From Bryobacterales bacterium (GTDB taxonomy: Bacteria > Acidobacteriota > Terriglobia > Bryobacterales > UBA6623): a stretch of DNA of 54,867 bases. The notes under the pieces were generated by a model, which worked only from the letters and a program-made list of their open reading frames with translations, made no database searches and had not been told where the DNA came from. Positions 1-54,867 of this stretch are shown piece by piece. The position numbers and the translations under genes were made by a program. The stretch covers positions 1-54,867 of the forward strand of contig JAPPLB010000174.1 of NCBI GenBank assembly GCA_028819575.1, in the 5' to 3' direction. Position 1 is the first letter of the stretch, and every line of letters starts with the position of its first letter.

Positions 1-20
1 TACGCAATCGGTCCAGAGGC

Positions 21-45
21 GCGTAACGCCGCCCGCGTGACTTTT
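21..45 (+). repeat. 25-bp sequence repeated in inverted orientation at 11057-11081
   Basis: The 25 bases here are the exact reverse complement of 11057-11081. The segment is itself an imperfect palindrome: GTAACGC and GCGTGAC flank CGCCC, with one mismatched pair. It sits just outside or at the left edge of the IS110-type element. IS110 elements are known to choose repetitive palindromic targets, so it may be a target repeat or part of the element end. That reading is inference. Confidence 0.6.
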
Positions 46-96
46 GACACGGGCTTGTCTGTTAACGTCAGCACCCGGGCTCATGGGAGAACCCGG

Positions 97-128
97 CCCA
101 TCAGCGCCCCGGCCGGGGCGCTGATGGG
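97..128. repeat. Perfect 32-bp palindrome upstream of the transposase
   Basis: Bases 97-112 are the exact reverse complement of 113-128, giving a GC-rich hairpin with no unpaired arm base. No T-tract follows, so it does not look like a simple intrinsic terminator. In the IS110 group the non-coding left end encodes the bridge RNA that guides recombination, and this hairpin lies in that position, about 130 bases before the likely start codon. The link to a bridge RNA is inference. Confidence 0.6.
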
Positions 129-260
129 GGGCGGTGGTCGGGCCGTCACGGGCTTGGCCGTTTGGGGCCGTTTAGCAGTATGGCCGCCACCGCCCTTCCC
201 AACGTCCTGAATGGATACATGAGCATCATGGCTCGCATGACAAGCACAGGAGAAGGGAAG

Positions 261-1208
261 ATGACCTACCATACCATCGGGATCGATATCTCGAAAGCCC
301 ACCTCGACGCCTACGCCGCGCCCGCGGGCAGCACGGCCCGCTTCTCCAATGATGCGGCCGGGTTGCGCAAGCTGATCGCCTGGATCGGCCCCGAGGCCGA
401 GCGCATCGCCTACGAGCCCAGCGGACCTTGGCACCGCGACTTCGAGGAGGCGCTGCTGAAAGCCGGACTTCCGCTGTACGCGATCAATCCCTACCAGGTC
501 CGGTGCTTCGCCAGGTCGAAGGGACGCCGCGCCAAAACCGACGCCGTCGATGCCCGCACGCTGGCCACCATGGCCGACGCCATCGGCGACCTGCGACCGA
601 CCGCGGCGAAGTCCCACAGCGACCGCGACCTCGCCGAACTGCAACTCGTGCGCGACGCGCTGCTCGGCGACCGGACCGCCATCGGCAACCGCGGCAAACA
701 CTTGCGCCACCCCGTCGCCAAGCGACTCAACCAGCAGCGGCTGGCCCAGATCCAGCGCCAGCTCAAGCGCGTCGAAGCCGAGATCCGCAACATCATCGAC
801 ACCCGCGAGGACCTCAAGCGCCGGCTCGAAATCCTGACCTCGATCCCCGGAATCTCCAACATCACCGCCGCAGGACTCATCGTCCACCTGTCCGAGCTCG
901 GCACCCTCACCGGCCCTCGCGCCGCCAGCCTCGCCGGGCTGGCGCCCGTCACCCGCGAGTCCGGAGCCTGGAAAGGACGCAGCTTCATCCAGGGCGGCAG
1001 GGAGAAGGTGCGGCGGTTGCTCTACATGCCCGCCGTGGCCGCCATCCGCTGCAACCCCGACCTCGGGAGCAAGTACACCGCGCTGCGCAACGCCGGCAAG
1101 CCCCCCAAGGTCGCCATCACGGCCGTCATGAGGAAGCTCGTCGTCCTGGCCAACATCCTCGTCCAACAGAACCGCCTCTGGATCCCGGAACCGGCCACCG
1201 CCAACTGA
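261..1208 (+). CDS. IS110-family transposase (DEDD recombinase)
   Basis: Predicted 315-residue transposase of the IS110 family, which moves DNA through a RuvC-like DEDD domain plus a C-terminal Transposase_20 domain carrying a nucleophilic serine. The acidic residues are visible: D9 (GIDISK), E52 (AYEPSG), D94 and D97 (KTDAVDAR). The candidate serine is S234 in TRESGAW. The helix-hairpin-helix-like stretch ILTSIPGIS precedes the C-terminal domain. The ATG at 261 is preferred over upstream in-frame ATGs because GGAGAAGGG lies just before it and the homologous part begins there (MTYHTIGIDISK). The frame is intact and the length usual for the family. No terminal inverted repeats are evident, as expected for the family. 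A long antisense open frame over the gene is a shadow of its GC-rich codons. Confidence 0.93.
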   Translation: MTYHTIGIDISKAHLDAYAAPAGSTARFSNDAAGLRKLIAWIGPEAERIAYEPSGPWHRDFEEALLKAGLPLYAINPYQVRCFARSKGRRAKTDAVDARTLATMADAIGDLRPTAAKSHSDRDLAELQLVRDALLGDRTAIGNRGKHLRHPVAKRLNQQRLAQIQRQLKRVEAEIRNIIDTREDLKRRLEILTSIPGISNITAAGLIVHLSELGTLTGPRAASLAGLAPVTRESGAWKGRSFIQGGREKVRRLLYMPAVAAIRCNPDLGSKYTALRNAGKPPKVAITAVMRKLVVLANILVQQNRLWIPEPATAN

Positions 1209-1332
1209 CATGCGCGCCTCCCGCTCTTCGTACCACCCCACCCGCCGTCTTCAGAGCTTAAAGCCAACCCTGGAGCGAAACCTTGACACATGGATACTGC
1301 TAGGCCGGGGCTGCATCGTTCCCCTCATCAGA

Positions 1333-1338
1333 TACAAT
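1333..1338 (+). promoter_or_regulatory. -10-like hexamer TACAAT six bases before a start codon
   Basis: TACAAT ends six bases before the ATG at 1345, so a transcript starting at the usual distance would begin at or next to the start codon. No convincing -35 box is seen at 16-18 bases. No Shine-Dalgarno sequence is present. Read as a possible promoter for a leaderless mRNA; weakly supported alone, but similar arrangements recur in this window. Confidence 0.35.
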
Positions 1339-1344
1339 CGGGCC

Positions 1345-1932
1345 ATGGCGTTCACGAATGGACTCATCCATCCTGCGAACACGGCCTTGGTTGTCGTCGA
1401 CTTGCAGGAGAAGCTGACGCCTGCCATCAGCGGGATCGACGGTGTGCTCGCCAACACGAAAAAGCTTCTTCACTTGGCGAAGATCCTTCCTCTGAAGACC
1501 TTGGTTACGACGCAATACCGCAAGGGGCTTGGCGATACGGTATCGGAGATCGCCCAGCTTTTCGAGACGGAACCCATTGACAAGATCTGCTTCGGCTGCC
1601 TTGGAGACGATATCTTCGAGCGGCAACTGAACGCTGCTTTGCCGAACGGAGGAGCGGTCGTTCTTTGCGGCATCGAAGCACACATTTGTGTCAACCAGAC
1701 GGCTCTCGGAGCACTCGCCAAAGGCTACGGCGTACACGTTGTGGCGGACGCCGTCGGCTCGCGTACAGCAGAGAACCGGCGGATCGGCATCCAGCGCATG
1801 CGCGACGCGGGCGCGGTGGTCTCCTCCACCGAGATGGCGATTTACGAGCTGCTAGGCGACAGCCGCCGTCCTGAGTTCAAACAGATGCTGCCTTATCTCA
1901 AGCAGGCCGCGGAAAAGCCGGACGGGCAGTAG
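1345..1932 (+). CDS. Isochorismatase-like cysteine hydrolase
   Basis: A 195-residue member of the isochorismatase-like hydrolase superfamily, in which an Asp-Lys-Cys triad hydrolyses amides, imides or vinyl ethers. The aspartate is in VVVDLQEKL near residue 20, a lysine lies in DKICF, and the nucleophile cysteine is in GIEAHICVNQT. The sequence resembles the ISOC1/2 and YcaC-like branch of short stand-alone hydrolases more than siderophore EntB, and there is no carrier domain. The substrate cannot be named. The gene stands alone, downstream of the transposon and upstream of an IclR regulator on the same strand (121 bases apart), which might control it. The start at ATG 1345 fits the beginning of the family homology; an upstream extension is possible but has no domain content. 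Confidence 0.85.
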   Translation: MAFTNGLIHPANTALVVVDLQEKLTPAISGIDGVLANTKKLLHLAKILPLKTLVTTQYRKGLGDTVSEIAQLFETEPIDKICFGCLGDDIFERQLNAALPNGGAVVLCGIEAHICVNQTALGALAKGYGVHVVADAVGSRTAENRRIGIQRMRDAGAVVSSTEMAIYELLGDSRRPEFKQMLPYLKQAAEKPDGQ

Positions 1933-2013
1933 GCGTCGCTTCAACGGTCTCGCCAGGTTGACGGCGCAAGCAGGTCGATGGCCTCGGTTCCATTCGGGAT
2001 CGCCCCGACCCTG

Positions 2014-2043
2014 TTGACAAATATGTGTCCGTGATCTTGTAAT
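2014..2043 (+). promoter_or_regulatory. Sigma-70-type promoter of the IclR gene
   Basis: TTGACA at 2014-2019 and TGTAAT at 2038-2043 are separated by 18 bases. The predicted start of transcription falls only a few bases before the ATG at 2054, and no Shine-Dalgarno sequence is seen, so the message may be nearly leaderless. IclR proteins often repress their own gene; an operator overlapping this promoter is possible but no clear inverted repeat was recognised. Confidence 0.6.
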
Positions 2044-2053
2044 AGCGTCCAGA

Positions 2054-2830
2054 ATGGCGGACACAATAAGGTCTGACAAGCCACACGCCACCATGGTTGC
2101 CCGCGCTCTCCGGATCATGGAGACACTGGACAGTTCCCGGCGCGGCTTGAACATTTCCGAGATCAGCCGCAAGCTGGGCATCCCCAAGAGCAGCACGCAC
2201 GTCATCATTCTCACTCTCGAAGAGCTTGACTATGTGAACAAGGCGCCGTCGACGCGCCGCTACTCGCTCGGATTGAAGGCCTACGGACTCGGCCAAAGGA
2301 TGATGAAGTCGTTCTCGATGGCCGAGGTCGCACGGCCGGTGATGCAGAAACTCGTGGATGGCACCGACCTGACGAGCCACCTCGCTGTGCTCGACAAAGG
2401 TCAGGCAGTATGCATTCAAAAGGTCGAGCCGCCCAGTTTGATCCAGTTCGACACCAGGATCGGTCGCAGAATGGATCTTCATTGCAGCGGCGTCGGAAAG
2501 ATAATTCTTGCCCACAGCGGGGACGACCTGCTGCAGGATTTCCTATCCAAGAAGGTCTTTATTCGGCACACCCGCAAGACGATCAGTTCGTCCCAAGCCC
2601 TGGAGCGGGAAACCATGAAGATTCGCCGGCAGCGATACGCGCTGGATGATCAGGAAGAGGAGTTGGAAGTCCGCTGCGTGGCCGTTCCGGTCTTCAACCG
2701 GCTTCACGAGTTCTCCGGAGCCCTCAGCGTTACCGGGACGACAGGTCAAATCCCGATCAGCCGCATCAAGTCTCTCGTCAAGGTTCTCAAGCAAAGCTCC
2801 TCCGATATCTTCGACGTTCCCATCCTCTGA
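2054..2830 (+). CDS. IclR-family transcriptional regulator
   Basis: A 258-residue regulator with the two-domain IclR plan. The N-terminal winged helix-turn-helix covers about residues 12-75 (RALRIMETLDSS, then NISEISRKLGIPKSSTH, the recognition region). The C-terminal effector domain follows, with the characteristic VGKIILAHS and DDQEEELEVRCVAVPVF stretches. IclR proteins bind small metabolites and control catabolic genes in either direction. The target is not evident: the neighbours are an isochorismatase-like hydrolase upstream and, beyond a repeat-rich gap, a convergent PHP-like gene. ATG 2054 is chosen because of the promoter immediately upstream; ATG 2093 (MVARALRIM) would still give a complete DNA-binding domain. 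The 3' end directly abuts a partial fold-back repeat. Confidence 0.93.
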   Translation: MADTIRSDKPHATMVARALRIMETLDSSRRGLNISEISRKLGIPKSSTHVIILTLEELDYVNKAPSTRRYSLGLKAYGLGQRMMKSFSMAEVARPVMQKLVDGTDLTSHLAVLDKGQAVCIQKVEPPSLIQFDTRIGRRMDLHCSGVGKIILAHSGDDLLQDFLSKKVFIRHTRKTISSSQALERETMKIRRQRYALDDQEEELEVRCVAVPVFNRLHEFSGALSVTGTTGQIPISRIKSLVKVLKQSSSDIFDVPIL

Positions 2831-2949
2831 CCTGTATTTCTCACCACGTGGCGAGGCGAAGTGCGTGAGAGGGCCGTCAGACATTTCTTCCGGAGCGAAC
2901 CAAGCCTCGACGAATGCTTTTCACGAATCACGAGACACGAATCTCGGCC
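2831..2949. repeat. Half copy of the fold-back repeat with heptad unit
   Basis: Starts right after the IclR stop codon with CCTGTATTTCTCACCACGTG, which matches the terminal inverted repeat of the complete elements at 37872 and 44824 with few changes. It continues through GGCGAGGCGAAGTGCGTGAG and GGGCCGTCAG. It then runs into a second unit (ACATTTCTTCCGGAGCGAAC, then heptads TCACGAA, TCACGAG, ACACGAA), also present in reverse orientation at 50855-50941. No matching right terminus is seen nearby, so the copy is truncated. Confidence 0.75.
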
Positions 2950-3106
2950 TTTTGGTGCTGAAGCCCTTCAGTCTTTTTTGGGTCGGAAGCCGGTTTAGGT
3001 TGAGAGTGATGACACCGTTGCTGGGAACGAAAACCTCATCTGCACACGTCGGGGCCGCGCCGGCTGGAGACAGAAGAGCCGCTCGGGCCACGGCCTCCAA
3101 GGTTTT
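2950..3106. other. Intergenic stretch without recognisable gene
   Basis: Lies between two heptad-repeat blocks in the 380-base gap between the IclR gene and the convergent PHP-like gene. Reading frames through it have no recognisable protein family. Confidence 0.4.
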
Positions 3107-3206
3107 TCACGAAACACGAGACACGGGTTTGCTTGGCGCGCCGCGCAAGCCAGCGCGAATTCCGAGGTTTTCACGAATCACGAGACACGAGACACGAATC
3201 ACGGCC
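3107..3206. repeat. Two blocks of 7-bp heptad repeat (TCACGAR/ACACGAR)
   Basis: Block one at 3107-3127 has three heptads (TCACGAA, ACACGAG, ACACGGG). Block two at 3171-3205 has five (TCACGAA, TCACGAG, ACACGAG, ACACGAA, TCACGGC). Both are preceded by a run of T, and the second is followed by CTTTTT. The same heptads occur at 2921-2948 and, inverted, at 50861-50895, with different copy numbers. Confidence 0.8.
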
Positions 3207-3210
3207 TTTT

Positions 3211-5433
3211 TCAGAAATGGACCGGCTGAGCGAGAGCGCCGTTGCCTGCCGAATCGAACGCGGCGAAACGCACCCACTTCTTCCCTTGGGTGCGAATCGG
3301 TATCCGGAAGCGCTTGCTGGAGTGCGGAGCCAGATCAGTGGTCGAGATGATCTGTCGGTTGACCGTCTTGCCGTCACCCCAAACGACTTCCACGAAGTCG
3401 AGAGGGAACGTCCATTCGACTTGGGCCGAAATGGTTCTGTTGTCGCCGGACCCTTCCACTGCGTATTCACTAATGAGGACCTCGCCGCTCGTCACGAAGA
3501 AGTCACCGGCGCGCATGGCGCGTGTGATCGGGCTCCAGTCCTCATTGAAACGCGGCAGCGGGTCGACCTTGATGTAGTTGACCAGCAGCTCGCCATAGAT
3601 CTCGTCTTCGGGAAACTTCATGTAGGTGTCACCCTCGGATACGAGATATTTCGGGCCGGACCAGTTATTCATGTCATCGAGCACGCCGATGCAGCGGGCT
3701 TCGCAGATACGCTTCTCGGAGAGGTCGGCGGGCAGTGACTGGTAGGCGCCGCCGAGGTAGCGGTCGCTGTTGAAGTGCGCCGTCTCGCGGATGGCGTCGG
3801 GATAGGGCGTCGAACCCTTCGTGCGCGGATGAGCTTGCCAGATGAGTCCCTGCTCGAGCTCGAGGAGATCCAGCATATCCTTCGCGGAACCGGTGCGGTA
3901 TACCTTGCCGAACTTCGGATGGTCCTCGACGAACGGCTGACCGGCTGGCCGGACTTTTGTCCAATACACGGGCTTGGGGAAGACAGCCGTGTAATGCCCG
4001 CCGATATGCGCGTTCGGCTCTTCACCGGGCATGAGCAGAAAGTCGCGGTCGGAGTGGCGGGCGCAGGCCTTGAAATAACTATCGAGATCGTTGTAGCGAA
4101 TGTCGCCGGAGTCGTCCGGCGTGCCGTCTCCGTGGAAATCGCTCATCATCGCGATGTTGATGCCGAGAGCGCGGAACGCGGGCAACCACGGCGGACGAAA
4201 ATCAAGGGTTCCCGCGTCCAGTAACTGCTCGGCAAAATGCGTGTGGAAGTGGCTGACCGACACTTGATAACCCTTGAGGGGCTTGAATTGGTCGTTGTGG
4301 GTAAAAGCCAGTACGGCTCGCTGCGCCTCCTCACCGGAAGCAGGGCTCAGATAGAAATAGGCGGCCATGCGCTGCCAGGTGCCCGGGGGGGCGTTGTACA
4401 TGGCGAAGTTCCCGAGTGCGAAGCGCCTGGACTGGTTCACCCGCTTCCCCCAAAGCTCATCCGAGACGCCATAGGGCCGGAACATCTCTTCGTAGTCGGC
4501 ATGACGAACACCGGCCGAGAACGATCCTTCGTTGTCCATGCGGTACCACACGTAGCCGAGGTTCAACTCGATCTCGCGCGCCCAGAAAAACTTGTGCGAC
4601 GGAGGGAAGAATGCCAGGGTGCCGTTGGGGGTTTCGATGAGACCGAGGCGATTGCGCGCCCGCAAAGCTACTGGACCTTCGTTGACCGCGCCGCCAAACT
4701 CGTACTTCTGCCAGGCTCGCGACGTATCCCGCCAACGGACGCGGCTGCCTTCCGTTGTAAAGCCCTTCAGCCCGGCGCGGTATTTGTAGGCAACGGAAGG
4801 CTCGTCTGTTTTTGCGATCACTTCTTGACGGATGAGATTCGTGCCGCGGTAGACGGTGTACTGCAGGCGCCCCGAGAAGATGCCCATCGAAAGGCCGGGA
4901 AATGAAACCTCGATGCGCGCGCCGTCCGTTGTTACCTTGCAACTCGTAGCGTTGTAAGTGGCGGGGGAGCGGCGAATTTCATCATCACGTCGGGGCAGGT
5001 CGGTGTTGACGCCTTCGAGCCCCGGAACGCGGAGAGGCGCATCCCAAAAGACTTTCCACTTTTCTTTCTCGATCACAGCGGGAGTGATTGGCTGCCCCAG
5101 GTCCCGGATAGGGTTCAGTTGCTGGTGCGAGATACGGCGCACACCGCTGGTAACAAGAAAATCCGGCTTGAGGCCGGTAGCGACGGGCTTCCAGGACCAA
5201 TCGGGACCGCGAACGGCCATCTGACGAATGACAGGCTGTGTGCCATCGATCCCGAAGTCGAGCCGCAGGCTGGAGCCGCGCTCGCCTGTCCAGAGGACAG
5301 AAAGCGTATCGTTGTCGAGTCTTGCCCGAAGCCCTTGCTGCTCCTGATAGGAGCTCATGTCGCAGTTGAGGACGGCGCTCCCGGAGCTCAGTGGAAGAAG
5401 GAAGAGAACGAGGGTGACAAGTGTTTGGCGCAT
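3211..5433 (-). CDS. Secreted PHP-like (DUF3604-type) hydrolase-like protein
   Basis: A 740-residue exported protein. The ATG at 5433 is chosen because it starts a clear Sec signal peptide (MRQTLVTLVLFLLPLSSGSA); the open frame extends upstream without useful content. The first roughly 430 residues are beta-rich and unassigned. The C-terminal part begins at VSVSHFHTHF and contains MMSDFHGDG, LLMPGEE, GHYTAVF and IWQAHP, the pattern of histidine and acidic metal ligands seen in PHP-type phosphoesterase-like domains of secreted DUF3604-like proteins. A calcineurin-like fold cannot be excluded, and the substrate is unknown. A second protein with the same C-terminal theme lies at 38157-41141. The gene stands alone, convergent with the IclR gene, and no Shine-Dalgarno sequence is obvious. 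Confidence 0.7.
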   Translation of the reverse strand: MRQTLVTLVLFLLPLSSGSAVLNCDMSSYQEQQGLRARLDNDTLSVLWTGERGSSLRLDFGIDGTQPVIRQMAVRGPDWSWKPVATGLKPDFLVTSGVRRISHQQLNPIRDLGQPITPAVIEKEKWKVFWDAPLRVPGLEGVNTDLPRRDDEIRRSPATYNATSCKVTTDGARIEVSFPGLSMGIFSGRLQYTVYRGTNLIRQEVIAKTDEPSVAYKYRAGLKGFTTEGSRVRWRDTSRAWQKYEFGGAVNEGPVALRARNRLGLIETPNGTLAFFPPSHKFFWAREIELNLGYVWYRMDNEGSFSAGVRHADYEEMFRPYGVSDELWGKRVNQSRRFALGNFAMYNAPPGTWQRMAAYFYLSPASGEEAQRAVLAFTHNDQFKPLKGYQVSVSHFHTHFAEQLLDAGTLDFRPPWLPAFRALGINIAMMSDFHGDGTPDDSGDIRYNDLDSYFKACARHSDRDFLLMPGEEPNAHIGGHYTAVFPKPVYWTKVRPAGQPFVEDHPKFGKVYRTGSAKDMLDLLELEQGLIWQAHPRTKGSTPYPDAIRETAHFNSDRYLGGAYQSLPADLSEKRICEARCIGVLDDMNNWSGPKYLVSEGDTYMKFPEDEIYGELLVNYIKVDPLPRFNEDWSPITRAMRAGDFFVTSGEVLISEYAVEGSGDNRTISAQVEWTFPLDFVEVVWGDGKTVNRQIISTTDLAPHSSKRFRIPIRTQGKKWVRFAAFDSAGNGALAQPVHF

Positions 5434-5668
5434 GGCGGTTCGGAGCCCGGCGAGGTGCCGGCTTACCCGGTTTAGCTTGTGGCAATAGGATAGAACGAAA
5501 AAGACGGAACCTGCTTTGCTCTCCCGAACTACCCGACGATTCTGTCGGCGCCGAAGCGGACGCGACATTGATTTTCGGACGTGTAGTTTGGGCGAAACCG
5601 GCAGATCCGGTCGAGAACCTTGGCGGAGCAGCAGGACCAGGAGGGACGAAGAGAGGGGAGCGCCGCTG

Positions 5669-7246
5669 CTATTTCTCCAACAGGAAGTTGCCGGCGATCA
5701 TGGTGTCTATGCCGGAGGAGTAAAAGCTGCGGACAGCGGCTCGGGGATCGTTGACAAGGCGTTCTCCGAAGAGGTTGAAGGATGTGTTGTAGAGCACAGG
5801 CAGTCCGCTGACCCGGCCGGCGGCTTGCAGGAGTTCCCAACAGAGCGGGTTTTCGTCCCGGCGGACGGTATGAACGCGGATGCGGTCGCCACCTAGCAGA
5901 GCAGCCTCGAACGTCTTGCGATGTTTCTGCTTGACGCGGCTGACCGAGGCGAGGAACCGCGCGCTTTCGGTGCAATCGAAGTAGTCGGACGCCAGTTCCT
6001 CCGGGACCGACGCTGCAAACTTGCGGAAGAGCTCACGACGCTTGATGTAGACGTTGAGGTTCTCGGTGGAATAGGGATTGAGCGGTGAGGCGAAGATGCT
6101 GCGATTGCCGAGGGCGCGCGAGCCAAACTCCATGCGCCCTTGGAACCAGGCGACGATCTGGTTGTCGTTGAGGCGGCGCACGGCAGTGTCGACGACGGCC
6201 TCGTCGGTGGTGAGGTAGCTGAAGCGGAGCTTGCAGTTTTCAAGGACTTGCTTGATCTCTTCCCGGTCATAGGAGGGACCCAGGAAGAGATTGTCGAGCG
6301 GATGGCGCTGAGTGTTTCGGAAGGTTTGATGCCAGGCATGGAAAGCGCAGCCGAGGCAGGTGCCGGCGTTGCCGGCGGCCGGTTGGACCCAGACGTTCTT
6401 GTAGCGGCCCGACGTTTCGAGAGCTGAAACGAGCGGCGCGTTGAGCATGAGGCCGCCGGCCAGACAGAGATTCTCGCCCTCGCCGGCGAAGCGAACGACG
6501 ATGTCTTCGACAGCACTCTGGACGCTGGCCGCGATGTCGCGGCGTTCCGGCTCGGAGAGTTTCACTCCGTATTCAAGCCCGAGCCTCGCATAGAAGCGAT
6601 CACTGAATCCGCCTGCGGTGGGGCGAGAAGTATCGAAAAAGCCCTGGTCCAGGCCGGGCCGTGGGGCATCCCCGGCGCCGAGGATTTCCAGGAACATGTC
6701 GCGGAAACGCGGCTCGCCGGCAGCGCCCATCCACTGGACTTTGTGCTCTTCTGCGCCGATACGATAGCCAAGCAATTCCGTGATGCGGCTGTAAAAACCG
6801 GCGGGAGAGTCCGGTGCATAGAGTTCCTCGACCGCCTCCAGGCGCGTTCCTGCGGCCTCCCAGAGAGCACCGCAACGCATATCTCCGACTCGGTCGAGAG
6901 TGACGACGCGCGCTTTTTCGAAGGGCGAAGGATAGAAGGCGCTGGCGGCGTGCGCAATATGGTGGTCAACGATGACCAGGCGGCTTCGGGGAAACTGTGT
7001 CTTGAGGCGAAGGTGCTGGGAGGTATCGGAACCGCCTCCCATGGGCCGCGCGATGGCGACGCAATCGACATCGTTTCGGGACGCGGAAACGACGTCGAGG
7101 CAAGCGTCGACAGCTCTTTCAGGGAGCCCGCCAGGGTGAGCTTGGCGGCGCAATTTGTCCTCCTCCATGGCGGCAACAAGTTGGCCGTCTTTCAGCAGAG
7201 CAGCCGCGCCGTCATGCAGCCAGCCACCGATTCCGAGTATCAGCAT
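5669..7246 (-). CDS. Carbamoyltransferase, NodU/CmcH/TobZ family
   Basis: A 525-residue O-carbamoyltransferase. This family uses carbamoyl phosphate and ATP to make a carbamoyl-adenylate in its N-terminal Kae1-like ASKHA domain and transfers the carbamoyl group to a hydroxyl of a natural product or sugar. Seen here: N-terminal ILGIGGWLHDGAAALL, the metal/active-site histidines in VDHHIAHAASAF, CLAGGLMLNA in the ASKHA core, and the C-terminal signature GRMEFGSRALGNRSIFA followed by LPVLYNTSFN. The ATG shares its A with the TGA of gltX (TGATG), so translation should be coupled. No polyketide, aminoglycoside or Nod-factor genes are nearby; the acceptor is unknown and may be a cell-surface sugar. 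It is the last gene of the pair. Confidence 0.92.
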   Translation of the reverse strand: MLILGIGGWLHDGAAALLKDGQLVAAMEEDKLRRQAHPGGLPERAVDACLDVVSASRNDVDCVAIARPMGGGSDTSQHLRLKTQFPRSRLVIVDHHIAHAASAFYPSPFEKARVVTLDRVGDMRCGALWEAAGTRLEAVEELYAPDSPAGFYSRITELLGYRIGAEEHKVQWMGAAGEPRFRDMFLEILGAGDAPRPGLDQGFFDTSRPTAGGFSDRFYARLGLEYGVKLSEPERRDIAASVQSAVEDIVVRFAGEGENLCLAGGLMLNAPLVSALETSGRYKNVWVQPAAGNAGTCLGCAFHAWHQTFRNTQRHPLDNLFLGPSYDREEIKQVLENCKLRFSYLTTDEAVVDTAVRRLNDNQIVAWFQGRMEFGSRALGNRSIFASPLNPYSTENLNVYIKRRELFRKFAASVPEELASDYFDCTESARFLASVSRVKQKHRKTFEAALLGGDRIRVHTVRRDENPLCWELLQAAGRVSGLPVLYNTSFNLFGERLVNDPRAAVRSFYSSGIDTMIAGNFLLEK

Positions 7247-8685
7247 CAAACCTTCCGCAACCGATCGATGACGCAGTCGCGCCCGAGAGCAGTGAAAATT
7301 GCGAATGCGCTAGGGCCGACGGACTGGCCGCTCAGCGCCGCGCGGGCACCGTTGATCATCAGTCCGGCTTTCATGCCTCGCTCTTCAGCCAAACTGCGAA
7401 GGGTGGTCTCGACGGACTCGCTAGTGAAGTCGTTCAAGGTTGCGAGACGATCGGCGAGCGCCCGAAGAGATTCACGGACACCCTCTTTGTTGAGGTTCTT
7501 TTCGGCCTTGATGTCGGTCGGAAACGTGTCGTTGAAATAAGCCGCGCCACGCTCCGTGAAGTCCTTGAGGGTATTGAAGCGTGAACGGATGAGATCGACC
7601 GTGGCTTCGAGCGAGGGCTTCCGGCCGGCTTCGTTTTGGGGAAGCCGCCAGCCGGCCTCGCGGAGTTCGATTTCAACATAGGGAAGCAAATCTCTCACGG
7701 GCAGGCTGCGCAACTGTTGGCCGTTGATCCAGAGCGCTTTGGGGTCGGCCCAGCTCTGCTCGGAGTCTTCGTCGAACGTAACGACGGCGTTGGTGCGGTT
7801 GACGCTTTCCAATTTGAACAGTTCGATCAACTCGCCGCGGGTGAGCAGTTCTTGATTGTCTTTCGGCGACCAGCCGAGCAGGCACAGGTAGTTGATGATG
7901 CCTTGAGGCAGAAAGCCATGATCGCGGTAGTTCGTGACGCTGACGATTTCGCCATGCCTGCGCTTGGAAAGTTTCGAACCGTCAGGGCCGAGCAGAAGCG
8001 GGAGATGGGCGAACACGGGAAGATCCCCGCCCAGCGCCTCGAACAACAGAATGTGCTTGAAGGTGTTGGTGAGGTGATCCTGGCCGCGGATGATGTGCGT
8101 AATGCCGAGGTCCGAGTCGTCGACGGTAGACGCGAGGTGATAGGTCGGAGAGCCATTGCTCCGGAGCAGCGCGAAGTCCTCGATGTCGGCGATCTTGCGA
8201 GACTGTTCTCCGAATACTTGATCGTGGAAGGTGATGGTGCGGTCGGTCCCGAGGGACACGCGGAACCGGACGACGAACGGCTCGCCGGCGCTGGCTCGGC
8301 GGTCGCTTTCATCCCGTGTCAGTTCCCGCATGACGGGGTTGGCGAGCCACACGCCGGCGGCATCCTTGGCTTCGGGCAAAGCGTTTTGCCGGGTGAAGTC
8401 GCGATAGGCGAGGCCTTTGGCAAGAAGAGCTTCAGCAGCCTCGACGTGCTTCGTGCGGCGCTCGGACTGATGGTGTTGCTCGTCCCAGGGCAGTTCGAGC
8501 CAGTGCAGGCCGTCGATGATGGATTGAAGAGCTTCGTCGGTGCTGCGCTCGCGATCGGTATCGTCGATGCGGAGGACCACCTTCCCGCCGTGCTGACGAG
8601 CGAAGAGCCAGTTGAAGATGTAAGTGCGAGCCCCGCCAATGTGCAAGAACCCCGTTGGGGACGGCGCAAAGCGAACGCGTGTCAT
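7246..8685 (-). CDS. gltX: Glutamyl-tRNA synthetase
   Basis: A 479-residue class I aminoacyl-tRNA synthetase that charges tRNA-Glu (or tRNA-Glu and tRNA-Gln in bacteria lacking GlnRS). The N-terminal RFAPSPTGFLHIGGART holds the HIGH-type motif; IDDTDRERS follows. GPDGSKLSKRRHG is the KMSKS-type motif, and the C-terminal alpha-helical anticodon-binding region follows. No zinc-binding cysteine cluster is visible in the CP1 region, as in many bacterial GluRS. The start is the ATG at 8685; a TTG codon precedes it in frame. The stop overlaps the start of the carbamoyltransferase gene, an unusual partner. A TATACT hexamer on this strand at about 8759-8764 could be its promoter -10, with no good -35. 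Confidence 0.96.
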   Translation of the reverse strand: MTRVRFAPSPTGFLHIGGARTYIFNWLFARQHGGKVVLRIDDTDRERSTDEALQSIIDGLHWLELPWDEQHHQSERRTKHVEAAEALLAKGLAYRDFTRQNALPEAKDAAGVWLANPVMRELTRDESDRRASAGEPFVVRFRVSLGTDRTITFHDQVFGEQSRKIADIEDFALLRSNGSPTYHLASTVDDSDLGITHIIRGQDHLTNTFKHILLFEALGGDLPVFAHLPLLLGPDGSKLSKRRHGEIVSVTNYRDHGFLPQGIINYLCLLGWSPKDNQELLTRGELIELFKLESVNRTNAVVTFDEDSEQSWADPKALWINGQQLRSLPVRDLLPYVEIELREAGWRLPQNEAGRKPSLEATVDLIRSRFNTLKDFTERGAAYFNDTFPTDIKAEKNLNKEGVRESLRALADRLATLNDFTSESVETTLRSLAEERGMKAGLMINGARAALSGQSVGPSAFAIFTALGRDCVIDRLRKV

Positions 8686-9239
8686 CAAGAGTCGGAGGAG
8701 AAACGCCGGGGTTCAGGCAGGAAGCGGATGTTGTGGATTCGCCCGCCGTGTTCGAGGGCTCAGTATAGCAATCGAGGTGGGATTGCCCCGAATGTGGCGT
8801 CTTGCTCCGGTGACGGTCAGCCTTTACGGACAGGTCGACAAGTCTGTGAAAGCACATGAGAGGAGTGACCTGAAGGTGCGTGGCGAAATCCCGCTTGACG
8901 CCGGGAATGGCGCTGCGCCAGGCGGGCAAGGCGCGGCCAGGGCGAATATGGGACCTGTTCGACCGAGGAGCAACGCAGTTCAGCTGGGATGCATCGCCGC
9001 TTGAATGCAGAGAGGCTTTTGCCACGGGCTGCAAAGAAGAAGTGTCATGGAGATGGATGGGGGTTAGTGGGTCGAGGAGAAGCCTACGAGCCACAACTGC
9101 CGGCATCTGCGCTATTTCTCTCTGTTTTGTGTGAAACTCTTAACTAGCGAGGAAATCCTCAGACCGACAAGCAGGACAACGGATCGCCGCGTCAACTTGA
9201 CTCGAATGTGAACCTTGGCAGCGAAGAAAAAAACTAGCT
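8686..9239. other. 554-base divergent intergenic region
   Basis: Lies between the starts of gltX (minus) and the MDR dehydrogenase (plus), so it should hold both promoters. TATACT on the minus strand near 8759 is a candidate -10 for gltX. No reading frame here resembles a known protein, and no strong hairpin or repeat was recognised. Confidence 0.4.
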
Positions 9240-10253
9240 ATGAAGATCGCCATCTTGCATGGGCCGCGTAACTTGCGGATTGAAGAGCATCCCTTGGAGA
9301 CGAGAAACCTGGCTCCGGATCAGATTTGGGTCGAAACGGAGATCACTGCGCTCAAGATCGGCACCGACCGCGGGAACTACGAAGGCGCCGAGCAGGTTCC
9401 GGGCGCGCCGGACTTTCCCCGCTGGGTTGGCGATAGCAATTTGGGGATGGTACGCGGAGTGGGTTCGGCGGTGACGCGGTTTGCGGTGGGCGACCGTGTC
9501 GTGTCCCGGTACCACCATCAGTCGGAGTACGTCGCCAAGGAGTCGGAGTGCATTGTGAAGGTGCCGCAGGGGGTAGACCCGGAGGACGCGGTTTATTCGC
9601 ATCTTTACGCGCTGAGCTCCAAGTGTTACCGCAAAGCGCACTTTACGCCGGGAGAGAACGTGGCGGTCGTGGGACTTGGCGTGTTGGGTTTAGGCGCGGT
9701 TGCTCTGGGGCCTTTATTCGGGGCAAGGGTGATCGGACTGGGGAACAGCCCGGTTCGGCTGGAGATGGCGAAGCGAATGGGGGCGCATGCGGCGTTCCTT
9801 TCGGGAGATCCGGACTTGCACAACAAGCTAGACGAGTTTACGAATGGGACTGGTGTGGACCTGGTCATTTTGACTGCGAATCCGTGGCCGGCCTACCGTA
9901 CCGCGGTGGAGACCGTGCGGCACAACGGGCGGGTGTCGATCGTGGCGCTTTCGGGGCGCGGCGAAAAACCGCTGAACTTCAATCCGCTGGCGATGGAGTA
10001 TTTCTACATCAAGGGGATTTCTCTGATCGCGGTTTGCGAGACAGACGGTTATCTGTATCCTTCACGGGAAGAGCGGTTCGACGACGCGCGCTCGTGCGAG
10101 CATGTGCTGTCGCTGATGCAGGGAGGCCGGCTTGAGCCGAAGCGATTGATCACGCACCGGTTTCCTTACACGGACATGGTCGAGGCCTATGAGATGGCTT
10201 ACCGCCGCGAAAAAGAAATGCTGGGGGTGATCTTCCAATGGAAGGATGTGTAG
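9240..10253 (+). CDS. MDR-family dehydrogenase lacking the zinc ligands
   Basis: A 337-residue medium-chain dehydrogenase/reductase. The GroES-like N-terminal half is followed by a Rossmann NAD(P)-binding half, with the nucleotide loop VVGLGVLGLGAV at about residue 142. Zinc-dependent alcohol dehydrogenases carry Cys in a GxCGTD/GxCGSD motif and a GHE motif. Here the first reads ALKIGTDRG, with no cysteine, and GHE is absent, so the catalytic zinc site appears lost. It is closer to zinc-independent or BchC-like oxidoreductases. The gene is followed eight bases after its stop by an HpcH/HpaI aldolase-family gene, which suggests a shared small catabolic pathway for a hydroxy or keto acid. No clear Shine-Dalgarno sequence precedes the ATG. 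Confidence 0.85.
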   Translation: MKIAILHGPRNLRIEEHPLETRNLAPDQIWVETEITALKIGTDRGNYEGAEQVPGAPDFPRWVGDSNLGMVRGVGSAVTRFAVGDRVVSRYHHQSEYVAKESECIVKVPQGVDPEDAVYSHLYALSSKCYRKAHFTPGENVAVVGLGVLGLGAVALGPLFGARVIGLGNSPVRLEMAKRMGAHAAFLSGDPDLHNKLDEFTNGTGVDLVILTANPWPAYRTAVETVRHNGRVSIVALSGRGEKPLNFNPLAMEYFYIKGISLIAVCETDGYLYPSREERFDDARSCEHVLSLMQGGRLEPKRLITHRFPYTDMVEAYEMAYRREKEMLGVIFQWKDV

Positions 10254-10260
10254 AGAAAGC

Positions 10261-11046
10261 ATGAGACCAAATAAGCTCAGAGAACTTCTCAAGAACGGCA
10301 AACCAACGATCGCGACGCATATTCACAGCAGTTGGCCGTCGGTTGTCGAAATAGCCGGACACACGGGCATGTTCGACTACATCGAGTTCGTGTCGGAATA
10401 CGCGCCTTTCGACCTGTACGCGCTGGACAATATCTGCCGTGCGGCAGAGTTGCACGGCATGTCGTCGATGATCAAAGTGGATCAGCAGCCGCGCAAGTTC
10501 CTTGCGCAGCGGGCGATCGGGGCGGGATTTCAGAGCGTGCTTTTCGCCGATTGCCGGAAGGCGGCAGACGCGGAGGAGTGCGTACGCGCGGTACTGCCCG
10601 AAACGCCGGAGGATCAAGGAACGCACGGCGTTGCGACACGGCGGTTCACGTACATGCTCTACGGCGGCACGCAGAATTACGTCGATGCTCTGCGCGATAT
10701 CGTCGTAGCTCTGATGATCGAGAAGAAGACAGCCGTAGAGAACCTCGACGAAGTGCTGGCGGTGCCGGGAATCGACATGGTGCAGTGGGGACCGGCAGAC
10801 TACTCGATGAGCATCGGGAGGCCGGGAGATTGGTTCGCGCCGGACATCAAAGAGATCGAGAAGAAGGTAATCGCAGCAGCATTGAAGAACGGGATCGCGC
10901 CGCGGGCGGAAATCGAGTCACCGGATCAGGCGAAGTACTATCTGGATCTCGGTGTCAAGCATTTCTGCATTTCAACGGACATCATGCTGCTGTATCGGAC
11001 CTGGAGGCAAAAGGGAGAGGAACTGCGGAAAATAGTGGAAGGATAA
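10261..11046 (+). CDS. HpcH/HpaI aldolase/citrate lyase family protein
   Basis: A 261-residue TIM-barrel protein of the HpcH/HpaI family, whose members cleave 2-keto-3-deoxy acids or citramalyl-type substrates with a divalent metal. Visible features are ATHIHSSWPSVVEIAG near the N-terminus (active-site histidine region), the strand AGFQSVLFADC, AVENLDEVLAV, and GIDMVQWGPADYSMSIG, the GPxDLS-type loop with the metal-binding aspartate. The length is typical. The start at ATG 10261 is eight bases after the dehydrogenase stop; an in-frame ATG at 10246 overlaps that gene and is an alternative. The pair probably forms one operon. The substrate cannot be read from sequence; the second alternative is a citrate-lyase beta-like protein. 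Confidence 0.85.
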   Translation: MRPNKLRELLKNGKPTIATHIHSSWPSVVEIAGHTGMFDYIEFVSEYAPFDLYALDNICRAAELHGMSSMIKVDQQPRKFLAQRAIGAGFQSVLFADCRKAADAEECVRAVLPETPEDQGTHGVATRRFTYMLYGGTQNYVDALRDIVVALMIEKKTAVENLDEVLAVPGIDMVQWGPADYSMSIGRPGDWFAPDIKEIEKKVIAAALKNGIAPRAEIESPDQAKYYLDLGVKHFCISTDIMLLYRTWRQKGEELRKIVEG

Positions 11047-11516
11047 CCGCCCCTGGAAAAGTCACGCGGGCGGCGTTACGCTGCCTGAAGCCGAATCAGC
11101 AACCTGTGGGAGCTTCAACAACAGGGCACCGTGTCGCTGCACCGAGGGCCGACAGCAGCGCATAGCTCTTTGGACGACGGAAATATGTGGTCGTTCGTCG
11201 GAGCGGATCGACCCGGGCCTATGTCCCTCTAACTCCGTACAGATCAAGTACAGGATGCCGGCGCGGGACTGACCTCTGCACATTCGCCAGATCCTGAAAG
11301 GCCGTCCGAGAGCCTTGCGTTTGCATTTGTTCGCAAATCGAATGTCCGCACACAGCAGACGTCGAGGCCGGTGAGTGCTTCCACATCTCGGTGGCAATGC
11401 GCACCGCAGACTGACACATAAGATTCCGTGTGGCTCAACGGGGCCCTTCCGAGCGGTCGGCACGACTTGAGCGGAAGGGGCAGGCATCCGATATGTCTGG
11501 TTATCATTAGCTATTG
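11047..11516. other. 470-base gap carrying the inverted 25-bp match
   Basis: No protein family was recognised on either strand; the open frames have unusual composition, rich in Cys, Arg and Ser. Bases 11057-11081 are the exact reverse complement of 21-45 at the edge of the IS110-type element. The gap may be a relic of a mobile element or a repeat target. The end of the gap precedes a secreted glycosidase-like gene, whose promoter should lie here. Confidence 0.4.
11057..11081 (-). repeat. Inverted copy of the 25-bp sequence at 21-45
   Basis: Identical over 25 bases to the reverse complement of 21-45. Similarity fades on the side away from the transposon gene and stops sharply on the other, at the four Ts. 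It lies ten bases after the stop codon of the aldolase-family gene. Confidence 0.6.
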
Positions 11517-13409
11517 ATGCGCCAAGCAACTCTTGTGCTCTCTTTGCTGCTGTTCGCGGCGAAGGCTTCCGCGATCGAGGTGTGCGACAGCGTGCCGGTT
11601 TATGAGCCTTGCGAGATTTCGGTGGCGTTGTCGGCAGCGGAGGTTGAGGCTCATCCGAATCCGTACGTGAGCGTGGAGTTGCGGGCGGAGTTTCGCTCAC
11701 CGAAAAAAGGCACGACGTACGTAATACCGGCGTTTTGGGACGGCGGCGGGACGTTTCGCTTGCGCTTTTCGCCTCTCGATGAGGGGCGCTGGGACTTTCG
11801 GCTGATTTCAAATCTCGACAGCCTCAACCGCAAGATGGCGAGCTTCAACGCGCTGCCGCCGCGCTCACCGGGGTTCGTACGCATCTTCAATCTCCGCTAC
11901 TTCCGATACGACCAACCTGAAACGGCGCACTTCTGGATGGGCGACACGTGCTACAAGTTCGCCACGATCCCCTGGGAGACCTTCCGCCGCCTGATCGACG
12001 TCCGGGCGGAGCAGAAGTTCAATCACCTGCGGGGGCTCGTCCTCGGCTTCGACGAGAGCGCCGAGAAGGTTCTTGCTGATCCCGACCGACCGTCACCGGA
12101 GCATTTCCGGGAAGTCGATCGGCGAGTGGCGTACATGAACAGCAAAGGCATCACATACGACCTCCTTCTCGCCGGCGACCGCAACCAGTTGGCTGAGCTG
12201 CTGCCCGAGCGCAGTCAGCGCGAGCGATATGTGCGATATCTCGTGGCGCGCTATGCGGCGATGAACATCACTTGGCAGGGAGTCCAGGAATGGGAGGAAT
12301 ACGAAGACGGCATCCGGCTATTGCGCGAGATCTACAGCTACATCACAAAGATGGATCCCTACAAGCATCCGCGATCAACCCATGCGGTGACGACCTCGGC
12401 GGCGTTGTTCGAAGAGGGCTGGATGGATTACGTCGTGCAGCAATCGTCGAGCACGGACTTGGCGGCGGTGGAATACGAGATGTATCCGGTGCCGCAGGTG
12501 AATGCAGAGCTCGGATACGAGAACAGCGGCGCGGGGAAAACGCACCGGAATCATGTAGATACGGGGGAGTTTCGGCGGCGGCTTTGGCGGGCTGCGATGA
12601 ACGGGCAGTACGTGACGTTTGGAAACACGGGGACTTATGGCGGGCGCGGGTTTGACGTAGATGTCCGCTTCGCCGATTCTCCGGGTGCAAGGCAGATGAC
12701 ACACCTGCATGACTTCTTCACTCAGACTCGGTATTGGGATCTCGAAACCTATCCGAGGGTGGCGGGAGGACCGGCGATGTCGCTGGAGCTGACGAGGTTC
12801 CGCAGCGAATCGATGCAAGGCATCGAGTACATGGTCTATGTCGAGAAGCCGCGCCAGGTGGAACTACTCGTGGCGAAAGGGAAATACGACATCAGTTGGT
12901 TCAATCCGATTGACGGCGCCTGGGTTCATGAGAAGGACAAGCTCAAGGGAGAGCGGTTTACTACTGCAGGACCGCCGGACGCATCCCACGACTGGGTGCT
13001 CTACGTGCGGCGGGAGGGGAAAAAACAGGGAATGAACAAGTCGTACTTCCTGGAGTCGCGCCGTCCGAAACCAAAGGAGATCGAGAACACGCCCTCGGAA
13101 GTCCCGTTCGTAATCCAGTTCCCTGAATCGGGTCCGCTCGTGGCGGGTGAGGAGTACGAGTTCAACGCGACGTTGACAAAAAGCTCCCGCGCGGTGAAGC
13201 GTATGCGCTGGATCTGGGCAGCCGAGGCGCCGGGAGCAAATAAGGGCTACCGGATATTGGGCACCGGGCAGTTCGGAAAATTTCGCATCCCTACAGACAT
13301 CACAGACCGCTATCCCATGACGTTCCAGGTGCGACTGATCGGCGTGGACGGACTCCGGCGCCTCTACGAATCGATTGGGACATACAAGCTTCTCAGGATG
13401 AAGGAGTAA
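11517..13409 (+). CDS. Secreted DUF5060/DUF4038-type putative glycoside hydrolase
   Basis: A 630-residue exported protein with a Sec signal peptide (MRQATLVLSLLLFAAKASA). An N-terminal DUF5060-like beta domain follows: YEPCEISVAL, then AFWDGGGTFRLRFSPLDEGRW. A TIM-barrel-like DUF4038 region begins at HFWMGDTCYKF, the position where relatives have FFWLGDTAW. ITWQGVQEWEEY and the later VTFGNTGTYGG may hold acidic catalytic residues. The C-terminal part is a beta domain typical of these proteins. Such proteins include apiosidase- and arabinofuranosidase-like glycosidases of plant polysaccharide degradation. The start is ATG 11517, preceded by an in-frame TTG. The gene stands alone between a gene-poor gap and tsaB. 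Confidence 0.75.
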   Translation: MRQATLVLSLLLFAAKASAIEVCDSVPVYEPCEISVALSAAEVEAHPNPYVSVELRAEFRSPKKGTTYVIPAFWDGGGTFRLRFSPLDEGRWDFRLISNLDSLNRKMASFNALPPRSPGFVRIFNLRYFRYDQPETAHFWMGDTCYKFATIPWETFRRLIDVRAEQKFNHLRGLVLGFDESAEKVLADPDRPSPEHFREVDRRVAYMNSKGITYDLLLAGDRNQLAELLPERSQRERYVRYLVARYAAMNITWQGVQEWEEYEDGIRLLREIYSYITKMDPYKHPRSTHAVTTSAALFEEGWMDYVVQQSSSTDLAAVEYEMYPVPQVNAELGYENSGAGKTHRNHVDTGEFRRRLWRAAMNGQYVTFGNTGTYGGRGFDVDVRFADSPGARQMTHLHDFFTQTRYWDLETYPRVAGGPAMSLELTRFRSESMQGIEYMVYVEKPRQVELLVAKGKYDISWFNPIDGAWVHEKDKLKGERFTTAGPPDASHDWVLYVRREGKKQGMNKSYFLESRRPKPKEIENTPSEVPFVIQFPESGPLVAGEEYEFNATLTKSSRAVKRMRWIWAAEAPGANKGYRILGTGQFGKFRIPTDITDRYPMTFQVRLIGVDGLRRLYESIGTYKLLRMKE

Positions 13410-13468
13410 CGAAGCTGCGGAACGGCTGTAGTCCGCTTGGTTCTCCTCTGACCTGTTCCCTGCCCTGA

Positions 13469-14161
13469 ATGATTGTCCTCGCCTTTGACACCACAAGCCG
13501 TCGGGGCAGTCTTGCACTTCTGCACAACGGTCACGTGATGGAAGCTCGGGCCGTTTCGGCGCCTGACGGATTCGCTGCAAAGCTCTATCCGGAGATACGT
13601 GAGCTATTGGAACAGAACGAAGTGTCGCTGGCGGAAGTCGACTGCTACGCATCCGCTTCGGGACCGGGCTCATTTACTGGGATTCGAATCGGTCTGACTG
13701 CCGTTAAATCACTCGCGGAAGTAAATCGTAAGAAAGTCGTCGGAGTATCCAACCTTCGAGCAATGGCCGAACTGGGCGAGGGGGGCTTTCGCGCACCTCT
13801 GATGGATGCCCGACGGGGCGAAGTCTATGCCGCAGTCTATGACGCTCAAGGACATGCAGTGGTCGATGAAATGGTTACGCCCTGGGCTGCATTCGTCGAG
13901 CTCGTTGGGCGGCGTGAAGTCACATTCCTGTCATGCGATGCCGGTCTGTTCACTGAGAATGGGGCGGCCCCTCTCCGTGCCGCGCGGCGAAGCTCGTCAG
14001 GTTCCGCGAAGCATATGATCCTGAAGCTGCCTCTCGCTGTGGGGGTGGGCCGCATCGCAACACGCCTGATGGTCTCCGGCGAAGTACTCGATCCGTTGGA
14101 ACTCAACGCCAACTATGTGAGGAGACCGGACGCAGAGCTGAACTGGAGGCCTCCACAGTGA
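13469..14161 (+). CDS. tsaB: tRNA threonylcarbamoyladenosine biosynthesis protein TsaB
   Basis: A 230-residue ASKHA-fold protein. TsaB partners TsaD and TsaE to transfer threonylcarbamoyl from TC-AMP to A37 of ANN-decoding tRNAs. The N-terminal MIVLAFDTTSRRGSLAL and the family signature YASASGPGSFTGIRIGLTAVKSLA are clear, as is MDARRGEVYAAVYD. The length is typical for TsaB and too short for TsaD, and the TsaD metal histidines are absent. The other members of the complex are not in the window. The gene precedes mreB by about 200 bases on the same strand. There is no strong Shine-Dalgarno sequence before ATG 13469. Confidence 0.93.
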   Translation: MIVLAFDTTSRRGSLALLHNGHVMEARAVSAPDGFAAKLYPEIRELLEQNEVSLAEVDCYASASGPGSFTGIRIGLTAVKSLAEVNRKKVVGVSNLRAMAELGEGGFRAPLMDARRGEVYAAVYDAQGHAVVDEMVTPWAAFVELVGRREVTFLSCDAGLFTENGAAPLRAARRSSSGSAKHMILKLPLAVGVGRIATRLMVSGEVLDPLELNANYVRRPDAELNWRPPQ

Positions 14162-14338
14162 TGTTCCGGCGGAAGAACCGTCGAAATGTTTCGCCTTCAA
14201 CAGTTTCGAGTGCCACGACAGTCAGCTTCCCGCTACACTGATTAGGCAGTTGCCTCTGATGAGGGATTGGCTCAACGGCCCCTATCTGATCCTGATCCGT
14301 GGAAGCGCACCGTTGCGGCGGGAGTCAACACTGCATGA

Positions 14339-15391
<1,053 letters not shown>

Positions 15392-15400
15392 GCCTTCGGT

Positions 15401-16663
15401 ATGAAGGAGTTTGTCGCACGCTATCGCAATGCCTCACTACTGGCGGCTGTGCTGTTTGTGCAGTTCGTTCTATTGGGCTACCAGGTCAAGACGGGCGAGG
15501 ATGTTCGCTTTGCACGCGTCTGGACCAGCGCTCTGATTACTCCCATCGATAGAATCTTGAGTGGTGGCGCGGGGTTCTTCGGTTCGTTATGGAGTGAGTA
15601 CGTCTGGCTGCAAGAAATCCGAGACGAGAATAAAGACCTCAAGACGAAAAACGAACGGCTGAGACTCGAGAAGCAACAGTTGCACCGTGCGCTGGCCCGG
15701 TTTTCACGCGAGGAGGAAGTACTCGCCTATCAGAAACAAATTCCGTCCGAGACAGTTTTGGCGAGCGTGATCGGGATGGGTGTGAACCCTACCGCCCGAG
15801 AGATCATCGTCGACAAGGGTCGGAACGCCGGGATCAAGCCGGGAATGGCAGTCGTCACGGCGGACGGGGCGGTCGGAAAAGTTCAGGTGGCCTATGGAAG
15901 TTCTTCACTCGTGCTGTTGATCAGTGACGTGGATTCGGGTGTCGGCGTTCTGCTGAAAAACTCGCGAGCTCGAGGGATCGTAAAAGGGACAGGCGGATCG
16001 GAGTGCCGACTCGAATATATCGACGCCGAAGTCGAGGTCGCAGTCGGAGAAGCAGTATACACGTCGGGCGAGGATCGAATCTTCCCCAAGGGGCTGCCCG
16101 TCGGAGAGGTTACTCGCGTAGGAGCTGTCTCGGACTATCAGGAAATCCACATGCGTCCGTTTGCAGCGCTGAATCGCCTTGAGGAAGTGCTTGTGGTGAC
16201 GGTGGGAGTACATCAGAACTTGCCGCGTTTCACGACGCCCCAACCCCCGGAAGCGATGATGCCGATGCCGATGGCTGCATCGGATGCTCTGCCATCAACT
16301 GGACCACGGGAGGGAATGGGACTGGTGGAGAAAACGTCGCAGGCGACGGCAACGACTGAAACCGGGACAGACAGGCTGATGCCGACGCAAACCGAGGCAG
16401 ACGCTTTGATGCAGAGGTATCGGGATCTCGGAGCCGCCCAACAGCATCGATACGGAGAAGGAAATCTGCAAACGCCGCCTCCGGATTTCAATCTGTTGCG
16501 GACCGCTGCGTCAGCGCCTACGCCATCCCCAGACGCAGCCGAGCCGGCATCACCCACCGCCGCGCCCACTCCAGTGGCGACAGAAGCCCTGGCTGCGAGC
16601 CGTACAGAAGGGACATCGGATAACGGCGCAGAGGACGCGAATGGCGCGGACCCTAATCCCTAG
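15401..16663 (+). CDS. mreC: Rod shape-determining protein MreC with long Pro/Ala/Thr tail
   Basis: A 420-residue inner-membrane protein that organises the elongasome and activates PBP2. One transmembrane segment (about residues 12-28, ASLLAAVLFVQFVLLGY) is followed by a coiled coil (about 69-105, EIRDENKDLKTKNERLRLEKQQL) and the two beta-barrel MreC core (about 115-275: VIGMGVNP, KGRNAGIKPGMAVVT, GLPVGEVTRVG). The final 140 or so residues are rich in Pro, Ala, Thr and Glu, look disordered and are not part of the usual fold; most MreC proteins end at 270-300 residues. The 3' end overlaps the start of mreD by 23 bases. Confidence 0.95.
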   Translation: MKEFVARYRNASLLAAVLFVQFVLLGYQVKTGEDVRFARVWTSALITPIDRILSGGAGFFGSLWSEYVWLQEIRDENKDLKTKNERLRLEKQQLHRALARFSREEEVLAYQKQIPSETVLASVIGMGVNPTAREIIVDKGRNAGIKPGMAVVTADGAVGKVQVAYGSSSLVLLISDVDSGVGVLLKNSRARGIVKGTGGSECRLEYIDAEVEVAVGEAVYTSGEDRIFPKGLPVGEVTRVGAVSDYQEIHMRPFAALNRLEEVLVVTVGVHQNLPRFTTPQPPEAMMPMPMAASDALPSTGPREGMGLVEKTSQATATTETGTDRLMPTQTEADALMQRYRDLGAAQQHRYGEGNLQTPPPDFNLLRTAASAPTPSPDAAEPASPTAAPTPVATEALAASRTEGTSDNGAEDANGADPNP

Positions 16664-17192
16664 CAATATCCGTTCGCAGTCAATCGGCAACACTCCACTA
16701 CGCCGCCGGCCCCTGGAGAAGCTTGGACCCGTCGGTTCGATGGGCGTCGTCATCGTGAGTTTCGCCGCGCAGAGCTTCCTGCCTCGATTTGTGAGCTGGA
16801 CGGGCGCTTTCGACCTGCCTCTGCTGATTGTGGTCTATCTTGCACTGACCGAAAGGAATGTACCACGCGGAATTTTGATCGGTGCGGCAATCGGCCTTAC
16901 TCAGGACGCCCTTTCTCATGGCCCTATTGGTGGGTTTGGTATTATCAAAACGGTCGTCGGCTATCTGGCCGCCTCGATGAGTCGAATCGTAGAGATTGAC
17001 TACCCTGGCATTCGAGGTATCCTGGCGGCGCTCTTCTTCTTGATTCACCATTTGCTCTTCTGGCTGATGCAAACGGTGCTATTAGGGATTAACGTCTCTT
17101 TCGATCCCGCTCGAACATTGGTGATGTCTGCGGCCTACGCAGGTTTGGCGCTGCTGCTGTTTCCTTTGATCGACCGCCTCAAGAGAGCGTGA
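16641..17192 (+). CDS. mreD: Rod shape-determining protein MreD
   Basis: A 183-residue polytopic membrane protein that binds MreC in the elongasome. After a polar N-terminal stretch of about 33 residues there are hydrophobic segments: VVIVSFAAQSFL, LPLLIVVYLAL, GILIGAAIGLTQDAL, AALFFLIHHLLFWLMQTVLL and VMSAAYAGLALLLFPLI. The GxxxGLxQD-like sequence GAAIGLTQDALS is typical of MreD. It starts inside mreC and its TGA overlaps the ATG of the PBP2 gene (TGATG), so the three are translationally coupled. The unusually long N-terminal part could mean that the real start is an internal ATG such as MGVVIVSF. Confidence 0.93.
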   Translation: MARTLIPSNIRSQSIGNTPLRRRPLEKLGPVGSMGVVIVSFAAQSFLPRFVSWTGAFDLPLLIVVYLALTERNVPRGILIGAAIGLTQDALSHGPIGGFGIIKTVVGYLAASMSRIVEIDYPGIRGILAALFFLIHHLLFWLMQTVLLGINVSFDPARTLVMSAAYAGLALLLFPLIDRLKRA

Positions 17193-19084
17193 TGAACTCC
17201 AGTCGCAAAAGTGCGCGCAATGCGAGTGAAGTCTATATCGCCGTCTTTCAATATGTTGTGGCGATGGCCTTTCTTTGGCTGCTTGCCGGCTTTTGGCAAC
17301 TTCAGGTACAGACCCGCCAGATTTATGTTGAAAGGGCTGATCGGAATCGCATCAAGTCGTTGCAAATCTTTGCTCCGAGGGGGAAAATCCTCGATCGGGA
17401 CGGCCGTGTCATCGTTGACAACAGCCCGAGTCACAAAGTTCTGCTATCACGCGCTTTTCACGATACGGATCTTCTCCAGATCATCGCAGGCGGGCTGAAT
17501 ATTCCGTTCGAACGCCTGGGCGCGAGCCTCAAACGCCTCGAAACATCGAACACGCCAGCGTACCAGGCCGTGATCCTCAAAGAGAATCTGAGCCATGCCG
17601 AAGTAGCTTTCGTGGAGGCTCACCGCTCGCAGTTGCCGGATCTCGAGTTGATCCGATCACACCGGCGCCTTTATCCGAGGGGCGGTTTGGCTTCTCACGT
17701 TATCGGGTATGTCGGGGAAGTCAGCGATGCGGAACTTGATCAGGATACCTTCATGTTCTACGAGCCCGGCGCGGAAATTGGGAAAGCTGGTATCGAGCGT
17801 TCGTATAACGACATCTTGACAGGCACAGACGGCCGCCGTCTTATCGAAGTCGATAGCCTGGGACGCGAGCAAACACTTTTCGGAACGGTCAAGCCCAAAG
17901 CCGGGCGCAGTTTGCGGATCACGTTGGACCTCGACTTGCAAGTGGTTGCCGAGCTTGCTCTGGAAGGGAAAAAGGGAGCCATCGTCGCTCTGGATCCCCG
18001 GAACGGTGAAGTATTGGCTCTGGCCAGCCGACCAACTTATGACCCGAATAAATTTGTCGGGGGTATCAGTGCTGACGACTGGCGTCAGATCCTGCAGGAT
18101 CCGGAAGTTCCCATGTTGAATCGGGCCATACAGGCCCAAGTGGCTCCGGGGTCGGTTTTCAAGGCGATCGTCGCGCTGGCCGGCGGAGAAACAGGCTTGC
18201 TGGATGATGATTTTACGGTTTCGTGCTCAGGAGGTGCGCCGTTCTATAGACGGTATTTTCGCTGCCACTTGGCGAAAGGACACGGTCCTGTGGGTCTGCT
18301 CCAAGCCTTGGCGCAGTCATGCAATGTTTACTTCTATACCCTTGGGAACAAGCTGGGCATCGATCGGATTGCGGAATATGCTGAACTCGCCGGCCTGGGA
18401 CGCCCAACGGGTATTGATCTGCCCCACGAAGAAGGCGGCACCGTGCCCTCAGCGAAATGGAAGCTCCGCCGTTATCACGAAAAGTGGTACAGCGGTGAAA
18501 CGATATCCGTGGCCATCGGCCAGGGCGCGCTGACGGTGACTCCGCTGCAGGTGGCCTTTGCCATCGGCGGAATTGCGATGGGGGGCGTCTGGCACAGACC
18601 ACATTTGGTGGCTTATGAGGACCTGCAGGAACTGCGCCCTCGGTTCGAGCCTCCAGACCCGATTGAAATCGAATTGAACCAACACCACCTGAAAACCATT
18701 CGGCAAGGGCTGTGGGCGGTTGTCAACGGCGGTGGCACCGGTGGGCGCGCACGCATCGCAGGCTACGACGTCTGCGGAAAGACCGGTTCCGCCCAACGAG
18801 CCTCGACACAGTTTAAAGAGGGTAACGATGATCCGGCACTTAAGGACACGGCCTGGTTCGTTGGTTTTGCCCCCTGCGAACAGCCCGAACTGGTTGTTGC
18901 GGCTCTATTCGAAGGTGGGGAACATGGCTATCTGGCAGGCCCGATGGTTCGCGACGTCATCAAGAGCCACCTGGACAAGAAAGTGCGAACACATTGGGCG
19001 AACCGCCGCTCGACACCCTCTTCGTCCGCTGGCGCTGCCCACCCGGTCGCGGGCGCCGCCGCTTGGGGTCGGCAGGCACCGTGA
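17192..19084 (+). CDS. mrdA: Penicillin-binding protein 2 (elongasome transpeptidase)
   Basis: A 630-residue class B PBP that cross-links peptidoglycan during elongation as the partner of RodA. A short cytoplasmic N-terminus and one membrane anchor (YIAVFQYVVAMAFLWLLAGFW) lead to the pedestal domain (APRGKILDRDGRVIVDN). The transpeptidase domain follows with its three motifs: S321-V-F-K324 (the acylated serine), S376-C-N378 and K530-T-G532. The ATG at 17192 overlaps the mreD stop, and the TGA at 19082-19084 overlaps the GTG start of rodA. The C-terminal roughly 25 residues are Ser/Ala/Pro-rich and variable. The length is normal for PBP2. Confidence 0.97.
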   Translation: MNSSRKSARNASEVYIAVFQYVVAMAFLWLLAGFWQLQVQTRQIYVERADRNRIKSLQIFAPRGKILDRDGRVIVDNSPSHKVLLSRAFHDTDLLQIIAGGLNIPFERLGASLKRLETSNTPAYQAVILKENLSHAEVAFVEAHRSQLPDLELIRSHRRLYPRGGLASHVIGYVGEVSDAELDQDTFMFYEPGAEIGKAGIERSYNDILTGTDGRRLIEVDSLGREQTLFGTVKPKAGRSLRITLDLDLQVVAELALEGKKGAIVALDPRNGEVLALASRPTYDPNKFVGGISADDWRQILQDPEVPMLNRAIQAQVAPGSVFKAIVALAGGETGLLDDDFTVSCSGGAPFYRRYFRCHLAKGHGPVGLLQALAQSCNVYFYTLGNKLGIDRIAEYAELAGLGRPTGIDLPHEEGGTVPSAKWKLRRYHEKWYSGETISVAIGQGALTVTPLQVAFAIGGIAMGGVWHRPHLVAYEDLQELRPRFEPPDPIEIELNQHHLKTIRQGLWAVVNGGGTGGRARIAGYDVCGKTGSAQRASTQFKEGNDDPALKDTAWFVGFAPCEQPELVVAALFEGGEHGYLAGPMVRDVIKSHLDKKVRTHWANRRSTPSSSAGAAHPVAGAAAWGRQAP

Positions 19085-20172
19085 CAGACCGGTATGCAAT
19101 CCGGGATTTCGATTGGACGTTGATCTGTCTTTCGGTCGTGATCGCCGTTCTCGGACTTGTCGAAATCTATAGCGCCACCATAAACACGGCTTGGCAGGAT
19201 GCGTATCTGCGTCAACTGATATGGGTCGTACTCGGCCTTGTCCTGATGTGGATGGTTTCGACCACGGACTACAACTGGTGGGTGAAGCATGTACCTTCCT
19301 TCTACATTGCCTCGCTGGCACTGCTATTGATCGTTGCGGTGTTTGGTCATATCGAAGGAGGGTCGCGTCGCTGGCTCTTGCTGCCGGGCGGCATGAGTCT
19401 GCAGACCTCGGAATTCGTAAAGGTGGTGCTAGTATTGTTGGTAGCCTATGCCCTCGGCGAGTCGCCGCGAGAACGGATCACTGTCTCGACCCTGACATGG
19501 CTCGTCGCGATGTTCGCCCTGATGGTGTTGGTGGTGGCGGCTCAGCCGGACCTCAGCACGTCATTGAGTTATGTACCGATCCTCGGGATCGGAATCTGGA
19601 CGGCGGGTATCCGGTGGAAGTATTTGGTGGTGATTGTGCTGCTGGTAGCGATGGCTTTGCCGGTCGGGTGGCACTCCCTCGAACCCTATCAGAAGGAGCG
19701 TTTGGTCACCTACATGAATCCCGAAAGCGACCCGCAGGATACTGGCTATCAATCGATCCAATCGCGCATCGCGGTCGGTTCAGGTGAGATTTGGGGAAAG
19801 GGGTTCGCCCGCGGCACGCAGACGCAGTTGCGGTTTCTGCCAACGCCACACACGGATTTCATTTTTGCAGCCTATGCGGAGGAGAGCGGATTCGCGGGAG
19901 TATTCGTGGCGCTGACGCTCTATTTTGCTCTGCTGATGAAGATTGTTAGTAATGCGCGAGTAGCCATCGACAATACCGGAATGTATTTGTGCATGGGCGT
20001 CGCGGCTCTCTTGTTTTTTCATGTGGTTGTAAATATCGGCATGGTCATCGGGCGGATGCCGGTGACCGGACTACCTCTGCCCTTGATGAGCTATGGTGGG
20101 TCCAATACGGTCACAACCTTTGTGCTACTGGGGTTGGTGAACAGTGTTTGGCAGCGGCGCTTCACGAACTAG
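19081..20172 (+). CDS. rodA: Peptidoglycan glycosyltransferase RodA
   Basis: A 363-residue SEDS-family membrane enzyme that polymerises lipid II into glycan strands together with PBP2. About ten transmembrane segments are visible. Conserved SEDS sequences include GGSRRWL, LQTSEFVKVVLVL, AQPDLSTSL (with the catalytic-site aspartate), LPTPHTDFIFA and GLPLPLMSYGGS. The GTG at 19081 overlaps the PBP2 stop as GTGA and starts right before the first membrane segment, so it is preferred over upstream in-frame starts inside the PBP2 gene. This closes the rod-shape operon. Confidence 0.96.
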   Translation: MTDRYAIRDFDWTLICLSVVIAVLGLVEIYSATINTAWQDAYLRQLIWVVLGLVLMWMVSTTDYNWWVKHVPSFYIASLALLLIVAVFGHIEGGSRRWLLLPGGMSLQTSEFVKVVLVLLVAYALGESPRERITVSTLTWLVAMFALMVLVVAAQPDLSTSLSYVPILGIGIWTAGIRWKYLVVIVLLVAMALPVGWHSLEPYQKERLVTYMNPESDPQDTGYQSIQSRIAVGSGEIWGKGFARGTQTQLRFLPTPHTDFIFAAYAEESGFAGVFVALTLYFALLMKIVSNARVAIDNTGMYLCMGVAALLFFHVVVNIGMVIGRMPVTGLPLPLMSYGGSNTVTTFVLLGLVNSVWQRRFTN

Positions 20173-20579
20173 ATGAGTTGCGCCGCCGATGTTATAGGGC
20201 TCCCTGCGAGATCCGGCGCCCGGATGGCCGCCGGAACCGCTCGACAGAGCCGAGACATTTTTAAGCCGGCCTTGAGCTCTGAAGGCTTGAGGCGACTAGA
20301 TGTGAGTTAGGCAAGATTTTGCGGATTGAATAAGGGATGGACAGGCTACTGTGTTCCGTTAATTCGGACGGCGGTTCTCCCGGTTACGCGCGTTGAGCGA
20401 CCGACATTGTCGAACGATCGCTCCGCTGCTGCGCCGAAGATTCGAGGTTGGATCGTGGGGCTGTTTCAGTAGAGAGCAACACGACCTCTCGAGAGGATCG
20501 GATTTGAGGAGTATCTAAGTCTACTCCTCAATCCTATTGCACCCGCCTATCAGGGCCCTCCCTCCCGAGGAGGCGTCCT
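20173..20579. other. 407-base leader/intergenic region before the RNase E/G gene
   Basis: No protein-coding frame was recognised. The region holds a perfect 12-bp palindrome (CCTCTCGAGAGG near 20485-20496) and, 48 bases before the start codon, a 10-bp stem with an 8-base loop at 20504-20531. The strong Shine-Dalgarno sequence GAGGAGG follows. This is suggestive of a long structured 5' untranslated region, as known for autoregulated rne in enterobacteria. Confidence 0.5.
20504..20531 (+). promoter_or_regulatory. Perfect stem-loop in the leader of the RNase E/G gene
   Basis: TTGAGGAGTA and TACTCCTCAA form a perfect 10-bp stem around the loop TCTAAGTC. It ends 48 bases upstream of the TTG start. 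The stem contains GAGGAG, a Shine-Dalgarno-like sequence, but the real one is downstream at about 20567-20573. No U-tract follows directly, so it is not an obvious terminator. A role as an RNase E landing or autoregulatory hairpin is inference. Confidence 0.55.
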
Positions 20580-23168
20580 TTGTCACAGGAATTGGTTGTA
20601 TCGGCAACGCGGCACGAAACCCGTGTCGGCGTTCTGGAAAATGATCAGCTCGTCGAGATTTACGTCGAGCGCGAATCGCAGGAAGGTCTTGCAGGTAGTA
20701 TCCACAAAGGGCGAGTGACGCGCGTCCTTCCGGGGATGCAGTCGGCTTTCGTCGACGTGGGTCTTGAGAGGGACGCGTTCCTCTACGTCTCGGACTTTTT
20801 TGACGGATCCGCCGAGTTTGAAGAGTCGGAGGACGATAGCGGCTCGAGCAAACGTAAGTCCGGCCGTTCTCGGGAAAAGATCGATGCGCAGTCTGAGCCC
20901 GAGAATGACCAGAATCAGGCTGGGGAGGACGCGGAACCGTCTGACAGCGAGGGTCGCGATCGAAAGGGACGACGACGTCGCGGACGACGCGGCCGTCGGC
21001 GAGGCGGAAAGACAAGTCTGCCTGCATCGAAATACGCAACGCTCTCCGATAAGACCGACGAGGTCCAAAAGCACGAGCCTGCCGTGAAAGAGGCGCCCGG
21101 TGCATCCGACGACGAGCAGCCGTTCAAGTTGCTACCGGGGGAGTCTCTCGCCAAGTACGTCGACGAGAAAGAGGGCGACCCATCAGACAAAGATGAGATC
21201 GCCCCCACTGGGGATCAGAGCAGATTAGTCGGAGAACAAGCGGAATCCGAGCCGCAGGAAATCGTTCTTTCAAGAGAAGCTTCCGCAGACGCAGAACCCG
21301 AGGAATCGAAGGTTCCCGACGCACCCACAGAGGCAGCTACACAAGTGTTCGATCACGTGGCTACGGATGATGAACTTTCAGAGTCACCCGAGCCCGATGA
21401 GTTCGATGAAAACGACGACCAAGAGGACACGGATAACGAGGAAGAGGGGACAAGCGAAGACTCGGACGACGAAGACCAAGGGCCGGATCTGGAACGTGAA
21501 CTCGAGGAGGCAGAGAGACTGGCCGCGCTTGTCGAGGAGCGAGATGGCGAGGATGACGAGTTCCCAGAGGAGTCCCGGGAGTCTGACGGCTCAAACACAG
21601 AATCTGAAGAGTTTTCATCTGAGACTCAAGAGGATGACACTGACACCACCGAAAAAGATCCTGGAGATAAGTCCTCAGAGGCATCCGTCACACCTGGAGA
21701 GCCCATCGAAGAGCCTGCGGAGGCAGCACAGAAGGCTAATGCCTACTCTGACGAAGACAGTGCTGCGCCGGTCCCCGGACAACCCGGATCGGCCCGCGTG
21801 AGTGGACGATCGGGATCTTCGCGTCACCTCCAGCGACGGGGACGCCGGGGACGCCGTCGAAGCAGCCGTCAGCGGGACTACCGTCAACCGGTACAGGAGA
21901 AGGAGCCGCGTGAGCACCGCGCGGTTCGCAAAGAATCGCCGCACGCCAAGCTCCCGCCATCTGACTACAAAATCACAGATATGCTCCAGAAAGGCAACGA
22001 GATTCTGGTGCAGATCGCTAAAGAGCCGCTTGGCAAGAAAGGAGCGCGCATCACGTCTCACATCGCTTTGCCGGGCCGCTACCTGGTATATATGCCGACG
22101 GTAAACCATGTCGGCGTGTCCCGCAAGATCGAATCTTTCGACGAGCGCAAACGGCTTCGCCATGTCGTCCTCACGCATCGCACCGGAATGCCTGGCGGCT
22201 TCATCGTGCGAACCGCCGGAGAAGGCATGCCCGACGAAGAGATCCGTGGCGACATGCTCTTCCTTTACAACCTTTGGCTGGACATTCGCCAGCAAGCCGA
22301 AGAGCGAGAGAATCCCGGCTTGGTTCACCAGGACCTTGATATCGTCGAACGTATCCTTCGCGACCAACTTGACGAGGACTTCAAAGCGATCTGGGTCGAC
22401 GCAGAGGATGAATACGAACGCGTTCTGCGTTTCGTCGAGCGTTTCCAACCGAGCCTGCTGTCAAGAGTGAAACTCTATACCCGCTCGCGGCCGATCTTCG
22501 AAGAATTCAACGTACAGGCCTCGCTGGAGAAAGCGCTACGTCCCAAAGTATGGCTCAAATCGGGCGGTTACATCGTCATAAACCAGACCGAAGCCTTGGT
22601 CTCGATTGATGTCAATACCGGTAAATACGTAGGTAAATCCGACCGTTTGGAAGACACGATCGTCAACACGAACATCGAGGCCGCGCAGGCACTTGTCCGA
22701 CAGCTTCGCTTGCGTGACCTCGGCGGAATCATCGTCATCGACTTCATCGACATGAACGATCAGAAGAACCACAAGAAAGTCTTTCAGGCCCTGGAGCAAG
22801 CTTTGCAAACAGACCGCGCTCCTACGAAATCACTGCAGTTCAACGATTTCGGATTGGTGGCCATTACGAGGAAACGTGTCAAGCAGTCTTTGGAACGCAC
22901 TCTCTGCGACTCCTGTCCGACGTGTAACGGTTCAGGCCGATTGAAGTCAGTCACGACCGTGATTCTGGAAATCCTTGAAGAAGCCCACAAACTGGCTCCC
23001 GACATGGAGCCCCAGAAAGACGTCACTCTGCGTGTGAATCCGGAAGTCGCGCGCACGATTAAGTCTCGAAAGAACAGTTATTTGCAGGAACTCGAGACAT
23101 TGCTCAAAAGCCACGTCCTGGTGCGGAGCGATGGGGGACTGCACCGCGAGAACTTTGATATCCATTGA
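20580..23168 (+). CDS. rng: Ribonuclease E/G with a large acidic insertion in the S1 domain
   Basis: An 862-residue Rne/Rng endoribonuclease for mRNA decay and rRNA/tRNA maturation. The N-terminus (MSQELVVSA, then SIHKGRVTRVLPGMQSAFVDVG, DAFLYVSD) is the first part of the S1 domain. Residues of about 77-457 are Glu/Asp/Ser-rich, end in an Arg-rich patch (RRGRRGRRRSSR) and look disordered. The S1 domain resumes at about 461 (KITDMLQKGNEILVQ, KGARITSHIALPGRYLVYMP). The DNase I-like catalytic core follows, with D677 in SIDVNTGK and D721 in IVIDFIDM, then the zinc-link CDSCPTCNG. There is no long C-terminal scaffold as in E. coli RNase E. The TTG start is supported by GAGGAGG eight or so bases upstream. 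Whether it scaffolds a degradosome through the insertion is unknown. Confidence 0.94.
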   Translation: MSQELVVSATRHETRVGVLENDQLVEIYVERESQEGLAGSIHKGRVTRVLPGMQSAFVDVGLERDAFLYVSDFFDGSAEFEESEDDSGSSKRKSGRSREKIDAQSEPENDQNQAGEDAEPSDSEGRDRKGRRRRGRRGRRRGGKTSLPASKYATLSDKTDEVQKHEPAVKEAPGASDDEQPFKLLPGESLAKYVDEKEGDPSDKDEIAPTGDQSRLVGEQAESEPQEIVLSREASADAEPEESKVPDAPTEAATQVFDHVATDDELSESPEPDEFDENDDQEDTDNEEEGTSEDSDDEDQGPDLERELEEAERLAALVEERDGEDDEFPEESRESDGSNTESEEFSSETQEDDTDTTEKDPGDKSSEASVTPGEPIEEPAEAAQKANAYSDEDSAAPVPGQPGSARVSGRSGSSRHLQRRGRRGRRRSSRQRDYRQPVQEKEPREHRAVRKESPHAKLPPSDYKITDMLQKGNEILVQIAKEPLGKKGARITSHIALPGRYLVYMPTVNHVGVSRKIESFDERKRLRHVVLTHRTGMPGGFIVRTAGEGMPDEEIRGDMLFLYNLWLDIRQQAEERENPGLVHQDLDIVERILRDQLDEDFKAIWVDAEDEYERVLRFVERFQPSLLSRVKLYTRSRPIFEEFNVQASLEKALRPKVWLKSGGYIVINQTEALVSIDVNTGKYVGKSDRLEDTIVNTNIEAAQALVRQLRLRDLGGIIVIDFIDMNDQKNHKKVFQALEQALQTDRAPTKSLQFNDFGLVAITRKRVKQSLERTLCDSCPTCNGSGRLKSVTTVILEILEEAHKLAPDMEPQKDVTLRVNPEVARTIKSRKNSYLQELETLLKSHVLVRSDGGLHRENFDIH

Positions 23169-23198
23169 TTCGCATCACTCTGCTGCCATTCGCCGCCT

Positions 23199-24053
23199 AT
23201 GACACCAAAGATTGGAATTATTGGAGGAAGCGGGCTCTACAACATGCCGCACCTCAGTGACCGCGTCGAGCAGACGATCAAAACCCCGTGGGGGGATCCT
23301 TCGGATGCCTTCTTGCTTGGGAATCTGGAAGGCCGAGCAGTCGCCTTCCTGGCCCGCCATGGCCGGGGGCACCGCATCATGCCCTCGAATCTCAATTTTC
23401 GAGCGAATATTTATGCGCTCAAGAGCCTCGGCGTGCAGTGGATTCTCTCATTCAGCGCCGTGGGCTCGCTCCGAGAAAATCTCAAACCGCTCGACTTCTG
23501 TATTCCCGATCAATTCTTTGACCGCACGCGCGGGCGAGCGTCCACGTTCTTTGATGAGGATATTGCGGTGCACGTCGGCTTCGCGGACCCGGTTTGCTCG
23601 ACCCTGGCCGATGTGGCTGAGGAAGCCTGCAAGCAGGCGGGCGTCACGGTCCATCGCGGCGGCACGTACTGTTGCATGGAGGGTCCCGCGTTCTCAACGC
23701 GTGCGGAGTCACTCGCCTACCGATCGTGGGGATTCGACGTGATCGGCATGACGAACTTGCAGGAAGCCAAGCTCGCGCGCGAGGCCGAAATGTCATATGT
23801 CACGATCGCCATGGTGACGGACTATGACTGTTGGCACCCCGAACACGCTGACGTGACGGTCGAGCAAGTGATCGCATATCTCACCGAAAACGCCGAGCAT
23901 GCCAGGATGGTGGCGGCGGAAGCCGTCAAGCGAATCCCCGAGGGCGACAGCCCGTTTTCCTCGGCAATCAGGAACGCCATCATTACCGATCGCTCCAAGA
24001 TCTCTGAAGCGTCAAAAGAGAAGTACCGGCTTTTGATCGGGAAGTATCTGTAG
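23199..24053 (+). CDS. mtnP: 5'-methylthioadenosine phosphorylase
   Basis: A 284-residue PNP/MTAP-family phosphorylase that converts 5'-methylthioadenosine and phosphate to adenine and 5-methylthioribose-1-phosphate for methionine salvage. Seen: N-terminal KIGIIGGSGLYNM, the phosphate-binding FLARHGRGHRIMPSNLNFRANIYALK, SAVGSLRE, the substrate loop YCCMEGPAFSTRAES, and IGMTNLQEAKLAREAEM. The MTAP-like active-site pattern MVTDYDCWH is intact. The length is normal. A PfkB-family kinase follows ten bases after the stop, likely in the same transcript. S-methyl-5'-thioinosine phosphorylase activity cannot be excluded by reading alone. Confidence 0.93.
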   Translation: MTPKIGIIGGSGLYNMPHLSDRVEQTIKTPWGDPSDAFLLGNLEGRAVAFLARHGRGHRIMPSNLNFRANIYALKSLGVQWILSFSAVGSLRENLKPLDFCIPDQFFDRTRGRASTFFDEDIAVHVGFADPVCSTLADVAEEACKQAGVTVHRGGTYCCMEGPAFSTRAESLAYRSWGFDVIGMTNLQEAKLAREAEMSYVTIAMVTDYDCWHPEHADVTVEQVIAYLTENAEHARMVAAEAVKRIPEGDSPFSSAIRNAIITDRSKISEASKEKYRLLIGKYL

Positions 24054-24063
24054 GCCCGTCAAC

Positions 24064-24978
24064 ATGGCTCTTCTTGTTGTCGGGTCTGTCGCATACGACG
24101 GAGTTGAAACTCCTCACGGCAAAGTCGACCGCATGCTCGGCGGCGCCGGCACTTATATCTCGCTCGCCGCAAGTCACTTTGCTGAGGTGAAGCTTGTCGG
24201 TGTGGTCGGCGAGGATTTTGCTGCTGAGGACGAGCAACTCCTTGCCGATCATGGTGTTGACCTCGAAGGACTCGAGAAGATGCCGGGCAAGACGTTCTTC
24301 TGGCGCGGCGCCTATTCCCATGACATGAACGAGCGGACAACGCTGACGACACAGCTCAATGTGTTCGCCGACTTCAACCCGAAGCTGCCCGCATCCTACC
24401 AGGAGACTCCCTACTCCTTTCTGGGCAACATTCATCCCAACCTGCAGAGGCAGGTGCGCGACCAGATCGCTTCGCCGCGGTTCGTCGGCGGTGACACGAT
24501 GAATTTCTGGATAGAAGGAACCCCGGACGAGCTTGCGGCGGCGATCGAACAGTGGGACTTCATCCTGATCAACGACAGCGAGGCGCGCTTGCTGGCGGGA
24601 GAATACAACCTGCTTAGCGCGGCGAGAAAAATCCAGGAGATGGGCCCGCAGACGGTGGTCATCAAGCGTGGCGAGTACGGAGCAATCCTGTTCCGGCCGG
24701 AAGGTTACTTCATCGCCCCTGGCTTTTTGCTGCAAACCGTGTTCGATCCGACGGGCGCAGGTGACTCGTTCGCCGGGGGCTTCATGGGGTATCTGACCGA
24801 GCAGGGGATAGAGAGTCTCGACGATGCGTCGCACGCCCATCTCCGCAAAGCCATGATCTACGGCTCGGTGATGGGCAGCTTTTGCTGTGAACGATTCGGC
24901 GTGGAGAAGCTGCGGAACTTGACACGCGACGATATCGAAAGACGGTATCGGGAGTTCAAGGCGTTTACCGAGTTCTAG
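24064..24978 (+). CDS. PfkB-family carbohydrate/nucleoside kinase
   Basis: A 304-residue ribokinase-like kinase. The N-terminal di-glycine motif is in MLGGAGTYISLAAS. The C-terminal signature is DPTGAGDSFAGGFMGYL, whose aspartate is the catalytic base and whose GAGD forms the anion hole. The ATP-site region TVVIKRGEYGA is visible. The family phosphorylates sugars and nucleosides such as ribose, fructose-6-phosphate or adenosine. Its position directly behind mtnP suggests a role in methylthioadenosine or adenosine salvage, but the substrate is not readable. The length is typical and the frame intact. Confidence 0.9.
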   Translation: MALLVVGSVAYDGVETPHGKVDRMLGGAGTYISLAASHFAEVKLVGVVGEDFAAEDEQLLADHGVDLEGLEKMPGKTFFWRGAYSHDMNERTTLTTQLNVFADFNPKLPASYQETPYSFLGNIHPNLQRQVRDQIASPRFVGGDTMNFWIEGTPDELAAAIEQWDFILINDSEARLLAGEYNLLSAARKIQEMGPQTVVIKRGEYGAILFRPEGYFIAPGFLLQTVFDPTGAGDSFAGGFMGYLTEQGIESLDDASHAHLRKAMIYGSVMGSFCCERFGVEKLRNLTRDDIERRYREFKAFTEF

Positions 24979-25125
24979 GCGCACCGCTTGCGCAACTTCT
25001 CAGGAAAGATCACACGAACGCTCAACTCCCCGATCTCTTCCCGGGTTTATGACGGCGATTGATTTGCACCGGCCGGGGGCAAGTGACCGTGGCGCGCAAG
25101 CAGCGACTCAGTCAGATCGGGCGTC

Positions 25126-25131
25126 TACAAT
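25126..25131 (+). promoter_or_regulatory. -10-like TACAAT eight bases before a start codon
   Basis: TACAAT ends eight bases before the ATG at 25140, close enough for a nearly leaderless transcript. A Shine-Dalgarno-like AGGGGG lies between them. No convincing -35 box. Confidence 0.3.
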
Positions 25132-25139
25132 AGGGGGCC

Positions 25140-25592
25140 ATGCAGGACTGGAAGGCCAGTGCTCTCGTGGTGGTTTTGCTGCTATGGGCGGGAATTTTGT
25201 TTGGGGTGTCGTTCCTTGCGACACCCGCTAAGTTTTCGGCGCCAAGTTTGACGCTGCCGGTGGCGGTAGATGTGGGAAGGTCGACTTTCGCAGTGCTGAA
25301 TCAGGTGGAGTTGGGCTGTGCCGTACTCAGCTTGGGGTTGCTGTTGGCGGGAGCGTCGCGAGCTTTCGTGGTGCGGTTGGCTTTGGGCTTGGCTGCACTG
25401 GGATTGCTTCTCGAGACGCTTTGGTTGCTGCCGGCGCTGGACGAGCGTGCACGAATTGTGATCGACAGTGGCACACCGCCGGCTTCGAGTCTGCACGATG
25501 TATATATCGGGATCGACGCTGCGAAGCTTGTTGCGCTTCTTCTGGGAACGGTCGTTCTGCTGCGTCCCGACGAGCAGCGTCAGCGCCAGTAG
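25140..25592 (+). CDS. Small four-helix membrane protein (DUF4149-like)
   Basis: A 150-residue integral membrane protein with four hydrophobic segments: ALVVVLLLWAGILFGVSFL, LGCAVLSLGLLLAGA, FVVRLALGLAALGLLLETLWLL and IDAAKLVALLLGTVVLL. The pattern and length resemble DUF4149-type proteins, with no catalytic motif recognised, so its role is unknown. Its 3' end overlaps the convergent DUF1761-like gene by 13 bases. The ATG at 25140 sits close behind a -10-like TACAAT. Confidence 0.75.
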   Translation: MQDWKASALVVVLLLWAGILFGVSFLATPAKFSAPSLTLPVAVDVGRSTFAVLNQVELGCAVLSLGLLLAGASRAFVVRLALGLAALGLLLETLWLLPALDERARIVIDSGTPPASSLHDVYIGIDAAKLVALLLGTVVLLRPDEQRQRQ

Positions 25593-26020
25593 GCGAGGAC
25601 AAGACCGAAGAGGAGGAGGCGCGTGAGGTCGAAACCGGCGTTGATGGCGACAAGGCCCCAGCCCTTCTGTTCCCACGCGACCCGCCCCATTTGCAGAGGC
25701 AGGAAGAAGCCCAGCCAAGTCCACACGGCCCCCTCGATGCCGTAGACCCACGAGGGTTCGTCCGCACCGACTCCCCAGATGGATGGCCGCCAAACCTCGA
25801 TGCTGTGCGCAAGCACGAAGGCAATCAGCAGCGAACCGAGAATGAAGAGGCTCATTGACTTGGCCATCGCGCCGCCTGCTGGCTGTTCCATGTCCTCGAT
25901 GCCCATTTGCTTTGCCCAGGCCTTGCCAAAGACCGGACCGAACCACAGAAAGCCGATCGGCACTGCGGCGGCAACGCAGGCCACTATGGCGAGATAGTTG
26001 ATGTTGATTTCGGGCTGCAT
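25580..26020 (-). CDS. DUF1761-like membrane protein
   Basis: A 146-residue membrane protein with four predicted segments. The N-terminal part, INYLAIVACVAAAVPIGFLWFGPVFGKAWAKQMG, is the typical opening of DUF1761 proteins, where a GxxWFGPLFG-like stretch follows the first helix. Its function is unknown. ATG 26020 is chosen because GGAGATC lies just before it; an upstream in-frame start adds only 12 polar residues. The gene is convergent with and overlaps the preceding membrane protein gene at the 3' end. Confidence 0.8.
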   Translation of the reverse strand: MQPEININYLAIVACVAAAVPIGFLWFGPVFGKAWAKQMGIEDMEQPAGGAMAKSMSLFILGSLLIAFVLAHSIEVWRPSIWGVGADEPSWVYGIEGAVWTWLGFFLPLQMGRVAWEQKGWGLVAINAGFDLTRLLLFGLVLAYWR

Positions 26021-26221
26021 TAGTGATCTCCTGGCTACCGGGGATGAACCATTCACAACGCATCCCCGCGGACGGCAGTCGTCATGTTAGCGGTTGCTGA
26101 TGGAACTCGTTCGCCTCGGCCTATGCAGATTCCCAGATCCGTGAAAACGTGGTTTTCTGACTCCGCAGTAAATGCGGCGTGCCGAGCCGCTGCTTCTCGA
26201 ATTCGTGATGGCTGCAACCTA

Positions 26222-26832
26222 TTACGGTATGGTGGGGAGAGGATCGGGTAAGGGTTTGCGCGGCAACTTCTCTTCGTGGTTGGCGGCGAGGTAGACGAAG
26301 GGGGCGATGACGACCACGACTTGCATAAGGTCACTGGGTTGTGCGCGATCGTAGGCATCCATGTTGGAGTGGTGGGTGCGGGTTTCGTATTCGACGGGGT
26401 CCTGGATGAACTGAATACCCGGCAATCCGACAGCGTCGAATGAAAGATGGTCAGTGCCGGGGCTCCAACCGAGGGGAACGCCGATCAACATCTCATACTG
26501 CGGCTCGACCAGATGAGCTGAGAAATGGCTTCGCGACCAGCCCTGACCGAACGGCCCCCAGCGTTCAAGCTCGACATTTTCAGCGCCCCATTATTCAAGC
26601 CGCGAGACGGCCCACCTGGCGGATGCATCGAATCCGGGTGAGTTGGTGATGCGGGGTCCGTAGACTTCGACGAGTTGAAAGAGGTGGTCCATCACCTCGG
26701 TGTGGTGGAAGCCTCCTGCTTGATGCGGTGGATGACCTCGCGGTCGACAGCGTCACTCGCCAGGATGTCGGGCACCGCGGAAAGAACTACGATGATGCCA
26801 AGAGACGATACGATGCGAGGCATGCCGATCAT
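26222..26832 (-). pseudogene. Decayed M28-family metallopeptidase
   Basis: Reading this strand from the ATG at 26832 gives a signal peptide (MIGMPRIVSSLGIIVVLSA), then KQEAST before a stop at 26692-26694. Shifting frame near 26695-26720 restores the family sequence EVMDHLFQLVEVYGPRITNS. A second in-frame stop (TAA at 26591-26593) interrupts [19 protein letters not shown]. After [17 protein letters not shown], around 26456-26462, the sequence jumps straight to [20 protein letters not shown], the C-terminal end of M28 peptidases. The PA-like insert and most metal ligands, probably about 300 residues, are missing. Frameshift, stop and deletion together mark a dead gene. The surviving end (HHSNMDAYD) is well conserved, so decay is fairly recent. 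Confidence 0.88.
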
Positions 26833-26841
26833 GCTTCGCCG

Positions 26842-27600
26842 CTAAAGCTCGAGTTCGTCGTTGTAGATCATGTCCTTGAGCTTGAATCTGCGCCTGATGT
26901 TCGTCTGCCCCATTTTCATTTGAAACTCGACGTCCTTGTCGGCAAGCGTGATCTCATGTGCGCGGGGGAAAGAGAGAACGACCTCGGCTTCCTGCTCGCC
27001 GCCGCGGATCCGGAAATCCTCCAGAGAGATGTTCTCCTTGTTCTTGCGCTTCAAAAACGAGCCTTGTTTGAAGCGCTCGGGGTTCCGCTGGCCCATTTGA
27101 GCCATGCGGCCGGGGAAACCGCTGACAGCGATGACGTAGTGTGTCTCGGCGCGGTTGATGAATGCTCGGCCGTCTTCGGCGGTGCCTGCTTCGTTGCCGT
27201 AGCGGGCTTTGACAAGCGCCTCTTTGACGGGCCGTGCGCTCAACCAGCGGACGACGAAGTTGCGCTGCATTCCACCGCCGCCTCCAGGGCCGCCGCCACC
27301 GTAGCTGCCGGGCACGCGAGTGCCTCCCCCAGCACCGGCTCCGGGGATGCCGCCACCAGCGCCGCCGAAACCACCGCCACCAGCGCCGCCTCGACCTCCT
27401 CCACGGCCTCGACCCATGCCGCCTCCTCCGCCGCCCATCGATATCGAGACGGTACGCGCCCAGGGAGAATTGGTGAGCATCTTGGTGACTTCCTTCTCGC
27501 TCCATTGCAGGAAGTCCTTGGTGATCCAGAAGTCCGCGGCGAATCCAACGGACGTCATCAGTCCGAGTAGCAGCAACAGTCGCAAGCCAGCAATGGCCAT
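26842..27600 (-). CDS. Secreted glycine-rich protein of unknown function
   Basis: A 252-residue exported protein. The ATG at 27600 is chosen because AAGGAGG lies a few bases upstream and a Sec signal peptide follows directly (MAIAGLRLLLLLGLMTSVGFAA). The mature start, DFWITKDFLQWSEKEVTKMLTNSPWA, recalls a family of acidobacterial secreted proteins with a short N-terminal helix pair. A glycine-rich low-complexity linker covers about residues 56-110. A C-terminal domain (NFVVRWLSARPVKEAL, later FSFPRAHEI-like strands) ends in KDMIYNDELEL. No enzyme motif is seen. It is divergent from hisS and lies just upstream of the M28 pseudogene on the same strand, perhaps once cotranscribed with it. Confidence 0.8.
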   Translation of the reverse strand: MAIAGLRLLLLLGLMTSVGFAADFWITKDFLQWSEKEVTKMLTNSPWARTVSISMGGGGGGMGRGRGGGRGGAGGGGFGGAGGGIPGAGAGGGTRVPGSYGGGGPGGGGGMQRNFVVRWLSARPVKEALVKARYGNEAGTAEDGRAFINRAETHYVIAVSGFPGRMAQMGQRNPERFKQGSFLKRKNKENISLEDFRIRGGEQEAEVVLSFPRAHEITLADKDVEFQMKMGQTNIRRRFKLKDMIYNDELEL

Positions 27601-27798
27601 CGTGTCCTCCTTGGAATGCTCCAAGCCTTTTTACACCCGCTCGGCGTCAAGCGCAATACGTTCGAACATAACACAGGCGACACATTCGCGAGACTGGTTA
27701 CGATGTAATATCCATGTAAAGAAGCGGGCGGAAGGCCCTGCCGTAATGATGCTAATCTGAAGCCTCCGCTCCCGGCCTGCCTGTATTCCCCGATCCGG

Positions 27799-29208
27799 AT
27801 GGTCGAACCTCGTTTATCGCGCGGCCTGCGTGATCTGTTGCCCGACGCCATGCTGGCTCGCCAGCGGATGATCGATACGATCCGCGGCGTTTACGAACTC
27901 TATGGGTTTTCACCCTTGGAAACGCCGGCAGTCGAATACCTCGATGTGCTGTCCGGTTCGGCCGGGGCCGAAGCACAAGGACAGATCTTTGAGGCAACGA
28001 ACCCCGAAGGCGAGCAACTCGGCCTTCGATTCGACCTGACGGTTCCGCTCTCACGCGTCGTGTCGCAGTATCAGGATCTGATCTTCCCGTTTCGGCGTTA
28101 TCAGGTATCTCCTGTCTGGAGAGCGGACAAGCCGGAGCCGGGCCGCTACCGGCAGTTCACGCAGTTTGACCTGGACTCGGTTGGTGCGGAATCGGAGGTG
28201 GCTGACACCGAGATCATCGCGGCGATGTGCGACACACTGGACGCGCTCGATGTAGGTCCTTATCTTGTCCGTTTTTCGAGCCGCAAGATTCTCAATCTAC
28301 TACTCGAATACGCTGAGATTCCCCAAAGCGGCGGCCCCGCTGTCTTTCGCATTCTCGATAAGCTCGACAAGATCGGACTCGGCAAAGTCAAGCTTGAGCT
28401 GACGTCGGGGTATACGGATGAGTCCGGAGCTCCGATTTCGGGACTCGGTCTCTCCGCCGGGCAGGTCGAAAAGATCGAGCGCTTTCTGAAGATCAAGGCC
28501 GACAGCCGGAGTGAAGTTCTTGAACTCCTTCGTGCTTTGTTCGGCGGCGTCGACAACGCTCAGCAGGAGATCGACGTTGTCGAGCGCATCTCGTCTCACC
28601 TTGATGCGCTCGGCTATGAGAGCAATCGGGTAGTGGTGGATCTTGGCATTGCGCGGGGTCTTGCTTACTACACTGGGCCGGTCTTCGAGGCGGTGCTGCT
28701 TGACGCGCAGCAGTTCGGTTCGGTCTTCGCCGGCGGACGATATGACAATCTGGTCCGGCGCTTCACCGGACGGAGCATCCCGGCAACCGGAGCCTCGATC
28801 GGCGTAGATCGGCTGCTGGCGGCCCTCGTCGAACTCGACCGTGTCGAGCAGCGCAAGACCAGTTCTCAGGTCCTTGTCTCTGCGATGGATCCGGCGCTGA
28901 TGGGAGAGTACCTGCAGATCACGTATGAGCTGCGACGAGCGGGCATACGAACCGAAATGCATGTGGGCAAGCCGAAACGGCTTGGCAAACAGCTTCAGAG
29001 GGCTGATCGCCTCGAGATTCCCTACGTAGTCATCATGGGCTCGGACGAAGCCCAGCGCGGCGTCGTCACTGTGAAAGAGATGCTGGTGGGCCGCAGGAAG
29101 GCGGTCGAGGTCAGATCCCACGACGAGTGGAAAGCGGGGCGGTTCGGCCAGCAGGAGATCGCCCGCAAAGACCTCGCGAAGACCTTGCGGCTGCTGCTCG
29201 ACGGTTGA
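27799..29208 (+). CDS. hisS: Histidyl-tRNA synthetase (archaeal/eukaryotic-like subtype)
   Basis: A 469-residue class II synthetase that charges tRNA-His. The N-terminus SRGLRDLLPDAMLARQRM and motif 1 region ELYGFSPLETPAVEY are clear. The motif 2 region contains LRFDLTVPLSRVV and FPFRRYQVSPVWRADKPEPGRYRQF. The histidine A motif reads GIARGLAYYTGPVFEA, and motif 3 is TGASIGVDRLLAAL. The C-terminal HGTP anticodon-binding domain begins near residue 355 (SQVLVSAMD). LRFDLTVPLSR and RGLAYYTG, instead of LRPE and RGLDYYTG, point to the eukaryotic-like subgroup rather than E. coli-type HisRS. No HisG is nearby, which argues against HisZ. Confidence 0.94.
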   Translation: MVEPRLSRGLRDLLPDAMLARQRMIDTIRGVYELYGFSPLETPAVEYLDVLSGSAGAEAQGQIFEATNPEGEQLGLRFDLTVPLSRVVSQYQDLIFPFRRYQVSPVWRADKPEPGRYRQFTQFDLDSVGAESEVADTEIIAAMCDTLDALDVGPYLVRFSSRKILNLLLEYAEIPQSGGPAVFRILDKLDKIGLGKVKLELTSGYTDESGAPISGLGLSAGQVEKIERFLKIKADSRSEVLELLRALFGGVDNAQQEIDVVERISSHLDALGYESNRVVVDLGIARGLAYYTGPVFEAVLLDAQQFGSVFAGGRYDNLVRRFTGRSIPATGASIGVDRLLAALVELDRVEQRKTSSQVLVSAMDPALMGEYLQITYELRRAGIRTEMHVGKPKRLGKQLQRADRLEIPYVVIMGSDEAQRGVVTVKEMLVGRRKAVEVRSHDEWKAGRFGQQEIARKDLAKTLRLLLDG

Positions 29209-29594
29209 TCGACTCAGCGGCCAGGTGTATATTCTCCTGACCTTGTTCTTCAGCGTTATCCTTCTGATGGCAAGCAGACCACCCTCACCTTGGCTCTGTT
29301 GTTGGCGGTGAGCATGGTGGAGGGTTCAGATTTCCGTAATGTCATCGTGGACGCAGGCCGTTGGCAACCCTGAATAACAGCAGCTCTTTCGGTCAGGCGG
29401 AAGTTCGGCATTCTTTTTTCTCGCACCTGGGACCCGAGAGACCTTGGGTGGAGCGAGACCCCTACACAAGTGAGGCACAACTCGAAATCCCTCCCGATTG
29501 CCTTTGCCAGTACCGGGAATGCCCCAGGGCGATCACAAACTCACGAAAGACTTGTCTGCCATAGCCGTACGGTCGGCGCCGGCTACCGGCTGAT
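29209..29594. other. 386-base gap between hisS and a convergent peptidase gene
   Basis: No gene was recognised on either strand. The reading frames are short and without family resemblance. No strong hairpin with a T-run was seen, although TTCTTTTTTCTC occurs near 29411. Confidence 0.4.
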
Positions 29595-30986
29595 TCACTT
29601 CGAACCGGCTACTTCGATGACAACGTCATAGAGAATTTCAACGTAGTCCTGAAAGGGTTCGACGTAGAGGTACTCGTCCTTGCCATGGATGCCGCCCGCG
29701 AGGTCCCAAACGGCCCGGGCCGGGCCAAAGCCATAGGACTCGATGCCGGCGGCGCGGAGTTGCGCCGAGTCGGTCGCGCCTGTGGACATGCGAGGCAGAA
29801 TGAGAATGCCCGGATAGCGCTGATCGAGCACTTTTTCGAAAGCTCGGAAGACATCCGACTTCAGTGACGAAGGCTGGTGCTTCGGGCGCGTGACGGGGTG
29901 CGGCATGAGGTCGACCTTGGGCTCTTTCATGATCCGCTTGAGTCGGGGGAAGAGTTCTTCGGGATCCTCGTGCGGCAGTGCGCGGATATCGACGGTGGCC
30001 TCCGCTTCCGAGGGGATGACGTTCTTGAGATAGCCGCCCTTGACGATCGTCGGTACGATCGATGTACGGATCATCGAGTAGAACACCGGGCTGATCTCTC
30101 GTAGCTTCTGTTGCGTTTCGGTACTTGGGTTCGCCTTGAGAACCTCGTTGTAGACCGCGGCTTCCTCGGGTGGCGCGTGTTCGGCAAGTCGGCGGAAGTA
30201 CTCACGTGTCGTTTCGTTGAGGTGAACGGGGGTTTCGTATTCCGACAGGCGGCCAACAGCTCGCGCGAGCGCTGCAACGGGGTTGTCCGGCAAGGGAATC
30301 GAGCCATGGCCGGAAGTGCCCTTGGCTTGCAGGTCGACGCGGCGGGGTGTCTTTTCGGCAGTCTGGATCTCGAAGCGGACGTGCTTGAACCGGCGATCGA
30401 AGACGCCTGCTCCGCCTTCGTTGATCGCAAACTCGGCGTCAATGGCTTTACGATGATTTTCGAGAAGATAGGTGATCCCGGCGAGCCCGCCGGCTTCTTC
30501 GTCGGCGACGCCGAGGAAGATGACGTCGCGGTCGAGCGGGACCTTGTGCCGATGCAACAGAAGCAGCACCTGTAATGATCCTGAGACGACGCCTTTGTCA
30601 TCGCCGGTGCCGCGACCGAAGATGATGCCGTCTTTGACAACACCGCCAAAGGGGTTGAACGACCATTCATCACGTTCGACGGCTACGACATCGAGGTGCC
30701 CGAGCAGCAGAAGGGGCTTTCTCTTTCCGTTGCCCTTGACTCGGGCGACGATGCTGGCGCGGCCGGGTTTCGCCTCGAAGATTTCTGACGGGATGCCATC
30801 GGCGTCGAGCTTTTTCTTGAGGTAGTTCGCAGCGAGGATCTCGTTGCCCTCGGGCTGCGATGTGTCGAGCCGAACAAGATCGACGAGGGTTTCCAGCGCT
30901 TCTTGACGAGCTTGGGGCCAGTCCGGCGTTTGTGCTGCGGCTGGCAGCAGGAGGAAAAGTAGAAGGGTTGGTCGGAATACGAACAC
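29595..30986 (-). CDS. Exported M20-family metallopeptidase
   Basis: A 463-residue dizinc peptidase of the M20 (ArgE/DapE/CPG2/Pm20d1-like) family with a Sec signal (FRPTLLLFLLLPAAAQ). The metal site residues are visible: GHLDVV (His and the assisting Asp), GRGTGDDKG (bridging Asp), ADEEAGG (catalytic Glu and ligand Glu), and a C-terminal GGIHGKDEYL (His). The dimerisation lid lies between (KGTSGHGSIPLPDNP). Such secreted enzymes hydrolyse N-acyl amino acids or dipeptides. GTG 30986 is chosen because AAGGAGG precedes it by about 11 bases and the signal peptide follows. That upstream block is duplicated before the esterase gene. It is the last of three same-strand genes, 31092-31964 and 32013-33215 being upstream. 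Confidence 0.9.
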   Translation of the reverse strand: MFVFRPTLLLFLLLPAAAQTPDWPQARQEALETLVDLVRLDTSQPEGNEILAANYLKKKLDADGIPSEIFEAKPGRASIVARVKGNGKRKPLLLLGHLDVVAVERDEWSFNPFGGVVKDGIIFGRGTGDDKGVVSGSLQVLLLLHRHKVPLDRDVIFLGVADEEAGGLAGITYLLENHRKAIDAEFAINEGGAGVFDRRFKHVRFEIQTAEKTPRRVDLQAKGTSGHGSIPLPDNPVAALARAVGRLSEYETPVHLNETTREYFRRLAEHAPPEEAAVYNEVLKANPSTETQQKLREISPVFYSMIRTSIVPTIVKGGYLKNVIPSEAEATVDIRALPHEDPEELFPRLKRIMKEPKVDLMPHPVTRPKHQPSSLKSDVFRAFEKVLDQRYPGILILPRMSTGATDSAQLRAAGIESYGFGPARAVWDLAGGIHGKDEYLYVEPFQDYVEILYDVVIEVAGSK

Positions 30987-30992
30987 TCTGAA

Positions 30993-31050
30993 GGAAACCT
31001 CCTTGTCCAGGATAAACGAATGTGGCGAGTTGGCTAGGCGAATAACTCAT
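30993..31050 (-). repeat. Translation-initiation block, copy 1 (repeated at 31972-32030)
   Basis: About 57 bases that match 31972-32030 at roughly five of six positions. It holds the Shine-Dalgarno sequence of the M20 gene inside a small hairpin: AAGGA and TCCTT flank GGTT. At its far end it keeps GAGTTATTCGCCTAG, matching the end of the SelA-like gene (GAGTTATTCGCATAG in copy 2). It therefore looks like a copied gene junction. Confidence 0.7.
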
Positions 31051-31091
31051 TCCGGGTTGGATCAGCCTGTGGGCTGGAAGTGTTCGATGGG

Positions 31092-31964
31092 TCAGTCCCG
31101 TTCTGCATGCGGTTCTTCGGAATCACCAGTTCCGCAACCCGTCACAAGGATTGAGACCGCCTCCTCCAGCCACCCGGAGTGCCATTGATGCCCTCTCTGT
31201 GGGCCATCCCGATAGGCGTGGGGAATCGCCAACCCGACAAGCAAATTGTGCATAGCCGTGTGATGCGCCCGGAACGCTCCTGCATAGCCGGTCAGGACCA
31301 AACGGCATCGTTGCCGAAGCATGGCCGCCCGGGAGCGAATCAGTCCAGTGATCCTGTATTGCTCGAAGTTCGCTTGTCCGCCGAAGATCGGCTCCATTCC
31401 GAACCTGTCAGGGGCATCTTGCATCAGAGGAGCGTCCCAGGCTGCCGCCTTGTCGAAGACTTCGGGATGGCGCAGCAGCAGGGACCACGCGCCCCACCCG
31501 GACTTGGAAAACCCGACCAGCAAACGTCCATCGGGGCCGGTCTCGATGGGATAGGAACTCTCGACCAGGGGAAGAACGTCCTCCAGCAGGTATTTTTCCT
31601 GTCGCAAGGACATATTGGCGGGGTGATCGGCATACCATGGCAATGTCGAGAATGTCGGCAGTGCCACAACTAGGCCGTAGCGGTCGGCAATGTCCAGCTT
31701 CCGTATTTCCTCGGCCGGGTCGCCCCATCTCGTTTCGGCGCCAGCCTCGACCGGAAGCACGTAGAGGGTCCTCATGGGGAGGTCGATGTCCTTGCGCTTG
31801 GGTGTGAAGACACGTACGGTCGTCTCGCCGGTTTGTCGAGGGCTCCGCATGACGTGGACATCCTCGGCTGCTTCGAGGGCTCCCGCAGCCATGCAGGCAA
31901 GCAACAGTACAAGCCTGGCCGATGGGCATCGACGCTGATGCGATTGACGGAGGCCGGATTGCAA
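31092..31964 (-). CDS. Exported alpha/beta-hydrolase (esterase D-like)
   Basis: A 290-residue secreted esterase-like protein. The N-terminus has an Arg-rich start and a hydrophobic core (ARLVLLLACMAAGALEA). The nucleophile elbow is GFSKSGWGAWSLL, and the likely catalytic histidine is in QRGHQWHSGWLEE near the C-terminus. The family (PF00756-like) includes feruloyl esterases, S-formylglutathione hydrolase and siderophore esterases; the substrate is unknown. The start is taken as TTG 31964, because the block carrying a Shine-Dalgarno-like AAAGAGG stands at nearly the same distance as in its duplicate before the M20 gene. The C-terminal tail is Glu- and Thr-rich. Downstream is the M20 peptidase gene, upstream the SelA-like gene. 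Confidence 0.8.
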   Translation of the reverse strand: MQSGLRQSHQRRCPSARLVLLLACMAAGALEAAEDVHVMRSPRQTGETTVRVFTPKRKDIDLPMRTLYVLPVEAGAETRWGDPAEEIRKLDIADRYGLVVALPTFSTLPWYADHPANMSLRQEKYLLEDVLPLVESSYPIETGPDGRLLVGFSKSGWGAWSLLLRHPEVFDKAAAWDAPLMQDAPDRFGMEPIFGGQANFEQYRITGLIRSRAAMLRQRCRLVLTGYAGAFRAHHTAMHNLLVGLAIPHAYRDGPQRGHQWHSGWLEEAVSILVTGCGTGDSEEPHAERD

Positions 31965-31971
31965 GAGAGGA

Positions 31972-32030
31972 GGAAACCTCTTTCTCCAGGATAAGCGACG
32001 GTGGAGGTTTGTCTATGCGAATAACTCCTT
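31972..32030 (-). repeat. Translation-initiation block, copy 2 (repeated at 30993-31050)
   Basis: Covers the last codons of the SelA-like gene, the short spacer and the Shine-Dalgarno region of the esterase gene. The AAAGAGG sequence can pair with the downstream CCTCCTCT. The conserved centre TCCAGGATAA is identical in both copies. Confidence 0.7.
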
Positions 32031-33215
32031 GATACGCGCTGCGACGATTTCGTGCTCGCCGGGCTTGAGCATCCACATGGAGATGCGCAGCCCCTCGGGG
32101 TTTTGCGAGACGGCGATCGCCGGTTCGCCCTCGCGCAGTTTCTTGACCGCATCGCCGGGTGTGAGACTTTTCGCGGCGGCATCCCAGCGAACGAGGACGT
32201 GGGGAACGCGATTGGCGATGGCCGGAATGTGCAGTTCGGTCTCGACTCCATCGACCCCGCCCACCGTCCGGATGACGTGCTCGGCGCGGGCGTCGAGTTC
32301 GCGGCGCTCAGCGTCATGATCGATGCTGTGGTAACGCTCAACGGCGGCGAGCAGGCCCATGATCTCTTCCTTGCCGACTTTCATGCCCCGCCCAACGCCG
32401 GCGCGTGGGCTGCTGGCCTTGAGCGCGGCGGCGACAAGTTCGGCGTCGCCGAGCACTAGGCCGCTGGCCTGCGGTCCAAGTAGCCCCTTACCGCCGGAGA
32501 AGACGGCGAGATCGAAACCTTCGTCGATGTACTGGCGCAGCCGGCTGACGGGAGGAACATCTGAAGCACAGTCGTTCATCGTGGGGATGCCGTGTTTCTT
32601 GCCGATCCCGATCCACTCGGCTCGCGAGATCCGGCCACTGGGTTCGGCGACGTTCAAGAAGAACATCATGGCCGTGCGCTCGCTGATGGCCTTCTCGAGC
32701 TCTTCTCTCGTCTCGACCTCGACGGGTCTGGCGCCGGCCATCCAAATCTGAGTGTCGAAGCCAAAGCGATGGCTTTTCTGGATGATGACTTCGTTGGGCA
32801 TGCCGGTCGTGTCGGGTAGTTGGCGCAGCTTCTTGTTGTCGCCCCGTGTGACACAAGCCGCGGTCCCGACGGTCAGGCCGGAAGCCGCCCCACAGCAGAT
32901 CATCGCGCCGGGAACGCCAATAATCTCGGCGATGCGCTTGCCGACCTTTACCTGCAGTTCGGGTAGATCAATGAAGTTTCTGGATGCCTCGACCATCGCG
33001 GCGACGACCTCCGGTGGCATGATCGAGCCTCCGAGAACCGTCACCACACCGACTCCGTTGATGACGTGCCGTACGCCAAGGCTTTCGTAGGTAACCGTGC
33101 TGGTGGTTCCGCCGATCGGCGACCGGGGGGACTCTCCGCAACTTACGAGCCCGGCAGCAGCCGCCCCGGTCGTGGTTGCTTTGAGAAAACTTCTGCGTGT
33201 TCGAGAACGTTTCAT
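32013..33215 (-). CDS. Tat-exported SelA/DgaE-like PLP enzyme
   Basis: A 400-residue PLP-dependent fold-type I protein. It resembles the selenocysteine synthase-like group that includes D-glucosaminate-6-phosphate ammonia-lyase, rather than true SelA. The N-terminus has a twin-arginine signal (RTRRSFLKATTTGAAAAG), then VSCG, a possible lipobox. Family features include VINGVGVVTVLGGS, CCGAASGLTVGTAACVTRGD, FLNVAEPSGRISR, MNDCASDVPP and FSGGKGLLGPQASG, whose lysine is the likely PLP anchor. A PLP enzyme outside the cytoplasm is uncommon; Tat would export it folded with its cofactor. It is the first gene of a same-strand set with an exported esterase and an M20 peptidase, suggesting periplasmic amino-acid or amino-sugar breakdown. 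Confidence 0.85.
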   Translation of the reverse strand: MKRSRTRRSFLKATTTGAAAAGLVSCGESPRSPIGGTTSTVTYESLGVRHVINGVGVVTVLGGSIMPPEVVAAMVEASRNFIDLPELQVKVGKRIAEIIGVPGAMICCGAASGLTVGTAACVTRGDNKKLRQLPDTTGMPNEVIIQKSHRFGFDTQIWMAGARPVEVETREELEKAISERTAMMFFLNVAEPSGRISRAEWIGIGKKHGIPTMNDCASDVPPVSRLRQYIDEGFDLAVFSGGKGLLGPQASGLVLGDAELVAAALKASSPRAGVGRGMKVGKEEIMGLLAAVERYHSIDHDAERRELDARAEHVIRTVGGVDGVETELHIPAIANRVPHVLVRWDAAAKSLTPGDAVKKLREGEPAIAVSQNPEGLRISMWMLKPGEHEIVAARIKELFA

Positions 33216-33640
33216 GGTCAGTATCCTGCCGTTGTCCGGCTATCAGAATGTAACGCATCAGGCGTCCAGGCTGTTGATCCGACCGCAATCCGCGCAGGAA
33301 TGGAAGTCTGACGAGGGAATCCGGTAGCGGGTGATTCATCCAGCGTGTCCGAAGTTCGACACGGCGAGGAGCGGCCATCATCAGCGGATGTCATGGCGGG
33401 GTGAGCGGGTTTGCCGTATCTGTCGTACCAGTGCCAAAGAGCTCGCGGCCCCTGATGTCCACCGCTGAAACGGCAGGCTTCCCTCTCTTGCCCGGCAGCG
33501 TTGCGGGTGCTCTTTGTCGAGGCGGTTCGGCGTGCAACGCTGTCTCGGCGTAGGGTCTGTTTGCGGACGGGCTGGGACAGGCCGACGGGGCCTTGTGCAA
33601 CGAAATCACGGTACACTTGACGTTTGGCCGTTTTGCCGAG
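33216..33640. other. 425-base divergent intergenic region
   Basis: Separates the SelA-like gene (minus) from the corrinoid methyltransferase operon (plus) and should carry both promoters. No protein family, tRNA or repeat was recognised. The next gene could begin at 33593 if its longer start is used. Confidence 0.4.
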
Positions 33641-34285
33641 ATGAGCCTCACGACCGATATCGGACGTCGAATCGAGTTGGTCTCGATGGACTCGCACTTC
33701 CACGAGATCTCGATCGGGCTCTATCGCCAACAAGGAACGCAAGGTCCCGAGTTCCTCGTTCACACGTACAGCGGCCTTGACGGTGCTCGAGAGCGGGTAG
33801 AGTTTGTAACGCGGACGATGGTTGTGCTCGGCGGCATGGAGGCGGTAGAGGGCGATGGCCGGCGGGCGAGGTTTGCGTGCAACAGCTCACACGATTTCGC
33901 CTGCAGGCGAGTTTTCCTGGAATCTTGCAAATGGGACCCTGCCGTTGCCGTGGAGCCGAAGCCGTTGACGATCTTCGACAGGAAGTCGGACGGAAACGTC
34001 ACCGTCTCGAGCCTCGTCGATGGCGCATACCGCGTCACCGGAGAGTTGAAGAGCGATCGGGCAAAGAAGCGCCGGACCGCCATTGGCGCCGGCCTTGTGA
34101 AGCTCGGAGAGATGGAATGGCTCGAAGGTGACGAGGAGCGTTTCGCATTTCCTTGCAGGCACTCTCACGATAAACTGGTGGGGTTGCTGCTGATTCGCGC
34201 GTTGAATGTCAGGGGCGTTGAGCGCGAGCAGCAAATGGCTTTGGCCCGGGGACAGTTGCTGGCTCCCAGCGCTCAGAAACAGTAG
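33641..34285 (+). CDS. Conserved-looking protein of unknown function, first gene of the corrinoid operon
   Basis: A 214-residue soluble protein that I do not recognise. ATG 33641 (MSLTTDIGRRIELVSMDSHFHEISIGLYR) is chosen because a structured beginning follows; an upstream ATG at 33593 adds 16 residues. There may be two similar halves: VVLGGMEAVEGDGRRARFACNSSHDFACRRVFLE in the first and LVKLGEMEWLEGDEERFAFPCRHSHDKLVGLLLI in the second share a glycine-methionine-glutamate stretch, an acidic turn, a cysteine and an SHD motif. That suggests an internal duplication. Eleven bases separate its stop from the methyltransferase gene, so a shared transcript is likely. The Cys/His pairs might bind metal or a corrinoid, which is speculation. 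Confidence 0.65.
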   Translation: MSLTTDIGRRIELVSMDSHFHEISIGLYRQQGTQGPEFLVHTYSGLDGARERVEFVTRTMVVLGGMEAVEGDGRRARFACNSSHDFACRRVFLESCKWDPAVAVEPKPLTIFDRKSDGNVTVSSLVDGAYRVTGELKSDRAKKRRTAIGAGLVKLGEMEWLEGDEERFAFPCRHSHDKLVGLLLIRALNVRGVEREQQMALARGQLLAPSAQKQ

Positions 34286-34296
34286 ACCTCTACGTT

Positions 34297-35322
34297 ATGA
34301 CCGGACGCGAACGAGTCCTGGCTGCCTTGCGGCGAGAGCCGGTCGATCGTACGCCGGTTTGCAACCCAACCTCGGTGGCAACAGTGGAATTGATGGATCT
34401 GGTCGACGCGCCTTTTCCCGAAGCGAATCGCAATCCTGAGATGATGGCTCGCCTCGCCGCCACCAGCTACACCGAGCTGGGCTTCGATTCCATCATGCCG
34501 GTCTTCACGATCATCCAGGAGTCATCGGCCTTGGGCTGCAAGATGCAATGGGAACAGAAGGACAACTGGCCCACGGTCAGAATGCGTGAGCCGATCTGGG
34601 TGGAACCTGACGACATCAAGCTGCCCTCGGACTTCCTCACGCACAACGACACGAAGTGCGTGACCGAAGCGATCAAGATCCTGAAAAAGCAATACGGCGA
34701 CGAAGTGGCGATTATCGGCAAGACGATGGGACCCTGGACGTTGGGGTATCACTGCTTCGGCGTGGAACCGTTCCTGTTGATGTCGCTTGATGATCCCGGC
34801 AAGACGAAGTTATGTCTTGACCGCATGAAAGAGGCGACGGTCGAGTACGGGAAAGCACAAATCGAGGCTGGTGCTGACGCCCTGACGCTGCCTGATCACG
34901 CGACCGGAGATCTGGTGAGCGGCGAGTACTACAAGGAGTTCCTGCTCGATCTCCATATCGAGATGGTGGAAAGACTGCAGGCGCCGTTGATTCTCCATAT
35001 CTGCGGCAAGACGCTTGACCGCATGGACTACATCGCGCAATCGGGCATGGCGGCTTTCCACTTCGACTCGAAGAACCCGCCGAGCGAGTCAATGTCGATC
35101 GTGAAGGACCGGATCGCCCTCGTCGGCAACATCAACAACCCGGAAACTCTTTTCGCCAAGGGGCCCGAGGAGGTCCGCCAGGAGGTGTATCGCAACCTCG
35201 AGGCAAATGTGAACTTGATTGGTCCCGAGTGCGCTATCCCGCTCCAAACGTCGATCGAAAACCTCAAGGAGATCCCCAAAGCCGTCAAAGAATGGCATCG
35301 GGACCACTCGACGCCAAACTGA
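34297..35322 (+). CDS. UroD/MtaA-family corrinoid methyltransferase
   Basis: A 341-residue protein of the uroporphyrinogen decarboxylase-like superfamily, in the zinc methyltransferase branch. That branch holds methylcobamide:CoM methyltransferases (MtaA) and O-demethylase methyltransferases such as vanillate or veratrol MTI. The zinc-site pattern is seen as LILHICGKT (His-x-Cys) and a later Cys in GPECAIPL. The N-terminus TGRERVLAALRREPVDRTPV is typical. A corrinoid protein gene follows 19 bases downstream. Because coenzyme M enzymes are not expected here, I favour transfer of a methyl group from a methoxylated or methylamine-type substrate to the corrinoid, or from it to tetrahydrofolate. 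A classical HemE role is unlikely given the cysteines and the partner. Confidence 0.88.
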   Translation: MTGRERVLAALRREPVDRTPVCNPTSVATVELMDLVDAPFPEANRNPEMMARLAATSYTELGFDSIMPVFTIIQESSALGCKMQWEQKDNWPTVRMREPIWVEPDDIKLPSDFLTHNDTKCVTEAIKILKKQYGDEVAIIGKTMGPWTLGYHCFGVEPFLLMSLDDPGKTKLCLDRMKEATVEYGKAQIEAGADALTLPDHATGDLVSGEYYKEFLLDLHIEMVERLQAPLILHICGKTLDRMDYIAQSGMAAFHFDSKNPPSESMSIVKDRIALVGNINNPETLFAKGPEEVRQEVYRNLEANVNLIGPECAIPLQTSIENLKEIPKAVKEWHRDHSTPN

Positions 35323-35341
35323 GGAACAGCGGCGCACGGGC

Positions 35342-36103
35342 ATGGCTTCCATCAACGACATCGCGAACGAGTTCGTCCGCAACGAAATCGAGGAGTACCT
35401 GGAGCAGCCGGACGAACGCGAATCCGTTATCGAGACATTCGCGAAGTGCAGCTCGCAGATGCAGGCGATCGGTGCGGCTCTCATTGACGGACAGCACAAG
35501 ACCGTCGATAAGCTGACACAGAAGGCGCTGGCGGATGGCGTGCCGGCACTCGAAGTGATGGACGACGGCTTGATCGCGGCGATGCGGATCGTGGGCATCA
35601 AGTTTCGCGAGAACTTCATCTATGTGCCGGAAGTGTTGAGTTGCGCGCGGGCCATGAAGGCAGGCATGGCGCACATCGAGCCCATTCTTTCCGCTTCGGG
35701 GATCGAACCCATCGGCCGTGTCGTGATGGGGACGGTCAAGGGCGATCTGCACGACATTGGCAAGAACCTCTGCATCATGATGCTGAGCGGCGCGGGATTC
35801 GAGGTGTTCGACCTGGGCGTGGATACCTCCGCCGACGAGTTTCTGGAGGCGGTGGAGGGGCACAATGCGCCTCTTATGGGGATGTCAGCGCTGTTGACGA
35901 CGACCATGCCGAACATGGCGGTGACGATTGAGACGTTCATCGACGAAGGTATCCGCGACGACGTGAAGATCATGGTCGGCGGCGCGCCCGTTAGTCAGGA
36001 ATTCGCTGACGACATGGGTGCCGACGGCTACGGAAAGGACGCCATGGAATGCGTCGCTCTCGCCAAGCGGTTGGTCAGTGAAAAAGTGGATGCCGTGAGC
36101 TAA
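35342..36103 (+). CDS. Corrinoid (B12-binding) methyl-carrier protein
   Basis: A 253-residue corrinoid protein of the MtbC/MttC/MtaC type. An N-terminal helical cap domain (about residues 40-125, with LIDGQHKTVDKLTQKAL and EVMDDGLIAAMRIVG) precedes the Rossmann-like B12 domain. The cobalt-ligand motif is GTVKGDLHDIGKNL (DxHxxG), followed by the later SALLTTTMPNM and MVGGAPVSQEFADDMGADGYGKDA. The protein carries the methyl group between the substrate-specific methyltransferase and an acceptor. ATG 35342 is used because the homologous sequence begins there; the open frame extends upstream into the methyltransferase gene. The N-terminal roughly 35 residues before the cap are longer than in most relatives. 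Confidence 0.93.
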   Translation: MASINDIANEFVRNEIEEYLEQPDERESVIETFAKCSSQMQAIGAALIDGQHKTVDKLTQKALADGVPALEVMDDGLIAAMRIVGIKFRENFIYVPEVLSCARAMKAGMAHIEPILSASGIEPIGRVVMGTVKGDLHDIGKNLCIMMLSGAGFEVFDLGVDTSADEFLEAVEGHNAPLMGMSALLTTTMPNMAVTIETFIDEGIRDDVKIMVGGAPVSQEFADDMGADGYGKDAMECVALAKRLVSEKVDAVS

Positions 36104-36111
36104 CCTCGCTC

Positions 36112-36351
36112 ATGACAAAGATCGACAAAGAGGAATACCAGAAACGTCTGGACCGGATCTCCACGATATTCGCAGAGATGATCCAGCACGCCGACGAGCT
36201 GTCGACCCAGCGCTGTCCCTACAAGAACCGTTTCAATCAATGTACGGCGAAGTTCGGGTGTCGCAATCAGCAGAAAACTACCCAGGGCGAGTTGTTTCTA
36301 TGTGTCGGAGACGACAAGCTGGACTATCGCAGCGCTTGGGAAACTTCCTGA
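36112..36351 (+). CDS. Small four-cysteine protein linked to the corrinoid operon
   Basis: A 79-residue protein starting eight bases after the corrinoid protein gene. It has an amphipathic N-terminal helix (KEEYQKRLDRISTIFAEMIQHADEL) and four cysteines at residues 35, 44, 50 and 64 (RCPYKNRFNQC, FGC, FLC). The spacing allows a zinc site or iron-sulfur cluster. I do not recognise the family with certainty. Its position suggests an accessory role in methyl transfer, such as electron delivery for reactivating cob(II)amide or assembly of the methyltransferase complex. The usual reductive activator (RamA/RACo-like) is not in the window. Confidence 0.75.
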   Translation: MTKIDKEEYQKRLDRISTIFAEMIQHADELSTQRCPYKNRFNQCTAKFGCRNQQKTTQGELFLCVGDDKLDYRSAWETS

Positions 36352-36632
36352 GCACGAGGCAATTGCCTGAAGCTGTTCCCGTCACGACTTGATCTGATAT
36401 TCCCTGTCTCATCAATCAGGGCTGAACAGATTACGGTTGGATGACACTCAACAGAACATCATCAAGAACAAGCCGGGCTTGTTGAAACCGGCACAAACGT
36501 CCGGCATCGCCTCGCAAGTCTGCCAGATGCTGATACGGCCGCGCGCGGCAGCTTCTCAGCTTTACAAGCCGAATGGACACGAGTTTCGCCAGACCAACGG
36601 GCCGGCGATGGCAATCTCCTCCTAAGCAGTCT

Positions 36633-37811
36633 CTAACTCACGGGAACCCAGCGCAAACAAGCAGGCATTGGGACACTGAGGACTTGTCCCGTCGGAGTGA
36701 GCTTACCCGTTTCCTGGTCAACCGAGAACGTAACGACGTTGCTCGTTCTTTGGTTCTCGGCAAAGAGATACTGGCCCGTCGGGTCCAGGTCGAAGTTGCG
36801 CGGTGTCTTTCCCTGCGTCGAAACCTGTTCGATGGCCGTAAGCATGCCGCTGGCTTGGTCGATCGAAAAGACGGCGATTGAATCATGTCCGCGGTTCGAG
36901 CCATAGAGGAACTTGCCCGAGGGATGAGCACGCACCTCGGCGGTATGGCTGGTCTCCGTGTAGCCTTCAGGAAGCGTGGAGATCATTTGGATCTCTTCCA
37001 TCGCTCCGGCCTCGGCGTCCCAGGTAAACGCGGTAATGGTATTGCCCATCTCGTTGATCGCGTAGCAGAACTTTCCCGACGGATGGAAGGTAAAGTGGCG
37101 CGGGCCGCCTCCGGCCTTGACCTTCGCTGACGGCGGGTCGTTCGGCTCGATCTTGCTTGTAGCCGGATCGGTTTTGAAGATAAACAGGTCATCCGTTCCC
37201 AGATCCGCGGTGATGACGAAACGGTCGTCCAGCGAGAAATTGACCGAGTGGGCGTGAGGCCCCTTCTGCCGTTGCTCGTTGATGCTGGAACCTTCGTGTT
37301 GCATGACACTGACCGCTTCGCTCAGCGTGCCGTCCGCGTTGACCTGGAAGGAAGCGGTGCTGCCGGCCCCGTAGTTGGCGACCGCCAGCATCCTACCCGT
37401 CGAATCGAGGTTGAGGTGGCACGGTCCGGAGCCCTTCGACGACACCTGGTTCAGCAGCGTCAGTTTCCCCGTCTCATGATCGATCTGAAACGAACTCACG
37501 GCGCCCTCGCCTTCGAAGTCTTCCGTGACGGCGTAGAGGTACTGATGGTTCGGGTGAACGGCGACGAACGAAGGATTGACGATTTGGGCCGCCAGGCCGA
37601 TCTCGGTCATTTGGCCCGAGCCCGAATCAAAGCGCCAGGCGTAGATTCCTTCGCCTCCACCTTCTGCTTTCGTGTAGGTCCCGAAATATGCAAGATACTG
37701 TGGAGCGGCGGCTTCCTTGGATTCTTCCATTGATTCTGATTCGCAGCCGCCCCATCCGAGAACGAGAGTGAACAGAAGGCCGGCCGACAGGTAAGTGATG
37801 GGTTTTCTCAT
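36633..37811 (-). CDS. Lactonase-family seven-bladed propeller lipoprotein
   Basis: A 392-residue exported protein of the lactonase (6-phosphogluconolactonase-like, PF10282) family. The N-terminus is a lipoprotein signal (MRKPITYLSAGLLFTLVLGWGGC), so it is probably anchored in the outer membrane or the periplasmic face. The propeller repeats are visible as NPSFVAVHPNHQYLYAVTE, GPCHLNLDSTGRMLAVANYG, PHAHSVNFSLDDRFVITADLG, GPRHFTFHPSGKFCYAINE, EVRAHPSGKFLYGSNRG and TPRNFDLDPTGQYLFAENQ. These carry the conserved His and Glu positions of the family. ATG 37811 is chosen because the lipobox follows. The physiological lactone is unknown. It is divergent from no gene; the next upstream feature is a fold-back repeat. 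Confidence 0.88.
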   Translation of the reverse strand: MRKPITYLSAGLLFTLVLGWGGCESESMEESKEAAAPQYLAYFGTYTKAEGGGEGIYAWRFDSGSGQMTEIGLAAQIVNPSFVAVHPNHQYLYAVTEDFEGEGAVSSFQIDHETGKLTLLNQVSSKGSGPCHLNLDSTGRMLAVANYGAGSTASFQVNADGTLSEAVSVMQHEGSSINEQRQKGPHAHSVNFSLDDRFVITADLGTDDLFIFKTDPATSKIEPNDPPSAKVKAGGGPRHFTFHPSGKFCYAINEMGNTITAFTWDAEAGAMEEIQMISTLPEGYTETSHTAEVRAHPSGKFLYGSNRGHDSIAVFSIDQASGMLTAIEQVSTQGKTPRNFDLDPTGQYLFAENQRTSNVVTFSVDQETGKLTPTGQVLSVPMPACLRWVPVS

Positions 37812-37817
37812 GCTGAC

Positions 37818-37848
37818 TATATAAAGCGTAGTGAGCCGCGGATTGCAA
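37818..37848 (-). promoter_or_regulatory. Putative promoter close before the lactonase start
   Basis: On the minus strand TTGCAA and a TTTATATA stretch are separated by about 17-19 bases. TATATA ends six bases before the ATG at 37811, so transcription would begin at or beside the start codon. No Shine-Dalgarno sequence is visible. Confidence 0.4.
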
Positions 37849-37871
37849 GCCGCCATAGACGACGCACGCCC

Positions 37872-38052
37872 AGCCTGCATTTCTCACCACCCGACGGTCG
37901 AAGCACACGATACGACCGCCAGGACTTCGTTGCGCTTGCTTGCCGTGCTCAACGTACTGTTCAAGTACGCCTGCGCGCGCCCAGCGGCTCGCGCCTCGTC
38001 CTGGCGGCCCTCTCACGCACTTCGCCTCGCCGCGTGGTGAAAAATGCAGGCT
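37872..38052. repeat. Complete fold-back repeat element, copy A (181 bp)
   Basis: Terminal inverted repeats AGCCTGCATTTCTCACCAC and GTGGTGAAAAATGCAGGCT differ at one base. Inside, further complementary pairs (AGGAC/GTCCT, CTTGCCG/CGGCA, GTACT/AGTAC-like around the centre) allow the whole element to fold into one long interrupted hairpin. It encodes no plausible protein. It is in the opposite orientation to the copy at 44824 and lies between the lactonase and propeller-PHP genes. Confidence 0.85.
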
Positions 38053-38156
38053 AGAAGTTGGGTGGGAGAGCATTCGGTCCCTCAATCCGGACGGACGAAG
38101 AATGACACCTCTACTTTTCCGTCGTCAGAGACGACAGCAATCCGCAGACTCCCTCT

Positions 38157-41141
38157 TCATCGATAGGTCACCCAGATAGGGCTCGACCAAGCCAACTCGC
38201 CATCTTCCTGCTCGACTCGAACGTAGTACCAGTGCTCCCCTGAATCAGCATCATTGTCGACGTATTCGAACTCTACCTCTTGCTTGCCGGGCTCGACTTG
38301 GTAAATGTAGGCTGCATCACGAATGAGATGCACCGCTGATACCTCTCCGGTGCCTCGTACTCGGACGCTGATCGGCAGCCTCTCGCTGCTGGTGAAGTCT
38401 TCACCCATGAAATGTTCGCCGACGCGGAAGTCGAGGATGATATTGTCCGTCGCTCCGTAAGTGCGGCGCTGACGGATGGCGTCGTGGATGCTTTCTCGGC
38501 TGGTATCGGGCGTATAAACCATGGCGTAAGAGATATGCGTCGAATAGTGGTCTGAGCTGGCAATAGTTCCGATACGATAGCCCTTCTTCCAGGCGTTCCA
38601 CACCATGCCCGGCTCCTGAAAACCACCTGGCGCTTCGCCCCCGCGGCCGTCCATGATGCCACGCGGGGCGTTCTTGTGCTCGTAGTTCTGCCGGGCGCCT
38701 TGGTAGATTTCGACCACCACGCCGACCTCGGGATCGTTGTCGGTCCAGTCAGTTCCCATACTGTTGGTGCCTGAAGTGTGCGGAATTGCCAGGCCGTTGG
38801 TCTTTTTCACCACGTCGTAGAGCAGCTTCGTGTCATTGCGGATGCCGCTGCCGAAACTCATGCTGTTGAAGGTCAGCAACTCGCCATCAGGGCTGTCGGG
38901 CAACATGAAGCGCGGGTCGATTCTCTGGAAAAATGGCACGATAGGATATTCGCGGTGCGTGTAGACCATGTTGCGATGGCCCAAGGGATTTCCGAGGTTT
39001 CTCTCGTAGCCATACAAGGTCGAGAAACGTTCCGGGAAATGGTACATGTCGGCCATCTTCTGAGTGATGAAGTTCCAATAGTCGGTGCCGCCGGCCTGAT
39101 GGTCGGTGGAGGCCCCGAAATCCATCTCGGCGGCGTCGACCATGTACCGATAGAACTCGGGCAGCGTACCGTCATCCATGCCGCCTACGTCTTGTGACAA
39201 CTCCGTGTGGCGGTGAAGGTCGCCACGCACGATCCGCAGAGTTTCGCCTCCGAGCTCGGTCCGATAATTGCGGATCGCACGCACGTCTTCTCGCTCGTTC
39301 GGATGCACTTCGAGTGCGGATGAAGGCGCCGGGCGGTAGAGGTTCAGACGGGGCTTGCCCCCCGGACCGGGCAAGGTGATCGATCCTGCAATGACGCGAT
39401 TCAGAAGCGGCCGGCTCGCAAACGCCCAATTGCGGTTCTCGTATGGCCAAAACATCCACAGCCGCCCACCGGCAGAAGCCAGACCCATGCGTGTGCTTTT
39501 TCGGGCCCAACTGTCGGGCAGCACGATCGGATCGGACCACTGATCGACTGCGAGACGCGAGACCGCATACTCCCAGTAGATGCTGGGGCGATAGGCCATG
39601 CGGCTATAGCGCCGCTTGAAAGACATCCAGAGATTTCCATCCGGGTCGAAGTGGAGTAGTGGCCGGCTCTCGCCGGTCGCGCCCAGGGCCAGAGGGTCGT
39701 TGGGCTCGAACGCTGCCGGCGACTTCCAAACATTGTTATCAAGACATACGACCTCGATGCGCCGTGTTTCGCCTAGCGGCGTGCCGGGAGCACTGTCGCC
39801 GAGCGCCGCGCCGAGGTCCTTGCCCCAGTTGACTCCGCTGGTCTCCCAAGCGACCCACGGACGTCCCATGTCATCGACCGCCACGCTCGTGTGCGCCTCG
39901 AAGCGTTCATTCGTTGTTACCTGCCTCTCTGCACCGAGCCCATCGGCCCGCGAGAAACGCCGCAGATGGATATCGTAGTTGCCGTTGTAGCGGTCCCACG
40001 CAACCCAGACGGCTCCGCCGCCCGCGGCTACCGACGGCTCCCAGTTGTTCGCGGCGCTGTTGCTAACCGAGAGAGTCTCTGACCAGCGACCGCCATGCAG
40101 ATATTTAAGCTTGACCTGAGAGTAACGGCCTTCCAGGGCCTGCCACACGACGTAGATGGTGCCGTCGGATCCTCGCGCGATGTGCGGCTCGATATCAGGC
40201 AGGGGATTGTCCGTCAAGCGATGGAGCTCACTCCATTCGTTGTCCTCCCAAGCCATGGCGTAGATATCCCAGTTGCCGTGGACGCCGTCGGCCAACTGTT
40301 GCGACCAGATCAGCCACGGTCTGCCGCCGCTGTCAGTCGCAATCTGGGGACGCCACAAATCTTCCGCGGCGCGGCCGACGGGAATAAGCCGCGTCCATTT
40401 TCCATCCTGGTAGCGCCGCAGGTTGAGCTCTTCGCGGCGGTCGTGATAGCTATACCAGGTCGTCCACAGGGTTCCGTCTTCCGCAGCGGCGATCGCAGGC
40501 GAATCATGTTGCCTCAACTCGGTGCCCGACAAGTCGGTCACCGGCGGAATGCGCGCGACGGTGGCGCGTCCATCGAGCTGCTCCTGCCAAACACCGAATT
40601 CCATTGCCATCGGAGCAAAGTTGAACTTGCCCTGCTCCGTACTGACTGCCACACGGGTGCCTGAAGTTCCCTTGCCTCGAACCAGTAACCCTTTCGGAAG
40701 CACAGCTTGTCTCATCGAGGGCCTGCCGCGTCCCGCCAATGAGGAGCCTTCGAGAATCCTGACCCTTTGGGTCCGAAGCGTCCATCCACCCTGAGGAAGC
40801 ACACGATCCGGAGGCTCGAAACGGTACCCGTCAATGTCGAAGACTTCTCCGCCTTGCACCGACAGGTTGCCATTCCAGGAAACAGGCTGACTCGCACCGA
40901 CTCCCAAAAGGATCAGCACTTGCCACAGATCCTGCTCCGGCGTCCCCCCGGGGTGCCAGGAAAACCGAGCCTGGTAGTCGAGGCCTTCCGCGGCGCGTTC
41001 CGTGAGGACATCCCGGCCACCGGCTTGCTGGGCAATCACTGCCGTTGGGGCCCAGCCGTTGAACCAAACGCCCAGCAGTGCCAAGAAACTCAACGGCGAC
41101 AAAGGAAGAGCAAGCTTTTTCATTCTCAACAGGATTTCCAT
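38157..41141 (-). CDS. Secreted beta-propeller plus PHP-like (DUF3604-type) protein
   Basis: A 994-residue exported protein with a signal peptide (about residues 7-38, ending AVIAQQ). The middle part, about 200-560, holds propeller-like repeats with Asp-box-like turns and recurring W-x-x-W/Y strands: PAIAAAEDGTLWTTWYSY, PQIATDSGGRPWLIWSQ, PHIARGSDGTIYVVWQA, PSVAAGGGAVWVAWDR, TSVAVDDMGRPWVAWET. The C-terminal domain opens with RGDLHRHTELSQD and contains FGASTDHQAGG, GYERN, LAIPHTSG and IGTIASSDHYSTH, a histidine-rich metal site of the PHP/DUF3604 kind. It ends with a short beta domain. The related C-terminal theme at 3211-5433 lacks this propeller. Substrate unknown. ATG 41123 (MKKLALPL) is an alternative start. 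Confidence 0.8.
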   Translation of the reverse strand: MEILLRMKKLALPLSPLSFLALLGVWFNGWAPTAVIAQQAGGRDVLTERAAEGLDYQARFSWHPGGTPEQDLWQVLILLGVGASQPVSWNGNLSVQGGEVFDIDGYRFEPPDRVLPQGGWTLRTQRVRILEGSSLAGRGRPSMRQAVLPKGLLVRGKGTSGTRVAVSTEQGKFNFAPMAMEFGVWQEQLDGRATVARIPPVTDLSGTELRQHDSPAIAAAEDGTLWTTWYSYHDRREELNLRRYQDGKWTRLIPVGRAAEDLWRPQIATDSGGRPWLIWSQQLADGVHGNWDIYAMAWEDNEWSELHRLTDNPLPDIEPHIARGSDGTIYVVWQALEGRYSQVKLKYLHGGRWSETLSVSNSAANNWEPSVAAGGGAVWVAWDRYNGNYDIHLRRFSRADGLGAERQVTTNERFEAHTSVAVDDMGRPWVAWETSGVNWGKDLGAALGDSAPGTPLGETRRIEVVCLDNNVWKSPAAFEPNDPLALGATGESRPLLHFDPDGNLWMSFKRRYSRMAYRPSIYWEYAVSRLAVDQWSDPIVLPDSWARKSTRMGLASAGGRLWMFWPYENRNWAFASRPLLNRVIAGSITLPGPGGKPRLNLYRPAPSSALEVHPNEREDVRAIRNYRTELGGETLRIVRGDLHRHTELSQDVGGMDDGTLPEFYRYMVDAAEMDFGASTDHQAGGTDYWNFITQKMADMYHFPERFSTLYGYERNLGNPLGHRNMVYTHREYPIVPFFQRIDPRFMLPDSPDGELLTFNSMSFGSGIRNDTKLLYDVVKKTNGLAIPHTSGTNSMGTDWTDNDPEVGVVVEIYQGARQNYEHKNAPRGIMDGRGGEAPGGFQEPGMVWNAWKKGYRIGTIASSDHYSTHISYAMVYTPDTSRESIHDAIRQRRTYGATDNIILDFRVGEHFMGEDFTSSERLPISVRVRGTGEVSAVHLIRDAAYIYQVEPGKQEVEFEYVDNDADSGEHWYYVRVEQEDGELAWSSPIWVTYR

Positions 41142-41729
41142 TCTTGTCTTGGCACGGCGCCAGTGTACATTCGCGTTGCTCCGAATGCTACTTCTGTTCG
41201 CTCTGAAACATTCACATCACCTCCACGGGTATGTGTCAGGGCTCTTCTATCCATTCTCAGACGTTGATTGGGCTGAATGAACGGCGGCCAGTGCCAAGTC
41301 CAGGTGTAAGGAAATGGCTGGGCTCTCCAAAGTGAGAATCACCCGCCGGAACGGCGCGGTGTAGGCGAAGCGAGTTTCGATGAGCAGTACGGCTATTCCT
41401 GCTACAGCAGCGGTCAGACTCGAACTGATTTTTACAGGGTTGCATCTTCTCCAAACATCAGGCAGGGAGCGCTCGGCTTGGCTTTGAACCCGGTCGGGAA
41501 TCTCTCATTTACCAGCTTCATTGCGAAATTCGAACCGGTGGAGCTGGGCGGCTTCCGAAAATCGCCGTAGGACGAAGGTCAGAACATTCCGCCGTTCCGA
41601 GCGATTTCACCCGGCGGCGTCTTCACGACCTTCAGCGTCGTCTTTGCGGAGAAAGGAATGTTCGCCCTGCTTACGGCCGTGAGCCTCGTTGACTGGCGAA
41701 TCTTCCCGAAGGAGCTTTTTGACCGGTCT
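41142..41729. other. 588-base intergenic region
   Basis: Lies between two minus-strand genes. No protein family could be assigned. One plus-strand frame near 41590-41760 reads open (QNIPPF, then VFTTFSVVFAEKGMFALL), but it runs antisense into the end of the DUF3500 gene and has a stop just upstream. I treat it as non-coding or an unrecognisable relic. No repeat of the fold-back family is here. Confidence 0.4.
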
Positions 41730-42689
41730 TCACGCCCCCTGGCGGACATTCACCCAGGTATGAACATGGGGCGCTCCCCGAAAGTACCAGAGCATCGTCG
41801 GGCTCTCCAACTGCCAGACGTCCCAAACTTCATCGCTGCCGATATCCATGTTCTTGTAGAAGGACATCGACAGGGCCGGAATGCCTCCCGCGTCGCGAAT
41901 CAGTTTCATGACCTCTTCGCGGTCTTCTTTGCGGAACGGCAAGATCAAATCGTCGAGCACGGCCTCGACAAGGCCCTTTTGGTCTCGTGAGAGCTCGCTC
42001 AGTGGAATTCCCGGAACCTCGCCCCGCTTGTTGAGCGCGATGGTCGCGGTGGCTTGCTCCGGCCTGGGGTCACCCAGCAGAGCCATCTGTCTCTGTTTCC
42101 CGTCGAGAGCCTGGTAGACCTCATTGGCTCGCTTGGCCTGATACCAGTAGACATTATCGGGGTGATGGGGTTGCTCATTGAAACTGTTCGCGGCGTGTCC
42201 GTACAAGATCGGCCCTCCGAACGCCGCGCCGTCGACCGAGTCACCATCACAGCGGGCCGTACAGTGACGCCCGGTGAGGACGAACTCGAACTGCCCGGTG
42301 CCCGGCTCTCCGAAAAGCGCGATCGAATAATTCTTCAGGCCTCCGGCATCCTCCTGGATGTGATACTCGACCTTGTCGTAGAAGTCTGGGTTGTGGAGGC
42401 CGCGGAAGATGTCCTGAATCATCGCCTGCTGGTCGGCCGAATAAAAGTCACCGATGCGATGCGGCGTGATGTGCCAGTTGTTGTCTATTTTGGAGCGCAG
42501 AGGGTGATCGAAGGGAAACGTCACCTTGCTTCTCTGTTCCGCGGACAAGCTGTCATAGAGCTGCGAGACGATGGTTTCCGATGATGAGGATGATGCCCCC
42601 GCAGCACCGGTCGCCAGCGCCAACGCGCCAAGTCCCGTGGTCTGTACGAATTGTCGGCGGTTCATCCGCCCGGATTGATCGTTATGCAT
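41730..42689 (-). CDS. Tat-exported DUF3500 protein
   Basis: A 319-residue protein with a twin-arginine signal (MNRRQFVQTTGLGALALATGAAG) starting after eight residues. The remainder fits the DUF3500 family: SLSAEQRSKVTFPFDHPLR, NNWHITPH, DIFRGLHNPDFYDKV, FSIALFGEPG-like KNYSIALFGEPGTGQFEF, LTGRHCTARCDGD, and the C-terminal WYFRGAPHVHTWVNV. The function of the family is unknown; the conserved His, Cys and acidic residues could form a metal site. ATG 42689 is supported by GGGAGG seven bases upstream; ATG 42665 would place the twin arginine at the very start. The gene stands alone between a gap and the divergent PPIase gene. Confidence 0.88.
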   Translation of the reverse strand: MHNDQSGRMNRRQFVQTTGLGALALATGAAGASSSSSETIVSQLYDSLSAEQRSKVTFPFDHPLRSKIDNNWHITPHRIGDFYSADQQAMIQDIFRGLHNPDFYDKVEYHIQEDAGGLKNYSIALFGEPGTGQFEFVLTGRHCTARCDGDSVDGAAFGGPILYGHAANSFNEQPHHPDNVYWYQAKRANEVYQALDGKQRQMALLGDPRPEQATATIALNKRGEVPGIPLSELSRDQKGLVEAVLDDLILPFRKEDREEVMKLIRDAGGIPALSMSFYKNMDIGSDEVWDVWQLESPTMLWYFRGAPHVHTWVNVRQGA

Positions 42690-42850
42690 GGCGCCCTCCC
42701 TCGACTAGACGATTTATCGCACGAACGTCATGCCGCGTCAAGCTCATGCTGACGATTCGTGGATCCTTCAACTTTTTCCGATCCTCGGAGAGGGGAAGGC
42801 GAACCGTTCAGACCTCGGATCGGTCGATCGGCTCAACAAAAACTATCGCT

Positions 42851-42856
42851 TACAAT
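42851..42856 (+). promoter_or_regulatory. -10-like TACAAT before the PPIase gene
   Basis: TACAAT ends 16 bases before ATG 42873 and overlaps the alternative ATG at 42855. If it is the -10 box, the upstream ATG cannot be used and translation starts at 42873 with a very short leader. No convincing -35. Confidence 0.3.
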
Positions 42857-42872
42857 GGGCGTTGCATCGAAC

Positions 42873-43772
42873 ATGCCCCTGGTGATCAACGGAGAGCGTA
42901 TCGAAGACGACGAGATCGCCCGCGAGGCTCAATCCTTGCAGCGGAGCTTCGAGCAGATGCCGCCGGAAATCCGCGAGACCCGGGGGCTCGATGCGGAGCA
43001 GTTCGAACGGAACCTGTGGGACTGGTCGAAAGAGAATGTCATCGAACGGGTCCTTCTGAGTCAGGAAGCCGACAAGGACACGGAGCCGGTTCCGCCCGAG
43101 GAGATCGACGAGGTTCTGGAGGAGATCAAGAAACGCCACGGAGGCAGTCAGCAGTTCAGCCTGAGCCGCGATGAGAATGAAATCCGACAGGACATCGAAA
43201 CACGGGTGCGACTCGATCGCTTGATCGGCGAGGTCACGAAAAACGTGAAGCCGCCCCGAAACAAGGAATTGGCTGACTTCTACCGCAAGAACAAGAACGA
43301 CTTCGCGGTGCCCGAGCAGGTGCGAGCAGCCCACATCGTCAAGAACGTCGATGACAAAACCGACGAGGCGACGGCGCGCGAAGCGATCCGCAAGGCCGAG
43401 GAAGAGATCGAGCGTGGCGTCCCTTTCGAGGAGGTCGCCGACCGTCACTCGGATTGTCCCGGCAACGGCGGCGACCTGGGCTACTTCACCCGTGGCCAAA
43501 TGGTGGACGAGTTCGACGAAGTGGTCTTCAACATGGAGCCCGGCAGCCGCAGCACCGTCTTCCGTACCCCGTTCGGATTCCACATCGCCAAGCTGCATGA
43601 CAAGAAACACGCGCAGATGCGCAACTTGCAAGAAGCCGGAGACGACATCAGGGAAGAACTGCTGCGCCGCAAGCGGACGAAAGCCGTGGAGGATTTCGTC
43701 GATCGCCTCAAGTCCCGGGCGGCCATTCAGGAGATTGTCACCGCGGAGGCGACCAACTTCGCGATCAAGTGA
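42873..43772 (+). CDS. Parvulin-type peptidyl-prolyl isomerase (PpiC/SurA-like)
   Basis: A 299-residue protein with a helical SurA-like N-terminal domain (MPLVINGERIEDDEIAREA, through an EEIDEVLEEIKKRHGG stretch). A parvulin rotamase domain follows at about residues 145-240, with VRAAHIVKN, GVPFEEVADRHSDCPGNGGDLGYFTRGQMVDEFDEVVFNM and FRTPFGFHIAKL, including the two conserved active-site histidines. There is no signal peptide, so it is probably cytoplasmic, unlike SurA. The start is uncertain: ATG 42855 gives six more residues. Its TGA overlaps the ATG of the formylglycine-generating enzyme gene, so the two are translationally coupled. This suggests that the PPIase may help the partner enzyme or its substrates. 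Confidence 0.9.
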   Translation: MPLVINGERIEDDEIAREAQSLQRSFEQMPPEIRETRGLDAEQFERNLWDWSKENVIERVLLSQEADKDTEPVPPEEIDEVLEEIKKRHGGSQQFSLSRDENEIRQDIETRVRLDRLIGEVTKNVKPPRNKELADFYRKNKNDFAVPEQVRAAHIVKNVDDKTDEATAREAIRKAEEEIERGVPFEEVADRHSDCPGNGGDLGYFTRGQMVDEFDEVVFNMEPGSRSTVFRTPFGFHIAKLHDKKHAQMRNLQEAGDDIREELLRRKRTKAVEDFVDRLKSRAAIQEIVTAEATNFAIK

Positions 43773-44764
43773 TGAACAGCCGATTGCCGATTCACCCGCG
43801 GACCAGCGAGCCGGCCCCGTGTTGCGTGCCGAGCAAGGAACGCGCCGAGCGGCTGGCCGAATCACGCTATCTGACCGAGAGGCGCCCACGGGTCACGAAG
43901 GGTTCGACCGAGGACATGGTCAAGCTCGAAAGCGTCTGCTTCGAGATGGGCACGGAAACCGAGGACGGGTTCCCGGCCGACGGGGAAGGGCCGATCCGCG
44001 AGGTCACTCTCGACGGTTTCTGGATCGACAAGTACCCGGTGACGAACGAGCAGTTCAAGGAGTTCGCTGAAGCGGCCTCGTACAAGACGGAAGCGGAGCG
44101 CTTCGGATGGTCTTTCGTGTTCCACAACCAGTTACCGCGTGACCGCTACGGAGAACTTGTCGACGACACGGTCGCCGGTCATGAGTGGTGGTGCAAGGTG
44201 AACGGAGCGGATTGGGCGCATCCCGAGGGACCGGACTCGAACATCGACGGGCGTCCGCACCATCCCGTGACGCACATCTCCTGGAACGACGCGCTCGCTT
44301 ATTCCAATTGGGTGGGCAAGCGCCTGCCAACCGAGGCCGAGTGGGAAGCGGCGGCGCGCGGCGGCTTGGAACAGAAGATCTATGCCTGGGGTGATGAACT
44401 CACGCCCGACGGCAAGCATATGTGCAACATCTGGCAGGGAGAGTTCCCCGTCAAAGACATCGCTGAAGACGGATACGCCGGTCCTTGTCCGGTAGACGCC
44501 TTCCCCGCCAACAGGCTGGGCCTCTACTCGGTGGCCGGCAACGTCTGGGAGTGGTGTCAGGACTGGTTTCACCCCAGCTATCACGTCTTCGCAACGACAT
44601 CAAATCCCGTAGGGCCTGCGAGCGGCTCGTCTCGTGTGATGCGAGGCGGATCGTTTTTGTGCCACCAATCGTATTGCAATCGCTACCGCGTGGCCGCACG
44701 AACGTCGAACACGTCGGACAGCTCCACCATCAACCTCGGATTTCGCGGCGTCCGTGACCTGTGA
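43772..44764 (+). CDS. Formylglycine-generating enzyme (sulfatase-activating)
   Basis: A 330-residue protein of the FGE-sulfatase (SUMF1) family that oxidises the cysteine in the CxPxR motif of sulfatases to formylglycine using copper and oxygen. Many family members are not true FGEs, but here both copper-site cysteines of the genuine enzyme are present in GGSFLCHQSYCNRYRVAAR, followed by the expected NTSDSSTINLGFRGV. Upstream: GFWIDKYPVTNEQFKEF, the substrate-binding WNDALAYSNWVGKRLPTEAEWE and AGNVWEWCQDW. No signal peptide is seen, so it acts in the cytoplasm before export of the sulfatase. No sulfatase lies in the window. A dozen or more extra N-terminal residues include CC (EPAPCCVPS). 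Coupled to the PPIase gene (TGATG). Confidence 0.95.
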   Translation: MNSRLPIHPRTSEPAPCCVPSKERAERLAESRYLTERRPRVTKGSTEDMVKLESVCFEMGTETEDGFPADGEGPIREVTLDGFWIDKYPVTNEQFKEFAEAASYKTEAERFGWSFVFHNQLPRDRYGELVDDTVAGHEWWCKVNGADWAHPEGPDSNIDGRPHHPVTHISWNDALAYSNWVGKRLPTEAEWEAAARGGLEQKIYAWGDELTPDGKHMCNIWQGEFPVKDIAEDGYAGPCPVDAFPANRLGLYSVAGNVWEWCQDWFHPSYHVFATTSNPVGPASGSSRVMRGGSFLCHQSYCNRYRVAARTSNTSDSSTINLGFRGVRDL

Positions 44765-44823
44765 ATCGGTCGCAGCAACAGGCACTTGTCGACGGTTTTC
44801 ATTCGGCCGGCTCTCGGAAAACC

Positions 44824-45007
44824 CTAGCCTGCATTTCTCACCACGCGGCGAGGCGAAGTGCGTGAGAGGGCCGTCAGGACGAGGCGCGAGCCGCTTGCCG
44901 CGCGCAGGCGTACTTGACAGTACGTCGAGCACGGCAAGCAAGCGCAACGAAGTCCTGGCGGTCGTATCGTGTGCTTCGACCGTCGGGTGGTGAGAAATGC
45001 AGGCTAG
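44824..45007. repeat. Complete fold-back repeat element, copy B (184 bp)
   Basis: Ends CTAGCCTGCATTTCTCACCA and its complement are perfect inverted repeats of 21 bases. The inside is closely related to copy A at 37872 in the opposite orientation. Internal pairs CAGGAC/GTCCTG, CTTGCCG/CGGCAAG and GTACT/AGTAC (loop TGAC at the centre) make a long fold-back structure. If the repeat proper starts at GCCTGC, TA flanks both ends, as with TA target duplications of mariner/IS630-type elements. Lies 59 bases after the formylglycine-generating enzyme gene. Confidence 0.87.
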
Positions 45008-45090
45008 CCATCATCCATGGAGGGACTTCCGCCCCAACCTGACACTCACGCTTGACCCCTTGTGAGCGGAGACCCAACATAAAAGTGGGC

Positions 45091-47526
45091 ATGGGACGGT
45101 TTCTCATTCTCCTGCTGACGCTCGGCGCATTCCCGCCCGCCGCTCTCAGCGAAACTGCGGCCGAGCAACTCCAAGCCATCCAGAATCTCGGTCTCGATCC
45201 GCAACAGTGCTTTCGAGTCCGCGATGTCTTTCTCGAACGCGAAGACATAAAGCTCTATTTCGTCGATGGCTACCTGATCTTCGCCGAGCCCCTGAAAGGG
45301 CGCACGTCCGCCGCTCTCTTCGTGGCTCACGAACCGACCGACCAGGGCGAGGTCTTACTCATACCGCCGAATGCGCGCGAGCGGCAATCACTGGTCCGCT
45401 TCACCTCCGAGCCGGCGCTGCATCAAAGATTTCGGACGGCGATGATGTTCTTCACCGATGACAGTGCGGCGGTGCTCCGCGCTTCGATCGAGGAAAGCGC
45501 GGGATCGCGGCTCGACACGAAAGCGGGAGCGGACTTGGCCCGCAAGTGGTCGTACCCGGCACACAACGTGCTGGAGGGCCTGTCACTGCGCATACTCTTC
45601 GACACGTTCTCGAACCTTCCTCTCAAAAACGGTTTCTTCGCGGCAGCCATCGGAGGCGGACCAGCGGGACGTTTCGACGTTGTGGTCGACCCGCGAAACC
45701 ACGATCAGGTGACGATAGGGCAGACGGTTTGGCGTGATGGGCAGCGCTTCTACGAGGTATGGTCAAGATTTCCGGGACGACGTTTTCGCTCGGGCCAGCG
45801 GAAGCCGGTTCCGCATCGTGGTCATCTCGAAAACTACCGCATCGAAGCTCGTCTAGGAGCTGACCTCGAGATGCAGGTCTCCGCGAGCGCCGATTTTTTC
45901 ACCGAAGGCTCAACTCAGCAAATCGTCGCGTTCGAGCTCTCCAAGCGACTCCGTCTGCAGAAAGTCCTGATTGACGACATCGAGGCGGAATTCATTCAGT
46001 TCAGCGAGCCGAACTCGAGCGGCGCCACTCTCCGCCACAACGATCTGATTGCGATTGTGCTACCTGGCCCCCCCGAAAGCGAGGCGAGGCGCCGCATCGA
46101 GTTCCACTACGCGGGCAAGGTCGTAAGTGATGCGGGCAACGGTGTTTACTATGTCGGGAGCCGAGGCTCCTGGTATCCGCGGCGGGACAATCCTTTTACC
46201 CATTTCGAACTGGTATTCCACTATCCGGATCAACTCGACCTCGTAGCGACCGGAGACCTGGTGGACAGTTCGACGTCCGACGGAATGCGGACGTCGATTT
46301 TCCGGACGGCTTCTCCGATCAAAATGGCGGGATTCAACCTCGGGACATACGCCCGCGCGCACCACGATATCGGCGATTACCGAGTGGAAGTCTGCGCCAA
46401 CAAGAAGGTAGAGGAGAATCTGCGGCCGAGGACGAGGATGCCGATCATCTGGTCTCCTCCCCCAGCGGGCTCTCGCCGCTCATCGCGGCGCAGATCACAA
46501 GACGCACTACCGACGATCGTCACTCCGACTCCGCTCGACGGGATGCCCAGCCTCGTGTCGCGCCTGGAATACGTGGCTTCCGACAGCGCAGAAGCGTTCT
46601 CTTTCTTTCTCGATCGCTTCGGGCCTCCGGCTTCGTCGAAGATCGTCATCTCGCCCATTCCGGGAAGCATCGGACAAGGATTTCCCGGGCTGGTCTACGC
46701 CTCGACGCTGAGCTACTTTCGTCCATCTGATCCGCCGTTGGCGCGCCGTTCTCAGGAGGAACAGCTCTTCTACTCCGAACTGCTGCGCAGCCATGAGATC
46801 TCTCACCAGTGGTGGGGCAATGTCGTCACACACCAGGCTGAGCAGGACAAATGGCTCATGGAAGCACTGGCGACCTATTCTTCTCTGCTCCTTCTCGAAA
46901 AACGGCGCGGGCGGGAAGCGCTCGACCGCGTGCTGGCGACGTTCAAAACAAACCTGCTGTCGCGCGACGCCGATGGAGAGACAATCGAGAACACAGGCGC
47001 CATCGTGCTCGGTGACCGACTGCGGTCGTCACGAGCCCCCGAGGCCATGCGCATCATTGTTTACGAGAAAGGCGCCTGGATCATGCATATGCTGCGCGGG
47101 GTCATGGGCGACTCCAACTTTTTTGCCTTCCTGCGATCACTCTGCGAAAAGTATCGGTTTCGATCGACCGACACCGAGAGCTTCCGAACTCTGGCCGCAA
47201 AGTTTCTTCCGAGGGATAGTCCTGATCGCCATCTTCAAGACTTCTTTGACCAGTGGGTATACAGCAGCGGTATCCCCACCTTCCATGTGGATTTCGAGAC
47301 GAAAAGCACCGGCAGGGAGTTTCTCGTGACGGGACGGCTGCATCAAGAAGACATTCCCGATTCGTCCAGCCTGATCGTGGCGCTTCAAGCACAGTCGGCC
47401 GAAGATCCGGGAGACGAGCGCTTGGTTTTTACGGAAGGCGCGGTTACGGAGTTCGAGTTCACGACTCCGAGGAAACCCACCGAGATCAGGATCGACCCGC
47501 GAAGATTTATCTTGATGAACCGGTAG
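45091..47526 (+). CDS. Secreted M1-like metalloprotease without the usual exopeptidase motif
   Basis: An 811-residue exported protein with a Sec signal (MGRFLILLLTLGAFPPAALS). The zinc site is complete: H568-E569-I-S-H572 (SHEISHQWWGN) with the third ligand E591 (LMEALATYS), the HExxH-18-E spacing of the gluzincin M1 family. Aminopeptidases of the family carry GxMEN, which holds the substrate amino terminus; here the equivalent region reads GQGFPGLVYAS, so a classical aminopeptidase mode is unlikely. The first roughly 480 residues form beta-rich domains, and the last roughly 90 are a beta-sandwich (FLVTGRLHQED). ATG 45091 is chosen because it directly starts the signal peptide. It stands alone between copy B of the fold-back repeat and uvrB. 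Confidence 0.88.
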   Translation: MGRFLILLLTLGAFPPAALSETAAEQLQAIQNLGLDPQQCFRVRDVFLEREDIKLYFVDGYLIFAEPLKGRTSAALFVAHEPTDQGEVLLIPPNARERQSLVRFTSEPALHQRFRTAMMFFTDDSAAVLRASIEESAGSRLDTKAGADLARKWSYPAHNVLEGLSLRILFDTFSNLPLKNGFFAAAIGGGPAGRFDVVVDPRNHDQVTIGQTVWRDGQRFYEVWSRFPGRRFRSGQRKPVPHRGHLENYRIEARLGADLEMQVSASADFFTEGSTQQIVAFELSKRLRLQKVLIDDIEAEFIQFSEPNSSGATLRHNDLIAIVLPGPPESEARRRIEFHYAGKVVSDAGNGVYYVGSRGSWYPRRDNPFTHFELVFHYPDQLDLVATGDLVDSSTSDGMRTSIFRTASPIKMAGFNLGTYARAHHDIGDYRVEVCANKKVEENLRPRTRMPIIWSPPPAGSRRSSRRRSQDALPTIVTPTPLDGMPSLVSRLEYVASDSAEAFSFFLDRFGPPASSKIVISPIPGSIGQGFPGLVYASTLSYFRPSDPPLARRSQEEQLFYSELLRSHEISHQWWGNVVTHQAEQDKWLMEALATYSSLLLLEKRRGREALDRVLATFKTNLLSRDADGETIENTGAIVLGDRLRSSRAPEAMRIIVYEKGAWIMHMLRGVMGDSNFFAFLRSLCEKYRFRSTDTESFRTLAAKFLPRDSPDRHLQDFFDQWVYSSGIPTFHVDFETKSTGREFLVTGRLHQEDIPDSSSLIVALQAQSAEDPGDERLVFTEGAVTEFEFTTPRKPTEIRIDPRRFILMNR

Positions 47527-47588
47527 TGCGCCCCGTATGGCGCGGGGACGGTTGATTCATCCACCCTTTCAGGGAGAAGCAGCTCTTC

Positions 47589-49571
47589 ATGGCATTTCGG
47601 CTGGCGTCGTCATACGAACCCCGAGGAGATCAGGGTGCTGCCATCGAGCAACTCGTCCGGGGAACCAACGACGGTGAACCGCATCAGGTCCTGTTAGGCG
47701 TCACGGGATCAGGCAAGACCTACACCATGGCGAAGGTGATCGAGGCCACGCAACGGCCCACGCTCGTCATGGCCCACAACAAGACACTGGCGGCACAACT
47801 CTATCACGAGTTTCGGAACTTCTTTCCCGAAAACGCCGTCGAGTACTTCGTCAGCTACTACGACTACTATCAGCCAGAAGCCTACTTGCCCGCCTCGCAA
47901 ACCTATATCGAGAAGGAAGCCACCATCAACGACGAATTGGACAAACTGCGCCTCTCGGCGACACGGTCATTGTTCGAGCGGCGCGACTGTCTGATCGTTG
48001 CGAGCGTGAGTTGCATCTACGGTCTCGGATCTCCGGACGCTTACTACGGCATGCTATTGATGCTTGAAAAGGGCGCGCAAATCTCTCGTGAAGAGATTAC
48101 ACGCCAGTTAGTCAAGATCCTCTACCAACGGCGTGACGGCGAGTTCAAGCGCGGCACGTTCCGCGTCATCGGGGATGTCATCGAGATCTTTCCGACCTAT
48201 GACGACTATGCCTACCGCATCGAGCTGTGGGGCGACGAAATCGAGAGCCTGTCGCAGATCGATCCGCTATTCGGCCAAGTGCGACAGACCTTTCTGCGCG
48301 TGCCGATCTACCCCGCAAGTCATTACGTCATGTCGGACGACACGAAGAAGGGAGCGATCGAGAACATCCTGGCGGAGTTGAACGAATGGAACGCTCAACA
48401 AAACAGGATCGGCAAACCGCTCGAGGCGCAACGGCTTTCACAGCGTACCTTGTTCGATATCGAAATGATTCGCGAAGTGGGCTACTGCCACGGGATCGAG
48501 AACTACTCCCGGCACTTCTCGGGCCGACAACCGGGCGAACCGCCGCCGACGCTTCTGGACTATCTTCCCCAGGATGCCATGGTCTTCATCGACGAAAGTC
48601 ATCAGACCATTCCCCAGGTCCGTGGCATGTATCACGGCGACCGTTCCCGAAAGACCGTACTGGTCGAGCACGGGTTTCGGCTGCCCAGCGCATTGGACAA
48701 CCGTCCGTTGACCTTCGATGAGTTCGAGTTACGCGTTCATCAAGTCGTGTACGTTTCGGCGACCCCCGGACCCTACGATCTGACAAAGTCGGCGGGCGTT
48801 GTCGTCGAGCAGATCATTCGACCTACCGGCCTCATCGATCCCGAAGTTGAGGTACGGCCCGTCAAGGGTCAGGTCGACGATCTGCTGGGCGAGATAAGAA
48901 ACCGCGCGGAGAAAAACGAGAGGGTGCTCGTTACGACACTCACCAAGCGCATGGCGGAGGATCTCTCGGAGTATTATCACGAGGCCGGCGTGCGGTGCCG
49001 CTACCTGCATTCCGAGATCGACACTCTTGAAAGGGTCAAGCATCTGCGTGACCTGCGCCGGGGAGAATACGACGTCCTGATCGGCGTCAACCTGCTGCGG
49101 GAAGGCCTCGATCTACCCGAAGTGTCGCTTGTCGCGATTCTCGACGCCGACAAGGAGGGATTCCTGCGGTCGGCAGGATCGCTGATCCAGACCATCGGGC
49201 GGGCCGCGCGCAATGTTCATGGCAAGGCAATTCTTTACGCCGATTACATGACCGACAGCATGAAGCAGGCGATCGGCGAAACCGAGCGGCGCCGCGCGCT
49301 CCAGCGGCAGTACAACGACGCCCACAACATTACGCCGCAGACCATCTCGAAACCTGTGGACATGAGCCTGGCGCACATCGTCGAAGCGGACTACCATACG
49401 GTACCCTCCGAGGAGGACACCGCCCGGTTACCCGAATCCGCACAGGAGATGGAGAAGCTGCTCGAGAAGCTCGACAAGCAGATGAAAGAGGCCGCCAAGG
49501 TATTCGAGTTCGAGAAAGCAGCGAAGATCCGTGATCGAATCAAGGCGCTGAAAACAAGGAAGCTGTTGTGA
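47589..49571 (+). CDS. uvrB: Excinuclease ABC subunit UvrB
   Basis: A 660-residue helicase-like damage-verification subunit of nucleotide excision repair, which is loaded by UvrA and then recruits UvrC. The Walker A motif is [12 protein letters not shown], and the beta-hairpin region is [24 protein letters not shown]. Motif II is [13 protein letters not shown] (DESH), with [42 protein letters not shown] and QTIGRAARN of the second RecA domain. A C-terminal UvrC-interacting UVR domain ends the protein ([25 protein letters not shown]). Length and order are standard. Five bases before its end, reading overlaps an upstream extension of the ComEA-like frame, but that gene probably starts later. 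Confidence 0.98.
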
Positions 49572-49734
49572 ACCGTGGAAGCCAACCGTTGAGTCGACCT
49601 GATTCGATCGGACCGAACAGAGCCGGAAGAGCCTTGGTCCAGCAAACTCTTCCAGACACAGTGCTCATCGGGAGCGGTACTCTCAGCCAAACCACCAACA
49701 GACCTTGCGGCCGGCTTTGCCGTGCGGCCCCGGC

Positions 49735-49741
49735 AAGGAGG
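49735..49741 (+). promoter_or_regulatory. Shine-Dalgarno AAGGAGG that decides a TTG start
   Basis: The perfect AAGGAGG is followed after nine bases by TTG at 49751, in frame with ATG 49757. From the ATG the distance would be 15 bases, which is too long, so TTG 49751 is preferred. Confidence 0.6.
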
Positions 49742-49750
49742 TTCAGCGGC

Positions 49751-50077
49751 TTGTCGATGATCGGTAAGGTCCTTCAGCTTGTGACGTTGACCATCGCTAT
49801 TCCGAGTATCGGCGCCGCCGAGGCGGCCGAGCGACTCGATCTGAATACCGCCACCGCGGCGCAGTTGCGGGCACTACCGGGTATCGGGCCCGAACGGGCC
49901 GAGATGATCCTGCGCGTACGTAATAAAAGCGGTCCGTTCCGGTCCATCGAGGAGCTGATCGCGATTCCCCGCCTCACACGACGCCAGTTCGAGCGCCTCA
50001 AGAGAATGCTCTTCGTTGATCAAGAGCGGCTTGAACCGCTCCGCCCAAACCCACCGGCCGCGGTGCACTCCGGCTAG
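49751..50077 (+). CDS. Small exported helix-hairpin-helix protein (ComEA-like)
   Basis: A 108-residue protein with an N-terminal signal or anchor (IGKVLQLVTLTIAIPSIGAAEA) and one ComEA-type HhH domain: RLDLNTATAAQLRALPGIGPERAEMILRVRNKSGPFRSIEELIAI, with the two hairpin GxG turns. ComEA binds DNA outside the cytoplasmic membrane during natural transformation; short versions like this are common also in species where competence is unproven. No other com gene is in the window. The TTG start is favoured by the AAGGAGG nine bases before it. The 3' end overlaps the convergent LamG-like gene by four bases. Confidence 0.85.
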   Translation: MSMIGKVLQLVTLTIAIPSIGAAEAAERLDLNTATAAQLRALPGIGPERAEMILRVRNKSGPFRSIEELIAIPRLTRRQFERLKRMLFVDQERLEPLRPNPPAAVHSG

Positions 50078-50802
50078 AGCACCGGACGCGTAAACGCCTC
50101 GGGTTCAAGTGCTCCCGGAGAAATACGAATTGAGTGGATCGCCCCCTTGAACCAGAACACACGGTTCAATCGGACGCCGATCGAGGTCCTTCCTCCCTCG
50201 AGGGGCGTAAAGGGAATCTCCGCCGACAGCTCCAGCTTGCCGTCAACATAGTTCTTGAGCAGGCCGTCGTCGACGACATAGGCAAGGTGATACCAGCGAT
50301 CAGCCGGATGCAGCAACTCCGGATCGATCAGGGCCTTGTTGGCATCCCCCTTCTGAACAAAGCTGTCCAGATACCACCGGCCCTCCTCGGTGACGCGTGT
50401 TTCCAGCAGCACTCGCTCACCATCCGCAAAGCCGAAATGCAGAAAGCGCTGCTCCGCCGGCCCGTCAGAGGCGGGCAGGAACACCACTTCGAGGGTGAAT
50501 GTGCGCAGACCTTGCAGCGGGTTGCTGTCGAGAAAGAACGCGTCGTCCTCACCATCGAAAAGGACTGCCGGGCCGGCGGGGCTGTCCGTGAGAGCTGGTT
50601 CGCTCGACATTGAGAGACCGACGGGCGGTGTCTCGAGAAAGTCCTTCAATACCCAGCTCACCGGCTCGGGATCAGCAACCGTGTCCGGCTCAGGAACGGA
50701 GCCGCAGGCCCATGACAGGGCGGCCACCCCCAAGGCGCTGCCATATTTCAAAATAGAAGTCGGCAGGGAACCGCATCGGCGGCGTCTGTTCGTGGATCTC
50801 AT
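50074..50802 (-). CDS. LamG-like (concanavalin-type) lipoprotein
   Basis: A 242-residue exported protein. The N-terminus is Arg-rich and leads to a hydrophobic stretch with a lipobox (LGVAALSWAC), so it is probably lipid-anchored. The rest fits the LamG/concanavalin A-like jelly-roll fold: AVLFDGEDDAFFLDSNPLQGLRTFTLEVVFLP, RWYLDSFVQKG, DRWYHLAYVVDDGLLKNYVDGKLELSAEI and WFKGAIHSIRISPGAL. Such domains bind carbohydrate or protein and usually lack catalysis. ATG 50802 is preferred because the signal follows; the frame extends upstream only into the fold-back repeat. Its end overlaps the ComEA-like gene in the convergent direction. Confidence 0.8.
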   Translation of the reverse strand: MRSTNRRRRCGSLPTSILKYGSALGVAALSWACGSVPEPDTVADPEPVSWVLKDFLETPPVGLSMSSEPALTDSPAGPAVLFDGEDDAFFLDSNPLQGLRTFTLEVVFLPASDGPAEQRFLHFGFADGERVLLETRVTEEGRWYLDSFVQKGDANKALIDPELLHPADRWYHLAYVVDDGLLKNYVDGKLELSAEIPFTPLEGGRTSIGVRLNRVFWFKGAIHSIRISPGALEPEAFTRPVL

Positions 50803-50817
50803 GGCGGTCCATTCTAA

Positions 50818-51088
50818 CCCGCATTTCTCACCACCCGACGGTCGAAGCACACGATAAAAGGCCGTGATTCGTGTTTCGTGTCTCGTGATTCGTGAGAACC
50901 ATGGGAGGGAGCTTGGTTCGCTCCAGAAGAAATGTCTGACGGCCAGTGAGCCGGAAAAGCCGTGTTTCGTAACTCGAAGGGTGAAAAAGGCGATTTAGTA
51001 AGTACGCCTGCGCGCGCCAAGCGGCTCGCGCCTCGTCCTGACGGCCCTCTCACGCACTTCGCCTCGCCGCGTGGTGAGAAATGCACGC
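50818..51088. repeat. Composite fold-back repeat carrying the heptad unit
   Basis: The left end (CGCATTTCTCACCACCCGAC, then GGTCGAAGCACACGATA) and the right end (AGTACGCCTGCGCGCGCCAA to GTGGTGAGAAATGCACGCT) match copy A. The middle is replaced by about 145 bases holding five heptads at 50861-50895, then GGTTCGCTCCAGAAGAAATG. That middle unit is the reverse complement of the one at 2876-2949. This is either an insertion of one repeat family into another or recombination between them. Lies between the LamG gene and the end of the VWA-like gene. Confidence 0.78.
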
Positions 51089-51141
51089 TGACCGTTGACG
51101 ATCTCTATGATCTGAGGTGTTTGTGACAATCCCGCGGCTTT

Positions 51142-52281
51142 TCAACGCTTGACCATCGTGTCCTCGACCACCTTTTCGACGGCTTGCAAAAGCTCGCGGG
51201 CACTTCGGATGCGGAACTGCGAACCGCCCCACTCCCTGACGGCTTTGCCCAAAGTGGTATTCCACGGATGCCAAGCGAAATTGAAGTAGAACACCGGTGC
51301 GCGCGGCGGGTCAAGCTGCGTGACGCGCTCCTTGGGAATCTTTTTGCCTTCCCAATGCTCGTAGCCAATAAAAACGATCGCATCCGCACGGTCATCGTTC
51401 CGTAACTCGTCGGACAGCAGCTCTGCGATAAAGTTCGACTCGCTGTCCCGGGCCAAGTCGCGGAAGTCCACGGTTGCCGGAGCCAGTTTTCGTACCGAGC
51501 TGCCCATCGCCTGAAAGTCGAAGTCGTCGCCATAGTCCGATCGGTAGAGGATTTTCTGATCCTCTTGGCTGTATGCAACCAGAGCAAATTCGCCGAATTC
51601 CGGCCGCCGGAACAGGTTGCGCATCACGGCCACCATCGGCGCGATCAGCCAGGGGCGCACGGTGGCCCGCCGCCTCGAACCCGTATCAAGGTTGAGGAAC
51701 ACCTTGAGATTCAAATCGCCTCCAGCCGGCGATCGATCGACAGGTTCTTCCTGACGGAACAGGTATGTCCGGGCCGGTCTGATTTCTCCTGGTTCCAGAG
51801 CCAAAGGAACGTCGCGGTCCCGCCGCCCTCGCTTGGCCTCGACATCCCAAGCCACGGAGCAATAGCGCCCGAACCGCTCTGTCAGATGCCAAGTGGCGCG
51901 ATATGACCCCTCCCCAACGGCAAATGATCCACTCATTTCCACCGTTCCCTTGACGGTCTCCGGCACGGCCCCGGTCTCGACGAACTGCTCGATCGTTTCC
52001 GGTTGGGCGCTCTCGGGAGATATGGGCTCAACGACAAGCTGCATCCTCCAGACGGTCTCCGGCCCGATCAACTCCTTGAAGGGAATCTCCACCCAGTAGC
52101 CGGTATGCAATCGGAACTCCAGGTCCAGGCGCGGCTTGAATTTCTTGACCTTGCAAGAAAGCTGCTTGGTTCGGACGAAGGTGAGGTCGGGCCGCTGCTC
52201 CAGTTCGCGAATCAACGCCGTGTTGCCGGCTTGTCCGAGCACCGCCGTTGCTCCAAGGCAAAACACGATTGCCAGACGCAT
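51142..52281 (-). CDS. Secreted VWA-like protein of acidobacterial type
   Basis: A 379-residue exported protein with a Sec signal (MRLAIVFCLGATAVLGQ). Two beta-rich N-terminal segments are followed by a Rossmann-like region of von Willebrand A type: ATVRPWLIAPMVAVMRNLF, EFGEFALVAYSQEDQKILY, FRDLARDSESNFIAELLSDEL, ADAIVFIGYEHWEGK and APVFYFNFAWHPW. A canonical DxSxS metal site is not clear, so the VWA assignment is tentative. ATG 52281 is chosen because the signal peptide begins there. The open frame extends upstream to 52452, but that part is translated from a degenerate fold-back repeat and is not credible. Function unknown; relatives are common secreted proteins in this phylum. Confidence 0.72.
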   Translation of the reverse strand: MRLAIVFCLGATAVLGQAGNTALIRELEQRPDLTFVRTKQLSCKVKKFKPRLDLEFRLHTGYWVEIPFKELIGPETVWRMQLVVEPISPESAQPETIEQFVETGAVPETVKGTVEMSGSFAVGEGSYRATWHLTERFGRYCSVAWDVEAKRGRRDRDVPLALEPGEIRPARTYLFRQEEPVDRSPAGGDLNLKVFLNLDTGSRRRATVRPWLIAPMVAVMRNLFRRPEFGEFALVAYSQEDQKILYRSDYGDDFDFQAMGSSVRKLAPATVDFRDLARDSESNFIAELLSDELRNDDRADAIVFIGYEHWEGKKIPKERVTQLDPPRAPVFYFNFAWHPWNTTLGKAVREWGGSQFRIRSARELLQAVEKVVEDTMVKR

Positions 52282-52330
52282 CAACCGGGCAATAGCCACT
52301 CCTTGAGCGGTCGGATGCTCCGGCTCACTC

Positions 52331-52455
52331 TTCTCCTTACCATGCGGGACACGGAGCCTGACAAGGCCGTCAAGACAAGGCGAGAGCGGCTTTGCGCGTG
52401 AAGGCGCGCCTGATAACAGATCGAGCACGGCAAGCAAGCGCAACGAAGTCATGAC
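52331..52455. repeat. Degenerate copy of the fold-back repeat
   Basis: Only TCGAGCACGGCAAGCAAGCG and CAACGAAGTC remain identical to copy B. The surrounding ACAAGGCCGTCAAGACAAGG, CGAGAGCGGCT and GCGCGCCTGATAAC parts follow the same order with many changes. The terminal repeats are lost. Located upstream of the VWA-like gene. Confidence 0.6.
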
Positions 52456-52721
52456 GTTTGTGCAAGAAAGGCCGGTGATTCTTGATTAGTGACCCTCTAC
52501 CTATCCCCTTCCGAAAACACTGGTCACTGGCGACTGCCTACTAATGTCAAATAGCCTTACGGCGCGCTTCGACCATCAACGAAGGGGAAGCAGGATGGTC
52601 TCGATCTTTGAGAACAAATCATTGCGGGGGTTTCCCGACGAGTACGGACAGCACCTCACGAAACCGTCCTATAGACGGCCGCGCCGCCGCTGCGTTTCAT
52701 CCTGGTCGCGCTGGGGCGAAT
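52456..52721. other. Intergenic region upstream of the VWA-like gene
   Basis: No gene recognised. A short plus-strand frame (52544-52768) runs antisense into the end of the leucine-rich-repeat gene and has no family resemblance. Loose inverted similarity exists between GATTAGTGACC at 52484 and GGTCACTGGCGACTGCCTAC near 52522. Confidence 0.35.
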
Positions 52722-54740
52722 TCATGCCCGACGACGGTTGGGTAACCGCGATTCCGGATCCCAGATGATCTCGCACTCAGGAAGCACGGCCTTGAGCCGC
52801 TCGTGACCCTCCTCGGTAATGAGCGTGTGATAAACATTGAGCAGCTCAAGCTGCTTAAACCGCCCCAACAGCCGCACGCCACGATTGGTTACATAGGTAT
52901 TATCGAGGTTCAGAACACGAAGTTCCGCGAGCGCTTCCAAATGACACAGCCCGTCGTCGGTGACATCCGTGTGCTCGAGATTCAAATGCTTCAACCGGGT
53001 TAGCTCCCCGACGATTTCCAGGCCGGCGTCCGTGACGCGGGTACGCAGGAGGTCCAGTCCTTCCAGCTTCGTCAGAGCGCTGAGGTGGGTTAGTCCGTCA
53101 TCGGTGAACCGCCCGTACTTCAGCGACAAGCTTCGCAGGTTCGTCAGCGACTTCAGGCTAGCCATCCCCTCGTCACCGATGTCGACGCTTGTCAAGTCCA
53201 GTCGTTCAAGACCTTTCAGCTTCTCCAGATGACGCATGCCCTGGTCGGTAACATCGGTGTATGCGAGACCCAGGTCTTCAAGCCAAGTCACCTGGCTCAA
53301 TAACGCCAGCCCGTGGTCATTGATCGGCGAGCCGTTCAACGTCAGGCTGCGCAGCGCGGTCGAATGCAATAGATGTGAAAGTCCCTCTCCCTCGACGTAG
53401 GTGTTCCGCAGCGACAGGATTTGCAGGTTCGTCAGACCCGCGAGATGACGCAGCCCCTGATCGGAAACGGCCGTGTTGTCGAGACGCAGCTCGCGCAAGC
53501 CCCGCAACCCGGCCACGTACTGAAGGCCAAGGTCACCCACCTCCGTCGCTCCCAGGTCGAGTTTTCGCAAATCCGGAAGATTCTTCAGATGAGCCAACTC
53601 CGTGTCGCTCATGGCCGTCGAGAGCAGTGAGAGCGAAACCAGCCTGCCTGCTTGAAGGGAGGCTTCCCCGCCCCACTTCCGAACCCAAGCAGCCACCGAC
53701 TCGTCGTCGCCGTCCACGGGAGGTTCCGGATTCTGACTGAGTCGCGGCGGCCGGAGAGAGACGTCAAGGAAGACGACTCGGGCACTCGGCAACGCCGCCC
53801 GCAGCCGCTCTACGCCCGCTTGGGTGACCCGCGTGTAGCGCAAATCGATTTCCCGAAGGCTGGTCCACCCGTGCAGCTTCACCAGACCCGCATTGCCGAT
53901 CTTCGTTCGATAGAGATTCAACTCCTCGATCGCTGTAAGTCCCTGCAAGTAGTCGAGCCCCTCGTCGGTCAGTCCCGTCCCCATCAGATTGAGCTTGCGC
54001 AAACCCCTGAGACTGCGCAGATTCACGAGCCCCGTGTCGCTGAGATTCGTCCCGTGCAGGTCGAGCTCGATCAATCCCGAGAGGCCAGCCAGCGCGGCTG
54101 CTCCTTCATCCGTAATGAATGTGTCTCCCAGGCGTAGTCTTCTGAGCGTCTTCAGATCGGCGATCGCGCTCAGCCCCTCGTCATCGAGCTGAGAAAGAGT
54201 GACATCCAATGACTCCAGCCGCCGAAAGGGCGCCAAGGCATGACCCTTCACTGCCGTCTGCCGAAGAACCAACTCCCGCAAGTCCGTCAGTTCGCCGATT
54301 GCTTCCAGGCCCTCATCCTTGAACCGGATGTTGTCCAGAAAGTGGTAGCTGAAAGTCAGCTTTTGCAGCGTATGGATGCCGGAAAGATGTCCCAATTCGC
54401 GGCTGAGTTGCTTGCCGCCGTCGGCATTCCTGTTCCAGATGGGCCCGGGAAGATGGAGCGTCTTCAGCCGCGACAGCCCTTTGAGGCGCGCCAAGTCCTC
54501 CGGAACGACATTCGTTCCAACGAGATCGATTCCGGTCAACCAGACATCGGACAGCGGGAGGTTGTCGGTGTTACGAACCCAGCCTGACGAGCTTTCCACC
54601 TCGACCCCGCCACCCATCGCCAGAGCCCACTCGGCGACGCCCCGGTCAACTTCAGCCGCACCCGAAACGCTTGACGAAAGCAAGGCGGCCAACGCTGGAA
54701 CCAGTAGCCGGCACACGCGATCTGCGAGAAAACCCGTCAC
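52722..54740 (-). CDS. Secreted leucine-rich-repeat protein with duplicated module
   Basis: A 672-residue exported protein (signal about residues 1-28, LLVPALAALLSSSVSGAAE). It consists of 24-residue leucine-rich repeats of the type LxxLxxLxLxxTxVTDxGLxxL, as in LTAIEELNLYRTKIGNAGLVKL and LRRLRLGDTFITDEGAAAL. They form two blocks. Block one starts with GVAEWALAMGGGVEVE and ends with VERLRAALPSARVVFLD. Block two starts with VAAWVRKWGGEASLQAG and ends with HERLKAVLPECEIIWD. The matching opening and closing sequences mean that a whole module was duplicated. No enzyme domain is attached. LRR surfaces usually bind proteins; the partner is unknown. Similar repeats occur in Planctomycetes and Acidobacteria. 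Confidence 0.9.
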   Translation of the reverse strand: MTGFLADRVCRLLVPALAALLSSSVSGAAEVDRGVAEWALAMGGGVEVESSSGWVRNTDNLPLSDVWLTGIDLVGTNVVPEDLARLKGLSRLKTLHLPGPIWNRNADGGKQLSRELGHLSGIHTLQKLTFSYHFLDNIRFKDEGLEAIGELTDLRELVLRQTAVKGHALAPFRRLESLDVTLSQLDDEGLSAIADLKTLRRLRLGDTFITDEGAAALAGLSGLIELDLHGTNLSDTGLVNLRSLRGLRKLNLMGTGLTDEGLDYLQGLTAIEELNLYRTKIGNAGLVKLHGWTSLREIDLRYTRVTQAGVERLRAALPSARVVFLDVSLRPPRLSQNPEPPVDGDDESVAAWVRKWGGEASLQAGRLVSLSLLSTAMSDTELAHLKNLPDLRKLDLGATEVGDLGLQYVAGLRGLRELRLDNTAVSDQGLRHLAGLTNLQILSLRNTYVEGEGLSHLLHSTALRSLTLNGSPINDHGLALLSQVTWLEDLGLAYTDVTDQGMRHLEKLKGLERLDLTSVDIGDEGMASLKSLTNLRSLSLKYGRFTDDGLTHLSALTKLEGLDLLRTRVTDAGLEIVGELTRLKHLNLEHTDVTDDGLCHLEALAELRVLNLDNTYVTNRGVRLLGRFKQLELLNVYHTLITEEGHERLKAVLPECEIIWDPESRLPNRRRA

Positions 54741-54785
54741 CAGAAACCTGCCGGAATTGTATCAGCCCCCCCAGTTCACCCTCCC

Positions 54786-54867
54786 AGCCTGCATTTCTCA
54801 CCACCCGACGGCCGAAGCACGCCATACGACCGCCAGGACTTCGTTGCGCTTGCTTGCCGTGCTCAAC
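54786..54867. repeat. Fold-back repeat element, copy cut by the window end
   Basis: Begins AGCCTGCATTTCTCACCACC and continues as copy A (GACCGCCAGGACTTCGTTGC, then GCTTGCTTGCCGTGCTCAAC) with a few substitutions. The second half lies beyond the window. Located 46 bases upstream of the leucine-rich-repeat gene start. Confidence 0.82.

Follow-up and report, generated by a model that had tools for sequence, protein, structure and literature searches.

The 54,867-bp window, which is an entire contig of the host assembly (G000:C28), carries two closely similar sequences that fold on themselves, and the locus raises the question of what they are, which transposase moves them and why their fold is kept. 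Hairpin repeats in high copy number, of which ERIC is one, were recognised decades ago, while their movement and the reason for their kept fold are still without a clear answer. According to our analysis, the element is a real and mobile high-copy repeat of Bryobacterales (Acidobacteriota). It very probably represents a MITE family with IS1380 ends, insertion at YTAR and a hairpin of about 176 bp that is conserved and the fold of which is most likely selected in multiplying copies.

Six places in the window carry the element, as the preliminary description had counted. The two complete copies, which it had correctly placed in opposite orientation, have their exact limits at 37870-38054 on the minus strand (copy A) and 44824-45007 on the plus strand (copy B). 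Copy B consists of CTAG (44824-44827), an element of 176 bp (44828-45003) and a second CTAG (45004-45007). Its left terminal inverted repeat (TIR), CCTGCATTTCTCACCAC (44828-44844, plus strand), is an IS1380-type end, with the right TIR at 44987-45003, and its inner core GACGAGGCGCGAG..GGCGTACTTGACAGTACGTCGAGCACG..AAGCGCAACGAAGTC (44878-44954, plus strand), modelled as R1, is conserved and was found in other classes and phyla. In copy A the element (37874-38050, 177 bp) lies between CCAG (37870-37873) and CTAG (38051-38054). This CCAG flank is one change from CTAG. The two copies are 95 to 97% alike and, as had been proposed, self-fold over their whole length; for copy B the RNA fold reaches -129.6 kcal/mol (z -12.5) and the DNA fold a z of -9.8, whereas the fold of copy A is weaker (DNA z -4.6). 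A long-subfamily copy at 50814-51091 (minus strand; flanks CTAA and CTGA, element 50818-51087, 270 bp) has a different central module with CACGAATCACGAGACACG..GGCC, and a truncated copy of the long subfamily, the right end of which is lost, lies at 2827 to about 2953 (plus strand), directly 3' of the stop codon with which the gene of an IclR-type regulator (2054-2830) ends. The third copy that had been reported as cut is located at 54784-54867 (minus strand), where a CCAG flank is followed by the first 80 bp of the element and the copy ends with the contig. The sixth place is a decayed internal fragment without ends (52331-52461, plus strand), 73% identical to 44835-44965. It overlaps the long ORF 51142-52452, the true start of which is probably internal to the called ORF, so that the earlier statement that all copies lie between genes holds for the other five. 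Allowing up to three mismatches, the window contains eight matches to the TIR 18-mer GCCTGCATTTCTCACCAC, where 0.06 would be expected (0 of 100 shuffles).

Copies are abundant elsewhere in the genome. A 15-base core of the TIR, which is 17 to 21 bp long, has 1005 matches at no more than one mismatch in the 5.37-Mb host genome (G000), against 0 for the reversed control pattern, and the exact TIR 17-mer occurs 516 times in G000 and 178 times in the congener G002. Among the matches listed for G000, at least 42 copies are nearly full length, with identities of 95 to 100% in 41 cases and of 84% in one; diverged copies are found in the congener G001. In 1.16 Mb of G000, complete copies are mainly 176 to 177 bp long, alongside a form of 201 bp and longer ones that reach about 300 bp and carry another central module; a few TIR-TIR palindromes of 30 to 35 bp are also present. 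The element contains no transposase gene, and no ORF is conserved across its lineages. Viral contigs gave no core match and plasmids no match. Many contig ends of the host assembly fall inside copies, so that these repeats account for its breaks.

The insertion boundaries were examined by a syntenic comparison of 1.16 Mb of G000 with 1.14 Mb of G002, which are about 95% alike. Eleven positions are filled in one genome and empty in the other, and the boundaries are discrete at all of them, the empty allele being exactly 4 bp where the filled one is 4 bp, element and 4 bp (for example, GGG-CTAG-element-CTAG-AGTC against GGG-CTAG-AGTC). One site is occupied in G000 as well as in G002, and for a second G002 copy, too, the counterpart is filled. 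The duplicated target is 4 bp long with the consensus YTAR (CTAG, TTAG, CTAA, TTAA), as seen in the flanks of 179 copies, 87 of which have TA on both sides. The left and right 4-mers of these TA/TA copies are identical and direct in 44 of 87 cases, against 19.7 expected (0 of 2000 shuffles); in about half of the TA-containing copies the flanks are not identical at all four bases. The non-autonomous mobile family that had been suspected is thus supported by the number of copies, their TIRs, the duplicated targets and the empty sites. Being short (less than about 600 bp), devoid of a transposase gene, bounded by TIRs and a target duplication, missing from empty sites and provided with the ends of a resident IS, the element has the features of a MITE.

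The search for an IS with matching ends was successful, since the host genome holds two intact IS1380-family elements, L202 and L198, with the same terminal repeat CCTGCATTTCTCACCA. L202 (1724 bp, ends CCTGCATTTCTCACCA and CCCGGATATCTCACCA, duplication CTAG/CTAG) is inserted within the sequence of a MITE copy, and L198 (1723 bp, end CCCGCATTTCTCACCA) has the duplication CTAA/CTAA. Each encodes a 487-aa transposase (NF033539, E 3e-115 and 4e-115; PF13701, E 3e-148). The TIRs of IS and MITE differ in the 17th base (CCAG versus CCAC), and at its other end the IS has CCCGGATATCTCACCAG. The same end type (CCYGSATTTCTCAC) and YTAR duplications are found in IS1380 relatives at 55 to 69% identity from Thauera, Singulisphaera, Armatimonadota, Mesorhizobium and Acidobacteria; therefore, both the end type and the YTAR rule belong to this IS1380 branch. 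Judged from its ends and target duplication, the element would be a MITE mobilised by IS1380, presumably in trans. Core elements are present in G092, G338, G119 and G103, where no intact IS1380 gene was seen, and G008 has 37 IS1380 matches and zero core matches.

Two other means of movement have to be weighed against IS1380. The TA beside copy B had been taken as a hint of IS630/mariner-type movement, which would make the element a Tc1/mariner-IS630 MITE duplicating TA, comparable to ERIC, RUP or Correia elements. The frequency of TA at both flanks agrees with this, as do six IS630-type matches in the host genome, and our first flank profile pointed to a 2-bp, TA-only duplication, which was overturned by the flank-pairing test. 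Asymmetric flank pairs are mainly direct (TTAG/TTAG 11, CTAA/CTAA 6) and seldom inverted (TTAG/CTAA 2, CTAA/TTAG 1), so the direct duplication extends to 4 bp, the length that all 11 empty sites fit exactly; moreover, the IS630 copies of the genome lack the element's TIR at their ends, and the element's ends match IS1380. Since the TA at copy B is only the middle of a YTAR duplication, IS630/mariner movement is rejected and deemed very improbable. A REP-like identity had been proposed as well, according to which REP/BIME-type palindromes would be moved by a RAYT (Y1 tyrosine) transposase. High copy number, intergenic location, palindromic form and the few TIR-TIR palindromes would suit such a system, but neither G000 nor G002 has a match to Y1_Tnp (PF01797), and the element is inserted whole with a precise 4-bp duplication. 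A distant RAYT may possibly have been overlooked by the Y1 search; nonetheless, we consider RAYT movement extremely unlikely. Nine Y1 (PF01797) matches occur in G001, and they are without these element ends.

The position of the copies relative to genes was assessed with a simple codon-usage gene caller, by which 84% of the DNA is coding. Intergenic copies number 85 of 92, and only three YTAR-flanked copies lie within genes, against 583 of 1249 background YTAR sites (OR 0.05, p 8e-15). A stop codon is abutted by 31 of 92 copies, and the adjoining gene often takes its stop codon from the YTAR duplication and so remains whole. Stop-codon targeting was rejected once target frequency was counted, as YTAR stop-codon sites are used as expected (17:51 versus 147:519, OR 1.18, p 0.55). 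Copies are weakly over-represented between convergent genes (27/85, p 0.012) and show no significant preference for either strand relative to the genes (26:17 and 42:30, p about 0.2), for which reason a strand-dependent regulation of gene ends was also rejected. The role in shaping gene ends that had been considered therefore finds nothing beyond target-site availability, and the depletion in genes together with the expected use of stop sites indicates that the distribution results from the target rule and the loss of harmful insertions.

The element changes unevenly along its length. When G000, G002, G001 and G042, a genome from another family of the same order, are compared, the ends are 84% alike to those of G042, the inner 80 columns 78% and the outer arms 41%, yet the dissimilar outer arms still pair across all four. 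R1, a covariance model restricted to the 78-nt core, with the terminal repeats left out, found the core within the class (11 of 399 genomes), within the phylum (29 of 396 genomes, often with 8 to 12 or more copies each) and outside Acidobacteriota in one Pseudomonadales and one Chlamydiae genome among 26 chosen genomes. Complete elements (10 to 14 of 14 terminal bases matching) are present at 20 of 26 core loci, 19 of these 20 being 174 to 177 bp long, and the flanks of most are YTAR or near-YTAR. The Pseudomonadales and Chlamydiae copies measure 175 to 176 bp, with a CTAG flank where the ends are resolved. Element ends vary by host (CCTGCATTTCTCAC, CCCGGATTATTCAT, CCTGGATTTCTCGA, CCCGCATCCGTCAC), yet they are matched within one element. 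IS1380-type ends were recovered at most R1 matches although ends are absent from the model.

Compensatory changes were detected in 25 of 51 pairs for the four genomes G000, G002, G001 and G042, in 36 of 54, and in 44 of 60 for an 18-sequence phylum-wide alignment (0 of 500 shuffles each). In the latter, 93% of the cells pair, AGCGCAACG and adjoining core positions are invariant, and folding of the consensus with covariance analysis, which had been suggested as a check, gave a covariation of 0.54 against 0.20 in shuffles and no more than 0.11 in slid controls. Since compensatory pairs occur despite differing arm sequence, the fold, and not the ends alone, is maintained, and the structured RNA/DNA element of the preliminary description is upheld as to structure.

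What maintains the fold can be approached through the variants within the genus. An unselected fold might result if arm-to-arm correction during replication made palindromes covary. Template switching is a general mechanism by which long imperfect palindromes can be corrected, and the arms covary even in the TIRs. However, among 79 copies only three rare double changes keep the pair (four rare doubles in all, 1.3 expected), against 83 rare single changes that break pairs (46 keep them), and every lineage has retained asymmetric internal-loop motifs, which correction should have erased; we regard an unselected fold as rather unlikely. Outside the TIRs, the pair is kept by 11 of 42 private and 20 of 36 shared variants (p 0.011; p 0.23 at the laxest cut-off, three copies instead of one). 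Private mutations thus mostly break pairs, whereas variants that have spread preserve them, and selection of the fold among multiplying copies is the most likely reading, which the data modestly favour. Alternatively, a structured RNA (a regulatory or processed 3'-UTR element) could have turned mobile, with conservation of its RNA function. Covarying stems, internal motifs invariant across phyla and an intergenic location close to gene 3' ends would fit, but Rfam gave no match at the gathering score and only chance-level matches at permissive thresholds, strand bias is lacking, and stop-codon proximity is explained by target sites. Furthermore, the congeners differ at most of the tested positions, which makes a host function unlikely; we therefore hold a conserved RNA function to be doubtful. 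If selection acts on the fold among multiplying copies, the hairpin may serve in synapsis of the short ends, as an extruded hairpin or as a processed RNA.

The life cycle of an IS1380-mobilised MITE can be outlined as follows. An IS1380 transposase encoded elsewhere in the genome would recognise the CCTGCATTTCTCACCA- ends, presumably in trans, cut out or copy the element, insert it at YTAR and duplicate those 4 bp. Insertions within genes would mostly be lost while intergenic ones stay, as is seen in the distribution. The hairpin of about 176 bp, with arms that change together, a core with invariant GGCGCGCG, GTAC...GTAC and AGCGCAACG, and near-constant length, would most likely be under selection in multiplying copies as part of propagation or tolerance. 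A broader proposal, to which we give an even chance, is that a superfamily of about 176 bp exists in Acidobacteriota, Pseudomonadota and Chlamydiota, where hairpin and core work in transposition or persistence, as a structure-dependent IS1380 passenger fitting its ends to the local IS and retaining core, fold and length. If this is true, some bacterial MITE lineages would match a functional RNA or a protein-binding DNA device in their degree of conservation. Conservation of a long hairpin shape and a central motif across several phyla is unusual for such a gene-less element. Within a single genome there are hundreds of copies, sites that are polymorphic, a target rule that is exact and a candidate transposase that is intact; in other phyla, the relatives have retained fold and length while their arm sequence has turned over. 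Hence, it becomes testable which transposase moves the element and whether its hairpin is needed.

Compared with IS1380-family IS, the MITE has in common the terminal repeat and the 4-bp YTAR duplications; it is instead 10 times shorter and gene-less, shares only the terminal 16 to 17 bp, and has a long hairpin and core that are absent from the IS. IS1247, a listed IS1380 member, is given with an IR of 16/13 and a 5-bp duplication (PMC3281130). The piggyBac superfamily of eukaryotes, used as distant IS1380 relatives in published trees (PMC10140906 and PMC10813416), has the 4-bp target TTAA, whereas the target of the element is the wider YTAR. REP/BIME sequences with RAYT are described as having 20 to 40 bp, a GTAG/CGTC tag and a Y1 transposase (PMC2817692 and PMC3733652). 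Both systems have many extragenic palindromes per genome, but the size, tag and Y1 of REP are absent here. Correia (Neisseria), QMITEs (Coxiella) and Chunjie (Geobacter) are high-copy bacterial MITEs with stable stem-loops, none of them described with a cross-phylum core or IS1380 ends in a MITE review (PMC10969869), from which the terms "IS1380" and "Acidobacteri" are absent. In the accessible text of open-access papers naming both IS1380 and MITE, subscription papers and ISfinder lying outside this scope, an IS1380-linked MITE is undescribed. The element is accordingly of a known kind, a MITE, in a widespread structure-conserved variant for which that open literature gave no description, priority not being proven thereby. 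The ERIC or IRU sequences of Enterobacteriaceae are described in the same review as palindromic, intergenic, 100 to 200 bp long, conserved across genera and present in up to 711 copies per genome (PMC10969869). The element resembles them in size, palindromy, intergenic location and copy number and apparently has another sequence, the two being set apart by the 4-bp duplication. ERIC duplicates TA and, to our knowledge, is confined to Gammaproteobacteria, whereas the element described here has a YTAR duplication and IS1380 ends, shares its genome with a candidate transposase and ranges over several phyla.

The central module of the long subfamily of the main miniature element (MITE), which reads ACATTTCTTCTGGAGCGAACCAGGC..CACGAATCACGAGACACGAAACACGAATCACGGCCTTTT and lies at positions 50855-50955 and 2880-2953 of the window and also at loci L081, L068, and L083, differs from that of the other copies, as if the core had been exchanged through recombination. 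Minimal palindromes of 30 to 35 bp were also found, in which two MITE terminal inverted repeats (TIRs) stand back to back without the interior (L059:8888-8917, L078:6563-6597, and L082:7025-7054). When the flanks of 179 MITE copies are read inward, CTGA|CC (on the right, TCAG) is a common 4-mer, although CTGA differs from CTAG at two bases. In many of these copies, moreover, the left and right flanks are non-identical; perhaps the donor flank is carried over at insertion. Within the window, the decayed MITE fragment overlaps the start of the ORF at 51142-52452, whose true start is likely the inner signal sequence MRLAIVFCLG...

A repeat family of ~260 bp (CAGCCCGTGGCAAAAGTCACGC...GGGACTTTTGCCACGGGCTG), distinct from the main MITE, was detected at L085:12881-13142 and at L025, with a 25-bp inverted pair at 21-45 and 11057-11081 of the window; its presence is polymorphic between the genome of the window, G000, and the congeneric genome G002. 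Additional insertions of 85 to 95 bp, with the sequences GCAGGACAACGGATCGCCGCGTCAACTTGACTCGAATG... and CTAGTTTTTCCTCCGCCCGCGTGCGGATCATTC...TTTCAGG, are divided between these two genomes in the locus pairs L078/L153, L088/L157, L074/L129, and L186/L172. Some of them are adjoined by CTAG, and they are further small mobile families.

Many G000 contigs (e.g., C2, C4, C5, C6, C10, and C16) start and stop 35 to 140 bp from a MITE TIR, indicating that the assembly breaks at this repeat. In G008, a single-contig genome of the same family, the covariance model search did not find the MITE core element, despite 37 IS1380 matches, many of them nearly identical; G008 is in this respect the reverse of G000.
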